From the NCBI RefSeq assembly GCF_024345975.1, contig NZ_JAGQCD010000017.1, positions 1 to 64,000 on the forward strand: DNA of 64,000 nt. Direction: 5' to 3'. The translations under genes were made by a program, and so were the position numbers. This stretch comes from Cyanobium sp. Cruz-8D1 (GTDB lineage Bacteria > Cyanobacteriota > Cyanobacteriia > PCC-6307 > Cyanobiaceae). Below, one piece after another: positions 1-64,000 of this stretch (its first letter is position 1; each line of letters starts with the position of its first letter). The notes beneath the pieces were generated by a model. That model saw only the letters and a list, made by a program, of their open reading frames with translations, was not told where the DNA came from and did not search any database.

Positions 1-73
1 ACGGGTCTGGGGATCCACAGGGGATTGGATTGGTTTCGCAGCCCCAAGCTCCCATGGCTCCCTGCCCACCCCA

Positions 74-271
74 TTGACTGAGACCCATTCTGTCGCAAGG
101 GTTCTCAGACTTGTGTCGGGCAGTCAGGTCGCCCACACCAACCGCTACCGGCGTGAGCGCGATGAGCTGCGCGAAGCCCTCAGGATCGAACGGCAGACCA
201 GCCAGGCCCTGCGGCAGGAGCTGGAGCAACTGCGCGGCGGTGAGCAGCTGGGGCTGGGCCTCGCTGAGTGA
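74..271 (+). CDS. small coiled-coil hypothetical protein
   Basis: A 65-residue protein rich in Arg, Glu and Gln. From about residue 24 on it reads as one charged coiled-coil helix (RERDELREAL, then RQELEQLR). I recognise no family. The only starts are a TTG at 74 and a GTG at 113, so the start is uncertain. Its stop overlaps the region of the next gene's start (a GTG at 268 and ATG at 277), which suggests the two are translated together. It could be a small structural or regulatory protein of a mobile region; no function is claimed. Confidence 0.4.
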   Translation: MTETHSVARVLRLVSGSQVAHTNRYRRERDELREALRIERQTSQALRQELEQLRGGEQLGLGLAE

Positions 272-276
272 GCACC

Positions 277-777
277 ATGCCCCGCAAGTCTTCCCCTGCA
301 GCGAAAGGAGCCAAGCCAGCCGCCAAAGCCAAGGCAACGGCCAAAGCTTCGGCTGGTGACAGGCCTGCGCGGCAGAAAGAGCCCTCGCTGGCCGACCTCA
401 AGGGCCAGGTCTTGTCCCTGGCAAAGGTCTCCAGCACCCAGGAGCTCAAGCGAGCCAACGTGGATCTGCGCCATCTCGATTTCCGCCTCAAGGCCAGCTG
501 GCGCTCCGCCTTGGGGGTGTTGCAGCAGGCGGCGGTCGCCATGGACGAGTGGGACCGGAACCCACCGGAGGAATACAAAGAGCTGTTCGCCGAGATTGAT
601 CAGGCCGCAGCGGCCTACAGCGCCTCGATTGAGCAGGGCCTCAAGCTGAGCAGCCAGCTGCGCGACGCCGCAGACGACCTGGAGGCCGTCGCCGGTGAGC
701 TGCAGCAGGAGGCCGAGGAGCTCAAAACCATCGAGCAGGCCTCCCGCAAGCAGCGTCGGGTCCGCTCGCTCAACTGA
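277..777 (+). CDS. hypothetical protein with basic Ala/Lys tail and helical bundle
   Basis: About 166 residues. The first 45 are an Ala/Lys-rich low-complexity tail (repeats of AKAKAT type) like those of DNA-binding histone-like proteins. The rest is helical and charged, with heptad-like patterns (SSQLRDAADDLEAVAGEL) and a basic end. I do not recognise a family. An in-frame GTG at 268 would overlap the previous stop; ATG 277 is preferred. Same strand and direct adjacency to the preceding small gene suggest a two-gene unit. A nucleoid- or phage-DNA-associated role is possible from the tail only. Confidence 0.65.
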   Translation: MPRKSSPAAKGAKPAAKAKATAKASAGDRPARQKEPSLADLKGQVLSLAKVSSTQELKRANVDLRHLDFRLKASWRSALGVLQQAAVAMDEWDRNPPEEYKELFAEIDQAAAAYSASIEQGLKLSSQLRDAADDLEAVAGELQQEAEELKTIEQASRKQRRVRSLN

Positions 778-809
778 CGGTTTTGATGCTTTGGGCGTAA
801 GTTCGGCAC

Positions 810-1157
810 ATGAGCGCGATCAGCCCGGCTCTCCTCAGCGATGTGACCGCCGCCCTCCGGGAGGCTGGTCGCAGCGACCTGGTTGATCGGCTGGTCGCCA
901 GTGCTGCAGCTGCCCCGCTCACCAGTAAGCAGGCCGCCACCTTGCTTGGGGTGTCGTCGGCCAACACCGTGAAGAACTGGCTGGAGGGTGGCTGGTTTCC
1001 TGGTGCCTTTCAGACCGCCGGGGGGCACTGGCGCTTCCCACTGGAAGACGTGGAGGCCGTGAGGTCGCGTTTGGACGGCCTGCGCGATCGCAACAGCCGC
1101 AGGGATCTGACACCTGCGGATGGCGACGACGCGTCGGCCGAGCCGCCTCTGTCCTGA
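810..1157 (+). CDS. MerR/excisionase-type helix-turn-helix protein
   Basis: 115 residues. Residues about 35-90 form a MerR/excisionase-like winged helix: the stretch LTSKQAATLLGVSSANTVK is a classic recognition helix-turn-helix, followed by the W-x-x-GG-W-F-P and the GGHWRFPLEDV wing seen in excisionase-type DNA-binding domains. Proteins of this shape are often antitoxins paired with a PIN toxin, but no PIN gene follows; the next gene is convergent. Likely a DNA-binding regulator of a mobile or toxin-antitoxin locus that has lost its partner, or a stand-alone regulator. Start ATG 810. Confidence 0.75.
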   Translation: MSAISPALLSDVTAALREAGRSDLVDRLVASAAAAPLTSKQAATLLGVSSANTVKNWLEGGWFPGAFQTAGGHWRFPLEDVEAVRSRLDGLRDRNSRRDLTPADGDDASAEPPLS

Positions 1158-1163
1158 AGCCAC

Positions 1164-1388
1164 TCAACCATTCACTTCGTCGATGGTGATCTCCTGCTCC
1201 CAGGCTTTGGCGATCGAGCGATCCAGTCGCCGCAGCAGCGCCACGAAGCTCCCCCCCTCGCGACGCACCAACATCACCGGGCAGTCGTAACTGGTGGTGG
1301 CGGAGGCCACACACTCGATCGGACCGACACGCCCCACCGTGATGTCGCCGCCTTCTTCCAGGATCGCTTCGATGTTGGGATAAGCCAT
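1164..1388 (-). CDS. small hypothetical protein
   Basis: 74 residues, starting at an ATG (1386-1388). The composition is protein-like: a segment DCPVMLVRREGGSFVALLRR suggests alternating strands, with an acidic end. No family recognised. It lies directly downstream of, and in the same direction as, the GNAT toxin pair at 1423-2176, 34 bases from the toxin stop, so it may be co-transcribed. It is convergent with the helix-turn-helix gene that ends at 1157. Confidence 0.6.
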   Translation of the reverse strand: MAYPNIEAILEEGGDITVGRVGPIECVASATTSYDCPVMLVRREGGSFVALLRRLDRSIAKAWEQEITIDEVNG

Positions 1389-1422
1389 GGGATGGGTGGC
1401 GTGGGGAGCTTTGGGGCGGGTG

Positions 1423-1908
1423 TCAGTCGGCTGGTTCTGAGAGCTGCAGCATCAACGTCGAGGCACTGAGCGGCGAGGGGCGAAATCCAAGCGAGCGGTA
1501 GAACGCAGCCGCCTGCTCGTCGATCGCGTGCACCAGCAGGGCTCTGGCGCCGATCAGACGCCTGGCGGCAAGGCTGCGCCGCAGCGCATCGGCCACCAGG
1601 GCGCGGCCCAGGCCCTGGCCCTGCTGGCGACGATCCACCGCCAATCGGCCGAGCACTACAACGGGAAGGGGGTCGGGCATGTTGCGGCGCAAGGCACCGG
1701 GCACCTCCGCCAGCACGATCGCCCCAGCCGACAGACAGGCATAGGCGATCACGGCGTTGCCCTCGTCTGGGCAGAGCACCACCGTGCGCGACACCCCTTG
1801 GCGCTCATTGGCCAGGGCCCGCTGCTGCAGCCAGCGGTTCAACGCGGCGTTGCCGCAGTCGAAGCCTTCCAGCTGATGCTGCGGGCCAAGGGGCTCAGGC
1901 GGGCGCAT
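1423..1908 (-). CDS. GNAT-family N-acetyltransferase toxin (TacT-like)
   Basis: 161 residues with the GNAT fold. The acetyl-CoA binding loop RQQGQGLGRALV fits the (Q/R)-x-x-G-x-(G/A) signature, and the N-terminal FDCGNAALNRWLQQRA with a C-terminal AAFYRSLGFRP are typical of TacT/AtaT-type toxins. Known members acetylate the amino group of aminoacyl-tRNA and stop translation. It overlaps by 14 bases the upstream DUF1778 gene on the same strand, the standard antitoxin-toxin order. The family call is firm; the exact tRNA target cannot be read from sequence. Confidence 0.9.
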   Translation of the reverse strand: MRPPEPLGPQHQLEGFDCGNAALNRWLQQRALANERQGVSRTVVLCPDEGNAVIAYACLSAGAIVLAEVPGALRRNMPDPLPVVVLGRLAVDRRQQGQGLGRALVADALRRSLAARRLIGARALLVHAIDEQAAAFYRSLGFRPSPLSASTLMLQLSEPAD

Positions 1909-2176
1909 GCCAGGGCAGCGGCAGCTCGAGCAGACGGTCGATGCTGGCCTGATCCTGGGCGGCAGCGCCGGAATCCTCCAGATCCACCAGCAGGGCCGTG
2001 GTCTGCTCCGGCGTCAGAGAAAACAGCGTGCGATCGAGCAGCACATCCCGTGCTCGCTCCTGGCAGCTGCGCAGGATGAATTCGGTGCGGCTGATCCCTT
2101 CTGCCGCTGCGGCCTGATCAATCAGCTGGCGCTGCTCAGCCGAGGCCCGCAGCTGCAGCACCTGATCGCGCGCCAT
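1895..2176 (-). CDS. DUF1778-type ribbon-helix-helix antitoxin (TacA-like)
   Basis: 93 residues. The N-terminal half is a ribbon-helix-helix of DUF1778 type (LRASAEQRQLIDQAAAAEG followed by ISRTEFILRS). The C-terminal half (SLTPEQTTALLVDLE) is the extension that neutralises the GNAT toxin in this family. ATG 2176 is preferred over a GTG three bases upstream. The gene precedes and overlaps the acetyltransferase gene. By family behaviour, the antitoxin and the toxin-antitoxin complex should repress their own promoter in the short gap before 2216. Confidence 0.9.
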   Translation of the reverse strand: MARDQVLQLRASAEQRQLIDQAAAAEGISRTEFILRSCQERARDVLLDRTLFSLTPEQTTALLVDLEDSGAAAQDQASIDRLLELPLPWHAPA

Positions 2177-2215
2177 CACCCCACTCTCGTTGTCATGACA
2201 TTGTAGTGCGCTCTT

Positions 2216-4354
2216 TTAGACCGGTTGGTACACCGCCAGGGCGGCCTGCAGCCGCTCCTGATGCTCCTGGCGCAGCTCCGGCGGGGCTTCAATGCGGATG
2301 CCGGCGCCGAAGCCGAACAACCAGTTGCGCAGATCGATGTCGCGCTCCATTGTCCAGGGAGGTAGGTCAAGCTCCACCGGATAAGGGTGGGTGTCGCTGG
2401 GGCTGCCGGGCTCCAGCACGTGCGGCGCGTTGGGGTGATGCCACCAGTGCTCACCGGGCAGGGGCCTGGAGAAGCGGGTGTGCTCGATCGGGTACCGCTG
2501 CAGGCCTTCGCGGATGAAGGCAAAGCACCAGCCCTGGCAGCAGAAGCGCAGCGTCACCAGCTGCTTGACGCGGATCCGGGCATTGGGGCTGGCCAGCCGC
2601 AGCTGGCTCTTGAGGTCATGGCCGAAATAGATGCCGCCGCTGTGGTGCAACAGCAGCTCCAGGCGCCGCAGGGCCTGGCTGTGGGCCTCGTCGCTGCGCC
2701 GGTTGCCCCGTTCGCTGCGGCGCAGGGCCAGACGGTCGATCCGTTCGCTGCGGATCAGGCCCACGCCGGTGCCGATCGCGTCTTCCTCGAACACCAGATA
2801 CCAGCCGATGTTGTGGAACAGCAGCTGCAGCGGCCACACGCGCAAGGAGCCGTTTGGGCTGTCCGCAAAGGAGCCCACCGAGACGTAGCGCTCCAGCTCG
2901 ATCCGCCGCCGTTCCACGATCGCCGTTTCCAGGGCCTCGGCCTGCCGCTCGGCGGCCAGGGAATCGGGCCGCACCAGGGCACTGCTCACGATCGAGCGGT
3001 TGGCGAACGCCCGCACCGGCGTGGTGCCGTCCACGGCGATGCCTCCCCAGGCGAGCCGCTGCTCCAGCTCCCGCAGCAGATCCTGGGCGGTGGGATCGGC
3101 CAGCCGGCCGGCGGCCTGGCTCACCACCCCGTGGATCTCCCGCAACCGGTGGGCCGAGAGCAGGGCGGTGCCGATGGCATAGCCGTGGCGCACGTTGTCG
3201 TTGCGGTGGCGGAAGCCATAGGGGGTGAGCAGCTTCTCGAGGTCCTTGCGCAGGGTGGCGGCCTCGGAAGGCAGGTAGGCGCCGGGGATGGCCTCGGTGC
3301 GCTCGATCAGGTGCTCGGGCAAGGGCACGCCCTCGGCTTGATCAAAGGGCTGCTGCAGCAGGTGGCGCAGCAGGGTGAACACCCGCATGAACACCGGCCC
3401 ATCGCCCATGGGCGGGAAGCCACCGTTCACCCCACCGGGCCAGGGGCCTGTGGCTGGCGGCTCAGGCTGGGGCGGCGCCAGCTGGATCGGTGCCAAGGAG
3501 GGCTCGGCGCTGCAGAAGCCATTGGCCTCCAACCAGGCCAGATCCCCCCGGATCGCGGTGGCATCGCCGTAGCAATCGCCGTGTAGACGCCGCAGGTAGG
3601 CCGCCGCCTGATCCGCCAGGTCGCCCTCGGGCAGGGGCGACACGATCGCCTCCAGCTCCGCGCGGGTGGCGGGGTCGGCTGCGGAGAGCTCGGGGTAGGT
3701 GGTGAGCAGGCGCAGCAGGTGCAGCAGCCGCTCCAGATCCAGTAGGCGCGAGTACCCGTGAAGCTGGAAGCGTTTCTCCCGGTTGCGGGCCGAGCGGATG
3801 CGGTGATCGAGGCGCGCCAGCTCATCACGCAGCAGGGCCTCCAACTCGCGGCCGTGGGTGGGCACCACCGCCACCACCGCCGCGAATCCCTCCGCCCGGG
3901 ATGGCCCGAACGCCGGATCGGCCAGGGCGGCCGCCATCTCGCGGATCACCGGCTCGGGCACCAGGCGCTTGCGGGTCTGATTCCACTGCAGACAGGTGGC
4001 GAGCGGCGTGTAGAGCCACCAGCCGATCCACTCCACCGGCACCGGCAAGGTCAGGGCCTGGGTGATCGCCAGGCGCCAGGGCCGGCGGGCATGGGTGGCA
4101 TCGAGGATCACCGGCGTACCGGCGGCCACGGCCTCGCGGAGGCGCTGGTGCAGCAGGGCTTCGATGTCACGCCACGGGCCCTGCACCGCCGCGTCGCCGA
4201 ACAGCTCGCCGCGCACCACATCGGTGGAGAGCACCACGGCACCGGTGAGCTGGGCCAGCACGCCAGCCAGGGTGGTCTTGCCGCTGGCGGGCGGGCCGAT
4301 CAGCAGGTGGCAGCGCAGGGGCGCAGGCGTGGGCGCAACAGGTGGGCTGGTCAT
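2216..4354 (-). CDS. P-loop kinase/AAA protein fused to a WYL domain
   Basis: About 712 residues from ATG 4354 (a GTG at 4384 adds ten). The N-terminus is a nucleotide kinase-like P-loop domain: Walker A GPPASGKTT near residue 20, an STDVVRGELFG element and ILDATHARR, as in zeta-toxin or polynucleotide-kinase-like enzymes acting on nucleic acid or nucleotide phosphates. A long helical middle follows. The last third carries a WYL-type sensor region (GWYLVFEED, RIDRLAL, then a WCX-like end). WYL domains bind nucleic-acid ligands and regulate defence genes. The combination suggests a ligand-gated kinase or nucleic-acid repair sensor. The gene is divergent from the LysR-like gene; the 170-base gap should hold both promoters. 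Confidence 0.75.
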   Translation of the reverse strand: MTSPPVAPTPAPLRCHLLIGPPASGKTTLAGVLAQLTGAVVLSTDVVRGELFGDAAVQGPWRDIEALLHQRLREAVAAGTPVILDATHARRPWRLAITQALTLPVPVEWIGWWLYTPLATCLQWNQTRKRLVPEPVIREMAAALADPAFGPSRAEGFAAVVAVVPTHGRELEALLRDELARLDHRIRSARNREKRFQLHGYSRLLDLERLLHLLRLLTTYPELSAADPATRAELEAIVSPLPEGDLADQAAAYLRRLHGDCYGDATAIRGDLAWLEANGFCSAEPSLAPIQLAPPQPEPPATGPWPGGVNGGFPPMGDGPVFMRVFTLLRHLLQQPFDQAEGVPLPEHLIERTEAIPGAYLPSEAATLRKDLEKLLTPYGFRHRNDNVRHGYAIGTALLSAHRLREIHGVVSQAAGRLADPTAQDLLRELEQRLAWGGIAVDGTTPVRAFANRSIVSSALVRPDSLAAERQAEALETAIVERRRIELERYVSVGSFADSPNGSLRVWPLQLLFHNIGWYLVFEEDAIGTGVGLIRSERIDRLALRRSERGNRRSDEAHSQALRRLELLLHHSGGIYFGHDLKSQLRLASPNARIRVKQLVTLRFCCQGWCFAFIREGLQRYPIEHTRFSRPLPGEHWWHHPNAPHVLEPGSPSDTHPYPVELDLPPWTMERDIDLRNWLFGFGAGIRIEAPPELRQEHQERLQAALAVYQPV

Positions 4355-4524
4355 GGCCACAGCGTGGCCGCTGGGGCGTGCCACGGCAAGGCTCTACAAG
4401 CGAAAGAGCAGATTTAGGACCAAACCACGACTGGGATCTGTCTGACGGCTTTGCTATTTCGCAGGAAGAACGGCACCAAAACCGCCTGCGCTGCTGAGGC
4501 TGCTCCCAGCGCCTCATCCATCCC

Positions 4525-5445
4525 ATGGCTTCCCCGCGCCCCCCGTCGCTGGCCCAGGCCCATCACTACCGCCTGCCGGAGCTGCTGCACGACATCCGCC
4601 TGCTCGATCTGCTGGAGCTCTGCGGCACCACCGTGCAGACCAGCCGTCACCTGCAGCTGAGCCAGCCCACCATCAGCCGCCGCTACCGGCTCCTCTCGGA
4701 GGATTTCGGCCTGGTGCGCGATCGCTGCCAGCTCTGGGGCTGCGGTTATGGCACCTCGGCCGCGATGCGCCTGCTGCGGCTGGGTTGCCGCGCCCATCGC
4801 CTGGCTGCTGGTGTCGCCCGGATCGGCAGCGATCTGCTCCATCACCCCCTGCTGGCGGGCTGCCCCTGGCTGCTGCCCACCCCTCAGCGGTTCCGGGCGG
4901 CGGCCAACTGGCTGGAGCTGGTACGCCAGGGCGTGCTCGATGGCGCCCTGATCTCAGGCCTGGAGCTGGAGGAAGCAGAAGGACTGAACCACCAGGAGCT
5001 GGAGCTGCTGCCGCTGGGGGAGCTGCCCCTGGCCCTGGCGTTCTGCCCCGAGGCGCCAGTGCTGGTGGGCGCTGTCCCCGGCAGGCCGGCCTCAGGGGGG
5101 CGAGTTGCGGAGGTGCTGGTGCCCGATCGCGGCCTGGCGCCCGGCCTGCGGCGGCTCCTGCGGGAGCTGGGGCTCCCCCTGCGCAGCGGGGGCAACAGCC
5201 TGCAGACCCCAGATGACTGGATCAGCCGGATCCAGGGCAGCACCCTGGCTCTGGTGGTGGCCGATCGGGAGGCCGACACCTGGGCCTCCCTGCAGCGCTG
5301 GCCCTTTGGCCACGGGCCCCAGGCTTCCCGACCCCACAGTCCGGTATGGCTGGCGCTGCCGGCCGACTGGCAGGAGCACCCGGTGTTGCGGCACACCGCC
5401 CGGGAACTGGGCCGGATCGGCGCCGCGCAACAGCTGGAGGGCTGA
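4525..5445 (+). CDS. LysR-like transcriptional regulator
   Basis: 306 residues, the usual LysR length. Residues about 25-60 form an N-terminal helix-turn-helix (TVQTSRHLQLSQPTISRRYR, with SQPTISR as in LysR proteins). The rest has the alternating helix/strand pattern of a periplasmic-binding-type effector domain, ending in VWLALPADWQEHPVL. Many picocyanobacteria carry such LuxR/LysR hybrids of low similarity, so the effector cannot be predicted. It precedes the defence operon on the same strand with a 159-base gap and could regulate it, or the divergent WYL gene. Confidence 0.75.
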   Translation: MASPRPPSLAQAHHYRLPELLHDIRLLDLLELCGTTVQTSRHLQLSQPTISRRYRLLSEDFGLVRDRCQLWGCGYGTSAAMRLLRLGCRAHRLAAGVARIGSDLLHHPLLAGCPWLLPTPQRFRAAANWLELVRQGVLDGALISGLELEEAEGLNHQELELLPLGELPLALAFCPEAPVLVGAVPGRPASGGRVAEVLVPDRGLAPGLRRLLRELGLPLRSGGNSLQTPDDWISRIQGSTLALVVADREADTWASLQRWPFGHGPQASRPHSPVWLALPADWQEHPVLRHTARELGRIGAAQQLEG

Positions 5446-5604
5446 AATTATGCGCTCCGTGCATAGATCCAAGACTCGCGGCTCCAAGTGCTTCTGTTGT
5501 GCTGCCACATCGCTTCCGCTAGGTGCAGACTGGCCGCAGCGTCACCTGCCCCCCATGCCACCCCACCCGCCACAGGCGGTCGAACCACAGGGGGGCACGC
5601 CGCG

Positions 5605-8600
5605 ATGACCGCCCGCTTGGAAGACCTCATGCCCGATGCCCAGGTCAGGGGCCTGGTGGGCCGCGAGGCTGTCCGGATTGTGTCCGCCGAGATGCTGGGG
5701 GAGGCCGCTTGCAAGGTGGTGTACCGCGGGCAGGACGGCGCCCTGGGCGAGCAGCTGCTGTTCCGCAGCAATGAGGCCGACCTGGAGCTGGTGGGTGGTG
5801 GCCGCAAGTGGAGCTTCGAGGGGGACGGCGAGCTATTCCGGCTGGTATCGGAGGCCGAACGGATACGGCTGGCCTACCTGTTCGACCCTTATGTGGCAGT
5901 AAGCAGCAGCACGATCGACCCGCTGCCCCACCAAATCAGCGCGGTCTACGAGCACATGCTCCCCCGCCAGCCAATGCGCTTCCTGCTGGCGGACGACCCC
6001 GGCGCAGGCAAGACGATTATGGCCGGCCTGCTGATCAAGGAGCTGCTGATCCGTGGCGAGCTGGAGCGCTGTCTGATCGTGGCGCCGGGCTCTCTGACAG
6101 AGCAGTGGCAGGACGAGCTGAAGGAGAAGTTCGAGCTGCAGTTCGAACTGCTCACCCGCGATCTGATCAACGCCACCGGCCTGGGTAATCCCTTCGCGGA
6201 GCGGCCGTTGCTGATCGCCCGGATGGATCAGCTCTCGCGCGATGCGGAGCTGCAGACCCGACTGGAGCAGGCGCCCGAGTGGGACCTGGTGGTGTTCGAT
6301 GAATCCCACCGCATGAGCGCCCACTACTTCGGCAATGAGGTGAAGCGCACCAAGCGCTACGACATGGGTAAGCGGGTGGGCAGCCATGCCCGCAACCTCC
6401 TGCTGATGACGGCGACGCCGCACAACGGCAAGGACGAGGACTTCCAGCTGTTCATGGCCTTGCTGGATGAGGACCGCTTCGCGGGGCAGCAGAAGGATGC
6501 CGTGCACCGCAGCGACCCCACGGACCTGATGCGCCGGCTGGTGAAGGAAGACCTCTACACATTCTCGGGAACCAAGCTGTTCCCCGAGCGCCGCAGCTAC
6601 ACAGCCGAATACGAACTCTCCGAGCCTGAGAAAGTGCTCTACGAGAAGGTGACCGAATACGTGCGCGACGAGATGAACCGCGCCGACCGCAACGCCAACC
6701 AGCAGGGCGGCGCCAAGAAGCGGGTCAATGTGGGCTTCGCGCTGATGACCCTGCAGCGGCGGCTGGCCAGTTCACCATTCGCCATCCATCGCTCGCTGGA
6801 ACGACGGCGGGAGCGGCTGGAGAGCCGGCTCAAGGAGGAGCGCCTGCTCCTAGAGGGCCGTGAGGCGGGCAGCAAGCTGGTTCTTGATGCCAAGTTCGAC
6901 CCAGGCGCCATCAGCGACGACGACATCGCCGAGTTGTATGAGGAGGACACCGCCGGGGAAGTGGAAGCCACTGAGGAGGCATTCACCGATAACGCCACCA
7001 CAGCCCAGACCCTCGAAGAGCTGGCGTCCGAGATCGAAACCCTCAAGGGCCTGGAGAGGCTGAGCAAGAAGGTGGTGGATCAACGCTGCGATGCCAAGTG
7101 GAGCGAACTTGATCGGATCCTGGATGACGAGCAGATGCGCGAGCCCAATGGCGGCCGCCGCAAGCTGGTGCTGTTCACCGAGTTCAAGGACACCCTCACG
7201 GATCTAGCCATCAAGATCCGCGATCGGCTGGGCCGGCCGGAGGCGGTGGTGGAGATCCATGGCGGGGTGGCGCGCGACAAACGCCGCCAGATCGTGCATG
7301 CCTTCATGAACGATCCGCAGGTGGTGGTGCTCCTCGCCAATGACGCTGCCGGGGAGGGTGTGAACCTGCAGCGGGCCCACCTGATGGTCAACTACGACTT
7401 GCCCTGGAACCCCAACCGGCTGGAGCAGCGCTTCGGGCGCATCCACCGGATCGGCCAGAAGGAGGTCTGCCATCTCTGGAACCTGCTGGCCAAGGACACC
7501 CGCGAGGGGGATGTCTACATCCAGCTTCTCCACAAGCTGGAGATCGCCCGAGAAGCCCTCGGCGACAAGGTCTTCGACGTGCTCGGGCAACTTTTCTCAG
7601 GTCGGTCACTGCGGGACTTGCTGATGGACGCCGTGCGCTACAACCAGCAACCCGAACGGCAGCTCCAGATGGATCTGGAGATCGAAGGGGCCGTGAACCA
7701 GGAGCATCTGCGGCAGTTGCTCAACGAGCGGGCCCTGGTCCAGCAGGGCATGGATGTCCACAAGGTGGAGCTGCTCCGGCAGCAGATGGAACGGGCGATG
7801 GCCCGCCGCATCCATCCTCACTACGTCCACGACTTCTTCATCCAGGCGTTCCGGCGGCTGGGCGGCAAGGTGTTCGACCGGGAGAAGGGCCGCTACGAGA
7901 TCACCTACGTGCCACCGCTGCTGCTTGATCGCAACCAGCAGATCGGTTTCGGGATACCCGTGCATGCGCGCTACGAACGGATCTGTTTCGAGAAGGACCA
8001 TGTTGCCGATACCCCGCGGGCGGAGCTGGTGAGCCCTGGCCATCCGCTGCTGGAGGCTTGCCTATCCCTGGTGTTGGAGCGTGATGGCGCCGTGCTCGGC
8101 CAAGGGGCGGTGCTGGTGGATGAACGGGATCTGGGCACTGAGCCGCGGATGCTGTTCTGCCTGGAGCATGGGCTGCAGGACGGCCGCCGCAACCGCCATG
8201 GAAAGCAGGAGTTGGTCTCGAATCGGCTGCAATTCCTGGAGATCAACCGCCAGGGCGAGGTTGCCATTGCTGGCTCTGCGCCCTACCTCGACTACCGACC
8301 CTTGAAAGAAGGGGAGCGTGAGCAGATCGAAGGGGTGCTCAGCGAGAGCTGGTTGGCGCAGGATTGGGATCAGTTGGTGATCACCCAGGCCCTCACGACC
8401 CTGGTGCCCGAGCACCTGGAAGAGGTGAAGGGTGAACGGCTGGAGCGGATTGCCAAGGCAAGCCAGGAGATTCAGTCACGGATGCAGCGGGAAATCAACC
8501 TCTGGTACCGCCGCTACGAAGAACTCAAGCTGCAGGAGTCGGCCGGCAAACAGGTGCGGCTCCCGGCCCAGGTGGCCAAGGAGCGCTACGAACTCCTGCT

Positions 8601-9132
8601 GGCCCGACTGGAGAAGCGCAAGGTCCAACTGGCGCTGGAGGCTCAGATCAGCGCCAAGGTGCCGATCCTCAAGGGCGGAACCCTGGTGATTCCGATGGGC
8701 TTGCTGCTGGAGGCCAGTGGCGCCGCAGAAGAAGCCGGCCCCGATGCAGCCGCCCGGAAGCGGGTGGAGCTGTTGGCGATGAACGCCGTGTTCGAGGCGG
8801 AGAAGGCACTGGGGCGCATGCCACGGGACGTGAGTGCGCAGCGGGGCATCGGCTACGACATCGAATCGATGGATGACCAGGGCGATCTGTTCTTCATCGA
8901 GGTGAAGGGCCGCATTGATGGGGCCGACTCGGTGACGCTCACGATCAATGAGGTGAATACCGGCCGCAACTCGCCCCACCGTTTCCGGCTGGCCCTGGTG
9001 GCCGTGACGGGGGATCAGGCTGCAGCGCCGGTCTACGTAAGCGGCATCGACTGGGGGGTGCCGGGCTTTGGCGATACCCAGATCACCAAGAACCTCCAGC
9101 AACTGCTGGCGGCTGGCAACAGGGCTCATTAA
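5605..9132 (+). CDS. SNF2/DEAD-type helicase with C-terminal DUF3883
   Basis: About 1175 residues from ATG 5605; the open frame runs further upstream but that part does not look coding. Superfamily 2 helicase core: Walker A LLADDPGAGKTIMAG, Walker B/motif II VVFDESHRM, motif III LLMTATPHNGK, and motifs V-VI around NRLEQRFGRIHRIGQ. The last 120 residues (GYDIESMDDQGDLFFIEVKG) match DUF3883, a PD-(D/E)XK-like domain of defence proteins. Helicases of this type are the first gene of DUF1156/DUF499 defence operons, related to DISARM-like systems, and both partners follow here. The next gene begins one base after this stop. The helicase itself appears intact. Confidence 0.92.
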   Translation: MTARLEDLMPDAQVRGLVGREAVRIVSAEMLGEAACKVVYRGQDGALGEQLLFRSNEADLELVGGGRKWSFEGDGELFRLVSEAERIRLAYLFDPYVAVSSSTIDPLPHQISAVYEHMLPRQPMRFLLADDPGAGKTIMAGLLIKELLIRGELERCLIVAPGSLTEQWQDELKEKFELQFELLTRDLINATGLGNPFAERPLLIARMDQLSRDAELQTRLEQAPEWDLVVFDESHRMSAHYFGNEVKRTKRYDMGKRVGSHARNLLLMTATPHNGKDEDFQLFMALLDEDRFAGQQKDAVHRSDPTDLMRRLVKEDLYTFSGTKLFPERRSYTAEYELSEPEKVLYEKVTEYVRDEMNRADRNANQQGGAKKRVNVGFALMTLQRRLASSPFAIHRSLERRRERLESRLKEERLLLEGREAGSKLVLDAKFDPGAISDDDIAELYEEDTAGEVEATEEAFTDNATTAQTLEELASEIETLKGLERLSKKVVDQRCDAKWSELDRILDDEQMREPNGGRRKLVLFTEFKDTLTDLAIKIRDRLGRPEAVVEIHGGVARDKRRQIVHAFMNDPQVVVLLANDAAGEGVNLQRAHLMVNYDLPWNPNRLEQRFGRIHRIGQKEVCHLWNLLAKDTREGDVYIQLLHKLEIAREALGDKVFDVLGQLFSGRSLRDLLMDAVRYNQQPERQLQMDLEIEGAVNQEHLRQLLNERALVQQGMDVHKVELLRQQMERAMARRIHPHYVHDFFIQAFRRLGGKVFDREKGRYEITYVPPLLLDRNQQIGFGIPVHARYERICFEKDHVADTPRAELVSPGHPLLEACLSLVLERDGAVLGQGAVLVDERDLGTEPRMLFCLEHGLQDGRRNRHGKQELVSNRLQFLEINRQGEVAIAGSAPYLDYRPLKEGEREQIEGVLSESWLAQDWDQLVITQALTTLVPEHLEEVKGERLERIAKASQEIQSRMQREINLWYRRYEELKLQESAGKQVRLPAQVAKERYELLLARLEKRKVQLALEAQISAKVPILKGGTLVIPMGLLLEASGAAEEAGPDAAARKRVELLAMNAVFEAEKALGRMPRDVSAQRGIGYDIESMDDQGDLFFIEVKGRIDGADSVTLTINEVNTGRNSPHRFRLALVAVTGDQAAAPVYVSGIDWGVPGFGDTQITKNLQQLLAAGNRAH

Positions 9133-9133
9133 C

Positions 9134-10609
9134 ATGACAAGTAATGATAATGCGGGTGATCAGGTGAGTCTACTCGAGCTTTTAGGAATTGATGGCTGGT
9201 CAGAGAGTGAAAGACTAAGCGGATGGCCCAATGTCGACGATGATCATTTTGCCATACGGACTCTTGAACTAATTCGATATCGTTGCTTTGATACTGTTAA
9301 GCTTGATTTTCACCCAAAACTAACGTTATTTTCAGCACCCAATGGGGAAGGCAAGACAGCAATTCTTGATGGAGTTGCGATCTCGCTTCGGCTCTTTGTC
9401 GATACTATACAGAAGCAGGTGAGTTCTCCGGGATTCAAGAAAGAAGACATTCAACTTTTCGTTGCCCCCGGTGGCAGTATGGAGAACTATCTACCTCAAG
9501 AGCATACAAAGTTAAACGCGACGGCGATTCTCTTTGGGCATTCAGTATCCTGGGCAAGAGAGCTTGGATCAGATCAGCCAAAAGCAAAGACTACAATCAA
9601 GGATGCCAAAGATCTTGCCAAAATTGCGAAAGAACTTTTGAAAGGAATCCAGCCTCGTCCTTCCTCACAGGCTGGCGAAGAAGCGCCTGTCACTCTTCCT
9701 CTAATATCTTATTACGGAACTGGGAGACTGTTTTCTCAGATTCCACAGAAAAGCGCTTACGTTGGTAGCAAGTCTCGGCTAAGTGGCTACAGGGATTGCC
9801 TTAATCCAAATTCAAGCTATAAGGCATTCCTTGCTTGGTTCTCCCCAATGAGCAGCGAAGCTCAAGCAGAACACGTCAGCGGGCTATCGGCAGGTCATCA
9901 AGCCATTGCGAGACTTAATGCAGTAAGCGATACCATTCAACAAATTTTAGAACCCACTGGCTGGAAGGGGGTTCGATGGGACTATGTCAATCAAGAGTTA
10001 CTGGCTTTTCATGCCGATGGTCGCGTGTTTCCAGTACGCCTTCTATCAGATGGAGTGCGCAACATGCTCGCCATGGCTGCCGACATGGTGTTTAGATGCT
10101 CTCAGCTAAATCCACACTTGGGAAGGGAAGTGGCAAACCTCACTCCGGGGATTGCACTTATTGATGAAATCGATATGCATCTCCACCCTGAGTGGCAACA
10201 GTCCGTGCTTTCTCGGCTTATAAAGGTATTTCCCAAAATCCAGTTTCTTGTTTCTACTCATAGCTCTGAAGTGATAAGCACTATTAGCAAGGAGCATATT
10301 CGAGTGATCAAAGATGGTCTCGTAACCAGCCCGATAAAACAAACATCAGCAGTACCTAGTGATCGCATTCTCTCGGATGTAATGGGTGTTCATCCTATCT
10401 GGGGAGAACTTAAAGCCGCGAAGGAACTAACTCGTTATCATGCACTAATCAGCCAAGACCTTGAGACATCAACAGAGGCCGAAAGTCTTCGTGCAGATCT
10501 CATCGAGCATTTTGGAGAAAGCTCTCAACAGATTGTTGAGTGTGATCAAGCTATCCGCCTTCGAATGATCCGCAAGAAAATTTCAGATCGCTCTGGCAAG
10601 GAGGGTTAA
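9134..10609 (+). CDS. ptuA: Septu-like PtuA ATPase
   Basis: About 491 residues; ATG 9134 lies one base after the helicase stop. An ABC/SMC-like AAA ATPase: Walker A SAPNGEGKTAILDG, signature-like LLSDGVRNMLAMA, Walker B GIALIDEIDMHLHPEW and the H-loop FLVSTHSSEVIS. It is followed two bases later by a small HNH gene of the TIGR02646/PtuB type, so the pair matches Septu, an anti-phage ATPase-nuclease system. The gene is clearly richer in A+T, with more AAA/ATT codons, than the helicase before it and the DUF1156 gene after it: a sign of separate acquisition. The gene symbol rests on the pairing, not on a database search. Confidence 0.85.
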   Translation: MTSNDNAGDQVSLLELLGIDGWSESERLSGWPNVDDDHFAIRTLELIRYRCFDTVKLDFHPKLTLFSAPNGEGKTAILDGVAISLRLFVDTIQKQVSSPGFKKEDIQLFVAPGGSMENYLPQEHTKLNATAILFGHSVSWARELGSDQPKAKTTIKDAKDLAKIAKELLKGIQPRPSSQAGEEAPVTLPLISYYGTGRLFSQIPQKSAYVGSKSRLSGYRDCLNPNSSYKAFLAWFSPMSSEAQAEHVSGLSAGHQAIARLNAVSDTIQQILEPTGWKGVRWDYVNQELLAFHADGRVFPVRLLSDGVRNMLAMAADMVFRCSQLNPHLGREVANLTPGIALIDEIDMHLHPEWQQSVLSRLIKVFPKIQFLVSTHSSEVISTISKEHIRVIKDGLVTSPIKQTSAVPSDRILSDVMGVHPIWGELKAAKELTRYHALISQDLETSTEAESLRADLIEHFGESSQQIVECDQAIRLRMIRKKISDRSGKEG

Positions 10610-10611
10610 GC

Positions 10612-11292
10612 ATGAAGCTCCTATACCGCACGCCTCTCAATCCGAATTTCTTAACCCAATACAATCCGAACACTGATAAATGGTCTGTCAAAGAACCTTG
10701 CACTCCATCCAGTGACCATCGAAATCAGATTTGGATTGCGTTATTAAGCATCCAGGGTGGTGTATGTGCCTACTGTGAAGCTGGACTTCAAAACGGTCGT
10801 CACATTGAACATTTCGCAAATCGAGGCAAACGCCCCGACCTCACGTTTGAATGGACCAATCTTTTTGGAAGCTGTAATAGAAATGATTGCTGCGGACATT
10901 ACAAGGACAGCAGCCGTAATCCTTTTAGTGGCTATAATTTAGCTGATCTTATCAAGCCCGATAGGGAGGATCCTTGGCACTTTCTTGTCTTCGGCTCTGA
11001 CGGTAGGGTTTCCGTACGCGATGGGCTCTCAGTGAACGACAAAATACGCGGCCAAACAACTATTGATGTTTTCAACCTGAACGCACCTCATCACGTCCCA
11101 GAGAGGTTGAGTAAATATTATTGCGTTCAAGGCCATCTAGGCTTAATCGAAGAGGATGCGGAGGAAGCAATAGTTGATTTAATTTTAGATGAAATCCGCT
11201 CTTCAGTATTGCCTCATTTGGACACATATTCATCTGCGGCATTGCAGCCCTTAGAGCTAATCCTTGGCCCTGAGAATTATTCGACCCCATGA
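10612..11292 (+). CDS. ptuB: Septu-like PtuB HNH endonuclease (TIGR02646-like)
   Basis: 226 residues. A zinc-finger HNH nuclease: [11 protein letters not shown] gives the first Cxx[13 protein letters not shown] holds the catalytic His pair, and [17 protein letters not shown] supplies Asn and further Cys/His ligands. This is the layout of PtuB and of retron-associated TIGR02646 nucleases. It starts two bases after the ATPase stop and its own stop overlaps the DUF1156 start (11289) by four bases, so it is translationally embedded in the operon. The low G+C of the ATPase gene continues to its last codons and ends there. Confidence 0.85.
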
Positions 11293-11966
11293 CCCCCCAC
11301 CCCGTCCACCGCCGCAAGAAGCTGATCGAGATCGCTATCCCGCTGGAGGCGATCAATGCGGCCTCGGCGAAAGAGAAGAGCATCCGCCATGGCCACCCGA
11401 GCACCCTGCACCTGTGGTGGGCGCGGCGGCCTCTGGCGGCGGCGCGGGCGGTGATCTTCTGCCAGATGGTGGACGACCCCTCGGCGGTGCCGGAGGAGTT
11501 CCCTACTGAGGAAGCCCAGGAGAACGAGCGGCTGCGGCTGTTCGGATTGATCAGCGAGCTGGTGACCTGGGAGAACACCACCAACGAGCAGGTGCTGAAT
11601 CGGACGCGGGCAGAGATCCACCGCAGTTGGCGGAGGGCCTGCGCCGACAACGCCGATCACCCCGAGGCTGCAGAGCTGTTCAACCCAGAGAAGCTGCCTG
11701 GATTCCACGATCCCTTCGCCGGTGGTGGGGCGTTGCCGCTTGAGGCGCAGCGGTTGGGGCTGGAGGCCTACGCCAGTGATCTGAACCCGGTGGCGGTGCT
11801 GATCAACAAGGCGATGATTGAGATGCACAAAATGGCAACCGTATCAGCCATTCCCGTCGACTGCGTTGCAGATAGCATTGGTTCGTTTAGTTGTTGGCGG
11901 CTGATCTCAGCCACACTTTTCGCTAATCCTCTTTTAAATCTTGGCAAGGTTATGCTTATGCCATGA
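11289..11966 (+). CDS. truncated DUF1156 protein (N-terminal fragment of DNA methyltransferase)
   Basis: The first about 178 residues match the start of DUF1156 adenine-specific DNA methyltransferases: an N-terminus with [19 protein letters not shown], then [20 protein letters not shown] and the AdoMet-binding [20 protein letters not shown] with [16 protein letters not shown]. Family members are about 900-1000 residues. Here similarity stops near 11823, the G+C drops, and a meaningless tail of about 47 residues runs to a stop at 11964-11966. The catalytic (D/N)PPY part is therefore absent and the protein should not methylate DNA. The stop overlaps the start of an HNH gene by four bases. Confidence 0.85.
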
Positions 11967-12886
11967 AACTGTATATTGGCATCACCGATACGGATTGGTT
12001 CCGTTACCTCCGCAGCAGTAATGCTGATGAGATGAACTTCTGGCGGCCAAAGGCTACCAACCAGTTCAAGGCCTTGGAGCCTGGCGAGCTTTTCCTATTT
12101 AAGTCAAAATATCCTCATCATCGGATCGTGGGTGGCGCATTCTTCGTACGTCACACGACTTTAAGTCTTGATCTAGCGTGGAAGGCCTTCGCAACAGCCA
12201 ATGGTACCGATTCCATGGAAAAGTTTCGACGCATGATTCAGGGGCATCGAAGGGATAACGAATTCAACCCGATCATTGGATGCACAATCTTGACTCAGCC
12301 GTTCTACCTGGAAGACAATGAGACCATTGACCCACCATCAGACTGGTCGGGCAACATCGTTACTGGCAAGAGCTACGAGATCGCGCCGGGCAGCGAAGGC
12401 CTGAGGTTGTTCGAGCAGGCTCAGGCAGTCTTTTCGGCTAGCTATCCGAGAAATAGTACAGACAAGCCATATGAACCAATTGACAGATTCGGCAAGCCGC
12501 AGCTTGTGGCTCCAAGGCTTGGTCAGGGAGGCTTTCGTATTCTGGTCATGGATGCCTACTCGCGGAAGTGTGCAATCACAGGGGAGAAAACACTGCCAGT
12601 CCTGGAAGCAGCGCACATTAAGCCCTATTCCGAGGAGGGACCACATGAGGTTTCCAATGGCATCTTCATGAGATCCGATCTGCACACATTATTTGATGGT
12701 GGATATCTGACTCTGACAAGAGAGTTCAACATCGAAGTCAGCAAGCGAATTCGCGAGGAGTTTTCAAACGGCCGTGAGTACTATGCTCTGCATGGAAGGA
12801 AATTGGTGACGTTGCCAGAGAATCCATCAAGCAGGCCAAACCTTTCGCACCTTGAGTGGCATCAGAATAATAGGTTTCTTGGCTAA
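11963..12886 (+). CDS. HNH endonuclease with EVE-like N-terminal domain
   Basis: 307 residues. The C-terminal half carries an HNH_2-type nuclease: [20 protein letters not shown], then [19 protein letters not shown] and [10 protein letters not shown], with AAHIKP, N and LH..FD at the catalytic positions. The N-terminal 150 residues ([33 protein letters not shown]) look like a PUA/EVE-type base-reading domain. That architecture fits a modification-dependent restriction enzyme; this is inferred. It sits in a low-G+C block between the broken DUF1156 and DUF499 genes, and its ATG overlaps the stop of the chimeric DUF1156 frame. Confidence 0.82.
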
Positions 12887-13024
12887 CTGAATGAGCCTGA
12901 TGAATGTTGAAATTATTGCAGTAAGTTGCAGTGGGCTAGGGGCTGCTATCCTGAAATCTAATGTAGATTTTGTATCAAGTGGCTATCACAGTCTCATTCA
13001 CCCCAGCCGTGGCCAGGCCGCGCC

Positions 13025-15490
13025 GTGTTGGTGGGCACCGCCTTCAGCCCCTCCAAGGCCACCACCTATCCCGATGGCACCGTCGTCAACACCCTCTGGG
13101 GTGAACTCGCCTATCAGCTCGGTGGGGCCCATGGCTATGCCCTTATCGCCAGCAGTGATCTGCAGCGAGTGGCCCCCGGTGCCCAGGATCTGGCCGCCCT
13201 GTTCACCGCCCATGCCCCTTGCCTGATCCTGGTGGATGAGTGGGTGGCCTACGCCCGCAACCTGGTGAGCAACGCCACCCTGCCGGCAGGCACCTTCGAT
13301 TCACAGGTGTCCTTCGCGCAGGCGCTCACCGAAGCCGTGAAGCAGGTGCCCAATGCCCTGCTCTTGATCTCTGTTCCCCAGAGCGTCAACGAGATCGGCG
13401 GCAATGATGGCGAGAAGGCCGTCTCGGCCCTCAAAAACGTGGTCACCCGCATCGCCTACCAATGGCGGCCTGCCACCGGCAATGAGGGCTTCGAGATTGT
13501 GCGGAGGCGGTTGTTCGAGCCGATCACCACCAAGGAAGCCGGCGCCGCCCGCGATGCGGTGGTCCGCAGCTTCACCGACCTCTATTCCCAGAACCCCTCA
13601 GAATTCCCGGCCGAAACACGAGAAGCGGGCTACCGCGACCTGCTGATCAGCGCCTATCCGATCCACCCTGAGCTGTTCAAGCGCCTCTACGACGACTGGA
13701 GCACCCTCGATCGCTTCCAACGAACTCGGGGCGTGCTGCGCCTTCTGGCGCTCACGATCGAGGGCCTCTGGAACAGCAACAGCAAGGACCTGCTGATCAC
13801 GCCCAGCTCGATCCCGCTGGACGACAACGACGTCAAGAACGAGCTGGTGCGCTTCCTCGACAACCAGTGGGAGCCGATCATTTCCCAGGATGTGGATGGC
13901 CCCCAATCCACCCCCACCCGGCTGGATACGGAGAACCCCAACTTCGGCCGTGTCAGCGCCTGCAAGCGGGTGGCCCGCTCCCTCTACATCGGCACCGCCC
14001 CAGATGCGGATGCCCTGCGCAAAGGGATCGGCGATCAGCGGGTGAAGCTCGCCTGCGTGATGCCGGGCGAGCCGATCGGCGTGTTCGGCGATGCCCTGCG
14101 CCGCCTCGGCGATCGGGGCCGCTTCATCCAGCAGGACGGCGACCGCTACTGGATCGACACCCGCCCCAACCTCAACCGCACCGCCGAGGAGCACCGCGAG
14201 AGCTACCTGCGCCAGCGCGAAGAGCTGCTGGCTGAACTCAACACCCGCCTTGCCCAGGAGGCCACCAAGCGGGGCGACTTCGCCGGTCTTCATGCGGCCC
14301 CTCTGGAAAACAGTGCCGTCCCCGATGAAGCGGCCACCCGGCTCGTGCTCCTCGCGGCGCAGCACACCCATCGCAAGGGCGTTGAGTTCAGCGCGGCGAG
14401 GCAATGGACCGCAACCTGCCTGCAGAGCCGGGGCAACAGCCCCCGCCAGTTCGCCAACACCCTGATCTTCCTGGCTCCCGATGAAGCCAATCTTGAAAAC
14501 CTCTTCCACGCCCTGGCCGATCGCCGCGCCTGGCAGCACATCATCGACAACGAGCTGGAGCTGAACCTCACGGTCGCCCAGAAGAACCAAGCGATTGGAA
14601 AGATCGCGGAAGCGACCCAGGCCGTGGCCAGCCGCATCCCAGAAACCTGGTGCCACCTGCTGATCCCCTATCAGAGCAAGCCGGGCCCCGGTGGGGCACT
14701 CTGGGACGAGAAGAAGCTCACCAGCGGCAAGGGAAGCCTGGCCGAGCGGGCCAGTGAGCGCTGCGTGCAGGAGGACGTGCTGTTCCTGCAACTTGGTGCC
14801 CGCCGCATCCGCGACGACCTCAACCGCTTCCTCTGGACCGACAAGCCCCATGTGGCAGTCCGCGACCTTGTCGACTGGAGCCGCAAGTACCTCTACCTGC
14901 CCCGCGTGGCTACCGATCAGGTGATCCTCAACGCCCTGGTGAATCAGCAGGCTGCCCTAACCGGTGAAGCCACATTTCACCTTGCCGATGACTTCGATGA
15001 GGGCACTGGGCGCTACAGCGGCTTGAGGCCCCAGCAGGGCCCCAACACTGGCCCGGCATCTTTGACGAGCCTGGTGGTGAAAGACGAGGTAGCGGCCGTC
15101 CAGATCGAGGCGGATCGGCTGGCTGAAGAGGAGCGGAAGCGACAGGCCTCGAAGCCAGAAGTGGTTGGGGCCGGTGGAACGGGGCCGGGCATCGCCAAGC
15201 CACCGGTCATTGGGCCTGGACCAGATCCCATTCCCCCACCACCGCCGCCAAAACCCAGCCTCCCCACCACCTACACCGCCTCGGTGAAGTTGGACTCGGT
15301 GACGGCAGGTCCCCAGGTCGGCAAGTTCCTGGTCGAGGTGATGTCGCACCTGCAGGCGCTGCCAGGGGTGGAGATTGAGATGTCCCTGGAGGTCAAGGTG
15401 CGGGCGCCTGGCGGTATCGACGAGGCCACAGCGCGGATCGTGCTGGAGAACTCGTCGGCGCTGAAGGTGGATAAGCCGGGTCTGTACTAA
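13025..15490 (+). CDS. N-terminally truncated DUF499 ATPase-like protein
   Basis: About 821 residues from a GTG at 13025, though recognisable sequence in the same frame begins near 13001, before any start codon. DUF499 proteins of defence operons are usually well over 1000 residues and begin with a P-loop. Here the Walker A region is missing and the frame opens at VLVGTAFSPSKATTYPDGT. A probable Walker B remains (CLILVDEWVAYARNL), with a proline-rich hinge near residue 720 and the usual end. Upstream DNA is low G+C and belongs to the inserted HNH segment. Probably a pseudogene or inactive remnant unless the GTG start yields a useful protein. Confidence 0.82.
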   Translation: MLVGTAFSPSKATTYPDGTVVNTLWGELAYQLGGAHGYALIASSDLQRVAPGAQDLAALFTAHAPCLILVDEWVAYARNLVSNATLPAGTFDSQVSFAQALTEAVKQVPNALLLISVPQSVNEIGGNDGEKAVSALKNVVTRIAYQWRPATGNEGFEIVRRRLFEPITTKEAGAARDAVVRSFTDLYSQNPSEFPAETREAGYRDLLISAYPIHPELFKRLYDDWSTLDRFQRTRGVLRLLALTIEGLWNSNSKDLLITPSSIPLDDNDVKNELVRFLDNQWEPIISQDVDGPQSTPTRLDTENPNFGRVSACKRVARSLYIGTAPDADALRKGIGDQRVKLACVMPGEPIGVFGDALRRLGDRGRFIQQDGDRYWIDTRPNLNRTAEEHRESYLRQREELLAELNTRLAQEATKRGDFAGLHAAPLENSAVPDEAATRLVLLAAQHTHRKGVEFSAARQWTATCLQSRGNSPRQFANTLIFLAPDEANLENLFHALADRRAWQHIIDNELELNLTVAQKNQAIGKIAEATQAVASRIPETWCHLLIPYQSKPGPGGALWDEKKLTSGKGSLAERASERCVQEDVLFLQLGARRIRDDLNRFLWTDKPHVAVRDLVDWSRKYLYLPRVATDQVILNALVNQQAALTGEATFHLADDFDEGTGRYSGLRPQQGPNTGPASLTSLVVKDEVAAVQIEADRLAEEERKRQASKPEVVGAGGTGPGIAKPPVIGPGPDPIPPPPPPKPSLPTTYTASVKLDSVTAGPQVGKFLVEVMSHLQALPGVEIEMSLEVKVRAPGGIDEATARIVLENSSALKVDKPGLY

Positions 15491-15520
15491 ACATAATTAT
15501 AGGCTCTGAGATCTAATGCC

Positions 15521-15874
15521 ATGACAGAGGACCACGTCGCAATACCTATTCCAATATCGTCCGAGGACGACGAGCCAGACTACTTGGAATACATTAAGGG
15601 TTTTCGAGATGAACTTCGTCCTGCTCTTGACCTTAAGGTCGACGATGGAGACTGCCGGACGACGTACCTTGATCACGAGTTCACTGACGCCACCATGGCA
15701 GGAGATCAGATAACCATTGATTACGAGGTCACGACCGACACTTATTACGGATGTAAAGATATAGACAGCCTGGGCTCAGTGTGGAGGGCAATCACGGGGA
15801 CAAGCAATGGGGCCCATTGGATCTTCCCGCACTACACCTATCCCGATGACAGGTCAACATTTGAGGAGTTCTAG
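15521..15874 (+). CDS. acidic hypothetical protein
   Basis: 117 residues, ATG start, strongly acidic (EDDEPDYLEY, DDRSTFEEF). Alternating strands (GDQITIDYEVTTDTYYGC) suggest a small beta-rich fold. No family recognised. It follows the DUF499 remnant by 30 bases on the same strand, in A+T-richer DNA like the other inserted parts of this block. Small acidic proteins beside defence nucleases can be inhibitors or DNA mimics, but nothing in the sequence proves that here. Confidence 0.6.
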   Translation: MTEDHVAIPIPISSEDDEPDYLEYIKGFRDELRPALDLKVDDGDCRTTYLDHEFTDATMAGDQITIDYEVTTDTYYGCKDIDSLGSVWRAITGTSNGAHWIFPHYTYPDDRSTFEEF

Positions 15875-16213
15875 GATTAATAGCGATAAGCTACGGCCTA
15901 AGCTGGCGGTAATCCTGTATGGTCCGCCCCCAAGGCCATAAAAGGAGGCTTGGCTTTAACTGCTTCATTGTCTTGGGCTTTCGTGTCCGGCAACTCCGCC
16001 TTTTAGCTATGCAATAGATTGCTGAGCTACTGAATTGAGCTACTGCGAGAGTCGCTTCAGATCTTGCTGCAGTTGCTCGGCGATGCCCGCAAAGCTGCCG
16101 ATCTGGTCTGCCCGGAAGCACCTGCGGCGGATGGGGGTTGAGCCTGCTGCTGGTGGGCAGGCCTTGGGCTCTGGCGATTACGCCACCCGGCCTGCCCCGG
16201 CTTGCGCACCGCG
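15875..16213. other. non-coding stretch without a supported gene
   Basis: Between the acidic protein and the first leader repeat I see no convincing gene. The first 150 bases are A+T-richer and include an isolated aaaggagg at about 15938 with no start codon placed to use it. Around 16045-16130 the minus strand reads as a short protein-like string (residues such as ADQIGSFAGIAEQLQQ) before a stop, but has no start codon, so it may be a gene remnant. Confidence 0.5.
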
Positions 16214-16299
16214 CAAGGGCTGACGCGAGTCGCTCCGCGACCCTTGCGCGGCGCTGGCGGCGCCGGGGCTCAACGGCGGTGTCGTTCGCCAGCCCAGCC
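16214..16299 (+). repeat. leader repeat copy 1 (CAAGGGCTGACGC box)
   Basis: The 13-base box CAAGGGCTGACGC at 16214-16226 recurs at 21950 and 24276, each time upstream of a short plus-strand gene. Here GCGCAAGGG (16211-16219) pairs with CCCTTGCGC (16241-16249), a nine-base inverted repeat around a 21-base loop, so the transcript would form a strong hairpin. The element ends at the ATG at 16300. Confidence 0.55.
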
Positions 16300-16512
16300 A
16301 TGGCCGCCACTCCCCTCAGCCGCTCCTGCCCGATCCGCATCATCTCGGTGCATCTCCTCGATGCCGCCGGCCAGCTGCTGCGGGTGCTCTTCCTCGATCG
16401 CGAGGGGCGCATCAGCGCCAAGCCGCACTACGTGCCTCGCGAGCAGGCCCTGATCCTGGCTGCCAATCAGCAGCGGGTGCTCGGTCCCCAGGCCGAGGTG
16501 CGGGTGCTCTGA
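16300..16512 (+). CDS. small protein, paralogue of the one at 24365
   Basis: 70 residues from ATG 16300, preceded by leader repeat copy 1. It opens MAATPLSRSCPIRI, has a strand-rich middle (LLRVLFLDREGRISAK) and a helix with PREQALILAANQQRVLG before a short last strand. The 72-residue product at 24365-24583 has the same plan and aligns along its length (MA-TP, C-x-(I/V)-R-(I/L), K..P-(R/A)-E-(Q/K)-A, final strand). The two form a small family private to this element as far as I can see. Function unknown. Longer in-frame starts upstream would translate the leader and are not preferred. Confidence 0.6.
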   Translation: MAATPLSRSCPIRIISVHLLDAAGQLLRVLFLDREGRISAKPHYVPREQALILAANQQRVLGPQAEVRVL

Positions 16513-16869
16513 GCCCCCGGGGCCGGAGGCACACCGCCTCCGGCGTTCGGGTGTTGCCACAGCGCCCGTGGGCTTGGGCTTCCTGGATCCATGGATGCCT
16601 CCCTCACCAGCGAGCGGGTGGACGCTGCAGGTTCCTCACTGAGGCGGCTCACCGCAACGGCCTGACGGTTCCGACTGGGCGGTCCCTGGGCTGGGCACCC
16701 TGCAGCACCGGCAGTGGGGGAGGGAATTGCCCCCGCACCGGCGCACACCCACCGCCTCCCTCGGCCAGTCCTCACGCCGCGTCAAGGATCGGGCCAGGCG
16801 CCCCAGGGGGGCGTCCTTGCCGTGGCGCTGCGGCCGGCCGGTGGGGGTGGGGTTCTCCGCCGTCCCCAG
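16513..16869. other. non-coding leader of the sigma-like gene
   Basis: No supported gene. The sigma-like frame stays open from 16714, but this part reads as low-quality Pro/Arg/Gly sequence. The last part holds GTTCTCCGC at 16852-16860, nine bases before the ATG at 16870, a box also found just before the ATGs at 22066 (GGTCTCCGC) and 24365 (GTTCTCCGC). Confidence 0.4.
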
Positions 16870-17493
16870 ATGGCTTCCCCGCTTTCCCCCTCGCGCCGCC
16901 AGCAGCAGCCCCAGCCTCTCGTCCGTTCTGCCCTGCGTGCCCGCGATGCCCTGGTGCTGGAGCACCTGCCCCTGGCTGATGCCCTGGCTTCCGCCGCCGC
17001 CCGGCGCCTCTTCCCGCTGGTGGAGCGGGAGGATCTGATCCAGGTGGCCCGTGAGGCCCTGGTCCGCTCTGCTCCCCGCTGCAGAGCCGGCGAGCCCGCA
17101 GCTCCTTATCTGCGCAGCTGCATCACCGGTGCCCTGCAGCATCACCTGCGTGATCGGGTGCGGCTAGTGCGTGTGCCCAAGCGCGTCCATGAAGCAGGGG
17201 ATTGCCCCCTCGGCCACAGCAGCCTCGATGCCAGCTTTGCTGGCGAGCCGTGCCTGCTCGATCAGCTGGCAAGCCCAGAGCAAGAAGCAGCCGGGCCCGC
17301 TGATGATCAAGCGCTGGAGCAGCTAGTAGATCAGCTGCCGGCAGCTCAAGCCACGGCCCTGAGGCTCACCATCCTTGAGGGCCTGTCACTCCGCGCTGCA
17401 GCTGAGCGGCTGGAGATCAGTGCCATGTCGGTGCAGCGGGCCCAGAAGAAGGCTCTTGAGGCACTGCGCCAGCAGCTGGCAGGCGGGGGCTGA
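16870..17493 (+). CDS. sigma70-family RNA polymerase sigma factor (element-encoded)
   Basis: About 207 residues from ATG 16870. Region 2-like sequence (REDLIQVAREALVRSAPRC, then PYLRSCITGALQHHLRDRV) and a region 4 helix-turn-helix near the end (LPAAQATALRLTILEGLSLR and AAAERLEISAMSVQRAQKKA). The core promoter-reading residues are divergent, as in phage or mobile-element sigma factors. A second, more canonical sigma-like gene lies in the same element at 39431-40132. It stands alone on the plus strand, convergent with the tail genes. It may drive plus-strand genes that share its leader box; this is inference. Confidence 0.75.
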   Translation: MASPLSPSRRQQQPQPLVRSALRARDALVLEHLPLADALASAAARRLFPLVEREDLIQVAREALVRSAPRCRAGEPAAPYLRSCITGALQHHLRDRVRLVRVPKRVHEAGDCPLGHSSLDASFAGEPCLLDQLASPEQEAAGPADDQALEQLVDQLPAAQATALRLTILEGLSLRAAAERLEISAMSVQRAQKKALEALRQQLAGGG

Positions 17494-17595
17494 GGCCCCT
17501 TGGCTCAGCACAGTGACGCTGCTCTCTGGGCTGATCAGAACCCTCCAGCAGCGCGAGCCAATCACTGGCAGGGGTGCCTTGGTGTCAGTCATGGG

Positions 17596-18642
17596 TCACG
17601 GGCTCACCATCACCCGGTTGCCAGTGCCGCTGTTGCTCACTGCTGCGAACTGACTGCGCTGGGGTGACCAGCAGATCGATCGCCAGCTGATAGAGGCTGG
17701 GGTGCTGCGCACGGTCCAGGTGATGCCATCGGCGCTGGTCATGATCCGGCTGCTGCCGCTGCTGGCTACGGCCACAAGCACCTCCCGCTGCGGCGACCAG
17801 CAGAGGCTGGTCCAGGTGTTATCAGCGGCTGAGGTCCGGCTCGTCCAGTTACTGCCATCGGGGGAGGTCATCACCCGGTTGCCTGTGCCGCTGCTGCTCA
17901 ACGCCACCAGCAGACCGAGCTCCGCTGCCCAGCAGAGTGCCATCCAGTTGTTGGTGCTGGCCGCACTCCGCAGGGACCAGCTGCGGCCGTCGGCTGAGGT
18001 CATCACCCGCTGGTTGCCGCCGGTGCTGCTCACCGCCACGAATATCCCCAGTTGAGGCGCCCAGCAGATGGAGCGCCACTCCTGATCTGCGGCAGCCGGG
18101 CCGGCTATCCAGGTGAGGCCATCGCTGCTGGTCATCACCCGGTTGCCCGTGCCGCTGCTGGCCACGGCCACGAGCAAGCCCAGCTCTGGTGCCCAGCAGA
18201 TCGATGTCCAGTTGTTGATGGCAGGCGTCTGGCGCAGGGTCCAGCTGCGGCCATCCGGTGAGGTCATCACCCGCTGGCCCGTGCCGCTGTCGCTGACGGC
18301 GACAAACAGCCCCAGCTCGGCGGCCCAGCAGAGCGCCACCCAGTTCAGATCGGCTGCTGATAGTTGGGGGCTCCAGCGAATGCCATCGCTTGAGGTCATC
18401 ACCCGGTTGCCCGTGCCGCTGCTCGCCACGCAGGCGTAGAGCTGCAGCTCCGGCGACCAGCAGATCGCCTGCCAGCTGTTCTCTGCCACTGAGCGCACGG
18501 TTGACCAGAGCACGCCACTGATAGCCAGCACTGGCGACGGGTTCAGCAACTCCGCCAGTGCTGCCGCCGGCAGCTGATAGGTACCGGCCTGGGGCCCGGT
18601 GGAGCGGGTGATCGCCAGCAGGTCGCCTGGTTGGAGGGTCAT
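17596..18642 (-). CDS. tail protein with seven-repeat probable beta-propeller
   Basis: 348 residues. After an N-terminal segment of about 55 residues (LQPGDLLAITRSTGPQAGTY) come seven tandem repeats of 43-44 residues. Each reads W-x-(S/A)-(I/L)-CW-(A/S)-P/A-(E/Q)-L, then VAVSSSGTGNRVMTS, a DG loop and W. Seven blades of one four-strand unit are what a closed beta-propeller needs, as in YCF48- or sialidase-like folds. As last gene of the minus-strand structural operon it is probably the tail tip or fibre that binds a receptor. The DNA repeats are similar enough for recombination to vary blade number. Confidence 0.75.
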   Translation of the reverse strand: MTLQPGDLLAITRSTGPQAGTYQLPAAALAELLNPSPVLAISGVLWSTVRSVAENSWQAICWSPELQLYACVASSGTGNRVMTSSDGIRWSPQLSAADLNWVALCWAAELGLFVAVSDSGTGQRVMTSPDGRSWTLRQTPAINNWTSICWAPELGLLVAVASSGTGNRVMTSSDGLTWIAGPAAADQEWRSICWAPQLGIFVAVSSTGGNQRVMTSADGRSWSLRSAASTNNWMALCWAAELGLLVALSSSGTGNRVMTSPDGSNWTSRTSAADNTWTSLCWSPQREVLVAVASSGSSRIMTSADGITWTVRSTPASISWRSICWSPQRSQFAAVSNSGTGNRVMVSP

Positions 18643-18654
18643 CAGCTGGGGCGC

Positions 18655-19332
18655 TCAGGGCAGAGCTGGAAGGGTGCTCAGGTCCAGCGGCATGTAGTCG
18701 CCGGCCGGCTGGGCGGTGGCCATGGCTTCCTTGAGGGCTGCTGCATCGACAGCGGCGCCCTCGGTGCCGGCGGTTAGGTCTTCGACAGCCGCTAGGCGCA
18801 GCACGCCTGCAGCGATGGTGGATGCGGGCTCAACGCTCAGCAGCGGTTGGGCCGGGTCACTTTCATCAACGCTCAGTGGTGCGGCCACCTGGATGCGGAT
18901 CACGCCGGCACCGTCGGGGCCCAGGGCGGCATTTGCACTCCAGGCTTCCCCGTCAAACAGCAGCAGATCCCCCTGGGCGATGTCCTGACCCGCGATGCCG
19001 CTCCAGCTCGCCAGGGCAGGACCGCCAGCACTAGCCAAGTACACATCCCCCACTGCAGCGCCAGCCGGAGCCTCAGTGGTGGTGGGGTCAATCGCACCTC
19101 GGTAGGTGAGGGCACCGGAGATGGCGGCATGGAGGGTGCCATCGGCATCAACGCTGAGGTTTGTGCCCGGCTTGATTGCACCGATCGCCGCCGCCGTGGC
19201 CGGCGTGAGCATGAACGCCTTGACCTCCTCGGCAGTGGCCCGGTAGGGCGTGCTGCCGCGCTGCACCAGCAGCAGGTCGCTGGGCTGGGGCAGGGAGCGG
19301 CCGCTGGTGCGGGTATCGGTGGTGGTGGCCAT
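18655..19332 (-). CDS. phage tail fibre/baseplate-like protein
   Basis: 225 residues, ATG start, Ala/Gly/Thr/Ser-rich, with the sort of low-complexity beta sequence common in tail fibres. It opens LPQPSDLLLVQRGSTPYRAT, shared in style with the start of the next gene downstream (LQPGDLLAITRSTG), so both probably attach to the same tail part. A repeat-like DEAAA(L/V)..A pattern near the end (AVEDLTAGTEGAAVDAAALK) resembles T4-type tail collar or fibre repeats. It lies 12 bases upstream of the propeller gene in the same operon. Confidence 0.65.
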   Translation of the reverse strand: MATTTDTRTSGRSLPQPSDLLLVQRGSTPYRATAEEVKAFMLTPATAAAIGAIKPGTNLSVDADGTLHAAISGALTYRGAIDPTTTEAPAGAAVGDVYLASAGGPALASWSGIAGQDIAQGDLLLFDGEAWSANAALGPDGAGVIRIQVAAPLSVDESDPAQPLLSVEPASTIAAGVLRLAAVEDLTAGTEGAAVDAAALKEAMATAQPAGDYMPLDLSTLPALP

Positions 19333-19372
19333 GGCGATCAGTGCAGAAGGGGAGAGAGGTGGAGGGGAGAAA

Positions 19373-19615
19373 TCAGTGCGGCAAGGGGCTGAGCAGGCGC
19401 AGGTCCAGCGCGATCACCACCACCCCATCGCCAGCAGTGGCACTGATGAGCGGCGCCAGAGCTTGCACCGAACTGACGCCCCCGGCTGGTGGCGGTTCAG
19501 GGGTTCCGCCGTCCTGCAGCTGGGCCTGGCCCAGGAAGATCACTCCCTGGGGCCGGCTGCTGCTGCGGCACTGGGCCGTCAGCTCGGCCAGCACAGCCGG
19601 ATCGGGAGTGGCCAT
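19373..19615 (-). CDS. hypothetical structural-operon protein, start uncertain
   Basis: 80 residues from ATG 19615. The same frame stays open and protein-like for about 27 more codons upstream (residues such as AGGWQQLCSTALAP), reaching back to the stop of the upstream gene, where only a CTG overlaps the TGA. The real start may therefore be a rare CTG, or the short form may be right. No family recognised. Its place between head and tail genes suggests a tail-completion or assembly protein. Confidence 0.5.
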   Translation of the reverse strand: MATPDPAVLAELTAQCRSSSRPQGVIFLGQAQLQDGGTPEPPPAGGVSSVQALAPLISATAGDGVVVIALDLRLLSPLPH

Positions 19616-19695
19616 CGGCGCCAGGGCAGTGCTGCAGAGCTGTTGCCAGCCCCCAGCCAGGAATGCGCTGGCCGGGGCAGCCCTGGCCGCTGTGA

Positions 19696-20370
19696 TCAGA
19701 GCAGGGCATCCCCCAGCTCCAGGGCAGCGAGATCTGCCGCATCGTTAGTGCCCTCGTTGCTGCCGCTGGCCTGGGCTTCCAGCGCCATCGCCTGCTCCAC
19801 CAGCTCGGCCTTGGTCTGGCTGCCATCGAGCTCCACGCCGTAGACGGTGGAGCAGAACTCCACGATCTGGGCCTTGGTCATGGCCTGGAAGTCGGTGGGC
19901 TCAGAAGCCAACAGGGCCTCGCCACCATCGGTGGTGGTCTCCAGCGGGTCGTCGGTAGGAGTGGGCTCATCGAGTGCTGGGAGGGGTTCCGTCGCTGCTG
20001 GTTGCTCCGGCTCGAGGTCGAGCCCATCCACCAGCTCCGGTTCCGGCGCGATGTCCGCGGTGTCCACTGGGACCGGCTCATCGCCGCCACTGGCGGGGTT
20101 GAGCAGCTGCCAGCCCAGGGCCTGCCAGCCGGCCAGGTGCACCGGCCAGATCGAGCGAGTCGCACCGTCCTTGCCGATCAGCAGCTGGCTGGGAGGCAGC
20201 AGCGCTACATCGCCCACACCCGGATCGGGTGTGACGTTGAGCCGCTGCTCCGGGCCCGAGAGGCGAACTGGCGTGGAGGCGGGGTTGCTGCTGTCGAGAG
20301 GCTGCAGCAGTTCCAGCGGCAGGGCCTCAGCTCCGGCCGCCATGTTGAGGGTGTCGAGTGGGTTGCTCAT
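19696..20370 (-). CDS. phage structural-operon protein with C-terminal HeH/SAP-like domain
   Basis: 224 residues from ATG 20370 (GTG 20379 possible). The middle is acidic and Pro-rich (EPELVDGLDLEPEQPAA). Near residues 165-195 a small helix-extended-helix domain is visible (MTKAQIVEFCSTVYGVELD followed by QTKAELVEQA), the form found in HeH/LEM- or Rho-N-like nucleic-acid-binding domains of phage head proteins. The N-terminal part may belong to a head-tail connector. It sits between the small head gene at 20381-20815 and the tail genes. Confidence 0.6.
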   Translation of the reverse strand: MSNPLDTLNMAAGAEALPLELLQPLDSSNPASTPVRLSGPEQRLNVTPDPGVGDVALLPPSQLLIGKDGATRSIWPVHLAGWQALGWQLLNPASGGDEPVPVDTADIAPEPELVDGLDLEPEQPAATEPLPALDEPTPTDDPLETTTDGGEALLASEPTDFQAMTKAQIVEFCSTVYGVELDGSQTKAELVEQAMALEAQASGSNEGTNDAADLAALELGDALL

Positions 20371-20380
20371 GCCGCTCACC

Positions 20381-20815
20381 TCACAGCCCCTGGTTGGCGG
20401 TGAGCGCCACGGTCATCCCGGCAGGCGTGCCAGGCGAAACCATCGCCCGCGCCAGCCGCAGGCAGGGCGGGGTGATCAGCTCGCTGTCGGCTGGGTTGAT
20501 CAGCAGCGCGGCGCCGCTGATGATCGCCTCCACCTTGCCGCCAGCGGAGGGGAAGGCGACGGCCGCGGCGGTGATCCAGCTGCCGGCGGTGCCGTCAGCC
20601 AACAGCGGCGCCAGCTCCAGGGTCACCGTCACCGCCCCGCTATGGCCGGGGTGGGAAGCCACCAGCACAAAGGAGCTGGTGGCATCGAGATCGGTGCCGA
20701 GGTTGACGACATCACCGCTGCTGCGGGTGTGCTCGTAGCAGTCGGTGGCGGAGTGGTTGATCCAGCCGACGAGCACCGTCTGGGCGTCGAGCAGCCGAGT
20801 GGCTTGAGAGGTCAT
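20381..20815 (-). CDS. small phage head-associated protein
   Basis: 144 residues from ATG 20815; the open frame continues upstream through the capsid gene but is not coding there. The sequence is rich in beta strands and small residues (ATSSFVLVASHPGHSGAVTV, AGSWITAAAVAFPSAGGKVE), as in head-decoration or head-tail joining proteins. It follows the capsid gene by 80 bases, the usual place for a decoration protein. No exact family recognised. Confidence 0.65.
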   Translation of the reverse strand: MTSQATRLLDAQTVLVGWINHSATDCYEHTRSSGDVVNLGTDLDATSSFVLVASHPGHSGAVTVTLELAPLLADGTAGSWITAAAVAFPSAGGKVEAIISGAALLINPADSELITPPCLRLARAMVSPGTPAGMTVALTANQGL

Positions 20816-20894
20816 GGAAGGGTCTCCAGAACAAAGAACAGGGGGAAAAGATCTGTTGTGCCGCCAGGGTCTTGCGGAGCTGATCAAACGCTGC

Positions 20895-21809
20895 TCAGAG
20901 CAGCACCAGCGGCATGGGCGCCACGTTGAACAGGCGTGCGGCGGCCTTGCGGTTGCACACCGCAAAACCCACGTACCAATCCACCCGCGTGCGGAACACC
21001 GGCGCGTCGTGCACCTCCCCGAAGTCCCGCACCGAGATCCCGTAGCGCCCCTCGAATGGGCCCTGCAGACCGCAGACGGCGGCATCCCCGAGCACGCAGC
21101 AGTAGATCGAGGTGGTGCCCACTGGTTCGTCGTAGCCGAGCACGGCTTTGCCCTCGGCGTCCTCCTCCACCAGCAGGATCTCGATCCCCTCGAAGTAGTG
21201 GCGGCCGTCGATCACTTCATAGAGGTCACCGCCGGCCTGACGGGAGGCGGTGCTGATCTGGCGGCGGGCGGCCTTGCTGGCGATCAGCACCTTGTCGCCG
21301 CCGTAGCCGATCACGCTGTCGGTGAGCGCCTCCAGCGCCAGCAGGTTGAGGGTGCTGCCGCCGTTGTCGATCGTCTGGTCCTCTCCAGGTGCCAGGCGCT
21401 TGCTCAACCCGTTGAACGCCCGCGGATCGAAGGTGTCATCGCCATTGATGATCGCCGCCTCCAGCGTCAGGCGCATGGAGCGCACCTTCATCTCGGTCTG
21501 GGCAGCACGGGCCTCAGGGCCCTGCAGATCCACGATCGAGCGGTCCACATCCAGGTCGCCGCCGAACAGGTGCACGAACTCCGAATCGGAGTTGATCACC
21601 CCGTAGCTCTGGCGATAGCCCTCGTTGACGGCGCGGAAGCCGACGCGGGGGAGTTTGGTCTCGGCCGGGAAGCTCAGGGAGCCGCCCACGAGGTTGCGGA
21701 AGGGCAGGCGGCGCAGCAGCTCCCCCTCCGCAAAGGTCTTGAGCACCGCCAGCTGTTCGGCGCGGCGGGCGTATTTCTGCGCCTCGATCAAGGTCAGGCC
21801 CAAGGGCAC
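20895..21809 (-). CDS. phage major capsid protein
   Basis: 304 residues from GTG 21809. The layout is that of HK97-like or related coat proteins used with a separate scaffold: an N-terminal helix (LTLIEAQKYARRAEQLAVLK), then LLRRLPFRNLVGGSLSFPAE, a central LTLEAAIINGDDTFDPRAFNG and KVLIASKAARRQIST. The end GIEILLVEEDAEGKAVLGYD with GISVRDFGEVHDAPVFRTRV matches capsid A- and P-domain strands. Upstream of 21809 the frame stays open but the DNA looks intergenic. It is separated from its probable scaffold gene (24922-25869) by a plus-strand gene group. Confidence 0.8.
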   Translation of the reverse strand: MPLGLTLIEAQKYARRAEQLAVLKTFAEGELLRRLPFRNLVGGSLSFPAETKLPRVGFRAVNEGYRQSYGVINSDSEFVHLFGGDLDVDRSIVDLQGPEARAAQTEMKVRSMRLTLEAAIINGDDTFDPRAFNGLSKRLAPGEDQTIDNGGSTLNLLALEALTDSVIGYGGDKVLIASKAARRQISTASRQAGGDLYEVIDGRHYFEGIEILLVEEDAEGKAVLGYDEPVGTTSIYCCVLGDAAVCGLQGPFEGRYGISVRDFGEVHDAPVFRTRVDWYVGFAVCNRKAAARLFNVAPMPLVLL

Positions 21810-21949
21810 ACTCCCGGGGCCTCGCCCCAGTGACAACAGCAGCTGTTGCCAGGTGACCCACGCCCCAAACCACCGAGGAGACAGAACCGTAGTGGCCCAG
21901 CTCCTGGTGGATCGGCTACGCGCAGCCCTCCTCATGGTCCGGGCGGCCT

Positions 21950-22065
21950 CAAGGGCTGACGCGAGTCAGCCGGACTGGTGCGTTGGCTGCGCTGCGCTCC
22001 GCATTGCAGAGGGGGCTGCCCCTTGACCCCGCCCGGCCTGCTTCGGGGTCTCCGCTACGCCTGCC
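21950..22065 (+). repeat. leader repeat copy 2 (CAAGGGCTGACGC box)
   Basis: The box CAAGGGCTGACGC is at 21950-21962, followed as in copy 1 by GAGTC. TCAAGGG (21949-21955) can pair with CCCTTGA (22020-22026), so the hairpin base is kept although the flanking bases differ from copy 1. GGTCTCCGC lies at 22047-22055, ten bases before the ATG at 22066. Confidence 0.5.
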
Positions 22066-22266
22066 ATGGCTTCCGCATCCCGGATCCGCGCCTTCCAGCT
22101 CCTGAGCTCCCGCACCCTGGAGCTGCTGTGGGAAGAGGCCTCGGCCCACCGCCCGGCTCCTCTGGAGCGGCTGGAGCAGCTCTGCGCTGATCTGCTCTTT
22201 GAGCGCCAGGTGGCCACGCCAGCTTCGGTGCCGCTCTGGTGCCCCGAGAGCGAGCTGCCTTTCTGA
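22066..22266 (+). CDS. small helical hypothetical protein
   Basis: 66 residues from ATG 22066, directly after leader repeat copy 2. Mostly helical with Leu-rich heptads (RAFQLLSSRTLELLWEEA, then LERLEQLCADLLFERQ). No family recognised. It precedes the YkuD-fold lysis enzyme by 91 bases on the same strand, so it may belong to the lysis operon as a regulator or an inhibitor. Low similarity to anything I can name. Confidence 0.55.
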   Translation: MASASRIRAFQLLSSRTLELLWEEASAHRPAPLERLEQLCADLLFERQVATPASVPLWCPESELPF

Positions 22267-22357
22267 GGCGGGCGGCCCCGGCTGCGGCTGGGGCGCTCTC
22301 TTTGTGCCTGCAGCCGGCGGCCCCAAGCCAGCACTGGCAACAGGGCTCAGCAGCACC

Positions 22358-23107
22358 ATGCCCATGGCCAGCCCCATGACCCCCGAGCGGTTCCAGGACC
22401 GCTTTGAAGCCTTTCGCGGTGAACCCCAGCAGGTTTCCGGCGTCTGGACCCTCCATGCCGCGATCGCTGCCCTGCCCGGCAGCGAGGCCGTGCTCAATGA
22501 GCAGGCTCCCTGGGCGCTCACCTTCAGCGAGAAGCCGGTCGCGCCCCCGGTCCCAGCAGCTCCTGCCGGTGGTCTGGATCCCCGCGGTTCAGAGGAGGCC
22601 GGGATGGCCGGCCCGCAGCTGGCAGCACCCGTCCAACCCGGCGACTCCTACCTGCTGGTGAATGACCGGGACGAGGACATGGAGGCCTACGACCACAACG
22701 GCCAGTTCCTCTGGAAGATCCCCTGCCTGGCCCGCGGCCAAGGCGCCGACACCGACTGGAGCCACAACAGCACTGACACCCCGCCGGGGCTCTACAGGCT
22801 TGGCCAGCTCTACGCCGACTACGAGCAGAACCCCAACCCGCCCTGCAGCGACACCGCCATGGCCTACGGCTGGTATTCCTTCGACATGGAGGAGATGGAG
22901 GGCCAGGAGGTGGCCGTGGGTCGGGCCGGGATCATGCTCCACGGCGGTGGATCGGCCTGCGGCTGGCCCGGCGCCTGGGCAGCGCAGCAGCCGCTGCACC
23001 CCACCCTCGGTTGCGTTCGCCTGCACAACGCCGATCTGCGCGACAAGGTGCTGCCCCTCCACCGGCAGGGCACCGTCTATGTGGGGGTCTTCCAGGAAAA
23101 AAAGTGA
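22358..23107 (+). CDS. L,D-transpeptidase (YkuD-fold) domain protein, probable endolysin
   Basis: About 249 residues from ATG 22358. The last 150 residues show the YkuD fold: the catalytic His motif GRAGIMLHGGG and the nucleophile motif HPTLGCVRLHNADLRD (Cys in GCVR). The stretch LLVNDRDEDMEAYDHNGQFL with TDTPPGLYRLGQL matches the fold's first strands. Cellular enzymes of the family cross-link or trim peptidoglycan. There is no signal peptide and a holin-like gene follows at 23162, so a phage lysis enzyme that cleaves peptide stems is the best reading. The region before residue 110 is low-complexity and may be a linker. Confidence 0.75.
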   Translation: MPMASPMTPERFQDRFEAFRGEPQQVSGVWTLHAAIAALPGSEAVLNEQAPWALTFSEKPVAPPVPAAPAGGLDPRGSEEAGMAGPQLAAPVQPGDSYLLVNDRDEDMEAYDHNGQFLWKIPCLARGQGADTDWSHNSTDTPPGLYRLGQLYADYEQNPNPPCSDTAMAYGWYSFDMEEMEGQEVAVGRAGIMLHGGGSACGWPGAWAAQQPLHPTLGCVRLHNADLRDKVLPLHRQGTVYVGVFQEKK

Positions 23108-23161
23108 CGGCGGCTCTGGTGCTGCCGCCAGCTGGGGCCTGATCGCGAGGGAAGAGCAGCG

Positions 23162-23428
23162 ATGGACTCAGGCCCACTGCCCCGGCCGCCCAAGCCGCCG
23201 TTCGACCGCGAGCGGTTCGTCTTCAAGATCCTGGCGGTGGTGATCGGTACCCAGCTGCTGATCTATTCCCTCGCCGCTGGGGTCTGCGGCCAGCGGGCGC
23301 TGGAGGGGCGATCGATCGGGCAGATCTGCCCCGGCACCCTGGAGCAGCTGCAGGGCGGGTTTGATTCCACCCTCAAATTGCTGCTGGCACTGCTGGGCGG
23401 AGCAGCGCTCACGCGCATGGACCGGTAA
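23162..23428 (+). CDS. holin-like small membrane protein
   Basis: 88 residues from ATG 23162 with two hydrophobic segments: one near residues 22-42 (ILAVVIGTQLLIYSLAAGV) and one near 70-83 (LKLLLALLGGAALT). The N-terminus is basic and Pro-rich. Size, two membrane spans and position 54 bases after the YkuD-fold enzyme fit a holin that lets a signal-less endolysin reach the wall. Only topology and context support this. Confidence 0.6.
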   Translation: MDSGPLPRPPKPPFDRERFVFKILAVVIGTQLLIYSLAAGVCGQRALEGRSIGQICPGTLEQLQGGFDSTLKLLLALLGGAALTRMDR

Positions 23429-23542
23429 CGCCTGGGAGCGGAAGGAGGGCTTGCTCCGGGCCTCTCCAGTCTGAGGCCCTCCTGCGGTCGGGCCTCCGCT
23501 GGGATCGGTCCCATCGCTGCGCCACACCTGGCGCCGATCACC

Positions 23543-23881
23543 ATGGCCACGCTCTCATCTGCCGCCTCACCGTTCTGCCGGCCTGAGGAAGATCCATTCC
23601 TGCTGCTGGAGTCCTGCGGCAAAGCCATCGAATCAATCCTGCGGGGCCATGCCGGCCGGCCACTGCGCCGCACCTGGATTGATCGGCCCTATGGAGAAGA
23701 GGAGATCTCCCGGTTGGAGGAAGAGGTGCTGCCGGCGATCCAGCAGTGCCTGGCGCGGGTCGATGAGATCGATAGCGCCCTGGAAGCAGAAGCCCAGCTG
23801 AGCTACCGCCAGGAGGTGGAGGCAGAAGCCGCATTGCGGCGGGGTGGGCTGCAGTGCAGTCGGTGCATGCCGGTCGTCTGA
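23543..23881 (+). CDS. hypothetical helical protein
   Basis: 112 residues from ATG 23543. Predicted helical, acidic in the middle (YGEEEISRLEEEVLPAIQQC and DEIDSALEAEAQLSYRQE), with a C-terminal CSRC pair that could bind a metal. No family recognised. It is the third gene after the lysis pair on the plus strand, 114 bases from the holin-like gene, and may be part of the same transcript. An i-spanin role is unlikely because no membrane segment or lipobox is present. Confidence 0.5.
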   Translation: MATLSSAASPFCRPEEDPFLLLESCGKAIESILRGHAGRPLRRTWIDRPYGEEEISRLEEEVLPAIQQCLARVDEIDSALEAEAQLSYRQEVEAEAALRRGGLQCSRCMPVV

Positions 23882-24275
23882 TGCTGCGGGGGCCCTGGGC
23901 CCCCATTCGGCCTACGCCGTTCCGCCTCTCGCGCCTGCTCGGGCTCCGCGACTCCGGCCAGGGGATGTGAGGACCGCAGGAAGGGGCCGCCACCAGAGAT
24001 TGCCCTGCCACCAGCAAGACCGGGGCCAATGAACCAGGTCACAGACGAACGTTGGCCGGGGTGATGCAGAGCCGGCTAGCAGGGTGCCGCTGCGCGGCGG
24101 GCCGCATCAGATTTGACGGGAGCAGCTGAGACAGCCCTCGATCCCAGGAGAGCCAACACCTCTGCTCCCCTGTCGCGGTGAGAAATCAGCACGACACTTG
24201 CACCGTTGCCACTGGAGGCTGGCTGGCCGGGCGTTGCAGAACCCCTCCGCAGCATGCCCCTACGGCTCGCACCAG
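23882..24275. other. non-coding stretch with strong GC palindrome
   Basis: No supported gene. At about 23886-23902 a 17-base palindrome (five G, three C, T, three G, five C) can form a very stable hairpin just after the stop at 23881. It has no T-run, so it is at best an atypical terminator or mRNA end protector. The rest is GC-rich and without clear signals. Confidence 0.45.
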
Positions 24276-24364
24276 CAAGGGCTGACGCAAGGCTCGCTGC
24301 TCTCGCCCCTGGCTAGTGCTCATCTGCGGGGCGCTTGGTCGGTGTTCTCCGCACCACCCCAGCC
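24276..24364 (+). repeat. leader repeat copy 3 (CAAGGGCTGACGC box)
   Basis: The box CAAGGGCTGACGC is at 24276-24288 and GTTCTCCGC at 24344-24352, twelve bases before the ATG at 24365. Spacing from box to start (76 bases) is nearly the same as in copy 1 (73 bases). The long base pairing seen in copies 1 and 2 is not obvious here. Confidence 0.5.
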
Positions 24365-24583
24365 ATGGCCACTCCCCAAGGCCCCGTCTGTGAAGTCCGC
24401 CTGCTTGTGGTTCACCGCTATCAGCCCGGCGTTCAGAAGCTCGGCTCCACTCCCTGTGAGGTCGAGTTCTTTGGCCGCCGCGGTAAGCCCGTCAAGAAGA
24501 TGCGGCTGATCCCTGCCGAGAAGGCATTTGCCTTTGCCCGCAAGCTGCAGGGCACCCCCGGCTGCACCGTCTCGGTCTGCTGA
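24365..24583 (+). CDS. small protein, paralogue of the one at 16300
   Basis: 72 residues from ATG 24365, after leader repeat copy 3. Strand-rich first half (CEVRLLVVHRYQPG, CEVEFFGRRGKPVKK), then MRLIPAEKAFAFARKLQG and a last strand CTVSVC. It aligns from end to end with the 70-residue protein at 16300-16512, which also shares its leader. No known family. A short alpha/beta protein of this shape could be a phage-encoded inhibitor or a nucleic-acid-binding protein; neither is shown. Confidence 0.6.
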   Translation: MATPQGPVCEVRLLVVHRYQPGVQKLGSTPCEVEFFGRRGKPVKKMRLIPAEKAFAFARKLQGTPGCTVSVC

Positions 24584-24625
24584 GCCAGGGGGGCTCTGGC
24601 CCGGCTGCCGCTTGATGGCCTGGCT

Positions 24626-24901
24626 TTACAGCCAATGGCGGTAGCTGCTCCGCTGCCGCCTGGCCCTGGCCTTGGAGCGAGCAGAGCCGAACTGGGGGCT
24701 TGTGCCGTCCCGTCGGCGCCTTACCCAGGTCCCTTTTCTGATCAAGCCGGCGTCCTGGCTATTGGCGCGGCGTGCAGCAACGATCGCCCCGTAACCACGC
24801 TTTTGTTTGGCACGGGCACGTGAGCGGGCCTGGCTGGCGCTGGCGGCCGGAACCACGGTGGATGTGGAGCGGTTGCGCCAGAACACCAGATACCAAGCCA
24901 T
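24626..24901 (-). CDS. small basic protein downstream of the scaffold gene
   Basis: 91 residues from ATG 24901, 20 bases after the scaffold stop in the same direction. Very basic (RARAKQKRGYGAIVAARRAN, RRRRDGTSPQFG). It could be a small head-associated DNA-binding protein. The reading frame has no homologue that I recognise and Arg-rich shadow frames are common in this DNA, so confidence is limited. Confidence 0.4.
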   Translation of the reverse strand: MAWYLVFWRNRSTSTVVPAASASQARSRARAKQKRGYGAIVAARRANSQDAGLIRKGTWVRRRRDGTSPQFGSARSKARARRQRSSYRHWL

Positions 24902-24921
24902 TCCCTCAGCCCCTTTGGTGA

Positions 24922-25869
24922 TCAGCGGCGAGGAGCCGGCGCCCGGGGCGTGGTGGCCTTGACCGCCTCTAGGTAGAGCTCGGCGGTGCTCAGGGTCTGC
25001 AGGTTTGGCGCGGCGCTGTGGTCATGGCCCGCCTCTGCAACCGTGCCCGCATACAAGCCGCTGCGTTGCTGGAAAAGAAAGCTGAACACCGGGTGACGGC
25101 GCAATTCCTCCATGTAATCGCCATCGCTCAGCGCTACGCCATCGGCGGTGAGGGGTTGACCCTTGCCATCGACAGGAAGCAGCCGCTCACGGCCGTCCAC
25201 ATCCCCTAGCTGGAAGTGACCACCGCACAGCGTCACGAAGGTGTCAAAGAACGTCCCTCGCTCATCGCCGCCGACCCGGCCTTCCGCTTCTGAAAACAGG
25301 CGTTCCAGCAAGCGTTCCTTGCGCAGGTTCTGCACCTGGGAGCGGGCTTCGTCCCGTTCTTTTTCAACGCTGCGCACTCGGCGGATGTTGGCCTCATTGA
25401 GCTGGCGTTCGCGGTCGCCAACCTGGCGCTCAAATTCCTCGCGCTTGCGCTCAGCGTCCTGCAGGCGGGCGTATTCATCGGGGTTGATCTCCGAGAAGCG
25501 CGACAGCTGGGCGCGAGCCTTGCGCAGCTCTTTCTCGAGCTGGTTGCTGCGGCGGCGCTCAGCACGCAGCGGCTCAGCATTGCTGGTGGTGGCAGCAGGG
25601 GCGTCGTCGGTGTCGCTGCTGCCAGTGGGATCCTGGGGTATGGCGGAATCGAGGCCGTCGTCAGCGCCGCACAGATCACCGCTGCCGCCCTCGTCCTCGT
25701 CGCTATCGAGAAGGTCCGGGTCAGTGGCAGGTGGAGCAGAGCCAGCGGGGCCCTGGTTGGGCTGCTGCTGCTGTTGGCCGTAGACCTGCCTTGGAGCAGT
25801 AGGGGCCAAGGGGGCTGGAGCGGTGCCGCTGCAAGTGCGGCTGAAGTCAGAGAAGAAGGAAGAGGACAT
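24922..25869 (-). CDS. phage scaffolding-like protein
   Basis: About 315 residues from ATG 25869. The order is an acidic, Gln/Pro-rich start (QQQQQPNQG; DLLDSDEDEGGSG), then about 110 residues of unbroken charged coiled coil (RAERRRSNQLEKELRKARAQ to RSQVQNLRKERLLERLF), then a small mixed domain and a basic end. This matches scaffold proteins of phages with a separate coat gene, and the capsid gene is the next minus-strand structural gene. A plus-strand lysis and small-gene block separates the two, which is unusual. Confidence 0.7.
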   Translation of the reverse strand: MSSSFFSDFSRTCSGTAPAPLAPTAPRQVYGQQQQQPNQGPAGSAPPATDPDLLDSDEDEGGSGDLCGADDGLDSAIPQDPTGSSDTDDAPAATTSNAEPLRAERRRSNQLEKELRKARAQLSRFSEINPDEYARLQDAERKREEFERQVGDRERQLNEANIRRVRSVEKERDEARSQVQNLRKERLLERLFSEAEGRVGGDERGTFFDTFVTLCGGHFQLGDVDGRERLLPVDGKGQPLTADGVALSDGDYMEELRRHPVFSFLFQQRSGLYAGTVAEAGHDHSAAPNLQTLSTAELYLEAVKATTPRAPAPRR

Positions 25870-25992
25870 CACCCATCACGGCTGTGGTGCTGCGGGCGCC
25901 CCGTCCGGGCTGCGCTCGCTCTCCCTGTTGCCAGGCCCTGAGAATGTGTATGCCTGGCCTAAGCTCTACACACCGGCTTGAGTGCTCGAGTC

Positions 25993-26208
25993 ATGCGCAC
26001 CAACATCGTCATCGACGACACCCTGATGAAGCAGGCGATGCAGGCCAGTGGAGCACGCAGTAAGCGGGAAGCCGTGGAGTTGGGGCTGCGCACCCTGGTC
26101 AAGCTGCAGCAGCAAGCAGAAATTCGCGCCTTCCGCGGGCGCCTGCAGTGGGAAGGTGATCTGGAGGCCCAACGCCTGGATGAGGAGCCTGCGGGCAAGC
26201 AGCCGTGA
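25993..26208 (+). CDS. vapB: VapB-type antitoxin
   Basis: 71 residues from ATG 25993. The N-terminus MRTNIVIDDTLMKQAMQASG with SKREAVELGLRTLVKL is the DUF2191/VapB ribbon-helix-helix consensus. The C-terminal tail (FRGRLQWEGDLEAQRLDE) is the toxin-binding arm. Its stop overlaps the toxin GTG by four bases (26205-26208), the usual coupled arrangement. By family behaviour the VapBC complex binds its own promoter upstream. Confidence 0.9.
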   Translation: MRTNIVIDDTLMKQAMQASGARSKREAVELGLRTLVKLQQQAEIRAFRGRLQWEGDLEAQRLDEEPAGKQP

Positions 26209-26594
26209 TCGTTGTTGATTCCTCGGTCTGGATCGATTTTTTCAATGGGGTCAGTACCCCCGAGGTGGATCGGTTGGATGCGCTGCTCGGGGTGACGCCA
26301 CTAGCGATCGGCGACCTCATCCTGGTGGAGGTGATGCAGGGATTCCGCAACGAGCGGGATGTGGCCACCGCCCGGCAGTTGTTCCGTTCCCTAGCTCTGC
26401 TGCCTCTGTTGGAGGGAAGCAACGCCTGGAAAGCGGCTGAGAACTACAGGCAGCTGCGCCGCAAAGGGATCACGGTGCGCAAGACGATCGACGGGATCAT
26501 CGCCACCGCCTGCATAGAAGCCAACCTGCCGCTGCTTTTCAGCGACCGGGACTTCCAGCCCTACGTCGAGCACCTGGGCCTGGTGGAGGCATGA
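26205..26594 (+). CDS. vapC: VapC PIN-domain toxin ribonuclease
   Basis: 129 residues from GTG 26205. PIN domain with the acidic residues of the family: VVDSSVWIDFF (first Asp), LILVEVMQGFRNERD (Glu), KTIDGIIATACIEANLPL (Asp) and LLFSDRDFQPYVEHLGL (final Asp pair). VapC enzymes cut tRNA or rRNA when freed from VapB. The pair is inserted on the plus strand inside the minus-strand structural operon, just upstream of the scaffold gene, and looks complete. Confidence 0.92.
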   Translation: MIVVDSSVWIDFFNGVSTPEVDRLDALLGVTPLAIGDLILVEVMQGFRNERDVATARQLFRSLALLPLLEGSNAWKAAENYRQLRRKGITVRKTIDGIIATACIEANLPLLFSDRDFQPYVEHLGLVEA

Positions 26595-26619
26595 GCTACG
26601 GGTCGCAGCACCACCCCGT

Positions 26620-27393
26620 CTAAGCAGGCAGCTCCTCCAGCACAGGAGCAGAGCGCCTCGCCGGCAGGTAGATCCACTCCCCCGCTGGTAGCTGGGTGGA
26701 GGGCAGATAACCCGGCACCAGCAGTTGCATACCCAGAGGAATGGGTGTGGTGGAGCGGTAGACGGGCAGCAGCAGGGTGGTGCCAGGCGGCAGAGGTTCC
26801 TCGCTGGGCCAGCTGCTCAGCTCCAGGTTGAACTCGCGCAGCAGAGAAAGAGTGAGGTTCTGCTCGGCCGCCACGCTGCTTAACGTGTCGTCTTCTGCGG
26901 TGACGTAGGTCTCGCTTTGCTGCAGCACCGGGTTGAGGCTGCGCACCTTGGCTTCCGTGGTGCCATGGCGGCCAGCCAGTACCGCCAGAGAATCACCCTC
27001 GATTGAGGTGATCGTCTGGGTGCTTTCCAGCTGCGGGTTGCTCCGCCGCAAGGTTGCCACGGTGGTGCCGTAGCGCTCGGCGATCATGTTCAAGGTGTCG
27101 CCAGCTCTGAGCACCAGCACGCTGTGGGGCCTTAGCACCAGCTGGATCGCCTCTCCCAGTAGCGGCTGTTCCAATAAACCGATGCCACCGGGGCCGTAGT
27201 CCGCCCCGAAGTGCTGCCCAAGCTCAAGGCGCCCATGCCCGCAGTCGCGACCAGCTGCCGGCACCGCCCTTGGCCCCAAAACCTGCACGCTCGCCGAGCT
27301 GTGCCAGGCCAATCCAGACGCCGTGCTGGAGCTGGCCGCCGATGGTTCCCTGATCTGCATGACCCCCACCGGAAGTGATACAGGCGCCCGCAA
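26620..27393 (-). CDS. LysM-repeat protein, 5' end disturbed
   Basis: The last about 175 codons encode three LysM modules in a row (LVLRAGDTLNMIAERYGTTV; TITSIEGDSLAVLAGRHGTT; YVTAEDDTLSSVAAEQNLTL) and a strand-rich end. LysM modules bind peptidoglycan and occur in phage tail and wall-lytic proteins. Beyond about 27230 the frame runs antisense through a decayed Uma2 gene and is not native, so the original N-terminus was probably lost when that gene arrived. A GTG at 27138 could start a short product. Possibly a tail protein remnant. Confidence 0.6.
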   Translation of the reverse strand: MRAPVSLPVGVMQIREPSAASSSTASGLAWHSSASVQVLGPRAVPAAGRDCGHGRLELGQHFGADYGPGGIGLLEQPLLGEAIQLVLRPHSVLVLRAGDTLNMIAERYGTTVATLRRSNPQLESTQTITSIEGDSLAVLAGRHGTTEAKVRSLNPVLQQSETYVTAEDDTLSSVAAEQNLTLSLLREFNLELSSWPSEEPLPPGTTLLLPVYRSTTPIPLGMQLLVPGYLPSTQLPAGEWIYLPARRSAPVLEELPA

Positions 27394-27762
27394 TGGCGAA
27401 CTGTTCTTTCAGATCACGACCTGGGCCCGTGCCACCGGCGGCTGGAAGGCGTTCGACAGTTCCACCGGTTTCCGCCTCGCCGACAACTCCGTGCTCAGCC
27501 CCGATGCCTCTCTGGTGGGCCTCGACTGCTGGCAGGCCCTCAGCGCCGAGCAACGCCGCGGTTTCGCTCCCCTCTGCCCCGATCTGGTGGTGGAGCTCGC
27601 CAGCACCAGTGGTGCAAGCCCCAGCGACGAAGGCCCCGCGGCCTCACCGCCCTGCGCCAAAAAATGGACGCCTATCAGCGCAACGGCGCCCGGCTCGGTT
27701 GGCTCCTGATTCCTGCGGAGCGGGCGGTGGAGATCTGGGAACCGCTGGCTATCACCTGGTCC
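27287..27762 (+). pseudogene. decayed Uma2-family nuclease copy
   Basis: This block is nearly the same as the middle of the Uma2 gene at 29237-29911: the shared text runs from LELAADGSLI through FDSSTGFRL and CPDLVVELA. It lacks the N-terminus, has an extra five-codon insertion (TSGAS) before the SDEGP motif, and then shifts frame, so GLTALRQKMDAYQRN and IPAERAVEIWEPLA lie in another frame than the start. It then runs into unrelated sequence. A duplicated, broken copy; it overlaps the 5' side of the LysM gene in antisense. Confidence 0.75.
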
Positions 27763-27935
27763 CTTCGCTGAGCAAATGGTCTGCTCCAGCGTATGCCGAC
27801 CAGGTGCAGGTCCCCTGGGTCGCCTCTCGGCGACGGAAGTGGTTGCGATCGCAGCAGCGGTGATTCAGGCTCTTGATCTGGCCTGACTGGAACCCTGACA
27901 GGTTGACGGCTGAACGAGCGCAGACGGTGATAGCT

Positions 27936-27966
27936 CTAAAAAGAAAGGCCCCACTGCGGCGGGGCC
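27936..27966 (-). terminator. rho-independent terminator of the PEP-CTERM gene
   Basis: On the minus strand GGCCCC (27966-27961) pairs with GGGGCC (27952-27947) across an eight-base loop, followed by TTTCTTTTT. It lies about 30 bases past the stop of the lamin-tail gene at 27997. A clear intrinsic terminator. Confidence 0.8.
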
Positions 27967-27996
27967 AACAGGCAATCAGGGAACCCGAGGGCTGCC

Positions 27997-28752
27997 TTAG
28001 TTCAGGGGCGAGGACGACCCAGAGCGCAGCCTTGCCCGCAGCCGACGGCTGTAGGCGAAGGCTGCGCCGATACCGAGAAGTGGCAGCGGCCCAGGTACAG
28101 CTGGAGTGGTAGGGGACCCAATCGTGCCAGGTGAACCAATTTCACTGCTGCTGTTAACGGCGATGAACGCGCCGTTGACTCCAGCCGCGCTCAGTGTGGA
28201 GATCGTGGCGTTGTTTAACAAGGCGGCATTGTCGAAGGTGGCAAAGGGGCCTGCTGGTGATACACCAAAAACGACGTTAGCTTGGAGAACACCAGTAGCA
28301 TTATAGATATTTACGGCATCACCAGATGTACTCAATCCCACGCCTGAACCAGTGTAGTTACCGATCTGTAAGCTGGCAGGGGGATTTGCGCCGAACCAGT
28401 TGGAGCGGAAAATGGTGTTGATGGTAGCACCTTCGATGAAGGTGACAGATTCACCTGCGCCGATGCTTGTGATACCGCTCAAAGCGACAGCAGATGCGAA
28501 ACTGTTGGAGTTATCGTCGAATTTCCAGCCTATGATGTTTACGGCACTTGTGCCTATATTGGTTAGTTCGAACCAGTCAGCGGCCACTGGCGAGCTGCCA
28601 CTGGCCCATGGCGCTACTTCGGTGATGAAAATACTAGACGCCGCGTGGGCATGGCCGGCGGTGATCGCCACCACCGTAAAGGCAGCGCCAAAGGCTGACT
28701 TGGCCAGCGATAACCAGCGGCTGCGCCGGTCGGGATTGAAAGTGCTTGCCAT
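27997..28752 (-). CDS. lamin-tail-domain protein with PEP-CTERM sorting signal
   Basis: 251 residues from ATG 28752. It has a signal peptide (basic start, hydrophobic SAFGAAFTVVAITAG, cut after HAHA). A lamin-tail domain follows (SIFITEVAPWASGS, DWFELTNIGTSAVNIIGW, GAGESVTFIEG). The end is a PEP-CTERM-type anchor: VPGPLPLLGIGAAFAY and an Arg-rich tail. Such proteins are exported and processed by an exosortase, often into surface or extracellular matrix. It has its own terminator and is A+T-richer than its neighbours, so it is probably a separately acquired gene and not a phage part. Confidence 0.85.
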   Translation of the reverse strand: MASTFNPDRRSRWLSLAKSAFGAAFTVVAITAGHAHAASSIFITEVAPWASGSSPVAADWFELTNIGTSAVNIIGWKFDDNSNSFASAVALSGITSIGAGESVTFIEGATINTIFRSNWFGANPPASLQIGNYTGSGVGLSTSGDAVNIYNATGVLQANVVFGVSPAGPFATFDNAALLNNATISTLSAAGVNGAFIAVNSSSEIGSPGTIGSPTTPAVPGPLPLLGIGAAFAYSRRLRARLRSGSSSPLN

Positions 28753-29236
28753 AGGACTGGAGGATGGGTTAAAAAGTCAGAGTGAGTAAATATAAAGAAT
28801 TCTGAAAGCTTGTAAGTTGCTTTCCCAAATTCGGAGATGTATATGTCCCTGCGCAATTTTGATTGATGTTTGGGGGGGGGGTGTGGGGCTGGGCAGTTTC
28901 AAAAGCGTCCACCTCCGCTGCTGGTCGTCAGGTTCCTGTCACCCTGGGTCCAGGGCCGCTCCGGGTTGCCTCCGCAAGTTAGCACCTGCCCTTCAGCCGG
29001 AACCTCGGCAGCGCAGCGCCGGCACCTGGCCCAGGCCGATCCGGTCCCAGCCTGGAGGCCACCGGCGCGCAGCCAAATCAAGCGAGCGGCCTGGGTCGTC
29101 GCTCTCTTGGGCCTGGGCCTTGCCATCAGCTGCTCTCATCGCCGCTCGCCAGCAGCCGCTTGAACAGGCCGTGATCCAGCGTCGCCCTCACCTGCCCCCA
29201 CCGCCTTTAGCGTGAAACTCTGCACTCGCTGGGCCC
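28753..29236. other. promoter region of the PEP-CTERM gene and spacer
   Basis: No supported gene. The part next to 28752 is A+T-rich (about 28760-28870) and should hold the promoter of the minus-strand lamin-tail gene. A run of ten G at about 28871-28880 is a possible slippage site. The rest up to the Uma2 gene is GC-rich and carries only poor-quality open frames. Confidence 0.45.
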
Positions 29237-29911
29237 ATGCTCGCTCCGCCCCGCCCCCTGGAGACCTCGTCCGGTGAGCAATGGGGCGCCGCCGGGCTGC
29301 CGGAATCGCTCAACCTGCCAGCTTCGCTCTGCGCAGGCCTGCGCCTCACTCCCGAGCAGTTCGCCGAACTGTGTGGGGCCAATACAGACTCCGTGCTGGA
29401 GCTGGCCGCCGATGGTTCCCTGATCTGCACGACCCCCACCGGAAGCGATACCGGCGCACGCAACGCCGATCTGGTCTTTCAGATTCAGGCGTGGGCCCGT
29501 GCCACCGGCAGCTGGAAGGCGTTCGACAGTTCCACCGGTTTTCGCCTTCCTGACGACTCGGTGCTCAGCCCCGACGCCTCGTTGGTGGCTCTCGATCGCT
29601 GGGAAGGGCTCAGCGCCGAGCAACGCCGCACCTTCGCCCCACTCTGTCCCGATCTGGTGGTGGAGCTGGCCAGCCCCAGCGACGAAGGCCCCCGCGGCCT
29701 CAGCGCCCTACGCCAGAAGATGGCCGCTTATCAGCGCAACGGCGCCCGCCTCGGCTGGCTGTTGATTCCGGCTGAGCGGGCCGTGGAGATCTGGGAGCCA
29801 CTGGCGGAGTCCCCGGCCCAGCCGCGGCGGCTCGAAGCGGCCAGCCGCCTCGGTGGAGATCCCCACTTCCCAGGGCTGGCGGTGGATCTTGAAGAGATCT
29901 GGACGGGCTGA
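29237..29911 (+). CDS. Uma2-family (DUF820) endonuclease-like protein
   Basis: 224 residues from ATG 29237. The Uma2 fold, a PD-(D/E)XK-type domain very abundant in cyanobacteria, is visible: RLTPEQFAELCGAN, LELAADGSLICTTPTGSDTG, STGFRLPDDSVLSPDASLVA (catalytic Asp region), CPDLVVELASPSD (Glu motif) and LRQKMAAYQRNGARLGWLLI. Function in cells is not established. A broken near-identical copy lies 2 kb away at 27287-27762. It is convergent with the carotenoid-oxygenase fragment. Confidence 0.88.
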   Translation: MLAPPRPLETSSGEQWGAAGLPESLNLPASLCAGLRLTPEQFAELCGANTDSVLELAADGSLICTTPTGSDTGARNADLVFQIQAWARATGSWKAFDSSTGFRLPDDSVLSPDASLVALDRWEGLSAEQRRTFAPLCPDLVVELASPSDEGPRGLSALRQKMAAYQRNGARLGWLLIPAERAVEIWEPLAESPAQPRRLEAASRLGGDPHFPGLAVDLEEIWTG

Positions 29912-29927
29912 ACCCCACCAAACCCCC

Positions 29928-30767
29928 TCACCCCTCCACAAAACTACCGTGCAGCCCGTAGGGGATCGCCAGCGGCAGCTCCACCACCGCCAGCTCCTCC
30001 ATGGAGGCGGCATCGAGGATCACCAGATCGCTGGCGCAGCGGGCGCCGTTCCACACCATGCACAGCACCCAGCCGTCGTCTTCGGCGGGTTCGGGGCCCG
30101 CACCTGCGGTCCGCGGCACCATCACCGGTTCGCTCACAAAGCCCCGCGGCGCGGCGCTCCACACCTTGCGCTCGCCGCTGACCAGATCCAGCTTCTTGAT
30201 CGCTTGGAGCGGATCGTTGCCGGTTTCACGCTCGGCCACCGCCATCCAGCCGTAACGGCAGCTGAGGCCTTCGCGGCGGGGGTTCACCATGGCGAACTCG
30301 CAGCAGCGCTCGCTCAGCCCCTCGGTGCCCACCGTGCCCTTGGCCAGATCGATCGTGCAGCGCTCCAGCAGACCCTCGGGGATCAGGTCAAAGTCGATGG
30401 TGCGGAAGTCGGTGTCGGGGCCGATCGAGGGGAAATCGGCATAGAAGATGCTCTCCACCACCAGCGCCGGACCCTCCACCTGGCCGCCGAAGCCATCGGG
30501 GCCGGCTTCGCTGATCTCCCAGGCGTTGAGGTGGTGGAACACGAAGCCCTCGGGCGCCGGCACGATCCTTGGTGGCTGGCCCGCATAGGCGCCGCCATCG
30601 CGGGGGATCAGCCAGAATTGGGCCTGGCCGCCGGGCTTGGAGGCCAGGCATTTGGCGGCGCCCTTCTGGCCCAGCAGGAAGGGCAGGGGGTTGAAGGCGA
30701 TCGCGTTCTGCAAAAACACCGCCCAGTTGGGGGTGATCGCGAAGTCGTGCGGGAAGGCGAAGCCGCC
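29928..30767 (-). pseudogene. carotenoid oxygenase (RPE65 family), C-terminal fragment
   Basis: 279 codons that match the C-terminal half of carotenoid cleavage oxygenases: FPHDFAITPNWAVFLQN (iron-ligand His in HDF), FVFHHLNAWEISEAG (second His pair), the DPLQAIKKLDL strand and the end ELPLAIPYGLHGSFVEG (last His). Full-length enzymes are about 450-500 residues, so the N-terminal half with other iron ligands is gone. The frame opens directly after an in-frame TGA (30768-30770), which is the stop of an unrelated phage-type gene: a clean fusion junction. Non-functional as it stands. Confidence 0.8.
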
Positions 30768-31334
30768 TCACACCAGACATCCCGCAAACTGGGCCCGGCC
30801 GCCATTGGGCAGCCCGCCCTGGGGCGACAACTGGGCAAGATCTCCCAGCCACATCACCCCCTGGCAGGGGGCCTGCACCGTTCCCAGCAGCTCTGGATCC
30901 CAGGGCAGCGGCGCCTCATCACGAAAGCCGGGTGTGGCCCAATCGAGTTCGGCCGCCAGCCAGTCAAAGGTGTTGCTGGTGCTCACCGGCAGGATTGCTG
31001 AGCGGCAGAGGTAGCCGCGCAGCAGCACATCACCCGGGTCAGTGAGGGCGGTGTCGTTGTAGCCGCCCACGATGCCGGCTTGCTCGAGGAAGCAGTCGAT
31101 CACGTGCCGGCGGATCGGAACCGGACTGCGACTCTCGGGCCGGTCCACCTCAAACAGGCAGAGGCGGGCATTGGCGTAGGGCTGCAACGCGAGCCATAGG
31201 GGCGCCGCCACCGGCTGAGCCACCCGGTTGTCGATTGCCGGTGAGGCTGCTGGCAAGCCCACCAGCTGGCCCCACTGCCCTGCGGCCCGCACGGGGTTAA
31301 GGCCCTGGTTCAGCGGCGAGAGGGGTTGCTCCAT
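30768..31334 (-). CDS. hypothetical structural-operon protein
   Basis: 188 residues from ATG 31334, ending at the TGA that forms the junction with the carotenoid-oxygenase fragment in the same frame. Strand-rich with segments such as HVIDCFLEQAGIVGGYND and RGYLCRSAILPVSTSNTF. No family recognised. It lies three bases after the upstream gene (31338-31835) and follows the portal and toxin-antitoxin genes, so a head-completion role is possible. Its own C-terminus could have been cut at the junction; the length of the intact protein is unknown. Confidence 0.55.
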   Translation of the reverse strand: MEQPLSPLNQGLNPVRAAGQWGQLVGLPAASPAIDNRVAQPVAAPLWLALQPYANARLCLFEVDRPESRSPVPIRRHVIDCFLEQAGIVGGYNDTALTDPGDVLLRGYLCRSAILPVSTSNTFDWLAAELDWATPGFRDEAPLPWDPELLGTVQAPCQGVMWLGDLAQLSPQGGLPNGGRAQFAGCLV

Positions 31335-31337
31335 CGC

Positions 31338-31835
31338 TCAGCCCCGCACCAGTGATCCCTGGAAGGGATCGGTGTTGCACTGGCGCCAGTTCTGCAGCCG
31401 CGGCAGGAGCAGTGCCAGCTGGCCGATGTGCTGGCTGCGCTGTTTCCCAAGAACCACCGCCGGGGACGGGCCAGCAGGGTTCCACTCGCTTTCGGTTTCC
31501 TCCAGCAGCAGTTCGGTGGCGTACTCGACCACCGCCAACTTGCTCAGCGGCAGCGGGTTGGGAACGACGCCACCGGCCACGCCTTTGCGGCTGCTGCGGA
31601 TTGGGCTGTTCACTTCCGCCGGGGTTAAAGCTGCCAGCTTCTGATTCAGGACCGCGATGGCATCGAGGTGGGCCTGGGCGGTGCACACGCCCTTGGGGTA
31701 ATGGGTCTGGAGCATGGCCATCTCCCGGTTCAGGGCCGAGAGAGAGGGTGCGCTGACAGGAATCGAGAGGGCGATACGCAGGGCTTCTGCGTCGCCGGAG
31801 CGCCAGGTGCAGGTGGGTGGGGAGGACTGGGACAT
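31338..31835 (-). CDS. hypothetical structural-operon protein
   Basis: 165 residues from ATG 31835. Helical middle (LNREMAMLQTHYPKGVCTAQ, AHLDAIAVLNQKLAALTPAE) and a C-terminal part with LLPRLQNWRQCNTDPFQG. No family recognised. It is tightly linked to the next gene downstream and sits after the portal in gene order, where head-tail adaptor proteins are normally found. The PrlF/YhaV pair lies between it and the portal. Confidence 0.55.
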   Translation of the reverse strand: MSQSSPPTCTWRSGDAEALRIALSIPVSAPSLSALNREMAMLQTHYPKGVCTAQAHLDAIAVLNQKLAALTPAEVNSPIRSSRKGVAGGVVPNPLPLSKLAVVEYATELLLEETESEWNPAGPSPAVVLGKQRSQHIGQLALLLPRLQNWRQCNTDPFQGSLVRG

Positions 31836-31851
31836 TCCCTCGTTTGCCAGC

Positions 31852-32307
31852 TCAGCCGGCGTCGAGCTCCCGTTGCAAGCTCACCCAGTCCTCCGGCAGC
31901 TCGCCGCGCTGCACCAGGCGCGAGAAAACGGCGTAGCAGTCGTTGCGATCGCCGTCCTTGCGGGGGAAGCCCAGCCAGAGGATCAGCAGTAGGCGCCGTC
32001 CCTCTGCTTCAAAGGGGCGAAAGAACAGGCGGTAGCGATCCGGCAGGCCCAGCCCTTTGAGCCGGCCATAGCGGCGCAACGGACCGCTGAGAGCAAAGCG
32101 GCTGGCGTAGGGATCGGAGGCGATCCGCTCCTTGATCCCCTCCATCACCGCCGCCAGCAACTTCACCTGGGGATGCAACGCGAACGCCTGGGGATCGAGC
32201 TCCTGCTTAAGCCGTCTCACCTCGGCTTTGAGCTCAACGTATTGCTGCGCAAACAGCTGGGGCTGGAAGGCGATCTCCCAGCCATGGCGCACCAGCGGCG
32301 CACTCAT
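31852..32307 (-). CDS. yhaV: YhaV-family toxin ribonuclease
   Basis: 151 residues from ATG 32307. The RelE-superfamily YhaV signature is clear: LSGPLRRYGRLKGLGLPDRY, LFFRPFEAEGRRLLLILWLG and FPRKDGDRNDCYAVFSRLV. YhaV toxins cut mRNA at the ribosome. The start overlaps the stop of the PrlF-like antitoxin gene by four bases. The pair interrupts the minus-strand structural genes between portal and head genes, in the same direction. Confidence 0.88.
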   Translation of the reverse strand: MSAPLVRHGWEIAFQPQLFAQQYVELKAEVRRLKQELDPQAFALHPQVKLLAAVMEGIKERIASDPYASRFALSGPLRRYGRLKGLGLPDRYRLFFRPFEAEGRRLLLILWLGFPRKDGDRNDCYAVFSRLVQRGELPEDWVSLQRELDAG

Positions 32308-32651
32308 GCCCCGAGCGGCTCGTCTGCGGCCTCAACCGTCACGCCGGCCAGCAGCTCGTCGTCGTCTGCCGCCATGGCTTCCGTGTAGAGAACCGGGCCT
32401 GGATCGCTAGTGAGTGCCTGCCGGCTGAGGAAATCGAGGAAGAGCCCGAGCAGCAGGCTGTCCTCCTCAGCTTCTCCCTGCTGCGGCTCTTCTGGCTCCA
32501 GGCGCAATAGAAGGGTGTTTTCATCAAGCACCTCCGCCTGGCCGGCAGCACCGGCGAACTGGGGATGGTCCCGGTAGAAGGCTGCAGGCAGCCGCAGGCC
32601 AGAAGAATTGCCGATTCGGGCCGGGGTAACGCGGTAAGGGGTTACGGCCAT
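32304..32651 (-). CDS. prlF: PrlF/AbrB-type antitoxin
   Basis: 115 residues from ATG 32651 (a longer start at 32663 is possible). The N-terminus is an AbrB/MazE-type swapped-hairpin DNA-binding domain (VTPARIGNSSGLRLPAAFYR, then AEVLDENTLLLRLEPEE). The C-terminal half is acidic and helical (EDSLLLGLFLDFLSRQAL), as in PrlF/SohA antitoxins that bind YhaV. Directly coupled to the toxin gene. The 56-base gap before the portal stop leaves room for a promoter of its own. Confidence 0.82.
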   Translation of the reverse strand: MAVTPYRVTPARIGNSSGLRLPAAFYRDHPQFAGAAGQAEVLDENTLLLRLEPEEPQQGEAEEDSLLLGLFLDFLSRQALTSDPGPVLYTEAMAADDDELLAGVTVEAADEPLGA

Positions 32652-32707
32652 AGCAAGCAGCACCGCAAGACTGGACTTACATCACGTTAGTCCGTATTGG
32701 CAGTTGT

Positions 32708-34288
32708 TCAGGCTGCTGGCGCGCCATCGAGCCCCAGCTGCTGGCGCAGCTCAGCCCCATCGATCACACCCCGCTCATGCAGCACCAGCCACTCCTGCAC
32801 TGAGGGCTGGGGTTTACGCGGCGGTTGCGGCGGCACCAGTGGGCAGATCTCCACGTTGCAGGCCGGGGTGTCGGAGAGCTTTTCGCCGGTGAGACGGGTC
32901 CACTGGCGCAGCAGGGTGCTGAGCATCGAGCTCTTCTGGCCTGCCAACGACTGCAGCACCGCAAAGCTCTGGCCGGCGGTGAGCGAGACCTCCAGCTCGG
33001 TGCGGGCTGGGCCGTGGCCACCAGCTGGGATCAGGGCGTCGCGGCGCATGGCCTCCTCCAGCTGCTGCAGGTAGGCCCTGTGCTCTGCCAGCGAACGGGC
33101 TTCTATTTCGACCCACTGAAACTTGGCGCCCTCGGGCAGGTCCATGAAGGAGGAGGTGGAGAGCACCAGCCGCTGGGGGCGTTGGGCATCTGTGCCTCCA
33201 GTCGACGAACTCGAGCCCAGGGCCCCATCACTGCGGCGGAAGCCGTAGGCATCCACCAGCCCGGTGCGCACGCCCACTGGTAGAGCGGTGCGTGACAACA
33301 GATCCTCGTAATCGCTGCGGCAGCGGTAGTGATTGAGGTACTGGTGGGCCAGACCCAGGTGGGGCAGATCGCCCTCGCCAAAGGCGCTGCCATCCACTGA
33401 GTACCAAAGGGCCGGTAGGTCAAAGCGTTGCGGCAGCAGCGAAGGCTCACCCACCGGCACCACGTCGTAGCCATCAACGGCGCCGGGGTTGGGGTTGGCC
33501 TGCCAGCTGCGCAGCACCAGGCCGTCATCGGTGACCGACAGGCTGCGGTAGATCCATGCCTGTGGATCTGGCACCAGGCCGCCGTGAGCATCGATCACCA
33601 CCGTGGGTACGGCCGCATTGCCAGTGGCGTAACGGGGCGGCAGGGCCTGGCGGCGCGGCTCCCGCCAGACGATCTCCACTGGGCCCGATGCCGGAGCACC
33701 GCTGGCGCCCTCGGCGGGGTGGCGCCAGTTGAGCAGGTCGCCCCTGGGTACTAGCTGCAGGCGGGGCAGGGAGAGGCGGTCACCCTTGGCCAGTGCTTCC
33801 AGCCGGTCACCTTCTGAGGGCCAGCGGTGCTGGGGCGGCAGCTGCAGGATCAAGCAGCCGCCATCGCGCAGGGTGAGCAGGTCGGCCAGGAACAGGAACA
33901 CCCCCAGGTCGGTGCCCTGGCCATCAACATCGGTGGCCACCCGGGTGAGGGAGTCGGGCAGCTCCTGCCAGGCCAGGCGCGACAACATCCCGGCGTAGGT
34001 GCGCAGGGCATCGCGGTAGAAGCCGGTAGGGCGGGCTGCCTCCAGTCGCTTGAGGTAGCAGGTCTCGGGTTCTTCTATGCCACGGGTTAGATACAGCGGC
34101 CGGCGACTGGTGCCGTCAGGGAGTTCAAGAAGGGTCCAACAGTCGTAGACCAACTGCAGGCGGTCGCGCAGGCCGGAGAGGGTGGGGTGCTCCAGCCAGG
34201 GGGGCTGGGCTGGGGGCTGGGGCTGCGTCTCTGGTGGGGAGGAGGAGCCGCTGGGGGTGGTTGTCCTGCGGCGGCGGGTGGTGAGCAC
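32708..34288 (-). CDS. phage portal protein (DUF4055-like)
   Basis: 526 residues from GTG 34288. The pattern fits DUF4055 portal proteins: PTLSGLRDRLQLVYDCWTLL and FYRDALRTYAGMLSRL near the start, GVFLFLADLLTLRDGGCLIL, then the wing/stem region with PALWYSVDGSAFGEGDLPHL, HQYLNHYRCRSDYEDLL and the helix EHRAYLQQLEEAMRRDAL. Portal proteins form the twelve-subunit DNA channel of the head. In phage order it should follow the large terminase, but an ABC-3C system and an IS element now lie between them. Confidence 0.8.
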   Translation of the reverse strand: MLTTRRRRTTTPSGSSSPPETQPQPPAQPPWLEHPTLSGLRDRLQLVYDCWTLLELPDGTSRRPLYLTRGIEEPETCYLKRLEAARPTGFYRDALRTYAGMLSRLAWQELPDSLTRVATDVDGQGTDLGVFLFLADLLTLRDGGCLILQLPPQHRWPSEGDRLEALAKGDRLSLPRLQLVPRGDLLNWRHPAEGASGAPASGPVEIVWREPRRQALPPRYATGNAAVPTVVIDAHGGLVPDPQAWIYRSLSVTDDGLVLRSWQANPNPGAVDGYDVVPVGEPSLLPQRFDLPALWYSVDGSAFGEGDLPHLGLAHQYLNHYRCRSDYEDLLSRTALPVGVRTGLVDAYGFRRSDGALGSSSSTGGTDAQRPQRLVLSTSSFMDLPEGAKFQWVEIEARSLAEHRAYLQQLEEAMRRDALIPAGGHGPARTELEVSLTAGQSFAVLQSLAGQKSSMLSTLLRQWTRLTGEKLSDTPACNVEICPLVPPQPPRKPQPSVQEWLVLHERGVIDGAELRQQLGLDGAPAA

Positions 34289-34647
34289 TGGCTGCTGCTT
34301 GTGGTCACAGCTCTTGCCAGTGGCAGCAATGGACGGCAGGAAGGGCTATGCAGGATCTGCATGGCTTTGGCCAGAGCATCAGGGCAAACAGGTTGACAAG
34401 ACAGCGGGGCTTGGGTTCCTATGTGGGCTCGTTGAAAACCAGGCGCGCAGAGCTCCCTGCCCAGGATTCATTGCCTTGCGGCGGTTCTAGACTTCAGAAT
34501 GATTTTTGGCTCTTGTGCTCACTGCCAGGTGCCCGGCTATCTCCTAGCGGGGCCCGCCCACCTAGCGTTAAATGCCCCCGAGCCCATCGGACTGACTGAG
34601 AAGGATGCCTGTGAGGAGTCCCAGGTCCCTCGTAGTTGGTTGAGTGC
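34289..34647. other. intergenic region between portal and ABC-3C genes
   Basis: No supported gene. The region must hold the promoter of the plus-strand ABC-3C operon. A TTG at 34636 could extend the first gene by four codons. The DNA style changes here from the CTG-rich phage type to the CTC/GCG/TCG-rich type of the following operon, so one border of the insert probably lies between about 34480 and 34640. Confidence 0.45.
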
Positions 34648-35736
34648 ATGAGCAAGGTTCCGCCGCCCGTTCAGATCCCTCAGCCTCCGGCGCCGTCGTC
34701 CGGTCTGGCTGCTGACGCTGTGGCGTCGGGGCTTCCGGTACATCCCGTGGACCGCGTGAGGCTCTTCAGCCCTGACCAGTGGGAGCACTTCGTTCAGGAG
34801 TGGGTCGACTCGCTGCGCGACGAGTACGAACTTGTCGAGCGGTGCGGCGGGGCAGGTGACATGGGACGCGACGTCATCGCCACCGTGAATGGCGGCAACG
34901 GCGCATGGGACAACTACCAGTGCAAGCACTACCAGAAGGTGCTCGCGCCCGGCGACATTTGGGTCGAGCTAGGCAAGCTCGCGTACTACACACTGAAGGG
35001 CGAATACTCGTACCCTCGGAACTACTTCTTCGTCGCGCCGCAGGGTGTGGGCCCGAAGCTCTCGAACCTCTTGAAGAAGCCTCACGTGCTCCGTGACGGA
35101 CTTCTCACGAACTGGGACAAAGCGTGTCGGACGGAGATCACCAAAACCGAGGTCGTCGACTGCGACGCTGCGATGAAGGAGCACATCGCAAACCTCGATT
35201 TCTCGATCTTCAAGACCAAGCCGCTCCTCCACATCATCGAGGCGCACGCCAAGACCCGCTGGTACGTGGCGCGCTTCGGAGGTGGGCTGCCGCCGCGCCC
35301 TGAGCCAACGCCGCCGCCAGGCGTGCCGACTGACAACGAAGCGGTCTTCGTCGGTGAGCTTCGCCGTGCGTATGCGGATCACCTTAAGCAGGACCTGAAG
35401 GATCTCGATGCGGGGCTCGCGTCCCGCGACGACCTCCGCGAGCACTTCCACGACGCGCGCGTTGAGTTCTACAGCGCCGAGGGGTTGAGGACCTTCTCGC
35501 GCGACACGCTGCCTCAGGGCGAGTTCGAGAAGCTGCAGGACGAGGTCCATTCCGGCATCAAGGACGAAGTGCGTGGTAGCCAAACCGACGGCTATCAATG
35601 TGTCCTCGCGGTGGTGAAGACGGCCCGCACGCTGCAGCTCACGAGCAACCCTCTCACCACGCGCATCCATACCCGTGACCGTGGAGGCATCTGCCACCAG
35701 ATCGCCAACGACGGAAAGGTCCGGTGGGTCAAATGA
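34648..35736 (+). CDS. ABC-3C system nuclease-like first component
   Basis: About 362 residues from ATG 34648. Residues about 55-110 look like a restriction-endonuclease (Mrr/PD-(D/E)XK) domain: GGAGDMGRDVIATVNG followed by WDNYQCKHYQK gives the G-x-x-D-x-G-x-D and QxK catalytic pair. The C-terminal 140 residues (ELRRAYADHLKQDLKDLD, VEFYSAEGLRTFSRDTLP) match the conserved tail of ABC three-component effectors. It begins a three-gene coupled operon (four-base overlaps) with a middle component and an SMC-like ATPase. In such systems the ATPase senses invasion and licenses the effector, here DNA cutting; this is inferred from the family. Confidence 0.78.
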   Translation: MSKVPPPVQIPQPPAPSSGLAADAVASGLPVHPVDRVRLFSPDQWEHFVQEWVDSLRDEYELVERCGGAGDMGRDVIATVNGGNGAWDNYQCKHYQKVLAPGDIWVELGKLAYYTLKGEYSYPRNYFFVAPQGVGPKLSNLLKKPHVLRDGLLTNWDKACRTEITKTEVVDCDAAMKEHIANLDFSIFKTKPLLHIIEAHAKTRWYVARFGGGLPPRPEPTPPPGVPTDNEAVFVGELRRAYADHLKQDLKDLDAGLASRDDLREHFHDARVEFYSAEGLRTFSRDTLPQGEFEKLQDEVHSGIKDEVRGSQTDGYQCVLAVVKTARTLQLTSNPLTTRIHTRDRGGICHQIANDGKVRWVK

Positions 35737-36242
35737 CATCCGAGACGCCCACACACGTCGTCTCGCCTTTTAACGGGCCCGTGGAGATCGGCCTGCGTTC
35801 TCTCTGCGTGCTGACCACGGCATTCCCCTCTGCGTACGCGCTGCAGCGGCTCGTGGTTTTCGACTACTTCCTCGTCCACTCCGACGACATCGAGGGTGGC
35901 CCCGAGGGGCTGCATCCGAGAACTCCCCATCGCGGCGGAGAGATCCTCGTTCGTCGCGGCGTGATTCAAGATGGGATCACGCTCTACGAGAGCCGTGGGC
36001 TCATCGAGCGCGTCTACAAGGGCGGCGGCATCTTCTTCGCCGCAACCGAAAAGTCCGCTGACTTCCTCGACACGCTCAGCACCGAGTACCTCGCGGGCCT
36101 GCGTGATCGCGCTGACTGGGTGGTCGACAGCTTCGGCGCCCTCGACAACACAGAGCTCGATTTGATGGTCCGCGAGCGCATCGGCACGTGGGGCGCCGAG
36201 TTCTCGATGGAGTCCGTTCTCTGGACCGAGGAGGCGTCATGA
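35733..36242 (+). CDS. ABC-3C system middle component
   Basis: 169 residues from ATG 35733, overlapping the previous stop. A small winged-helix-like protein: NGPVEIGLRSLCVLTTAFPS, ALQRLVVFDYFLVHSDDI, the HRGGEILVRRGVIQDGITLY recognition-type helix and LIERVYKGGGIFFAATEKS wing. This matches the middle-component proteins that always lie between effector and ATPase genes in ABC-3C loci, where they are thought to link the two. Its stop overlaps the ATPase ATG at 36239. Confidence 0.78.
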   Translation: MTSETPTHVVSPFNGPVEIGLRSLCVLTTAFPSAYALQRLVVFDYFLVHSDDIEGGPEGLHPRTPHRGGEILVRRGVIQDGITLYESRGLIERVYKGGGIFFAATEKSADFLDTLSTEYLAGLRDRADWVVDSFGALDNTELDLMVRERIGTWGAEFSMESVLWTEEAS

Positions 36243-38092
36243 AGTTCGGCTTCGCCTTTCGGCGTCTCGCGCTCATCGGACCAGGGAAAGTGCCGGCCGA
36301 GGTCACGTTCATGCGCGGACTGAACGTCATCGGGGGCCCCTCCGATTCGGGCAAGAGCTTCATCGCTCAGTGCATTGACTACGCGCTCGGCGGTGGCGCC
36401 GCGCCGAAGGAGATCCCCGAAGCGGAGGGGTACAGCTCCGTCGTCATCGACATCGAGGCCAACAGCGACGGGCGCGTCTACTCGCTTGAGCGGAGCCTCC
36501 GGGGCGGTGAGGTGCTCTGCAAAACCGACGGGCGGCCCGACCGTGTGCTCGCAGCGAAGCACCAAGGGGGGAAGGAGTACACCGTCTCGCAGTTCCTCCT
36601 CGACCTGTCGGGACTGGGCTCAAAGAAGGTCCGCACCAATGAACAGGGCAAGACGAGGCCGCTCAGCTTTCGCGACATCGCCCGGCTAGTCATCATCGAC
36701 GAGGAGACGGTCATCAAGGAGGACTCGCCGGTTCTCAGTGGGCAGTTCACGTCGAAGACCGTCGAGAGCGGCGTGTTTCGCCTCCTGCTCACGGGCACCG
36801 ACGACTCCTCGATCATCGCGAAGGAAGATTCAAAGGTCGCGAAGGGGCGTCAGGCTGGCAAGGTCGAACTGCTCGAAGGCCTGCTGAAGGCGACGCGGGA
36901 ACGTCTCGCTGAGCTTGGCGAGGCGGTGAGCTCTCTCGCCGAGGAGCACGACCGACTGACCCGAATCGAAGCTTTGATTCAAACGGCTCTCGCCGAGCGC
37001 AACGCCGCGCAGGCGAGCGTGGTGCCCCTGCAAACGAAGCGCAGCACGGCGTGGAAGGCGCTGAAGGCGGTCCAGTCGAAGCTCGCGGTTCTGTCGGAGC
37101 TGCAGACGCGGTTCGACTTGCTGGGGCAGCAGTACGAGTCCGACTTGCGACGGCTGGAGGCGATCGCCGAGGCCGGGGTTCGGCTCGACCAGCTCAAGGA
37201 GGAGCGGTGCCCGATTTGTGGCGCGCTCGCCGAACACCAGCATCACGAACATCCGAAGGCGATCCCGACACCGGCGGACGTCTCACAAGCGTGCAAAGCC
37301 GAGGCTGCCAAGACCTCGAAGCTGCTCCAGGACCTTCAGACCACGCGAGCCGCCAACGCCTCCGAAATCGAGCAGCTCCAAGGTACCCGCGACACTCGCC
37401 AAGCCGAACTCGATGCGATCTCGTCGGAGCTAAATGAACTGATGGAGCAGCTAGTCGACGTCGCCTCCAAGAAGGTCGACGAGCTGCGTGTGCGCGCGGA
37501 ATATTGCCGCAAGGCGATCGAGCACCTCGAGCGAATTCAGGAACTCGAAGAGCTGCTCCAGGAGGCGAACAGGCCGAAGAAGAAGCAGAAGATGGCCGTC
37601 GCTGGCGCAGCTGTTAGCACCGCGCAGGCCGATCCGTTCAGTCGTGAGGTCGAAGCGCTTCTGAAGGCGTGGCACTTCCCCGACCTCGATCGCGTCTCGT
37701 TCAGCGAGAACGACCAGGACGTGGTGATCTCGGGCCGAGCGCGGAAGAGCCATGGCAAGGGGGTACGGGCCATCACTCGGGCGGCGTTCAACCTCGCGCT
37801 CCTTCGGCTTTGCATCGAAGGCGAGCGTCCCTTCCCTAACTTCGTCCTGATCGACTCGCCGCTGCTCGTCTACGAAGAGCCAGACGCTGGGGAGTCGACG
37901 TTTCCGCAGGACATCAAGAAGCACTTCTGGGAGAGCGTGAAGGCATCCTTCACCGACGCGCAAGTCATCATCATCGAAAACAGGAACCAAGTTCCGGATG
38001 ACGGGCCACTCAGCAACGTGAACGTCATACGATTTACGGGGAATGATCAAGGGCGGCGCGGATTCATCCCGGAGGCACGAGGTGACAAATGA
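36239..38092 (+). CDS. ABC-3C system SMC/Rad50-like ATPase (DUF3732)
   Basis: About 617 residues from ATG 36239. Walker A GGPSDSGKSFIAQ near residue 35, long coiled coils on both sides of a zinc-hook-like CPICGALAEHQHHEH at about residue 325, and a C-terminal ATPase half with RAITRAAFNLALLRLCIEG and Walker B FPNFVLIDSPLLVYEE. This is the DUF3732 type of ABC ATPase used in three-component conflict systems. Codon choice (CTC, GCG, TCG) differs from the surrounding phage genes, which prefer CTG and GCC. The operon is complete. Confidence 0.85.
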   Translation: MKFGFAFRRLALIGPGKVPAEVTFMRGLNVIGGPSDSGKSFIAQCIDYALGGGAAPKEIPEAEGYSSVVIDIEANSDGRVYSLERSLRGGEVLCKTDGRPDRVLAAKHQGGKEYTVSQFLLDLSGLGSKKVRTNEQGKTRPLSFRDIARLVIIDEETVIKEDSPVLSGQFTSKTVESGVFRLLLTGTDDSSIIAKEDSKVAKGRQAGKVELLEGLLKATRERLAELGEAVSSLAEEHDRLTRIEALIQTALAERNAAQASVVPLQTKRSTAWKALKAVQSKLAVLSELQTRFDLLGQQYESDLRRLEAIAEAGVRLDQLKEERCPICGALAEHQHHEHPKAIPTPADVSQACKAEAAKTSKLLQDLQTTRAANASEIEQLQGTRDTRQAELDAISSELNELMEQLVDVASKKVDELRVRAEYCRKAIEHLERIQELEELLQEANRPKKKQKMAVAGAAVSTAQADPFSREVEALLKAWHFPDLDRVSFSENDQDVVISGRARKSHGKGVRAITRAAFNLALLRLCIEGERPFPNFVLIDSPLLVYEEPDAGESTFPQDIKKHFWESVKASFTDAQVIIIENRNQVPDDGPLSNVNVIRFTGNDQGRRGFIPEARGDK

Positions 38093-38173
38093 ACTAGCGG
38101 ACCGTGCAGAAATAAACGATGTGGCTTATCCCGGCGTTGAAAATATCGCGGTAGCATCTAACAAAAGCACTAG

Positions 38174-39390
38174 GGAAGCTCTGGGCAACAGGGAGTTAAG
38201 TGCCTCTTGAGACCGGCAAAGCTGCCTTTGGCCTTGATTTGCCTCTGAGGCCGGAAATTGTTGGCTCTATCGGCACATTTCGGGATCATCTGGCTGGTAT
38301 TTGAGACTGAATCGAGATGTTTAGGAACACCATTCCCTTGCTCACACTGCTGCGAGTAACTGTCGCCGGGCCAGGAACAGATTCGTCAGAGCTGCAATCA
38401 CATTGATTTTGCAGCTGTTCTTGGCCAGGCCGCGCAGCCCGGTTTTTTGGAATCCGAACTGCTGTTTGATCACCCGGAATGGGTGCTCGACCTTGGCACG
38501 GACATGTGCCTTTGCAGCCTCGATCAAATCCTGCAGCCTTCCATCTGGAGTGTCGGGCAGCGCTCGGCGCTTGCCTGGCCGCATTGCAACCCTGAACTCT
38601 GCTGCGGTGCCTGCCATCTCAGGCCTTTTGGCGATGCCCTGGTAACCAGCGTCGCCGTACACCACCTCCTCATCACCATGCAGCAACTCAGCAGCTGTGG
38701 TGAGGTCGTGGACGTTGGCAGCCGTGGTGACGACTGAATGGATCAGGCCGGAGTCCTTGTCGACGCCGATATGGACTTTCATCCCGTAGTACCACTGGTT
38801 GCCCTTCTTGGTTTGGTGCATCTCCGGATCGCGCTTCCCGTCTTTGTTTTTGGTGGAGCTGGGCGCCGCTATCAAGGTGGCATCCACGATCGTGCCCTGG
38901 CGCATCGTCATTCCCCGTGAGCTGAGGTGGGTTTTGACGGTTTCAAAAATCTGCTCGCCCAGATCGTGCTTCTCCAGCAGGTGACGAAAGGCCAGGATCG
39001 TCGTCTCATCGGGGATCCGGTCGCTGATCAGCTCGATGCCGGCAAAGCGGCGCATGGTGGGCACCTCGATCAGTGCCTCTTCCATAGCCGGATCGCTCAG
39101 CGAATACCACTGCTGCAATAGGTGGATCCGCAGCATGGTGGCCAGTGGATACGGGGGTCTGCCGCCCTTCTTGCTGGTCTTGGGGTAGTGGGGCTCAATT
39201 AGATCGAGAAGGACCTGCCAAGGCACCACCACCTCCATCTCAGCGAGGAACTTCTCCCGTTTGGTCTGCTTCTTGGCGGTGGTGAGCTCGTAATCAGAGA
39301 AGCCGAGCTGCTTGCCACCCATTACCTCAGTCCTGGTCTGCGATTACAGGGCCATTGTCCCGCGAATGGCCTTGGTTTTCCAGAGTCTCC
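38174..39390 (-). mobile_element. IS5-family insertion sequence
   Basis: A complete IS of 1217 bases. The ends are imperfect inverted repeats: GGAAGCTCTGG at 38174 and, inverted, GGAGACTCTGG at 39390. Both are flanked by CTAG (38170-38173 and 39391-39394), the four-base target duplication typical of IS5. One transposase gene fills it. It landed between the ABC-3C operon and the sigma-like gene. Confidence 0.88.
38342..39322 (-). CDS. IS5-family transposase
   Basis: 326 residues from ATG 39322. Clear IS5-group transposase: GFSDYELTTAKKQTKREKFL at the start, GGRPPYPLATMLRIHLLQQW, the first catalytic Asp in GTIVDATLIAAPSSTKNKDG, then KGNQWYYGMKVHIGVDKDSG, the second Asp in EEVVYGDAGYQGIAKRPEM and the Glu in AHVRAKVEHPFRVIKQQFGF. 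All DDE residues are present and the frame is intact, so the element is probably active or very recent. Confidence 0.95.
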   Translation of the reverse strand: MGGKQLGFSDYELTTAKKQTKREKFLAEMEVVVPWQVLLDLIEPHYPKTSKKGGRPPYPLATMLRIHLLQQWYSLSDPAMEEALIEVPTMRRFAGIELISDRIPDETTILAFRHLLEKHDLGEQIFETVKTHLSSRGMTMRQGTIVDATLIAAPSSTKNKDGKRDPEMHQTKKGNQWYYGMKVHIGVDKDSGLIHSVVTTAANVHDLTTAAELLHGDEEVVYGDAGYQGIAKRPEMAGTAAEFRVAMRPGKRRALPDTPDGRLQDLIEAAKAHVRAKVEHPFRVIKQQFGFQKTGLRGLAKNSCKINVIAALTNLFLARRQLLAAV

Positions 39391-39430
39391 CTAGCGGTCG
39401 GCGCTGCGCGCTGCCGCTGATGCTGAGCGT

Positions 39431-40132
39431 TCACTCAACAGGAAAAGCAACCACCCGTACAGAGCATGCATCGACGATCTGAATCCACTGCTCTCGGCTG
39501 ATCCCTAGCCGCACCAACATCTCGCCCACGCCTACTCCTGAAGTCAGCAATCGCTGCCCCCGTGCATGAATCTCCCGCCAGGTGGGTGGCACCTTGAGCA
39601 GAAAGCCGTTGTCCCGCAGGAAGTGGGTAATCTCTCCATTGGCATAGGTGCGCCCGTAGGGACGGAATGGTCCCCGCGAAGGGTCGTAGCGGCGGGCCGC
39701 CTTGATCAGCCCGATCATCGCCAACTGGAGCAGATCCTCCTTGGGGTGAACAGTGCGCCGAGCGAAGTTGCCGGCGATCTTCTCCGCCAGGTCCATGTGC
39801 TCCAGCGCCAGGGCATCTGCAGCGGCATGGGGTTGCACTGGCCGCTCCCGCCGCGGCCTGCAGCGAGTGGGCCGCTGCCCTGGGGCTCTGGGGAGGTGAC
39901 GCACTGGAGCGTGGAGGTTGATAAGCAGCTGCTCTGCTCGGGCATGGCACGCCGGCCGGCGGTAGCGCCGTTGCCGCAGCATCCGCTCCGCACCAGCGGC
40001 ATCACCCACCAGCACCACCGTGAGCGGCAGCACCAGCTGCAACACCACTGGCGCAAGCGCTTCGGCTGATGGGCTCTCGCACACCGATGGCGCTGGATGT
40101 TCCCGCACCGCTGACACGATCGACTCGCTCAC
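39431..40132 (-). CDS. sigma70-like region 2 protein in the packaging operon
   Basis: 233 residues from a GTG at 40132 that overlaps the terminase stop by four bases. The last 120 residues carry a sigma70 region 2: ALEHMDLAEKIAGNFARRTV, HPKEDLLQLAMIGLIKAARR, YDPSRGPFRPYGRTYANGEI and THFLRDNGFLLKVPPTWREI (the region 2.3-2.4 and 3.0 stretch). No classic region 4 helix-turn-helix is obvious. The first 110 residues are of unknown type with a hydrophobic patch (PVVLQLVLPLTVVLVGD). A likely element-specific sigma factor controlling late genes; its promoter is unknown. Confidence 0.7.
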   Translation of the reverse strand: MSESIVSAVREHPAPSVCESPSAEALAPVVLQLVLPLTVVLVGDAAGAERMLRQRRYRRPACHARAEQLLINLHAPVRHLPRAPGQRPTRCRPRRERPVQPHAAADALALEHMDLAEKIAGNFARRTVHPKEDLLQLAMIGLIKAARRYDPSRGPFRPYGRTYANGEITHFLRDNGFLLKVPPTWREIHARGQRLLTSGVGVGEMLVRLGISREQWIQIVDACSVRVVAFPVE

Positions 40133-41772
40133 CGGCTCACCAGCAGCGGCGTCACCACCGGCTGGATGCCCTGGGCCTTCCAGTAGCGACCCTCCAGCCA
40201 CAGGGCGCCGTGGCAGAAGGCATCCACAAGGTCCTTGCTGCCCTTGGGGAAGCGGATCGCTTCCTCCACCAGCGGCTGGGCGCGGTGGAGGAAGCGAATC
40301 TGGCCTGCTTCCACCAGGGGGGCGACGGCATGGGCGCGGGTTTCTTTGCTGCCGCGGGCAGTGATCGGCAGCATCCCCGGCACGCGGCGACGCAGCGTCT
40401 GCAGCACAGCCGGCCCGTTGGCGGCGTCCTCGATCAGCACGGCGTTGGGCCGCAGGCCCTGCTGCTCCAGCGCCTGCAGGCAGCCCAGCAGGAAGCGGAT
40501 CACCTCCGGTAGGCCAAAGCGGTGCCGCGCCGCCCACAGAACCTCGATCTCCAACTCCTTTGGCCCCGATGGGCCCTGAGATTCACCCGATCGGGGGATG
40601 GCAGAGCGGGCCGGTGGTGCCAGCAGGCCCGCCAAGCAGAAGCCGCAGTAGTCGCTCTCCGCCTCCCCCTTGAAGCTCAGGTCACAGGAGAGCGCCAGCA
40701 GGGCGTAGTGGCGCTGGCTGTCGTCCTCGCGGGGGAAGGGCGGCCGGATCCACTGCCTCAGGAAGATTGAACCCGATGCCGGGCTGGGCCGCTGCTGATA
40801 GAGCGCGGCCCACCAGTAGGCGCCAAGTCGGGCGCGGATCTTGAGCAGCTCCGGCAAGGGGAAGCGCTCAGGGCACAGGGCCTCGCCCGGGTGGCGCCAG
40901 TCGGGGATCAGGGTGCAGGTGGGCGGCAGCTTGGCCCGCTCGGTTGGCTCCTCAGCGATGGCCGGCAGGTCCAGCACGGTCCAGTGCTGCGGCGCCTCCC
41001 CCAGCTCCTGCTCCAGCAGCCAGCCGATCACATCCTGGTGGTCCCAGCGGGTGAGCACCACCACCTGGGCCGAAAGGTTCGGCTGGGTGCTGCCGTCCGG
41101 TCCGAGCACTGAGGCCGGTTCGGCGCGGGTGAGCCACACCGATCGCAGCCAGTCGATCAGCTTCTGCCGCAGCGCAGGACTGGCGGCATCACCTGGGCCC
41201 TTGTAGGGGTCGTCAATGATTCCCAGGCTGTAGCCCTTACCCGTAAAGGGGCCATCGACTCCGGCAGCGATACACCCGCCCCGCTGGCGGGTAAGCCAGT
41301 TGCCCACCGCCGCCGAGTCCCGGGCCAGCAAGTGGCCGGTCACCCGGTAGAAGTGGCGCGCTTCTCTGGAGTGGGCGTAGGCCAGCTCCGCCGAGTACGA
41401 CGCGATAGCCGCAAAGAGGTGCGGGTAGCGCTGCAAGAAGTAGGCCGGAAACAGCTTGGAAACCAGGAGACTTTTGCCGAGTCGGGGAGGACAGGTGACG
41501 ATCAGGCGGCTCAGCTGGCCATCGGCCACCTGCTGGAGCAGGTCGATCAGCACCTCAGCCCAGCGGTGGAAGCCGTAGCGGGGGTAGGCCTCAGCGATGA
41601 AGCTGCGCAGGCTCTGGGGTTCCGATGGCTCGGCAGCAGTGGCCGTTGGGAGGTGGAGGAGGCCGGCATCGCCCCAGGGGTCGAGCTCGCTCAGCAGCAG
41701 GCCGCCTTCTGCAGGGGCCTGAGGCGTGAGCACCGGTGTTGGTATCGCAGTGGCGGCGGTGCTCGCCGTCAT
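40129..41772 (-). CDS. terL: phage terminase large subunit
   Basis: 547 residues from ATG 41772, which overlaps the small-subunit stop. ATPase motor: Walker A LIVTCPPRLGKSLLVSKLF, Walker B LGIIDDPYKGPGD and a coupling motif VVVLTRWDHQDVIGW. Nuclease domain: ALSCDLSFKGEAESDYCGF (first Asp), AVLIEDAANGPAVLQTL (second acidic) and FPKGSKDLVDAFCHGALWL (third). It pumps DNA into the prohead and cuts concatemers. The protein looks intact. Confidence 0.93.
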   Translation of the reverse strand: MTASTAATAIPTPVLTPQAPAEGGLLLSELDPWGDAGLLHLPTATAAEPSEPQSLRSFIAEAYPRYGFHRWAEVLIDLLQQVADGQLSRLIVTCPPRLGKSLLVSKLFPAYFLQRYPHLFAAIASYSAELAYAHSREARHFYRVTGHLLARDSAAVGNWLTRQRGGCIAAGVDGPFTGKGYSLGIIDDPYKGPGDAASPALRQKLIDWLRSVWLTRAEPASVLGPDGSTQPNLSAQVVVLTRWDHQDVIGWLLEQELGEAPQHWTVLDLPAIAEEPTERAKLPPTCTLIPDWRHPGEALCPERFPLPELLKIRARLGAYWWAALYQQRPSPASGSIFLRQWIRPPFPREDDSQRHYALLALSCDLSFKGEAESDYCGFCLAGLLAPPARSAIPRSGESQGPSGPKELEIEVLWAARHRFGLPEVIRFLLGCLQALEQQGLRPNAVLIEDAANGPAVLQTLRRRVPGMLPITARGSKETRAHAVAPLVEAGQIRFLHRAQPLVEEAIRFPKGSKDLVDAFCHGALWLEGRYWKAQGIQPVVTPLLVSR

Positions 41773-42302
41773 GCCCGTGGCTCCGGCGGCTTGATCGGTG
41801 CCCGCAGCAGACCGCCGATCTCGGCGATCACCCGGAAGGCGCCCACCGCCGCGTTGAACTGCTCGGCGTCCATCGCCCGCCTGGCGCAGTCATTGAGGGC
41901 AAAGATCTGCTCAGCCTGGTGGCGGCGCCGGTCAGAGATCAGCTCCTCCACCATCCGCTGCCGAGCCAGCGCCAGATAACGGCTCACCGTTTTGATGTTG
42001 GTGATTCCCCAGTTATGGGCTGCTTTTTCCCTGATCTGTGCCAGTGGCAGACGCTGGGCGATCCACAGCTGCGCTTCGGCGATTCGGGTCTCCACCTCCA
42101 TATGGGTGGCGCGGGGTTTGTGGCTCTGGCTGCGGCGCCCCCGCGGCGGGTTGCCCTTGCCCACCGGCCGGCTGGGATCCGCCGCCGGCCAGATCGGGTT
42201 GCCGTCGTCGTCCTGCTGGGTCGGGGCAGCAAGCAGCTCCTCCAGCGACTCAGTGCCCGCCTCTGAGCAAGCGCCCGCTGTCGGTGGCTGCTCGGGGCTC
42301 AT
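41769..42302 (-). CDS. terS: probable terminase small subunit
   Basis: 177 residues from ATG 42302. Pro/Ser-rich, disordered first 70 residues, then helical DNA-binding sequence (HMEVETRIAEAQLWIAQRLP, LAQIREKAAHNWGITNIKTV with a helix-turn-helix look) and an oligomerisation-type helix region (AEQFNAAVGAFRVIAEIGGL). Start and stop overlap both neighbours by four bases, which fits a small subunit placed just before the large one. No direct family match is claimed. Confidence 0.75.
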   Translation of the reverse strand: MSPEQPPTAGACSEAGTESLEELLAAPTQQDDDGNPIWPAADPSRPVGKGNPPRGRRSQSHKPRATHMEVETRIAEAQLWIAQRLPLAQIREKAAHNWGITNIKTVSRYLALARQRMVEELISDRRRHQAEQIFALNDCARRAMDAEQFNAAVGAFRVIAEIGGLLRAPIKPPEPRA

Positions 42303-42703
42303 GCTCCACCTCCACTACTGGGCGGCAGATCAGGGAGCGCCGTCCCCTGGGGGGACTGCCTCAGGATCAGCCGCACGTAGGCGGCCCACTGCTCGGGGGT
42401 GAGCACCACCCGCCAGGTGCCGCCGCGGAAGCGCACCAAGGTCGCCGCGAATCCCGCAGCGGCGTGCTCGGCCTGCAGGGCGGCCTCGTCTGGCTTGAGG
42501 CGGGCCGCGGCGGCGGTGTTGGCCCAGCTGGCCACCTGAATCACATGGGCCGGTACGCCATCGAGGTCGCCGGTGTCACCGCCGGCCGTGGTGGTGCGGC
42601 CGGCGCCGAGCTTGCGGCGCACCACCAGGCCCAGCAGATCGCTCAGCAGCTGGGCCGCTTCCCGCTCGGCCGCATCCCCCTTGCGCTTCTGGGGATTGGC
42701 CAT
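42299..42703 (-). CDS. Holliday-junction-resolvase-like nuclease
   Basis: 134 residues from ATG 42703. The N-terminal KRKGDAAEREAAQLLSDLLG and RRKLGAGRTTTAGGDTGDLD with VPAHVIQVASW match the archaeal-Hjc/restriction-like fold (E, then G-D-x-D, then V-(E/Q)-V-K/x). The usual catalytic Lys after the QV strand is replaced by Ala/Ser (QVASW), so activity is uncertain. Phages use such proteins for trimming or resolving branched DNA before packaging. It lies four bases downstream of the next gene in the operon. Confidence 0.65.
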   Translation of the reverse strand: MANPQKRKGDAAEREAAQLLSDLLGLVVRRKLGAGRTTTAGGDTGDLDGVPAHVIQVASWANTAAAARLKPDEAALQAEHAAAGFAATLVRFRGGTWRVVLTPEQWAAYVRLILRQSPQGTALPDLPPSSGGGA

Positions 42704-42706
42704 CGT

Positions 42707-43054
42707 TCAGCTCCGGCCCGGCTTGATCGTCCAGAACGCCTTGCCGTGCTTCTCCATGGCGGCACCGGTGGCGACCGCCAGCCGCTGGGCCTCCTTGAGG
42801 GCCTGCTCCTGTTGTTGCAGTGGCTCGGGGTAGGCGTAGCTGGTGCGCCCGGCCGACCAGCAAAAGCTGCAGCCGTTGTGGGAGAAGGAGGCATCCAGCT
42901 CGCCGGCCTCCAGGGCCCCGCTGAGCTGCTCCAGCAGCGGGGAGAGCTCGGCCTCGATCGCCTTCAGCTGCAGTTTGAGGACCGTGATGCGATCGAGCAG
43001 TGCGTCGAGGGCGGCGCCAGCCATTGGGGAAGAGCTGGCGGTGGTGGCAGCCAT
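42707..43054 (-). CDS. hypothetical coiled-coil protein
   Basis: 115 residues from ATG 43054 (GTG/ATG at 43111 is less likely). A helix-rich start with heptads (ALLDRITVLKLQLKAIEAEL, LLEQLSGALEAGELDA), then a segment with FSHNGCSFCWSAGRTSYAYP and a basic end. No family recognised. It lies between the PD-(D/E)XK nuclease and the resolvase-like gene in a replication/packaging operon, with a few bases to its neighbour downstream. Confidence 0.6.
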   Translation of the reverse strand: MAATTASSSPMAGAALDALLDRITVLKLQLKAIEAELSPLLEQLSGALEAGELDASFSHNGCSFCWSAGRTSYAYPEPLQQQEQALKEAQRLAVATGAAMEKHGKAFWTIKPGRS

Positions 43055-43151
43055 CAGCAGAGCCAGCAAGGAGCGAAGAGGCGCAGGCAAGAAGCCCCCG
43101 CAACAAACCATAGCGGCTCGATAGTCCGAATAGATGAGTTCGGACAGTGCA

Positions 43152-43865
43152 TCACCACGGCCGGAACCTGCTCACGTAGCCCGCCCAGGCCGCTGCCCAG
43201 GCCGCCAGGCATTCCTCGCGTGAATAGAGCGGCGAGAAGCGGGTCTCCCCCGGCCGGGCCCAGATCGTCTGGCCGGCGTCGTACTCCACGCCCCAGGTGG
43301 CTTCCAGGGCCATGTAGCCGCCCAGTTGGGCGCGGGTGCAGTAGCTGCCCGAGCCGGGCCTGGAGAGGGTCTTGAGATCAGCCAGCACCCGCAGGCCGCC
43401 GGCGTGCTGGATGTAGCCGGTGTCGTAGGTGCCGGCCAGGTTGCGGACCAGGCAGCAGGTAGGGCGCTCGGAGGCGATCACCGTCACCTGCTGCCAGTGG
43501 GGGTGGGCCAGCAGCGGCTCGATCCAGTCCCGGTAGTCACCCGAGCGCAGGTTCTCCAACTGCCGGCTTGCCTGGTGGCGGACCTCCAGCAGGGGAAGGA
43601 AGCGCGCCTTGAGCAGGGCCTCCAGCGCCAGGTGCACGGTGTGGCCCCTCGGCTCCCAGACGTGGCGGGTGGCCTCGATGCGGGCCATCGCCCAGTCACT
43701 CTTGGTTGAGCCGACCACGCCGGTGACGGACACGGCGAACAGGTGGTCCCCCAGCCAGTAGCGGTGCTCCGGGTCGGTGCGCCGCAGACCTGGGATCGAT
43801 GGCAGCCAGCCGCTGGGGAGAACGACAGCAGCGCAGCTGGTTGGGGTGGAAGAACGCCTGATCAC
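43152..43865 (-). CDS. PD-(D/E)XK-type phage exonuclease-like protein
   Basis: About 237 residues from a GTG at 43865; the open frame continues into the repeat-rich intergenic part, which is not coding. RWLGD-type start, then ARIEATRHVWEPRGHTVHLA (a G-x-x-x-H element), and the core GGLRVLADLKTLSRPGSGSY with Asp and Lys of the D-x(n)-(D/E)-x-K motif, ending YMALEATWGVEYDAGQTIWA. This is the form of Cas4/lambda-exonuclease-like phage enzymes that process DNA ends for recombination. Next to the primase-helicase, a recombination or replication role is likely. Confidence 0.72.
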   Translation of the reverse strand: MIRRSSTPTSCAAVVLPSGWLPSIPGLRRTDPEHRYWLGDHLFAVSVTGVVGSTKSDWAMARIEATRHVWEPRGHTVHLALEALLKARFLPLLEVRHQASRQLENLRSGDYRDWIEPLLAHPHWQQVTVIASERPTCCLVRNLAGTYDTGYIQHAGGLRVLADLKTLSRPGSGSYCTRAQLGGYMALEATWGVEYDAGQTIWARPGETRFSPLYSREECLAAWAAAWAGYVSRFRPW

Positions 43866-44256
43866 TAGAACCTCACGTGATACACCAAAATCGTTCAATT
43901 CTTTGCAATCCCTTCTGGCGCAGTGGATCTGGGGCGATCTGGGCCCAGCGCAATCTTTGAAATCTTTGACGATCTTTGCCCCCCCGAAGCCAGGGACGAC
44001 ACCCATGAAAGATTCGAAAGATCGTCAAAGAAAACACGCCCGCGAAATCGCTGAGAGCGACTGCGGCACAGTCGATGGGAAAGAAAGCAAAGATTCCAGC
44101 CCCTGTACGACGAGCGTTCACGCCAGCGGCGTCGCGTTGCTCATGCCCTGTGGTGGCAGCAAAGATTCGAGAGTTTGACAAAAAAAACGCACCCACAAAT
44201 TCGCTGAAAATGCCTGCGGCGCAGTCGATGGGAAAGAAAACAAGGATTTCAGCCCC
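43866..44256. repeat. repeat-rich intergenic region, candidate replication origin or control RNA
   Basis: A+T-richer than its neighbours. ATCTTTG occurs three times within 43952-43978. TCTTTGACGATCTTT (43963-43977) is inverted as AAAGATCGTCAAAGA (44017-44031), a perfect 15-base stem with a loop of 39 bases. A unit of about 100 bases (44008-44108) repeats at 44161-44262, sharing CAGTCGATGGGAAAGAAA and running into the last codons of the primase gene. Nothing in the region codes for protein convincingly. Confidence 0.65.
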
Positions 44257-46773
44257 CTACAGGTCGAACTCACGCGCCAACCACTCCGCGCCGGCGTCAC
44301 TGAGCCCGTAGCGCAGGTAGTAGCTCTGGCCGCTGGTGCCCACCCTGGTTGTCGTCACCAGGCCGTCGAGCTTGCTGAGGAAACGGCCGAGGGTCGTGTA
44401 AATGCTCAGCGCCTCTCCCTCCAGATCTCGTCTCAGTCGCGCCTCCGGCGGCGCCGCGTTGATCGATTGCAGCAGCTCCAGCAGGCCCACCCCGGCCAGG
44501 CCGTTGGTGTGCAGCGCCTGGAGATACCGCAGAGCCTCCTTCTGCTTCTCGCTGGCCTTGCGCACCCGCTGAGCGGCGCGATCGAGATCGCTCTCCTGCT
44601 CCTGCTGCTCCTGCAGGTCGTCGTAGGTGCCCAGCCGGGCAAAGGCGCCGCTGCTGCCATCGATCGCCACCACCAGATCGGCGGGTGGGCCGGAGCGGGC
44701 TTCGCGCACCAGGCGGCGCTGCGGTGAATCCTTGATCAGCCGATTGCCCTTGGCCAGGTAGTGCAGGGTCAAGATCGTGTTGGCCGCCCCAGCAATGGCG
44801 TTGTGGCCCGAGAGGGCCTCGGTGCCGGTGGTGTCGTTGGCCTTGTTGCAGTGGTGGATCAGCAGCAACGTGCCGCCGGCATCGGTGATCTGGTGCTTGA
44901 GGTCGTAGATCAGCGACCCCATCTCCGGGTCGTTCTCCCCAAAGCAGCAGCTGCGGGTGATCGAGCGCAATGAATCGAGGATCACCACCGCTCCGGGGTG
45001 CTCGGCCAGGCAGGCCAGCAGGGCATCGAGGTTGGCCTCCGTGGCGCGGAAGCGGCGTGACCAGAGCAGCAACGGGTGATCCCAGATCCCCAGCTGCTGG
45101 AGCATCTGGGCGGTGTCGCCATCGCCCTGGTCGTCGGTCACCAGGATCACCGGCCGCGGTTCCTCTGGCGCCCCGAAGCCCAGGAAGTCCTCGGCGCAGA
45201 GCAGGCAGCGGGCGAGGGCATGCACCAGCCGCGTCTTGCCAACCTTGGCGCGGCCGCCCACGATCGAGAGGTCGCGGCGCGGGATGCAGCCCGGGATTTC
45301 CCACTGCACCGCCGGTGGGGGCATCGCAGCCCGTTCGTCTTCCGTGAGGGCGTGGAAGCGGTTGCCGTTGCGCAGGTCGAGAGCCTCGAGGGTGAGCTGG
45401 CCGATCTCCTGCAGCCGCAGGGCGGTCTTGAGTTGCAGGGCGGCATGGGCCTCGCGCACGCGGGCGTAACGCCAGAGGCTGTTGCGCTCCCGGACCGCCA
45501 GCGAGCGGATGCAGTGCTCAAGCGCCTGTAGCCGCTTTGGAATCGGCAGATGCACCTTCCCCCAGCGCACCCGGGTGTCGGGTCTGGGGGAAAAGCGCTG
45601 CGGGCCTGCACCAGGCCCAGCTCTCTTGGTGCCCCTGGCATTGCTGCTGCTTGTGCGGTCGGCGCTCTTGCCGCCGGGATGGCGCCCGCCGGTGTCGCCC
45701 TGGTTTCGGCGGCTGCCTGTTGCTTGCGCCCCGGGAGGCCTGGGGGTGTGAGCCGGCTCCGGCGGCAGCCAGCCGTGCTGACGAGCGTGGAACCAGAACG
45801 TGGCGGCGCTGATCTGCTCGCCGCCGGAGCTGGCCACCTGGCGGATGTCCCAGCCGCAGCTGACCGAGGGGCTGTGGGCCTCCATCAAGGCGATCGCCAG
45901 CTCCCGGTCGTGGCCGGCCTGCTCGCAGGCCTGAATCAACCCCCAGAGGAGGTTGCGGTAGTCGGCGTAGGTGTTGCTGCCGGCCACACGGCGGGGGATG
46001 GCGGCCAGAGCGCTGCGGATCTGCTCCAGCGGCCGCGGCGGCCCAAAGTCCTCGTCGTCGAGGTTTGGCAGAGGGATCCCAGTCCCTGGCCGCTCGCTGG
46101 GCTCATCCAAGGGGATGGCGTGCCGCGGCGCCGGGCCTGCAGCGGGTTCGGCGAACTCATCGGGCAGCAGCGCCAGGGCGATGTCCTCAGGCGCGTAGCG
46201 CTGGCCGCTCACGTGCACCAGCTCCACCAGGGCGGTGGGCTCGCCGGCCGCATCCACATACCAGCAGCCGGGCAGCCGCATCACCCGCGATGCGTCCTTG
46301 CAGTGGGGGTCACCGCCGGCGTAGGCGATCAGCTCCGCCTGCAGCGGCGCCCACTCCTGCGGCGGGATGGGCTGCTCCAGCAGCCAGTAGCAGTGGGCCG
46401 ACTTGCCGCCGCTGAGCACGATCAGCGAGGGCTCCGGCAGCCCCAGCTCGCGCCAGGCGTTCAGTTGCCAGGCGATCGGCCGGTCGTCCCACTCCACAAA
46501 GAACGCCCGGCAGGCCGTGATCTCGCTCTTGCGGTCGCCGCCGTCGTTGATCACCAGGTAGATGCCCCGGCCTTCCCGCTGCCACTGCTCCGCCACTGCC
46601 AGCTCGAAAGGACCCTTGCGGGCGCCGATTGCTCCCTTGGCGGGGTTGGCGCGGTGGGGGAAGGCACGCAGCCGGGCGCTGGCTGGGTCCTTGCCCAGCA
46701 GGGAGAGGAACTGCTCGGCTGCGCCGTGGTCGATGCAGGCCTGGGCGGGGGCGGCTGGTTCAGCGCTGGCCAT
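44257..46773 (-). CDS. phage/plasmid-type primase-helicase
   Basis: 838 residues from ATG 46773. The N-terminus is a RepB-like or archaeo-eukaryotic-type primase (FFVEWDDRP acidic motif, LIVLSGGKSAHCYWLLE, then KDASRVMRLPGCWYVD). A PriCT-like helical linker follows (YRNLLWGLIQACEQAGHDRE). Residues about 500-720 are a RecA/RepA-type helicase (Walker A SIVGGRAKVGKTRLVHAL, Walker B AVVILDSLRSITR, then GGTLLLIHHCNKAN). The C-terminus is winged-helix-like. It would both prime and unwind the element's own DNA. Its 3' end carries one copy of the downstream repeat. Confidence 0.88.
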   Translation of the reverse strand: MASAEPAAPAQACIDHGAAEQFLSLLGKDPASARLRAFPHRANPAKGAIGARKGPFELAVAEQWQREGRGIYLVINDGGDRKSEITACRAFFVEWDDRPIAWQLNAWRELGLPEPSLIVLSGGKSAHCYWLLEQPIPPQEWAPLQAELIAYAGGDPHCKDASRVMRLPGCWYVDAAGEPTALVELVHVSGQRYAPEDIALALLPDEFAEPAAGPAPRHAIPLDEPSERPGTGIPLPNLDDEDFGPPRPLEQIRSALAAIPRRVAGSNTYADYRNLLWGLIQACEQAGHDRELAIALMEAHSPSVSCGWDIRQVASSGGEQISAATFWFHARQHGWLPPEPAHTPRPPGAQATGSRRNQGDTGGRHPGGKSADRTSSSNARGTKRAGPGAGPQRFSPRPDTRVRWGKVHLPIPKRLQALEHCIRSLAVRERNSLWRYARVREAHAALQLKTALRLQEIGQLTLEALDLRNGNRFHALTEDERAAMPPPAVQWEIPGCIPRRDLSIVGGRAKVGKTRLVHALARCLLCAEDFLGFGAPEEPRPVILVTDDQGDGDTAQMLQQLGIWDHPLLLWSRRFRATEANLDALLACLAEHPGAVVILDSLRSITRSCCFGENDPEMGSLIYDLKHQITDAGGTLLLIHHCNKANDTTGTEALSGHNAIAGAANTILTLHYLAKGNRLIKDSPQRRLVREARSGPPADLVVAIDGSSGAFARLGTYDDLQEQQEQESDLDRAAQRVRKASEKQKEALRYLQALHTNGLAGVGLLELLQSINAAPPEARLRRDLEGEALSIYTTLGRFLSKLDGLVTTTRVGTSGQSYYLRYGLSDAGAEWLAREFDL

Positions 46774-46948
46774 CGAGCCCCTGGCGCTTACGGGGCTTGC
46801 TGGCGAGCTGGTCGCGTTCCATCGCCTCGGCCACGATCAGCCGGATCACTGAGGATCGCGAGAGCGCACCGCCGTGGGTGCGCGCATCCAGCCAGTCCCG
46901 CTGCTCAAGCGTGAACTGCACGGAGAGCGGGGTCATCATCGAGGGCAT
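46760..46948 (-). CDS. small ribbon-helix-helix protein
   Basis: 62 residues from ATG 46948, chosen because GAGG lies six bases upstream; an ATG at 46981 is possible. The sequence LSVQFTLEQRDWLDARTHGG with LSRSSVIRLIVAEAMERD is a CopG-type ribbon-helix-helix. It overlaps the primase start by 14 bases. Likely a copy-control or operon repressor; such small repressors commonly precede replication genes in phages and plasmids. Confidence 0.75.
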   Translation of the reverse strand: MPSMMTPLSVQFTLEQRDWLDARTHGGALSRSSVIRLIVAEAMERDQLASKPRKRQGLDGQR

Positions 46949-47024
46949 GGGAACCTCGGCATGTCGAATCAGCTTATTCATGCTGGCACAGGCTCGCTAA
47001 GCTGATCCGATTGGCGAACAGGGC

Positions 47025-47324
47025 ATGGTCGACAGCGCAGCGGCGGATCGGGCAGCGGAGAAGGTCCGCAAGCTGGTGGCGATGAGCGCCTCACCCCATC
47101 TGGAGGAGGCTCGCACCAGCGCCTATCTGGCCTGCCGGCTGATCCGTGAGCACGGCCTGCAGGTCAGCGGGCAACCTCCCTCTGCAGCGTCCGCGCCAGG
47201 AGTGCCGACGGCAGGGGTGCCCCACAGGCAGCCCACAGCCGACTCCCATGGCTTTTGCCGCATCCGCGTCCGCCATCCCGGCCATTGCCGCTGTTGCGGC
47301 AAACCGATCGCCCCAGGGGAGTAG
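47025..47324 (+). CDS. DUF2786-like small protein
   Basis: 99 residues from ATG 47025. The N-terminal 45 residues (AEKVRKLVAMSASPHLEEAR, TSAYLACRLIREHGLQ) match the DUF2786 helical motif common in phage and plasmid early genes. The C-terminus has HCRCCGKPIAPGE, a zinc-ribbon-like CxxC. It opens the plus-strand early operon, divergent from the ribbon-helix-helix/primase operon, with a 76-base gap that should contain both promoters. Confidence 0.7.
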   Translation: MVDSAAADRAAEKVRKLVAMSASPHLEEARTSAYLACRLIREHGLQVSGQPPSAASAPGVPTAGVPHRQPTADSHGFCRIRVRHPGHCRCCGKPIAPGE

Positions 47325-47329
47325 GCGTT

Positions 47330-47875
47330 GTGGTGCCGTGGCAATGGCTTGCGTCACCCGCTCTGCACCCCCTGAGCCGCTGCTGCGCCGCCGAGATCCA
47401 GCAGGCCTTGCGGGCGCTGCTGGCGGGAGAGGCCTTCCTGGCAGACAGGCCCTGGAGTGAGATCTGGTGGGGGCGGATGCGGCTCGATCTGGCCAGCGGC
47501 TGGCAGCTGGAGATCGCGATCGAGCGTGACCAGCTCGGCGCCCTGCATTGGGCGCAGGCGCCCGACGGCCGTGATTGGGTCTACGGCTGCCAACGCGACG
47601 ACTGGACCCTGGGACCCGACAGCCGCATCGTCGAGCCCGTGGCGTTGCTGGAGCCGGAGCAGCGCCAGCAGCTGGAGCGCCTGCTGCGCGAGACCATCTG
47701 CTGGCCTGCGCCGCTTGTTACCGGCGGTTGGGTGGTGCCGATGGGCAATGTGAAACCGTCGCGATACGCCCGGCGGAGAGGGCGGCGCCCCGTCCACCAC
47801 CCCGTCACCAGGGCTGGTCGGGGCAGGCCAAAGCGAGCGTCCAAGACATGGTCGCCAGCGCCCACACCGCTCTGA
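47330..47875 (+). CDS. hypothetical early protein
   Basis: About 181 residues from GTG 47330 (or 47333). Strand-rich and Trp-rich (WSEIWWGRMRLDLASGWQLE, IAIERDQLGALHWAQAPDGR, DWVYGCQRDDWTLGPDSR), ending in a basic tail. No family recognised. It begins five bases after the DUF2786-like gene and probably shares its transcript. The last 35 residues are low-complexity and the true stop is accepted only because the frame is continuous. Confidence 0.6.
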   Translation: MVPWQWLASPALHPLSRCCAAEIQQALRALLAGEAFLADRPWSEIWWGRMRLDLASGWQLEIAIERDQLGALHWAQAPDGRDWVYGCQRDDWTLGPDSRIVEPVALLEPEQRQQLERLLRETICWPAPLVTGGWVVPMGNVKPSRYARRRGRRPVHHPVTRAGRGRPKRASKTWSPAPTPL

Positions 47876-47949
47876 AACAGGCACGTCACCGGTTCATGGT
47901 CATGATTGGGATGCCTTAGCCTTTCGCTAATGGCCAGATCCCAGTTCGC

Positions 47950-48633
47950 ATGAGCTCTGAGTACCGGTACATCGAGGCCAAGCAGCTCGAAGCCGGTCAG
48001 GAGTTCGGGCGCATGCTCAGGCGCTGGCGGGAGCTCAACAACTGGACCCAGTACACCGCCTACAAGTGGGCCAAGGAGGCCGGCTTTGAGGTGATGGCGC
48101 CCAGCACCTTGAGCGTGTTCGAAAACGGCAAGGCGCCCAAGCCGCGGCCGGAGAGCTTCTTTGCCCTCGCCGAGGTCAACCGCCGGCTGGCCGCCAGAGA
48201 CTTCAGCGGCGTGCGCACCCGCGCCCTCAAAGATCTGATCAGCCAGGCCAAGCCCCTGGTGGATGACGAGGAGCGGGTGTGGGGGCCAGCGGAGTTCTGG
48301 AGCTGCCACCTGGGGCTGTTGCCGGTGCCGAGCGCCTACCAGGCGCCTGCCGTGCCGGCCCAGCCCGAGGTCGATGCCGCAGAAGCGGCAAAGCTGAGCG
48401 AGCAGTGGCGCGGCCAGCTAGCGCAGACCGCCAAGCAGCACGGCATCGGCGTGATGGAGGCCCTGAGTTCCGCCTCCAAGGCAGCGCCAGTCAAGCAGCG
48501 GCAGGCTTTTCAGGCGATGCTGGCCGGCTTTGAGCCGTACTCCGCCGAGCAACTGCAGGGCATGTGGGACGGAGAGGCGTGGCTGCCGCAGCGCTGGCTG
48601 GAGGAATGGTCCACCAAGTCGGGCGCCAGCTGA
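47950..48633 (+). CDS. XRE-type helix-turn-helix regulator
   Basis: 227 residues from ATG 47950. Residues about 15-70 form an XRE/Cro-like helix-turn-helix (FGRMLRRWRELNNWTQYTAY followed by STLSVFENGKAPKPRPESFF). The rest is helical and of unknown type. In this place, between the divergent early promoters and the integrase, it is the best candidate for the element's repressor or immunity regulator. There is no visible protease-type (LexA/cI) switch domain. Confidence 0.75.
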   Translation: MSSEYRYIEAKQLEAGQEFGRMLRRWRELNNWTQYTAYKWAKEAGFEVMAPSTLSVFENGKAPKPRPESFFALAEVNRRLAARDFSGVRTRALKDLISQAKPLVDDEERVWGPAEFWSCHLGLLPVPSAYQAPAVPAQPEVDAAEAAKLSEQWRGQLAQTAKQHGIGVMEALSSASKAAPVKQRQAFQAMLAGFEPYSAEQLQGMWDGEAWLPQRWLEEWSTKSGAS

Positions 48634-48759
48634 GGCAGGCACGAACACCTCCCGGGCAGGTTCGGAGTACGCCATGTCATGCGTTGCACAGGATACAGAT
48701 TCGGATTAGCGAGCCGCTAATATCTTGGGCAAGCGGGCGCCGGTCCCGCAGTGCCTTCG

Positions 48760-49548
48760 ATGACCACCACCCCTTGCGGGCGGATGGAGCCGACGCCAGG
48801 TCCCACCGCCGTCTTTGATCTCAACCAGGCCCTGTTGCAGAGCCGCGAGCAGGCCCGCGCCCAGTGGGCCGAGGGCCTGGCCCAGTTCCAGTCCCAGATG
48901 GCCGCCATCGCCGACACCTCAATGCAGGAGGTTGTTCAGGCGGCGGCGCCGGCCTTTGCCCTGGGCTTCTCGTTCAGCGCCCAGAAGCTGATCAACGAGG
49001 AGCATGAGGTGCTGCGGGTAACCCTGCGGCACCGCGGCGGCGCCGAGGAGTTCAGCGAGGCCCAGGCGCCCCAGGAGGGCAGTGCGGCCTGGCATGCGCT
49101 CACCGCCTCCCTGCTGGCGGGCCTGCTGGGCATTCCTGTGGGCAACTCTCCTCTGACTATCGAGCCGGATCAGGTGCGACCGCAGCCACGGCCGTCGCAG
49201 CCAGGTGCCCCGGGCGCGAGCGCTTCAAGCGTCGGCACTGCAGCCGCCGCCCCCGCCCACGCTTCTGACGACCCTGAGGCCGCAGACGACGAGTGGGACA
49301 CCGGCGTTCCAGATGGGCCCGAAGCAGGCGACTCCGGCCTGGAGCCCTTGTCGGACGAGGAGATCGCCACCCTGCACAAGTTCCTCGGGGCGATGCATCA
49401 GGAGGCGCGCAAGCGCTTCACGATCGAGTTCCGCCACCACTTCCAGGTGCCCCGGGAGGTGCGGACGATCAAGGACCGCATCACCCAGCGACGCCACAAG
49501 GACTTCATCGACGTGTTCGAGCGCGAGCTGGCGGGAGGAACGCCATGA
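48760..49548 (+). CDS. hypothetical early protein, possible recombination factor
   Basis: About 262 residues from ATG 48760 (GTG 48751 adds three). Helical N-terminus (DLNQALLQSREQARAQWAEG), a hydrophobic middle (VVQAAAPAFALGFSFSAQKL), a disordered Ala/Asp/Pro linker and a basic C-terminus (EARKRFTIEFRHHFQVPREV). No family recognised. The stop overlaps the next ATG by four bases. Co-transcription with an SSB-like gene suggests a DNA-metabolism role. Confidence 0.6.
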   Translation: MTTTPCGRMEPTPGPTAVFDLNQALLQSREQARAQWAEGLAQFQSQMAAIADTSMQEVVQAAAPAFALGFSFSAQKLINEEHEVLRVTLRHRGGAEEFSEAQAPQEGSAAWHALTASLLAGLLGIPVGNSPLTIEPDQVRPQPRPSQPGAPGASASSVGTAAAAPAHASDDPEAADDEWDTGVPDGPEAGDSGLEPLSDEEIATLHKFLGAMHQEARKRFTIEFRHHFQVPREVRTIKDRITQRRHKDFIDVFERELAGGTP

Positions 49549-49784
49549 GCGTCTGCCATCGCGCCTACGCCAGGCCCCAGCCGCGGTCGCAGCACGGCCG
49601 TCACTACCTGTGCGTCTGCGTGCACAGCGATGTCTACCGGCAGGTGAAGCAGCTGTCGGCCGAGCACCAGCTGAGTCTCTCGGGCGCCGCCCATCACCTG
49701 TTGCGGCTGGGTGCCGGCCTGGAGCCCCTGCTTCCCCTGACCTCTTTCTCTTCCACCCTGAACAGCAAGTCCCATGGCGATTGA
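49545..49784 (+). CDS. small protein with ribbon-helix-helix-like core
   Basis: 79 residues from ATG 49545, coupled to the previous gene by a four-base overlap and overlapping the next gene by 11 bases. After a basic start (ARPQPRSQHGRHYLCVCVHS) the part DVYRQVKQLSAEHQLSLSGA with AHHLLRLGAGLE resembles a ribbon-helix-helix. Probably a small DNA-binding accessory protein of the early operon. Confidence 0.6.
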   Translation: MSVCHRAYARPQPRSQHGRHYLCVCVHSDVYRQVKQLSAEHQLSLSGAAHHLLRLGAGLEPLLPLTSFSSTLNSKSHGD

Positions 49785-50427
49785 ACTCAACGACGGCAGC
49801 CGCATCGCGGCGCCGGTGATCCGTCAACAGCGCCTCGGTGAGGTGGCCTATCTGGCGATCGTGCGCCCGGAGCAGCGCGACCGCTTGCGCAAGAACCTCA
49901 GCAGCGGCGCGATGGAATCGATCCCCAACGGCACCGACCGGCAGGGCCGGCCCAAGGTGAAGCAGGAGATGGTCATCCATGCCATCGCCATGCCCGGCAC
50001 GACGATGGAGGCTCGCATCGGTGATGAGGGCGGAGTGCCGGCACCGGGGGATCGGGTGCGACTGATCCTCAAGGCCAAGGGATTCGGCGAGTGGATCGAG
50101 GCGCGCCGTCAGCACCGCCGCGGCCGGCTGACTGTGGGGGATGTGCTGGTACTCGAGACCCGCTGGGCGCAGCAGTACGACCAGGACGGCAACCCCAAGG
50201 GCCCCAAGATCGAAGACCAGGCCGCCGCTGATGCGGTGCCGCGCAACGTCACGATCGGCTTCTACGGTCCGCTGAGCGTCCGCGAGGGCACAGATCCCGC
50301 CTGGATCGAGGCGGCGGAGCAGGCCTACAGGGCCGATGAAGCCGCTGCCCGCCAGCAGCAAGCGATCCCGCTGGCGGATGGGGAGGACTACGGCGATGAG
50401 TTCGCCGATGGGGAGGTGCCGTTCTGA
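49774..50427 (+). CDS. SSB-like single-stranded-DNA-binding protein
   Basis: 217 residues from ATG 49774. The first 170 residues are strand-rich and could form an OB-like fold (MVIHAIAMPGTTMEARIGDE, LTVGDVLVLETRWAQQYDQD). The C-terminus is acidic and ends DGEDYGDEFADGEVPF, which copies the conserved SSB tail (acidic run then a (I/V)PF end) that binds replication partners. So it is probably the element's SSB or an analogue. The N-terminal fold is not a standard SSB sequence, so the call rests mainly on the tail and operon context. Confidence 0.62.
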   Translation: MAIELNDGSRIAAPVIRQQRLGEVAYLAIVRPEQRDRLRKNLSSGAMESIPNGTDRQGRPKVKQEMVIHAIAMPGTTMEARIGDEGGVPAPGDRVRLILKAKGFGEWIEARRQHRRGRLTVGDVLVLETRWAQQYDQDGNPKGPKIEDQAAADAVPRNVTIGFYGPLSVREGTDPAWIEAAEQAYRADEAAARQQQAIPLADGEDYGDEFADGEVPF

Positions 50428-50663
50428 TGGCCCACCCCCAACACCCCGGCCGCACGCCGCGGCCCATGGGGCAGCCACAGCTGCCGGCCTTCTGCCGCAC
50501 GCACCGACCGATCAGCACCACCGTGCGGTTGAGCAGCCTGCGGCAGCTGCAGTGGCTGCTGTGGCTGGTGCTGGTCTTTCAGCTGAGCACGGTGCTGCTG
50601 GTGCTGGCGGGGCCAGTGCCGCCGCAGGTGCAATGGATCGCGCCGAGGGAGGTGAGACCATGA
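50427..50663 (+). CDS. small membrane protein
   Basis: 78 residues from ATG 50427, sharing one base with the preceding stop and overlapping the next ATG by four bases. One membrane segment near residues 40-62 (LQWLLWLVLVFQLSTVLLVL) after a basic, Pro-rich start. No family recognised. Its tight coupling between the SSB-like and AlpA-like genes argues that it is real. A superinfection-exclusion or anchoring role would be speculation. Confidence 0.6.
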   Translation: MAHPQHPGRTPRPMGQPQLPAFCRTHRPISTTVRLSSLRQLQWLLWLVLVFQLSTVLLVLAGPVPPQVQWIAPREVRP

Positions 50664-50875
50664 GCTACGCCTCGAACCGGCGCTTGCTGCGGCTGCCGGA
50701 AGTCAAGGAGAAGGTGGGGCTGTCGCGCACGGCGATCTACAAGCTGATCGCTGAGGGGCAGTTCCCCCGGCAGGTGTGCATCGGACCCCGCACGGTGGCC
50801 TGGTGCCAGGACGACCTGGAGGCCTGGATCGAGCAGCGGATCCAGTCAGAAGTGCAACAGCCGAGTGGACGGTGA
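50660..50875 (+). CDS. AlpA-family excisionase/regulator
   Basis: 71 residues from ATG 50660. The typical AlpA/MerR-like helix-turn-helix: LLRLPEVKEKVGLSRTAIYK, then LIAEGQFPRQVCIGPRTVAW and DDLEAWIEQRI. AlpA-type proteins activate excision of P4-like elements and regulate the integrase. It is the last gene of the plus-strand early operon, convergent with the integrase and followed by a terminator. Confidence 0.85.
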   Translation: MSYASNRRLLRLPEVKEKVGLSRTAIYKLIAEGQFPRQVCIGPRTVAWCQDDLEAWIEQRIQSEVQQPSGR

Positions 50876-50911
50876 GCGAATCAACGGCGCCGCCGCCCGA
50901 ACAACAGCCCT

Positions 50912-50940
50912 GGCCGGCCCTTAACGGGGCCGGCTTTTTT
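50912..50940 (+). terminator. rho-independent terminator after the early operon
   Basis: GCCGGCCC (50913-50920), a TTAAC-type loop, then GGGCCGGC (50927-50934) and six T (50935-50940). A textbook intrinsic terminator 37 bases after the AlpA-like stop; its complement could also help end the integrase transcript. Confidence 0.85.
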
Positions 50941-50974
50941 GTGCGCCGCTTGCAACCCGCGGAAGCTGACTGTC

Positions 50975-52192
50975 TCAGCGGACCTGATCGATTAAATCGG
51001 CCCAGCGCTGCATCATCTCGACGCGCTGCGGCCAGTACTCAGCGCGGTTGTACGCAGCGGTGACCTTGTTCTTCTCGATGTGGGCGAGCTGGCGATCAAC
51101 GATACGTAGGTCGATGCCAAGCTGCTCCTGGATGTTGGTCATGGCCAGGGCTCGGAAGCCGTGGCCGCACATGCGTCCATCGAAGCCCATGCGCTTAAGG
51201 GCCATGTTCACGGTGTTGTTGCTGATAAAGCCGGTGGCGGTGCGCTGGCTCTGGAACACGTAGCCGCTGGGGCCGCTGATGGCGTGCTGGGAATGGAACA
51301 GCGCCGCGGCCTGGCGGGAGAGGGGCACGAGGTGCTCACGGCGGTTGCCACGTCGGCCCTTCATGCGCTCGGCCGGGATGGTCCAGAGGGCCTCCTCGAA
51401 GTCGAGCTCCTCCCAGCGGGCGGCGATCAGCTCGCTGGTGCGCACGAAGGTCAGGGCCAGCAAGCCCATGGCGTTGAGGGTGCTGGCATCGGCGCCGATA
51501 CTGTTGGCGCGCATGGCCGCCAGCAGCTCAGGCAGCTCACTCCAGGCGATGCAGGGGTAGTGGCTGGTGGTCTGCTTGACGGGGGCGTGGCGCTTGAGGG
51601 AGTGGGCCGGATTGATCGTGCAGTGGCCGATGGCGACGGCGTAATCGAGCACCTGGCTGATCACGCCCAGGGAGCGCTTGGCGGTTTCATTGGAACCGCG
51701 TTGCTCGATGGAGCGCAGCACGGCCAGGCAGTCCTGAGCGGTGATGGCATCAATGGCCATGCCGCCGATGGCGGGAAAGATGTCCTTGTTGAGCTTCTTG
51801 AGAACGTCATCGCTGTGCCGCTCCGTCCAGGTGCCGGCCGTTTTGGTGGCGTGCCAGTCGAGTGCAACGGCCTCAAAGGTGAGCTGGGCATGTTTGCCCC
51901 AGCGCTGATCTTTGGTGCGTTTCTTGGCATCACAGGGATTGATTCCGTCTTCATAGAGAAGACGTTTCTGCTCATCACGGATGTCGCGTGCAGCCTTGAG
52001 CGAAGTCCTGGGGTATGGCCCGATGCGCAAATCCTGCCGACGGCCGTCCTTGGTGGGCGGGAAGCGGTGCCGCCATAGCCAGTACTTGCCGCCGGCGGGG
52101 TCGACCTCAAGAAGCAGGCCGCCGCCGTCCGAGACCCGGTATCGCCGAGATCCCTGTGGCAGAGCGCGAACTTCCTTGTCGGTTAGAGCCAA
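50975..52192 (-). CDS. int: tyrosine recombinase (P4-type phage integrase)
   Basis: 405 residues from a TTG at 52192. An N-terminal arm-binding domain of DUF4102 type (LTDKEVRALPQGSRRYRVSD, GGGLLLEVDPAGGKYWLWRH), a core-binding domain and the catalytic domain: Arg I in LTFVRTSELIAARWEE, the H-x-x-R motif in MCGHGFRALAMTNIQEQLG and the nucleophile Tyr in VTAAYNRAEYWPQR. The intermediate His region reads RQLAHIEKNKV. It lies about 190 bases from the 3' end of tRNA-Ser, the classic target for such enzymes, pointing to integration there. Confidence 0.93.
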   Translation of the reverse strand: MALTDKEVRALPQGSRRYRVSDGGGLLLEVDPAGGKYWLWRHRFPPTKDGRRQDLRIGPYPRTSLKAARDIRDEQKRLLYEDGINPCDAKKRTKDQRWGKHAQLTFEAVALDWHATKTAGTWTERHSDDVLKKLNKDIFPAIGGMAIDAITAQDCLAVLRSIEQRGSNETAKRSLGVISQVLDYAVAIGHCTINPAHSLKRHAPVKQTTSHYPCIAWSELPELLAAMRANSIGADASTLNAMGLLALTFVRTSELIAARWEELDFEEALWTIPAERMKGRRGNRREHLVPLSRQAAALFHSQHAISGPSGYVFQSQRTATGFISNNTVNMALKRMGFDGRMCGHGFRALAMTNIQEQLGIDLRIVDRQLAHIEKNKVTAAYNRAEYWPQRVEMMQRWADLIDQVR

Positions 52193-52200
52193 GACCCCGT

Positions 52201-52243
52201 TTACACCACCACCCCAGTTTTACACCACCACTTACACCACCAC
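52201..52243. repeat. three direct repeats upstream of the integrase (TTACACCACCAC)
   Basis: The 12-mer TTACACCACCAC occurs exactly at 52201-52212, 52220-52231 and 52232-52243, between the integrase start and the tRNA. On the minus strand they read GTGGTGGTGTAA. Likely arm-type binding sites for the integrase or operator sites for its promoter. The spacing (19, then 12 bases) fits neither a coding nor a simple tandem origin. Confidence 0.65.
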
Positions 52244-52380
52244 AATTTTTTGCTTGCCTGGGTTTTGCTGGGATGCCATGGGACGCCCAAACAGCAGAAA
52301 ACCCAGTACAGGGCAGTGGGTCTCGGGAATCAGTGGGACATCACGGGAACCTTTGGGAATCCCCGTTTTGAGCTCTGAAA

Positions 52381-52465
52381 CGGAGAGGGTGGGATTCGAA
52401 CCCACGGAAGGTTTCCCTTCAAACGATTTCGAGTCGTTCGCTTTCGACCACTCAGCCACCTCTCC
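52381..52465 (-). tRNA. tRNA-Ser (anticodon CGA)
   Basis: Folds as a class II tRNA: acceptor GGAGAGG (52465-52459) with CCTCTCC, a D-arm with GGCTGAGTGG, anticodon stem AACGA/TCGTT with loop CTCGAAA giving anticodon CGA, a long variable arm as tRNA-Ser requires, and the T-loop GGTTCGAATCC. Discriminator base G at 52381. CCA is not encoded. It reads UCG codons. The 3' end faces the integrase. Confidence 0.95.
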
Positions 52466-52488
52466 AGGCCCTTCGGCCGATTGGCATC

Positions 52489-54495
52489 TTACGGAGCGGT
52501 CAGCACCCCGCTCGCCCCACTGGCCCGCCAGCCTGGCGGCAGGGGGGCTCCGGCTGGTCCCGGTCCACTGAGCCACACCTGCCGCGGCCCGTGGACCAGC
52601 AGGACGCGATGGTCGGCGGGCCGGGGGCGGAACCCCAGCCAGACGGACTCCGCCGCCGACCCAGAGGCCGCCCCTGCGGCTGGCGCCGGTTGGCCCGACC
52701 GCCAGCTGGCCAGCGACTGCCGATCGGGCAGCAGCAGCCAGCGCTGGTGGCCCAGCTGCAGGCGCAGGGCGTGGCTGTCCATGGCCAGGGCCTGCACCGC
52801 CAGCCCCCGGCTCGCCAACCGCTGCCCCGCCGCCAGGGGGACCGCCCCATCGCCATAGGCCACCACCCGCGCCGCCTGGCGGCTCCAGCAGGCCGGATCG
52901 GCGCCCGCCACCGGATCGAGCAGCAGGGCCCAATCAAAGCGGGCCACCCCCAGACCCTGGGCCAGCTGGCCGGCCTGGCGGCAACTGAAACCATCGGCGC
53001 GGCTGCTGACCAGGGCGGCACGGCCGCGGTGGCGGGCCAACAACAGATCACGGCCGGGCCCCCCCTCCCCCTGGTGCACCAGCAGCAGCTGGTCGCCGCC
53101 CAGCAGCACCAGGTGCAGCACCAGCACCCCGAGGCCGAGGCCGGCCGCCCATCGCCGCCAGCGCCGGTCCAGGCCCGGCAGCACCAGGCCCAGCAACGCC
53201 AGCGTGAACAGCAGCACCAGCAGGGGCAGGGGCCGGCCGCTCTGCCACTGGGCCAGGGGCAGGCCGGCGACGACATGGGCGAGCTGGAGCAGTAAGGCGG
53301 CCAGCCAGCCGAGGGGCCCCAGCAGCGGCGCCAGCAGGGGCGGCACCAGCACGGCCACCAGTGCCAGGGCCATCGCCCCGAGGGTGAGCGGCGTCAGCAG
53401 GGGAGCCGCGAGCAGGTTGGCCGGCACGGCGTAGAGGGGCACCACGCCGAAGTGGAGCAGTTGCAGCGGCAGGGTCCAGAGGCTGGCGGCCAGCGGCACC
53501 GCCAGGGCGGGGGCCAGCCAGGCCCACCAGCCGGGGGGCCTACCGCCAAGCCGCTCGGCCAGGGCTTGCTCCAGGGGCCTGGCCGTCAGCACCAGGCCGG
53601 CGGTGGCGGCGGCGCTGAGTTGGAAGCCGACGTCGTGGAGCCAGGCCGGCCGCAGCAGCAACATGGCCGCCAGGCTCAGGCCAAGGATCCCCAGGGGCCG
53701 CCCCCGCCGGCCGCTCTCGAGCAGCACCAGGGCGATGGCCCCCATCAGCACCGCCCGCACCACCGAGGGCTGGGCCCCGGCCAGCAGCAGGAACAGCGCC
53801 ATGGCGCCACCGCCCAGGGCGAGCCGGGCCCAGCGGCCGAGGCCCCGGCCCAGGGCCAGCACGGCCCCCAGCAGAACGCTGAGGTGAAATCCCGAGGCCG
53901 CCAGCGCATGGGAGAGGCCGGCGACGCGGAAGTCGGCGCGCAATTCGGCCGGCAGGGGCACCACGGCGCTGCCCAGCACCAGGGCCGCCAGCAGGCCGCC
54001 CCGCTCCGGCCCCGCCGCGGCCACGAAACGGGCGGCGATGCTGCGGCGCAGGTCGGCAATCGGGGTGGCGGGCCGGCGCAGCACCTCGAGCTGCTCCACC
54101 GACAGGCGGGTCCAGCTGCCCTGGCGGGCCAGTCGCTCGGCCGGCCCGGCCAGCAGCGGATGGGGGGCCGGCCGGGGGCGCCGCAGCTGTCCGCTCACCC
54201 GCACGCCCCAGCCTTCGCGCAACGCCGGACAGGTGCCGAAGCTCAGCTCGCTGCGGCCCCCTGCCGTCTGCAGCAGTACCCGGCAGGGGCCGGCCTGGCC
54301 AGCGGGGGCGGCCTCGGAAGCCGCGCTGGCCACCGGATCGCTCAGCAGATGTCCCGTCAGGATCGCCAGCTGGGGGCCATCCCCACCGTCGAGCAGCCGC
54401 AGCGGATCCCCGGCGGCGGGCTGGAGCGGCCGCAACTGGGCCTGAACCAGCACCACGAGCAGCAACAGCAGGGGCAGCAGGGGAGAACGGAGCAT
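52489..54495 (-). CDS. comEC: ComEC/Rec2-family DNA uptake channel
   Basis: 668 residues from ATG 54495; the same frame stays open to 56226 but there it is only antisense to the MscS gene. Signal/membrane start (LLPLLLLLVVLVQAQ), an OB-like extracellular part, then the competence domain with many membrane helices and the signature LSHALAASGFHLSVLLGAV and LHDVGFQLSAAATAGLVL. The C-terminal part resembles a metallo-beta-lactamase domain in strand pattern but I see no HxHxDH metal site. ComEC carries single-stranded DNA through the inner membrane in transformation. Confidence 0.88.
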   Translation of the reverse strand: MLRSPLLPLLLLLVVLVQAQLRPLQPAAGDPLRLLDGGDGPQLAILTGHLLSDPVASAASEAAPAGQAGPCRVLLQTAGGRSELSFGTCPALREGWGVRVSGQLRRPRPAPHPLLAGPAERLARQGSWTRLSVEQLEVLRRPATPIADLRRSIAARFVAAAGPERGGLLAALVLGSAVVPLPAELRADFRVAGLSHALAASGFHLSVLLGAVLALGRGLGRWARLALGGGAMALFLLLAGAQPSVVRAVLMGAIALVLLESGRRGRPLGILGLSLAAMLLLRPAWLHDVGFQLSAAATAGLVLTARPLEQALAERLGGRPPGWWAWLAPALAVPLAASLWTLPLQLLHFGVVPLYAVPANLLAAPLLTPLTLGAMALALVAVLVPPLLAPLLGPLGWLAALLLQLAHVVAGLPLAQWQSGRPLPLLVLLFTLALLGLVLPGLDRRWRRWAAGLGLGVLVLHLVLLGGDQLLLVHQGEGGPGRDLLLARHRGRAALVSSRADGFSCRQAGQLAQGLGVARFDWALLLDPVAGADPACWSRQAARVVAYGDGAVPLAAGQRLASRGLAVQALAMDSHALRLQLGHQRWLLLPDRQSLASWRSGQPAPAAGAASGSAAESVWLGFRPRPADHRVLLVHGPRQVWLSGPGPAGAPLPPGWRASGASGVLTAP

Positions 54496-54603
54496 GCTCC
54501 AGGGTTCCCTGAGGCCGCGATGACCTCCAAAGCCACGACCACACCAGCCATCGACGCCACTGGGCCGCCACGGGACAATCCGATCGGCTGATCCAGGGGA
54601 ACG

Positions 54604-56283
54604 GTGGTCGAGCGACACAATGGGCCTCGCACGCGGTGGCGCCTCGGCGCGCTGGCCACCCTGCTGGTGCTGGTGTTCGGCCTTGGGCTGAGCCTGCCAC
54701 CCAGGCCCACCTGGGCCATGGCGGACACCGCCTCGGCGGAGGCCAAGGCAGGCTGTGCACCCACACCCGGCTTCATCGGCCTTGATGGCCGCAGCGATCT
54801 GGAGATCCGCCGGGCTCCAGGCGCCCAGAAGATCGACGACTATGTGGGTCGCAGCAACGTCCGCCTTCAGCAACTGGCCGAGGACCGCAGCTTCGAACCG
54901 GACCAGATCGTGGTGCAGGAGCAGCCACCTTTCTCCCTGGTCGGGATCCTGAAAAGCGATGGCCGCTTCACGCCTGAGTTGGGCGTGGACGATCCCGCCG
55001 GTGCCTGCTTCGGTCTGAGCCGGCAGCAGCTGGCGCTCCGCTACCGGGACGACTTGCGGCGGGCGATCAGCACTTACCGGGGTACCCATACCTCCAGCGC
55101 CTGGCTGAAGGGAACGGCGCTGGCGGCGCTGGTGCTGGCGGTCTACATCCTCTGGCTGCGGCTGCAGGGACGGCTCAACCGGCGGCTTCGGCGCCATTTC
55201 GCCGAACGCTCCCACTTCGTGATGCAGGGGTTGGGCCGCCTGGGTGTGGCCGGGTTCGTCGAGGCGGATCAGGTGCGCCAGCTGATGCAATGGCTGCGCC
55301 AGCTGGTGCACTGGACACTGGTGCTGGTGGTCAGCTACCTGTTGATTCCCCTTTTGCTGGGATTCTTCCCTCCCACCGCAGGCATCGCCGAAGGGTTGCG
55401 GGGTCAGATCAGAACCACGCTGCTGGGTGTCCTGCGCTCGGGGGTGCAGGCGATTCCGAACCTGCTGTCCATCGTGGTGGTTCTGGTGATCACGGGGCTC
55501 GTGATCCGGGCCAGCCAGGCCTGGTTCAGGGCCATCCACCACGGGCGGATCCGCCTCCCCGGCTTCTACCAGGAATGGGCCCTGCCCACCTCCCGGCTGG
55601 TGACGATTCTGTTCAGTCTGTTCGGGCTGGCGGCGGCCTTTCCCTACATCCCTGGCTCCAGCAGCAAGGTGTTCCAGGGGGCCGGCCTGTTCCTCGGCGC
55701 CCTGGCGGCCATCGGCTCCAGTGCCGTCACCACGAACATCATCAGCGGCCTGATGCTGATCTATACGCGGGCCTTCCGCGAAGGCGACCGGGTGGAGATC
55801 AACGGGGTGGTGGGGGTGGTGCAGGACCGGGCCCTGCTGGTGACCCGCCTGCAGACGCCCCGCAACGAACTGGTGAGCATTCCCAACGCCAGCGTGATCG
55901 GTGCTTCGGTGGTGAACTACAGCTTTTCGCGGCGGGAGATCCGGCAGCCGGTGGCGATCGCCACCACCATCACCATCGGCTACGACGTGCCCTGGCGCCG
56001 GGTGCACGCGCTGATGCTGGCGGCGGCCGGCAGCGTGGCGGGCCTCACCGACGAGGTCGCTCCGTTCGTGCTGCAGACCTCTCTCAACGACTTCCACATC
56101 AGCTACGAACTCACCGCCTTCGTGCGCGCACCGGACACCTACCGCCAGACCCTCTCGGATGTGCTGGCGGCGCTTCAGGATCAGTTCGCCGCCGCCGACG
56201 TGGAGATCCTCTCGCCCGGCTATCACGCCATCCGCAACGGCAACGCCAGCACCGTGCCCAAGACCAACGACAAGAACGCCTGA
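54604..56283 (+). CDS. MscS-family mechanosensitive channel
   Basis: 559 residues from GTG 54604. A signal peptide or first helix (LATLLVLVFGLGLSLPP, cut near AMADT), a periplasmic domain of about 110 residues, then membrane helices (ALAALVLAVYILWLRL; TLVLVVSYLLIPLLLGFF; LSIVVVLVITGLVIRAS) and the pore helix region with LFLGALAAIGSSAVTTNIIS. The MscS beta domain follows (RVEINGVVGVVQDRALLVTR, NELVSIPNASVIGASVVNYS). It should release solutes on osmotic downshock. It is divergent from comEC. Confidence 0.88.
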   Translation: MVERHNGPRTRWRLGALATLLVLVFGLGLSLPPRPTWAMADTASAEAKAGCAPTPGFIGLDGRSDLEIRRAPGAQKIDDYVGRSNVRLQQLAEDRSFEPDQIVVQEQPPFSLVGILKSDGRFTPELGVDDPAGACFGLSRQQLALRYRDDLRRAISTYRGTHTSSAWLKGTALAALVLAVYILWLRLQGRLNRRLRRHFAERSHFVMQGLGRLGVAGFVEADQVRQLMQWLRQLVHWTLVLVVSYLLIPLLLGFFPPTAGIAEGLRGQIRTTLLGVLRSGVQAIPNLLSIVVVLVITGLVIRASQAWFRAIHHGRIRLPGFYQEWALPTSRLVTILFSLFGLAAAFPYIPGSSSKVFQGAGLFLGALAAIGSSAVTTNIISGLMLIYTRAFREGDRVEINGVVGVVQDRALLVTRLQTPRNELVSIPNASVIGASVVNYSFSRREIRQPVAIATTITIGYDVPWRRVHALMLAAAGSVAGLTDEVAPFVLQTSLNDFHISYELTAFVRAPDTYRQTLSDVLAALQDQFAAADVEILSPGYHAIRNGNASTVPKTNDKNA

Positions 56284-56295
56284 TTCGCCAGAGGG

Positions 56296-57180
56296 TTAGC
56301 CGGTGGGCGCCAGCTCCCGCTGCTGCCATTTCAAGAACAGGGTGGTGACGATCACCGTGATCAGCACATAGGACAGGATGCCGGGGATCAGACCGGGCAG
56401 CGCCTTGCCGTAGGTCAGCGCCAGCTGGGCGGCCAGGCCTGTGTTGCGCATGCCCGTCACCAGGGCCACGGTGCGGCGCTCCAAAGGGTCCGCGCCTGCG
56501 AGGCCGTAGCCGATCACCAGGCTGAGCACGCTGAGGATGGCCATACCGGCCAGGGCCACCAGGTTCTGCTGCAGGAAGGGCAATAGAAGCTTGCCGCTGA
56601 GCAGCACCAGCGCCACCATCATCATCAGCAGCAGCACGGTGGCCAGCTTGCCGAGGGCCTGGCTGCAGCGCTGGGCCAGCTGCGGCTTCCACTGCCCCAG
56701 CAGCACCCCGGCGATCACCGGCAGCACCTGCACCTTCAGCACCTGGCCCGCCACCTGGGCCGGGGTGATTCCCCAATCCACCATCTCCCAGCCGCGCAGG
56801 CCGGCGCCGGTGCGGAACACGATCTCCAGCAGTGGAATCGTGACGATGGCCAGCAGCGCCGCGGCGATCTGCAGCCGCGCCGCGAGCTCGGCCGTGCCGC
56901 CACTGCTGCGCACCCGGAACAGGATCAAAGGGGCGCTGGGACACGCCAGCATCAGGCCCATGGCCACCCAGGCGGGCCGGCTCAGCAGGCCATGCAGGGG
57001 CAGCAGCACCAGCGCCAGCCCCGCCAGGGGCACCAGAACGCAGGTGCCGAGCATCACGCGCCCGAGAAAGGCGGGGCGATCCCTGAGCAGCCGGAACGGG
57101 TATTGCTTCAGCCCCAGACCGAGGCTGAACATCAGGGTCACGATGGTGGCGGTGACCAGAAAGGCGGCGGCTTGGGGCAT
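56296..57180 (-). CDS. SBF/bile-acid:sodium symporter-type membrane transporter
   Basis: 294 residues from ATG 57180, with about nine or ten hydrophobic helices. The pattern (AAAFLVTATIVTLMFSLGLG near the start, MGLMLACPSAPLILFRVRSS with its conserved SxP-like break, and VALVTGMRNTGLAAQLALTY containing the E/T-x-G-x-(R/Q)-N sodium-site motif) is that of the SBF/BASS family. Substrates in the family include organic anions, sulfate and pyruvate. It is the last gene of the sulfatase operon, five bases after DUF202, so an organic sulfate or released acid is a reasonable substrate guess. Confidence 0.82.
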   Translation of the reverse strand: MPQAAAFLVTATIVTLMFSLGLGLKQYPFRLLRDRPAFLGRVMLGTCVLVPLAGLALVLLPLHGLLSRPAWVAMGLMLACPSAPLILFRVRSSGGTAELAARLQIAAALLAIVTIPLLEIVFRTGAGLRGWEMVDWGITPAQVAGQVLKVQVLPVIAGVLLGQWKPQLAQRCSQALGKLATVLLLMMMVALVLLSGKLLLPFLQQNLVALAGMAILSVLSLVIGYGLAGADPLERRTVALVTGMRNTGLAAQLALTYGKALPGLIPGILSYVLITVIVTTLFLKWQQRELAPTG

Positions 57181-57185
57181 GGCAG

Positions 57186-57572
57186 TCAGGCGAAAGGGGA
57201 ACCCATGATCAGCAACACGAAGGCAAAGATGCCGATGACGGTGAGGGCAACCGCCGTGAAGATGGAAATCGAGCGCTGATCAGCGTAAAGAAAGTCGTCG
57301 CGCCGGATCAGCTTGAGCGTGCGCAGGTGCTGACGGGTCGCCGCCGCCATCGCCACAATCCCGACCAGCACGAAACCCATGGAGATCAGCCGCACACTCA
57401 GGCCGGCATGGGCACTGCGATCGAAGCGGCTGCTGTTGATGGCACCGATGATCTTGTCGAGTCCGAAACCGAAGCTGATCAGCGACAGGCAGGTGCGGAT
57501 CCAGGCCATCATCGTGCGCTCGGCCGCCGCACGGTTGCGCTCCTTGGCCAGTTCGTTGTTGAGGTTCGCCAT
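57186..57572 (-). CDS. DUF202 (YidH-like) membrane protein
   Basis: 128 residues from ATG 57572. DUF202 signature near the start: LAKERNRAAAERTMMAWIRT followed by LSLISFGFGLDKI, then two more helices (LISMGFVLVGIVAMAAATRQ and IFTAVALTVIGIFAFVLLIM). Function unknown in the family. It shares one base with the stop of the DUF1622 gene and is five bases from the transporter gene. Confidence 0.88.
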   Translation of the reverse strand: MANLNNELAKERNRAAAERTMMAWIRTCLSLISFGFGLDKIIGAINSSRFDRSAHAGLSVRLISMGFVLVGIVAMAAATRQHLRTLKLIRRDDFLYADQRSISIFTAVALTVIGIFAFVLLIMGSPFA

Positions 57573-58006
57573 CAGAAAGAAGCGGTGGTGTCGGTGGGCG
57601 TACTCGGCTGGCTCTGCTGGCGCTGGGCTTCCTCAAACTTCAGCTCCAGTTCCACTTCCCGGCCCAGAAAGACGTTGAGGAACGTTCGAATCACGGCGAT
57701 CACCCCCAGCTGGATCAGGTTCTGGTTCGAGGGGGCGGTGGTGGTGGCCACGATATCGGCGGCCAGCTGAAACTCCAGCGCCATCGACAGCCAGCTGCCG
57801 AAGGTGAGGCGGAGGCTGTTGAACCGCCGCCCCTGGGATTGGCGTCCGTGGCCCAGGAGCAGCGCCTGGCGCCGGATCTGACGCAGGCCCAGGCGCAGCG
57901 TGGCGGCGAAACCCAGGGCCACGCACACCAGCGACACGGCCTCCAGCACCAAGCGCAGGGCCTCCGCGAACCGATCGAACCACTCCATCAGGGGAAGTTC
58001 CGCCAT
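57572..58006 (-). CDS. DUF1622 membrane protein
   Basis: 144 residues from ATG 58006. DUF1622 pattern: DRFAEALRLVLEAVSLVCVA, LRLTFGSWLSMALEFQLAAD and IQLGVIAVIRTFLNVFLGRE, three membrane helices with the conserved LE-F-x-LAADI. No known function. It lies between the FGE gene (three-base gap) and DUF202, so it is co-transcribed with the sulfatase. Confidence 0.88.
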   Translation of the reverse strand: MAELPLMEWFDRFAEALRLVLEAVSLVCVALGFAATLRLGLRQIRRQALLLGHGRQSQGRRFNSLRLTFGSWLSMALEFQLAADIVATTTAPSNQNLIQLGVIAVIRTFLNVFLGREVELELKFEEAQRQQSQPSTPTDTTASF

Positions 58007-58009
58007 GGC

Positions 58010-58927
58010 TCAGCGCCTCACCAGGCAACGAAAGCCCATGTGACAGGTGGAGGTGTCGATCCCCTGGGCCAGGCGCGCGGCGGGCCGGTAGCGGCGGCAG
58101 TAGCTCGGGGCGCAGAGGAACGAACCGCCTTTGACCACCTTGCGGGGCAGGCTGCCGTGCTGGGAGGCGGGATCGATGCTGGCCTCCCGGCAACAGCCAC
58201 CGGGGTTGTCGATTCCGCTGGCATGGGTGACGTACCAGTCGTCGGTCCATTCCCAGACGTTGCCGATCATGTCGAGCAGGCCATAGCCGTTGGGCGGGAA
58301 GGCCCCCACCGGCGAGGTGCGCTCCCAGCCGTCGAGCCGGCTGTTGTGGTGCGGGAAGTCCCCCTGGAAGGTGTTGGCCATGGGCCGACCGCCGGGGTGG
58401 AGCTCATCCCCCCAGGCGAATTCGCCATCCTGGCGCCCGCCGCGCGCTGCCCACTCCCACTCGGCTTCATTCGGCAACTGCTTACCGGCCCAGGCGGCAT
58501 AGGCCGCCGCGTCCGCGTGGGTCACATGCACCACGGGGTGGTGATCGCGGGCCTTGATCGAGCTGCCCGGTCCTTCGGGATGGCGCCAGCAGGCCCCGGG
58601 CAGGTACTGCCACCAGCGGTAGGGATCGCCCGTGCCGATCGGCCCCGGCGGAGGCACGAACACGATCGAGGCCGCAGCCAGCATCTCCGGCAGGGCGCCG
58701 GGATAGGCGGCCGGATCGGCCGGCTGCTCGGCCACGGTGACGTGGCCCGTGGCCTTGACGAAGCGAAGGAACTGGGCATTGGTGACCGGGGCGCGGTCGA
58801 TCCAGAAGCCCGCCACCGCCACCCGGTGGGCCGGGGCCTCCTCCGGGTAGTGGTGGTCGGAGCCCATCAGGAAATCGCCGGGGGGGATCCAGACCATGTC
58901 CCGCGCCGGGGGGCGCCCCGGTGTCAT
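58010..58927 (-). CDS. formylglycine-generating enzyme (sulfatase maturase)
   Basis: 305 residues from ATG 58927. SUMF1/FGE fold from MVWIPPGDFLMGSDHHYPEE through NAQFLRFVKATGHVTVAEQP, VVHVTHADAAAYAAWAGKQL, LPNEAEWEWAARGG, NVWEWTDDWY and KGGSFLCAPSYCRRYRPAAR. The last segment has both catalytic copper-binding Cys (C-x4-C), so this is a true FGE and not a mere paralogue. It converts the sulfatase active-site Cys to formylglycine in the cytoplasm; no signal peptide. The sulfatase gene ends 26 bases upstream. Confidence 0.93.
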   Translation of the reverse strand: MTPGRPPARDMVWIPPGDFLMGSDHHYPEEAPAHRVAVAGFWIDRAPVTNAQFLRFVKATGHVTVAEQPADPAAYPGALPEMLAAASIVFVPPPGPIGTGDPYRWWQYLPGACWRHPEGPGSSIKARDHHPVVHVTHADAAAYAAWAGKQLPNEAEWEWAARGGRQDGEFAWGDELHPGGRPMANTFQGDFPHHNSRLDGWERTSPVGAFPPNGYGLLDMIGNVWEWTDDWYVTHASGIDNPGGCCREASIDPASQHGSLPRKVVKGGSFLCAPSYCRRYRPAARLAQGIDTSTCHMGFRCLVRR

Positions 58928-58953
58928 GGCGCGACCTGCATGGTGGGCCCTCC

Positions 58954-60459
58954 TCAGTGGCCGCCGCTGGCCGCGGAGGTCATCTTGTTGATCACCTCCT
59001 CCAGCGAGAAGCTGGCGGCCTTCTGGCGGGGCGGATAGGCCTGGAACGTGGCCAGGAATCGGCCCACGATGGTCTGGGCCGGCACCAAAGCAAAGGCGTG
59101 GTCCAGCATCCAGTCCCAGTAGGTGTTGGAGGTGACGTCAGCCCGCTCATAAGGGTCGGTGAGCAGGTTGAAGATCTTCGGCAGGCGCAGCACGATGAAC
59201 GGCTCGGCCCAGATCTGGCAGGTGCCGGGCTGACGCTGCTCCATGAAGACGAACTTCCAGTTGTCGTAGCGCAGGCCGGTGAGGTCGCCGTCATCGGAGA
59301 AGTAGAAGAATTCCACCCGGGGGCTCTTGTCGCTCTGGCCGGTCCAGTAGTCGAGCATGTTGTAGCCATCCAGGTGGATCTTGAAGGTCTTGGCGCCCAC
59401 GGTGTGGCCCTCCAGGAGCTTCTGCTTGATCTCCGGTTCGCCGGCGGCCGCCAGCAGGGTGGGCAGCCAGTCGAGATGGCTGACGATGCCGGTGTAGAGC
59501 GTTCCCGGGGCGATCTTGCCGGGCCAGCGGACCAGGGCCGGCACCCGATAGGCCCCTTCCCAGTTGGAGTTCTTCTCGTTGCGGAACGGGGTCATGCCGG
59601 CATCGGGCCAGCTGTTCATGTGCGGGCCGTTGTCGGTGCTGTACATCACGATCGTGTCATCGGCGATGCCCAGCTCATCGAGCAGATCAAGCATCTCGCC
59701 GATGCAGTTGTCGTGATAGATCATCACGTCGTGGTACTCCGACTGCCAGCGACCCGCCTGGCCGACGTCCTGGGGACGGGCATGGGTGCGGAAGTGCATG
59801 TGGGTGGTGTTGAACCAGACGAAGAAGGGCTCCCCGGAGGCCACGGCGTCGCGGATGAAGCGCTTGGCCTCGGCCATGAACTCCTCGTCGCAGTTCTGCA
59901 TCCGCTTCTTGGTCAGCGGGCCGGTGTTCTCGATGCGCTGGGTGCCGTCGCCATTGGCCCAGCTATGCAACACGCCACGGGGGCCGAAGTTCTTCTTGAA
60001 ATTTGGGAAGTCTTCGGCGCTCGGGTAGTCGGGCAGCTCCGGCTCCTCCTCCGCATTGAGGTGGTAGAGGTTGCCGAAGAACTCATCGAAGCCGTGCATC
60101 GTCGGCAGATGCTCGTCACGGTCGCCGAAGTGGTTCTTGCCGAACTGGCCGGTGCGATAGCCCAGCGGCTGCAGCAGTTCGGGGATGGTGGGATCCTCGG
60201 CGCGGTAGCCCATTTCGGCGCCGGGCAGCCCCACCTTGCTGAGGCCGGTGCGGAACACGCTCTGGCCGGAGATGAAGGCCGCCCGGCCGGCGGTGCAGCT
60301 CTGCTCGGCGTAGTAGTGGATGAAGCGGCCGCCCTCCTTGGCAACCCGGTCGATGTTGGGGGTCTGGTACCCCATCAGGCCGTCGCTGTAGCAGCTGAGG
60401 TTGCTCTGGCCGATGTCGTCGCCCCAGAGGATGAGGATGTTGGGCTGGCCGTTGGGCAT
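58954..60459 (-). CDS. arylsulfatase-type sulfatase
   Basis: 501 residues from ATG 60459. Sulfatase fold: NILILWGDDIGQSNLSCYSD (metal Asp pair), the formylglycine motif SCTAGRAAF (C-x-A-G-R, with Ala in place of the common Pro), GKNHFGDRDEHLPTMHGFDE, HMHFRTHARP and MYSTDNGPHMNSWPDAG. The Cys would be oxidised by the FGE encoded next door. No signal peptide is visible, so it probably acts inside the cell on imported sulfate esters, unless the start is wrong. It is divergent from the AraC gene. Confidence 0.92.
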   Translation of the reverse strand: MPNGQPNILILWGDDIGQSNLSCYSDGLMGYQTPNIDRVAKEGGRFIHYYAEQSCTAGRAAFISGQSVFRTGLSKVGLPGAEMGYRAEDPTIPELLQPLGYRTGQFGKNHFGDRDEHLPTMHGFDEFFGNLYHLNAEEEPELPDYPSAEDFPNFKKNFGPRGVLHSWANGDGTQRIENTGPLTKKRMQNCDEEFMAEAKRFIRDAVASGEPFFVWFNTTHMHFRTHARPQDVGQAGRWQSEYHDVMIYHDNCIGEMLDLLDELGIADDTIVMYSTDNGPHMNSWPDAGMTPFRNEKNSNWEGAYRVPALVRWPGKIAPGTLYTGIVSHLDWLPTLLAAAGEPEIKQKLLEGHTVGAKTFKIHLDGYNMLDYWTGQSDKSPRVEFFYFSDDGDLTGLRYDNWKFVFMEQRQPGTCQIWAEPFIVLRLPKIFNLLTDPYERADVTSNTYWDWMLDHAFALVPAQTIVGRFLATFQAYPPRQKAASFSLEEVINKMTSAASGGH

Positions 60460-60512
60460 GGCTGGCGAGGGAGTGGTGGGGTAGGAAGAGAGTTCAGGTC
60501 CCCAGTCGTTAC

Positions 60513-61550
60513 GTGACGGTCGCCACGGAATCGGAGGGCACGCTCCCAAAGGATGCCCAGAGAGGACGGATCCGAACACTCAAAAAGTGCGATTCCCCTT
60601 CTCCCTCATGCGGCCCCAGCCACGACATCGCGGCCTTGGAGGCGGTGCTCAGTTCCCTGCTGCCGGTGCAGCTCACCCAGCTCGCCGGCGGACGTCTTCA
60701 CGGCGAGCTGCTGCCGCTCGACCTTGGGGCGCTCCAGGTGCTGCGGCTGCGCTTCGATCGGCCCCTGCACGGGGGTGGGCCCAAACCCAACGGTCGCCAG
60801 CTGATCGCCCTCGATCTGGGCGCGGACCAGGCTCAGGCCGGGATCCGCTCCCACGGGATGGAACTGCCCGCTACGGCCTTGTTCGGTCTGGCCGCCGCCG
60901 GGGAGATCCACCTCACCACCCCGGAGCGGTGCAGCCTGGCGTTGCTGAGCCTGGATCGGCAGCGGTTCCTGCAGTGGGCCCAGGAGCTCGGTGGCCCTGG
61001 CCTGGAGGAGCCGCTGGCGGAGGGCAACTGGCAGGCGATCGATCCGCTGCGCTTCCAGCGGGTGCGGACCTGCCTGCGCCGGATCTTCCGCCTCGCCGAG
61101 CGCCACCCGTCCCTGATGCAGGATCCGGCCACGCGCCAATTGCTGTGCGGCGACCTGGTGCCGCTGCTGGTGGAGGCCCTGGCGCAGCGCAACGGCCACA
61201 GCGAACGGCTGGCCCGGCCGCCCGCTCGGATCGAGCTGGTGAAAGCGGCCCAGGCCTGGATGGCGGAGCATCCCGACGAGCCGATTCACCTCGATGGGCT
61301 CTGCCGCCAGGTCGCGGCCGGACGGCGCAGCCTGCTGCAGGGATTCCAGGAGCACCTGGGCATGGGCCCGATGGCCTACCTGAAGCTCCAGCGCCTGCAC
61401 GGCGTGCGCCGTGCCCTGCTGCTGGCCGATCCCCAGACCACGAGAATCTCCGAGCTGGCCGCCCGGTGGGGATTCCTGAACGCGGGCCATTTCGCCCGCG
61501 ATTATCGCGGCCTGTTCGGCGAGCATCCCCGCACCAGCCTCCGGGCCTGA
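60513..61550 (+). CDS. AraC-family transcriptional regulator
   Basis: 345 residues from GTG 60513, though the first 35 residues look non-native and the true start may be further in. The C-terminal 100 residues are the AraC double helix-turn-helix: EPIHLDGLCRQVAAGRRSLL, QGFQEHLGMGPMAYLKLQRL, then ISELAARWGFLNAGHFARDY and RGLFGEHPRTSLR. The N-terminal ligand domain is of unknown type. Placed back to back with the sulfatase operon over a gap of about 50 bases, it is the obvious candidate regulator of that operon. Confidence 0.85.
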   Translation: MTVATESEGTLPKDAQRGRIRTLKKCDSPSPSCGPSHDIAALEAVLSSLLPVQLTQLAGGRLHGELLPLDLGALQVLRLRFDRPLHGGGPKPNGRQLIALDLGADQAQAGIRSHGMELPATALFGLAAAGEIHLTTPERCSLALLSLDRQRFLQWAQELGGPGLEEPLAEGNWQAIDPLRFQRVRTCLRRIFRLAERHPSLMQDPATRQLLCGDLVPLLVEALAQRNGHSERLARPPARIELVKAAQAWMAEHPDEPIHLDGLCRQVAAGRRSLLQGFQEHLGMGPMAYLKLQRLHGVRRALLLADPQTTRISELAARWGFLNAGHFARDYRGLFGEHPRTSLRA

Positions 61551-61588
61551 GCCTCCTATCCATCTTCCCTGTCCCTTGCGCCCTTGCC

Positions 61589-62515
61589 ATGAACGACCGC
61601 ACGCAGCGTCTGGTTCCCGTCCTGGCCGGCCTGGCCCTGGTGCTGCCGCCGCTGTGGCCGGCGACGAGCCTGGCTGAACCGGCCGTCAGCCCGGCCCCCC
61701 AGGCCCCAACGGTCAACCCCTGGAGTGGCACCGTTGAGCTCTACGGCTTGGCGCCGCTGCGCACCACCGGCACCACCACGATCAGTGGTCAGGAGGCCGA
61801 AGTCGACCAGAACCTCGGCGAGATCCTCAGCGTGCTGCGCTTCGCCGCCTCCGCTCGCGGCAGCGTCGAAAAGGGCCGCCTGGGCCTCCTGGGTGATCTC
61901 TGGTACATCGACCTGGGCGACCAGGCCAGCCGGCTGGTGGGTCCCCGCAGTCTGTTCACAGGGACGGCCGATGTGGGCCAGAAGCTGGGGGTCTACGACC
62001 TGGCCCTGCGCTACCGCTTCGGCGAGCGGGAATCGGCCATCGGCAAGCCCGGGAGCTACGCGGTGATCCCCTATGCCGGCCTGCGGCTGATCGATGGTCG
62101 GCTGGACCTGGCCGCCACCCTTGCTGGCCCCTTCGGCCGCACCCTGCTGGAGCCCAGCCGCAGCTTTCAGCGCACCTGGGTGCAACCCCTGGTGGGCACC
62201 CAGGCCAGCGTGTTCCTCTCGCCGCGCCTGCGGGCCTTCGCCCGCGCCGACGTGGGCGGCTTCGGCCTGGCGGGCCAGCAGGACCTCAGCGGCAACGCCC
62301 AGGTGGGCCTGGGCTATGCGATCGGCGACAACACCGATCTGAACCTGTCCTGGCGCTATATGGGCCTGAAGTGGAACAACGGCGACGATCGCTCCAACGG
62401 CTTCAGCACCAACCTGAACGGCATTGAAGTGGGCGTGAAGTTCTTTTTCGGCGGGGCGCCCAGGGGCCCAGCGCTGGCGGCGACACCGGACGCTGCCCCA
62501 GCGGTGGCTCCCTGA
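61589..62515 (+). CDS. outer-membrane beta-barrel protein
   Basis: 308 residues from ATG 61589. Signal peptide (LVPVLAGLALVLPPLWPATS, cut near LAEPA) and then alternating strands with aromatic ends (GTVELYGLAPLRTTGTTTIS, GLLGDLWYIDLGDQASRLVG, YDLALRYRFGERE, LNLSWRYMGLKWNNGDD), ending with a FFFG strand. A small porin-like or OmpA/W-like barrel. It follows the AraC gene by 38 bases on the same strand and could be controlled with it, perhaps as uptake route for sulfated compounds. Confidence 0.8.
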   Translation: MNDRTQRLVPVLAGLALVLPPLWPATSLAEPAVSPAPQAPTVNPWSGTVELYGLAPLRTTGTTTISGQEAEVDQNLGEILSVLRFAASARGSVEKGRLGLLGDLWYIDLGDQASRLVGPRSLFTGTADVGQKLGVYDLALRYRFGERESAIGKPGSYAVIPYAGLRLIDGRLDLAATLAGPFGRTLLEPSRSFQRTWVQPLVGTQASVFLSPRLRAFARADVGGFGLAGQQDLSGNAQVGLGYAIGDNTDLNLSWRYMGLKWNNGDDRSNGFSTNLNGIEVGVKFFFGGAPRGPALAATPDAAPAVAP

Positions 62516-62543
62516 CGCTGGCCGCGCAGGCGCGAGCGGCGCC

Positions 62544-62726
62544 TCAGAAATTCGGCAGCTTCAGCATCAGCTCGCAGAGCTGGGGGCTAGGCAGCTCCTG
62601 ACCGAGCAGGGGAGCCACCAAGGCGGCGAGGGGGCGCAGGCGGCAGGGCCAGATGGCCCGCTCGGTGAGCCGGCCGGCCTGGAAGCCGCCCACCACCAAC
62701 ACCCCCACCAGCAGGGTCCGCTTCAC
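62544..62726 (-). CDS. small membrane protein downstream of glyQ
   Basis: 60 residues from a GTG at 62726 that overlaps the glyQ stop by four bases. One short hydrophobic segment at the start ([18 protein letters not shown]), then a Pro/Leu-rich tail ([20 protein letters not shown]). The coupling to glyQ and the sensible composition support a real gene. No function known. Confidence 0.6.
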
Positions 62727-63601
62727 GCCGGCGGTGGGGTCAGCAGGGGGAAGCCGAGGGCACGGCGCTCCTCGAGCCAGGCCTCCGCCACCTGCCGCGC
62801 CAGATGGCGGATGCGGCCGATGGTGGCGGTGCGCTCGGTCACCGAGATGACGCCGCGGGCCTCGAGCAGGTTGAAGGTGTGGCTGCACTTGAGCACGTGG
62901 TCGAGGGCCGGGGCCGGCAGCCCCGCTGCCACCAGATCGGCGGCCTCGGCCTCGTGCAGGGCGAACAGCTGCAGCAGACGTTCGGGGTTGGCGGCCTCGA
63001 AGTTGTAGGTGCACTGCCCCTTCTCGAAGGGCAGCCAGATGTCGCCGTAGCTGCGCTCACCGTTCCAGCGCAGGTCCCAGAGGCTCTCCACGTCCTGGAG
63101 GTACATCGCCAGCCGCTCCAGGCCGTAGGTGATCTCGATCGACACCGGCCGGCAATCGAGGCCGCCGCACTGCTGGAAATAGGTGAACTGGGTCACCTCC
63201 ATGCCATCGAGCCACACCTCCCAGCCCACACCCCAGGCCCCCAGGGTGGGGGACTCCCAGTTGTCCTCCACGAAGCGGATGTCGTGGTCCTTGGCGCGGA
63301 TGCCCAGGGCCTCGAGGGAGGCCAGGTAGGTCTCCTGGATGGCATCCGGGGAGGGCTTGATCAGCACCTGGTACTGGAAGTAGTGCTGGGCCCGGTTGGG
63401 GTTGTCGCCGTAGCGGCCGTCGGTGGGGCGCCGGCAGGGCTCGGGGTAAGCCACCGCCCAGGGCTCCGGGCCGATCGCCCGCAGCACGGTGTGGGGGCTC
63501 ATGGTGCCGGCGCCTTTTTCGGTGTCGTAGGGCTGCAGGATCAGGCAGCCCTGGTCGGCCCAGAACCGGTTGAGGCTGGCGATGATGTCCTGGAAAAGCA
63601 T
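62723..63601 (-). CDS. glyQ: glycyl-tRNA synthetase alpha subunit
   Basis: 292 residues from ATG 63601. Unmistakable Gly[96 protein letters not shown] and [20 protein letters not shown]. It forms the alpha2beta2 enzyme with GlyS, encoded elsewhere, and charges tRNA-Gly. A normal length. Ordinary chromosomal gene and a firm anchor for the non-mobile side of the window. Confidence 0.98.
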
Positions 63602-63700
63602 GGTGCGCCGGTCGGGTTCTGGCCAGGACGGCAGGAAGGGTGGCTCGATGCTGCCAGATCGGTGCTCGCGGAAGCTGCGGCGAGGGTCTGAAGCGGGGAC

Positions 63701-64000
63701 TCAGGCCAGCAGCTCCAGCTGCCCCATCAGGCCGCCGGCCAGGGGCCGGTGCCGGGCGACGGCAAATCCGGCGGCGCGGGCCAGCATTTCCTGGACAGGG
63801 CCGGTGGGGAAACGGGCCAGGCTTTGCTCCAGGTAGGCGTACTGCTCGGGCAAGCCCACGGCGCGGGCGGCCGGCACGACCAGACGCCGCAGGTAGAAGC
63901 GCTGGAAGGCGGCCGGGACAGAAGCGGGATCGGGCCGGTTGAAATCCAGCACCACGGCCCGCCCGCCCGGCCGCAGCAGGCGCCGCAACTCCACCAGGCC
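63701..64000 (-). CDS. class I methyltransferase, ubiE/menG-type, 3' part
   Basis: The last about 99 codons of a gene whose start lies beyond the window. It reads ELRRLLRPGGRAVVLDFNRP, FYLRRLVVPAARAVGLPEQY and AYLEQSLARFPTGPVQEMLA, the C-terminal half of UbiE/MenG-like quinone methyltransferases. In cyanobacteria this enzyme methylates demethylphylloquinone in vitamin K1 synthesis for photosystem I. The N-terminal AdoMet motif is outside. It is transcribed in the same direction as glyQ, 99 bases upstream of it. Confidence 0.8.
   Translation of the reverse strand, partial: GLVELRRLLRPGGRAVVLDFNRPDPASVPAAFQRFYLRRLVVPAARAVGLPEQYAYLEQSLARFPTGPVQEMLARAAGFAVARHRPLAGGLMGQLELLA

Follow-up and report, generated by a model that had tools for sequence, protein, structure and literature searches.

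In the window, the whole 64,000-nucleotide stretch of Cyanobium sp. Cruz-8D1 DNA analysed here, a gene for a PtuA-like ATPase and a gene for a PtuB-like HNH nuclease lie between the first two genes of an operon that is identified as Hma (helicase-methylase-ATPase) by PADLOC scores of 1496 bits for HmaA, 328 bits for HmaB and 780 bits for HmaC (Table 1; G and L numbers are our handles for genomes and loci). The packing is tight, with the hmaA stop codon ending at 9132, the ptuA ATG at 9134, and the hmaB ATG at 11289 overlapping the 3' end of ptuB by four bases. The original prediction had placed such a pair between a helicase and a DUF1156 gene, one base after the former and overlapping the latter by four, and both the PADLOC PtuA1 and PtuB1 assignments and the mapped ORFs agree with it. 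PsaA and PsaB are encoded in the genome, as expected of a cyanobacterium.

Table 1. Features of the embedded pair and its carrier operon, in window coordinates
Feature	Position	Strand	Description	Basis
hmaA	5605..9132	+	SNF2-type helicase with C-terminal NOV_C domain, intact	PADLOC HmaA
Cargo segment	9114..11286	+	Unaligned in closest relatives	blastn against L144, L145
ptuA	9134..10609	+	ABC-type ATPase, 491 aa	PADLOC PtuA1
ptuB	10612..11292	+	HNH nuclease, 226 aa	PADLOC PtuB1, TIGR02646
hmaB stub	11289..11966	+	DUF1156 domain and methyltransferase motif I (DPFAGGG)	PADLOC HmaB
Near-identical segment against G430	11787..12886	+	9 of 11 hundred-base bins 97-100%, others 89 and 96%	Identity profile
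Second cargo HNH gene	11963..12886	+	HNH_2 (PF13391), 307 aa	Pfam
hmaC remnant	13007..15490	+	Residues 275-1113 of 1113	tblastn, PADLOC HmaC
Deletion junction	13018..13022	+	Near-blunt, about 3 shared bases	DNA blocks against G430

PtuA matches the PADLOC PtuA1 model with 445 bits (E 1e-133) over residues 41-483 of 491, while PtuB matches PtuB1 with 177 bits (E 9e-53) and, at 109.5 bits, passes the TIGR02646 cut-off of 52.15. The closest solved structure to PtuA is that of 8ee4 PtuA (212 bits), and PtuB scores 93-99 bits against retron type I-A PtuB chains and 38 bits against 8ee7 PtuB; in both proteins the motifs align with those of the solved chains. PtuA carries APNGEGKT (aa 68), LSDG (304), ALIDEID (341) and STHS (374), which we take to be the Walker A, signature, Walker B and H-loop motifs respectively, and PtuB carries CAYC (52), HIEHF (64), TNLFGSC (82) and CGHYKD (94), with the catalytic H and N kept in HIEHF and TNLFGSC. 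Two adjacent genes, ATPase then HNH, with no reverse transcriptase partner, are the arrangement of Septu type I, and the kinds of motif reported as required in an E. coli Septu (Walker A/B and H-N-H; PMC13096335) are all present, although the window pair is encoded inside another operon and is distant from the Septu systems that have been studied.

The pair also resembles the effector of type I-A retrons (Ec78/Eco7), in that retron I-A PtuB chains give PtuB its best scores and it passes TIGR02646, but at 491 aa PtuA is nearer to Septu 8ee4 (465) than to the approximately 550 of retron PtuA. Neither protein reaches the cut-off of its NCBIfam equivalog from the retron pair, PtuA with 255 against 500 required, about half the cut-off, and PtuB with 140 against 150. 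No RVT_1 domain was found in the window's own genome at E <= 1e-5, in a search that was positive in 3 of 14 control genomes, and there was no Rfam match, retron RNA included, at the gathering threshold within positions 1-25000; on these two grounds we rejected the reading of the pair as a retron effector.

The helicase of the carrier operon is complete, its match spanning PADLOC HmaA model positions 3-1169 of 1176 with the motifs GAGKT, DESH and EVKGR present. Its start is less sure: the mechanical ORF runs from 5488, while similarity begins near 5605 in most relatives and further upstream in a few, DNA alignments begin at 5599-5612 in seven relatives, and tblastn of HmaA extends to residue 1-12 in L147, L148, L151 and L152. 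The DUF1156 and DUF499 genes of the original prediction are fragments and not whole genes. The hmaB stub keeps about 179 of about 963 codons (PADLOC HmaB positions 3-189 of 967), its blastn homology to full hmaB ending at 11824 (codon 179) in L032 (G364), L145 (G424), L146 (G531) and L149 (G408), and it has no counterpart of the catalytic DPPY found at aa 566 of HmaB in G364. The hmaC remnant has lost about 274 N-terminal codons, with a PADLOC HmaC match that starts at model position 128 of 941, and since it begins at about residue 275, the HEPN-like RNKWAH (aa 84-89) and the Walker A GGGKTH (aa 238-239) of its relatives are missing. Relative to G430, about 1.35 kb that includes the hmaC 5' end is absent at the deletion junction. 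No second HmaB was found in the window's genome at E <= 1e-20, nor a second HmaC at E <= 1e-5. The locus thus has the hmaA-hmaB-hmaC order and best PADLOC matches of Hma for all three genes, but the truncated hmaB and hmaC are without the catalytic DPPY and the Walker A motif. Hma here has no functional methyltransferase or ATPase motor, and as a three-part system it is probably inactive. Codon changes private to the window number, silent to replacement, 38 to 6 in hmaA, 7 to 0 in the hmaB stub and 8 to 4 in the hmaC remnant; by these counts the remnants do not look like genes long out of use, so that either the breaks are recent or some remnant is still useful.

A second cargo gene, for another HNH protein, sits between the hmaB and hmaC remnants, its ATG overlapping the stop codon of the stub. 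The protein matches the HNH endonuclease 6yex weakly over residues 172-263, and single-sequence structure prediction gave a mean pLDDT of 31 and was set aside. Its amino acid identity is 98% to the homologue in G430 and 91% to that in G566, where the gene likewise follows an hmaB N-terminal part and, in G566, precedes hmaB C-terminal remnants; G430, the closest relative (HmaA 93% identical), has the same HNH gene, yet its hmaC is complete (1110 aa). Window and G430 are 77-94% identical across the hmaB stub (11287-11786) and nearly identical beyond it (Table 1), and dS between them is 0.045 for the HNH gene (nine silent and six replacement differences) against 0.46 for hmaA and hmaC. The segment 11787-12886 was therefore recently exchanged between lineages, after those of the window and G430 had parted. 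Between the window and G566 the HNH gene has a dN of 0.045 and a dS of 1.8, which is strong conservation. The protein was found in 5 of 300 family genomes (E <= 1e-20), the window's own included; the matches in G579 and G585 are incomplete or disrupted, as are the additional copies in G430 and in the genome of the window. Among viral contigs searched with it, 20 stretches matched a pattern and none encodes a relative.

The borders of the embedded pair are defined by DNA homology. In blastn alignments with G430 and G424, homology ends at 9113, in the last hmaA codons, and restarts at 11287, with the hmaB ATG following two bases on; the right border falls at 11289 in L146 and L149. Identity to G424 is 88-91% across hmaA, the hmaB stub and hmaC, and to G430 84-90% across hmaA and hmaC; close relatives (HmaA 92-93% identical) hold other content in the slot, with homology breaking at the same borders. 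HmaA occurs in 22 of 300 family genomes (E <= 1e-60), again counting the window's own, and our same-family set of 17 operons is made up of the 15 of 20 fetched regions with both hmaA and hmaB plus L032 and L033; it leaves out L157 (SLFN_AlbA_2 beside hmaA), whose hmaB was missed by the table though found by tblastn, and L221 of G566 (SLFN_AlbA_2/HATPase and ParA-like genes before hmaB), in which hmaA is off the contig. None of the 17 has PtuAB at the hmaA/hmaB junction. Five slots are empty (61 bases or fewer; L032, L149, L151, L154 and L156) and 12 contain 0.7-3.2 kb of other sequence: a VapBC-like pair in L145 (G424) and L150 (G437), of which Pfam identifies the PIN domain and the antitoxin, lacking a Pfam match, is so named by us; partial VapB matches in L144 and L147 (genomes G430 and G573); a UvrD/GajB-like helicase in L146 and L148; a protein with a weak beta-propeller match in L152; a DUF4917/PDC-S21 protein in L158; an HEPN match below the cut-off in L155; and content without assignment in L033, L153 and L159. 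ORF X425 (G378 and G543), for which Pfam gave no match, is possibly not a real gene. The original prediction held that a complete two-gene system had been slotted between the helicase and DUF1156 genes and that this operon type has a cargo slot, and conceded that the pair would be ancestral if most related operons carried it; the homology breaks and the tabulated junctions uphold the first two claims, and carriage of the pair by most same-family operons is not what we find.

Composition changes abruptly at the same place. The GC of ptuA is 0.461 and that of ptuB 0.452, against 0.643 for the helicase ORF, with GC3 values of 0.396 and 0.432 against 0.834, and none of 160 background ORFs is as low as ptuA or ptuB in either measure (mechanically picked ORFs of at least 200 aa from 284 kb of the same genome, namely 11 of 20 fetched stretches, the other nine being all N, and the window, excluding window ORFs that start at 5.4-16 kb). 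A second A+T-rich block, absent from the original prediction, spans about 11825-13018, and the second HNH gene within it (GC 0.499) is matched by 0 of 160 background ORFs in GC and by 4 of 160 in GC3. However, in each of the 13 other embedded operons where both genes could be compared (L088 was not compared and L070 has no hmaA), PtuA likewise has a lower GC than hmaA, by 0.02-0.07 with a mean of 0.047 in rounded values; the gap of 0.18 in the window is the largest among those compared. A+T-richness is therefore partly a habit of these PtuA genes. The prediction that both genes are visibly A+T-rich is confirmed against the helicase ORF and the genome background, and the step of 18 points stands, but low G+C does not suffice as the sole argument for insertion; we argue for a foreign origin of the pair because homology breaks at its borders, not from G+C alone.

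Elsewhere in the phylum PtuA occurs in 27 of 244 genomes (E <= 1e-30), of which one is the window's own and the other 26 lie outside the window's family at 38% identity or less. Even the nearest PtuA reaches 43% identity in its best-matching segment, and no close donor was found; plasmids gave four records at E <= 1e-40, the best at 37% identity. Among 67 PtuA relatives from named genomes, 12 have hmaA and/or hmaB on the same strand at a distance of 3 kb or less, counting L088, where hmaA is 1.9 kb and hmaB 5.8 kb away. Eight of these are closely flanked by both genes, L052, L065 and L087 in Verrucomicrobiota, L079 in Planctomycetota, and L080, L099, L100 and L102 in Pseudomonadota, with no match to PtuB in a search of L065; L053 and L078 have hmaA only, L070 (Acidobacteriota) hmaB only, and L088 (Actinomycetota) a looser order. 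Nesting of PtuAB between these two genes is seen in at least three phyla besides that of the window. At E <= 1e-100, HmaB was found in 15 of 398 genomes of a Pseudomonas-centred sample and 9 of 288 of a Verrucomicrobia-centred one, and one region each was annotated from 13 of the 15 and from 8 of the 9 (the ninth being L052, already among the PtuA loci), with both borders visible in nine and seven respectively. PtuAB occupies the slot in one of the nine (L183) and two of the seven (L191 and the divergent L194), and two and one slots are empty; the others contain HEC-09/NYN (L176, L177), DUF4145 (L181), HEC-08/DUF3644 (L184), PDC-S06 (L186), a weakly TmtA-like protein (L188), an AbiL-like protein (L189), YhcG/PDC-S02 (L190), HEC-01A (L195), and dynamin with Fic (L196). 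Cyanobacteria have an HmaB match in 51 of 386 genomes (E <= 1e-20), and PtuAB is in none of the 17 slots with both borders (from 20 regions of 19 genomes; L032 and L033 are among the 17). The window agrees with nesting of the HEC type: its module, flanked by hmaA and hmaB and in their orientation, occupies a site at which other operons carry different modules.

We consider it likely that the window contains a stand-alone Septu type I module, free of a reverse transcriptase, in the hmaA/hmaB slot of a cyanobacterial Hma operon, where it probably replaced earlier cargo. Replacement is the simplest history because a VapBC-like pair occupies the slot in G424 and G437 and partial VapB matches remain in G430 and G573. 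Cassettes may be swapped by recombination in the conserved hmaA and hmaB ends, and a swap at these ends would place the new genes on the hmaA message; it is the spacing that suggests co-expression of the pair with the Hma operon, and promoter-like sites are at chance level (4 found against 3.9 expected).

The cargo slot itself is not new, since the nesting of PtuAB in Hma is already in print (PMC8565338, PMC12255303, PMC11411939), and as a discovery of such a slot our analysis therefore adds little. In the parts of the literature available, Hma is described as first noticed through its frequent occurrence with Septu type I (Payne 2021, PMC8565338), 'Septu in Hma systems' are named (PMC12255303), genes embedded in Hma clusters are reported (PMC11411939), and 'Hma-embedded candidates' (HEC) are treated together with guilt by embedding (PMC12988326, PMC10855318), HEC being credited to a Payne 2024 preprint cited in PMC12988326, PMC11411939 and PMC12255303. 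Hma is there grouped with DUF499-centred BREX-related systems, with nucleases near or within related loci and HNH linked to OLD-ABC ATPases (PMC12839542). Like HEC and Septu in Hma, the window has a defence module inside an operon, but its carrier is decayed and a second cargo gene lies inside hmaB, and its borders and the likely replacement of VapBC-like cargo have been mapped. The tgvAB or darTG2 genes in type I restriction-modification loci (PMC11411939, PMC12255303) likewise form a complete two-gene defence module set among another system's genes, though both carrier and cargo differ and the tgvAB carrier is reported as active (PMC11411939). What is new here is the mapped borders, the decaying carrier, the second cargo site inside hmaB and the recent exchange of the HNH segment; the literature covered, which excludes preprints, yielded no description of this locus or of an HNH gene inside hmaB. 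The nesting of defence systems has been used to find new ones ('guilt by embedding'), and mapped borders, differing cargo in relatives and a dying carrier bear on how cassettes are exchanged and on whether cargo needs a working host operon.

By analogy with studied relatives, PtuA would be an ATPase that holds and controls PtuB, and phage infection would activate the HNH nuclease PtuB to cut host tRNA-Tyr, or phage DNA as in another Septu, halting phage multiplication at the cell's expense. In an E. coli Septu, tRNA-Tyr is reported to be cut in the variable loop upon phage infection, with the Walker A/B and H-N-H residues needed (PMC13096335); the available part of a second study has PtuAB of retron-Eco7 depleting tRNA-Tyr and that of retron-Eco4 likely not (PMC11555353). 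The window pair has the corresponding motifs and may cut tRNA-Tyr as its relatives do, but the target cannot be read from homology, because both proteins score below the retron equivalogs and PtuAB targets vary (PMC11555353).

More tentatively, Hma operons of this cyanobacterial family could be exchange platforms in a wider sense, in which cassettes (the VapBC-like pair, the UvrD-type helicase, the DUF4917 protein, propeller-like proteins, PtuAB and an X-hmaB block) are swapped through recombination between hmaA 3' and hmaB 5' ends, a second site is used inside hmaB, and cargo outlives its carrier, as PtuAB and the HNH nuclease are intact while hmaB and hmaC are destroyed; the stub and the HNH gene would possibly be kept as a new working unit.

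If the preferred reading is right, PtuAB would act independently of Hma. A functional link between the two, with PtuAB for example acting as a guard triggered by phage inhibition of the Hma helicase or methyltransferase, would account for the very tight spacing in the window, for the 4-base overlaps with hmaA in L052, L053, L065, L100, L183 and L191, and for the repeated return to the same slot. We think it unlikely, however, given that the slot is used by many unrelated modules, that just 12 of 67 PtuA relatives were found beside Hma, and that ptuAB is intact here while hmaB and hmaC are broken. It is also rather improbable that the hmaB stub and the HNH gene, together with the shortened hmaC, constitute a novel functional version of Hma, with the HNH protein in place of the methyltransferase and PtuAB as an extra. 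The same HNH gene follows a stub in three genomes (window, G430 and G566), this gene is strongly conserved in the window and G566, and there is no excess of replacement changes in hmaA and the stub; but the stub is frameshifted in G430, the stub tails of the window and G566 are unrelated, and hmaC is complete in G430, whereas the window copy starts only around residue 275 and the G566 copy, judged by DNA match, around residue 290.

The possibility that PtuAB belonged to this operon type from the start and was lost by most relatives has to be weighed against the PtuA tree. Of its 79 sequences 16 are embedded, 60 are not and 3 are unclassed, after 11 rows were reclassed by flank length (first classing 16, 49 and 14). 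Embedding changes at least 12 times on the tree, eight of these changes being forced by well-supported branches, and the label is weakly clustered (16 of 500 shuffles are as low). PtuAB has therefore moved into or out of the slot many times, and the source of the window copy cannot be named; the window PtuA falls in a supported set of nine (SH-aLRT 100), seven embedded and two free, and its nearest row, L051, is free-standing, although its exact sister is unsure because the tree method was quick and the branch is long (1.56). That set, with its majority of Hma-embedded members, and the recurrence of the same gene order in several phyla would fit an ancestral origin, but one is very unlikely in view of those changes, the step in composition, the other tenants at the same borders and the lack of PtuAB from all 17 same-family operons, although their HmaA is up to 93% identical to that of the window; on the last of these counts we rejected an ancestral five-gene operon. 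That the A+T-rich blocks and the hmaB and hmaC breaks are artefacts of a chimeric assembly is hardly credible, for although the genome is a draft of 108 contigs and the ptuAB insertion and hmaC deletion are observed in it alone, the hmaB/HNH junction is common to G430, the cargo ends exactly at gene borders, and contamination of the genome is given as 0.15%.

Several further observations concern this and related loci. After hmaC, at 15521-15874, the window has an A+T-rich ORF of 117 aa (GC 0.51) with no Pfam, PADLOC or NCBIfam match, and a counterpart at the corresponding site of G531 (L146 15498-15854); ten long ORFs elsewhere in the window, some of which may not be genes, had no NCBIfam match at E <= 1e-20. 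Between the HNH gene and hmaC of G430 (L144 9629-10143) are letters like the remains of another toxin-antitoxin pair. Genes for ABC-type ATPases (AAA_15/AAA_21) lie between hmaB and hmaC at L191 3544-4950 and L042 6126-7532, which suggests a third cargo position. In L154 (G387), 2052-6970 when flipped, hmaA and hmaB are followed by a further copy of the final 87 or so hmaA codons, by a 361-aa ORF whose ending is similar to that of hmaA, and by another hmaB; the hmaA 3'-end copy before this second X-hmaB block is a trace of cassette duplication. L033 (G378; 7435-13255) has two complete tandem hmaB genes, both of GC 0.50, between hmaA and hmaC of GC 0.63-0.65, and in L150 (G437; 8022-9599) a 525-aa ORF, transposase-like by eye, splits hmaB near codon 254.
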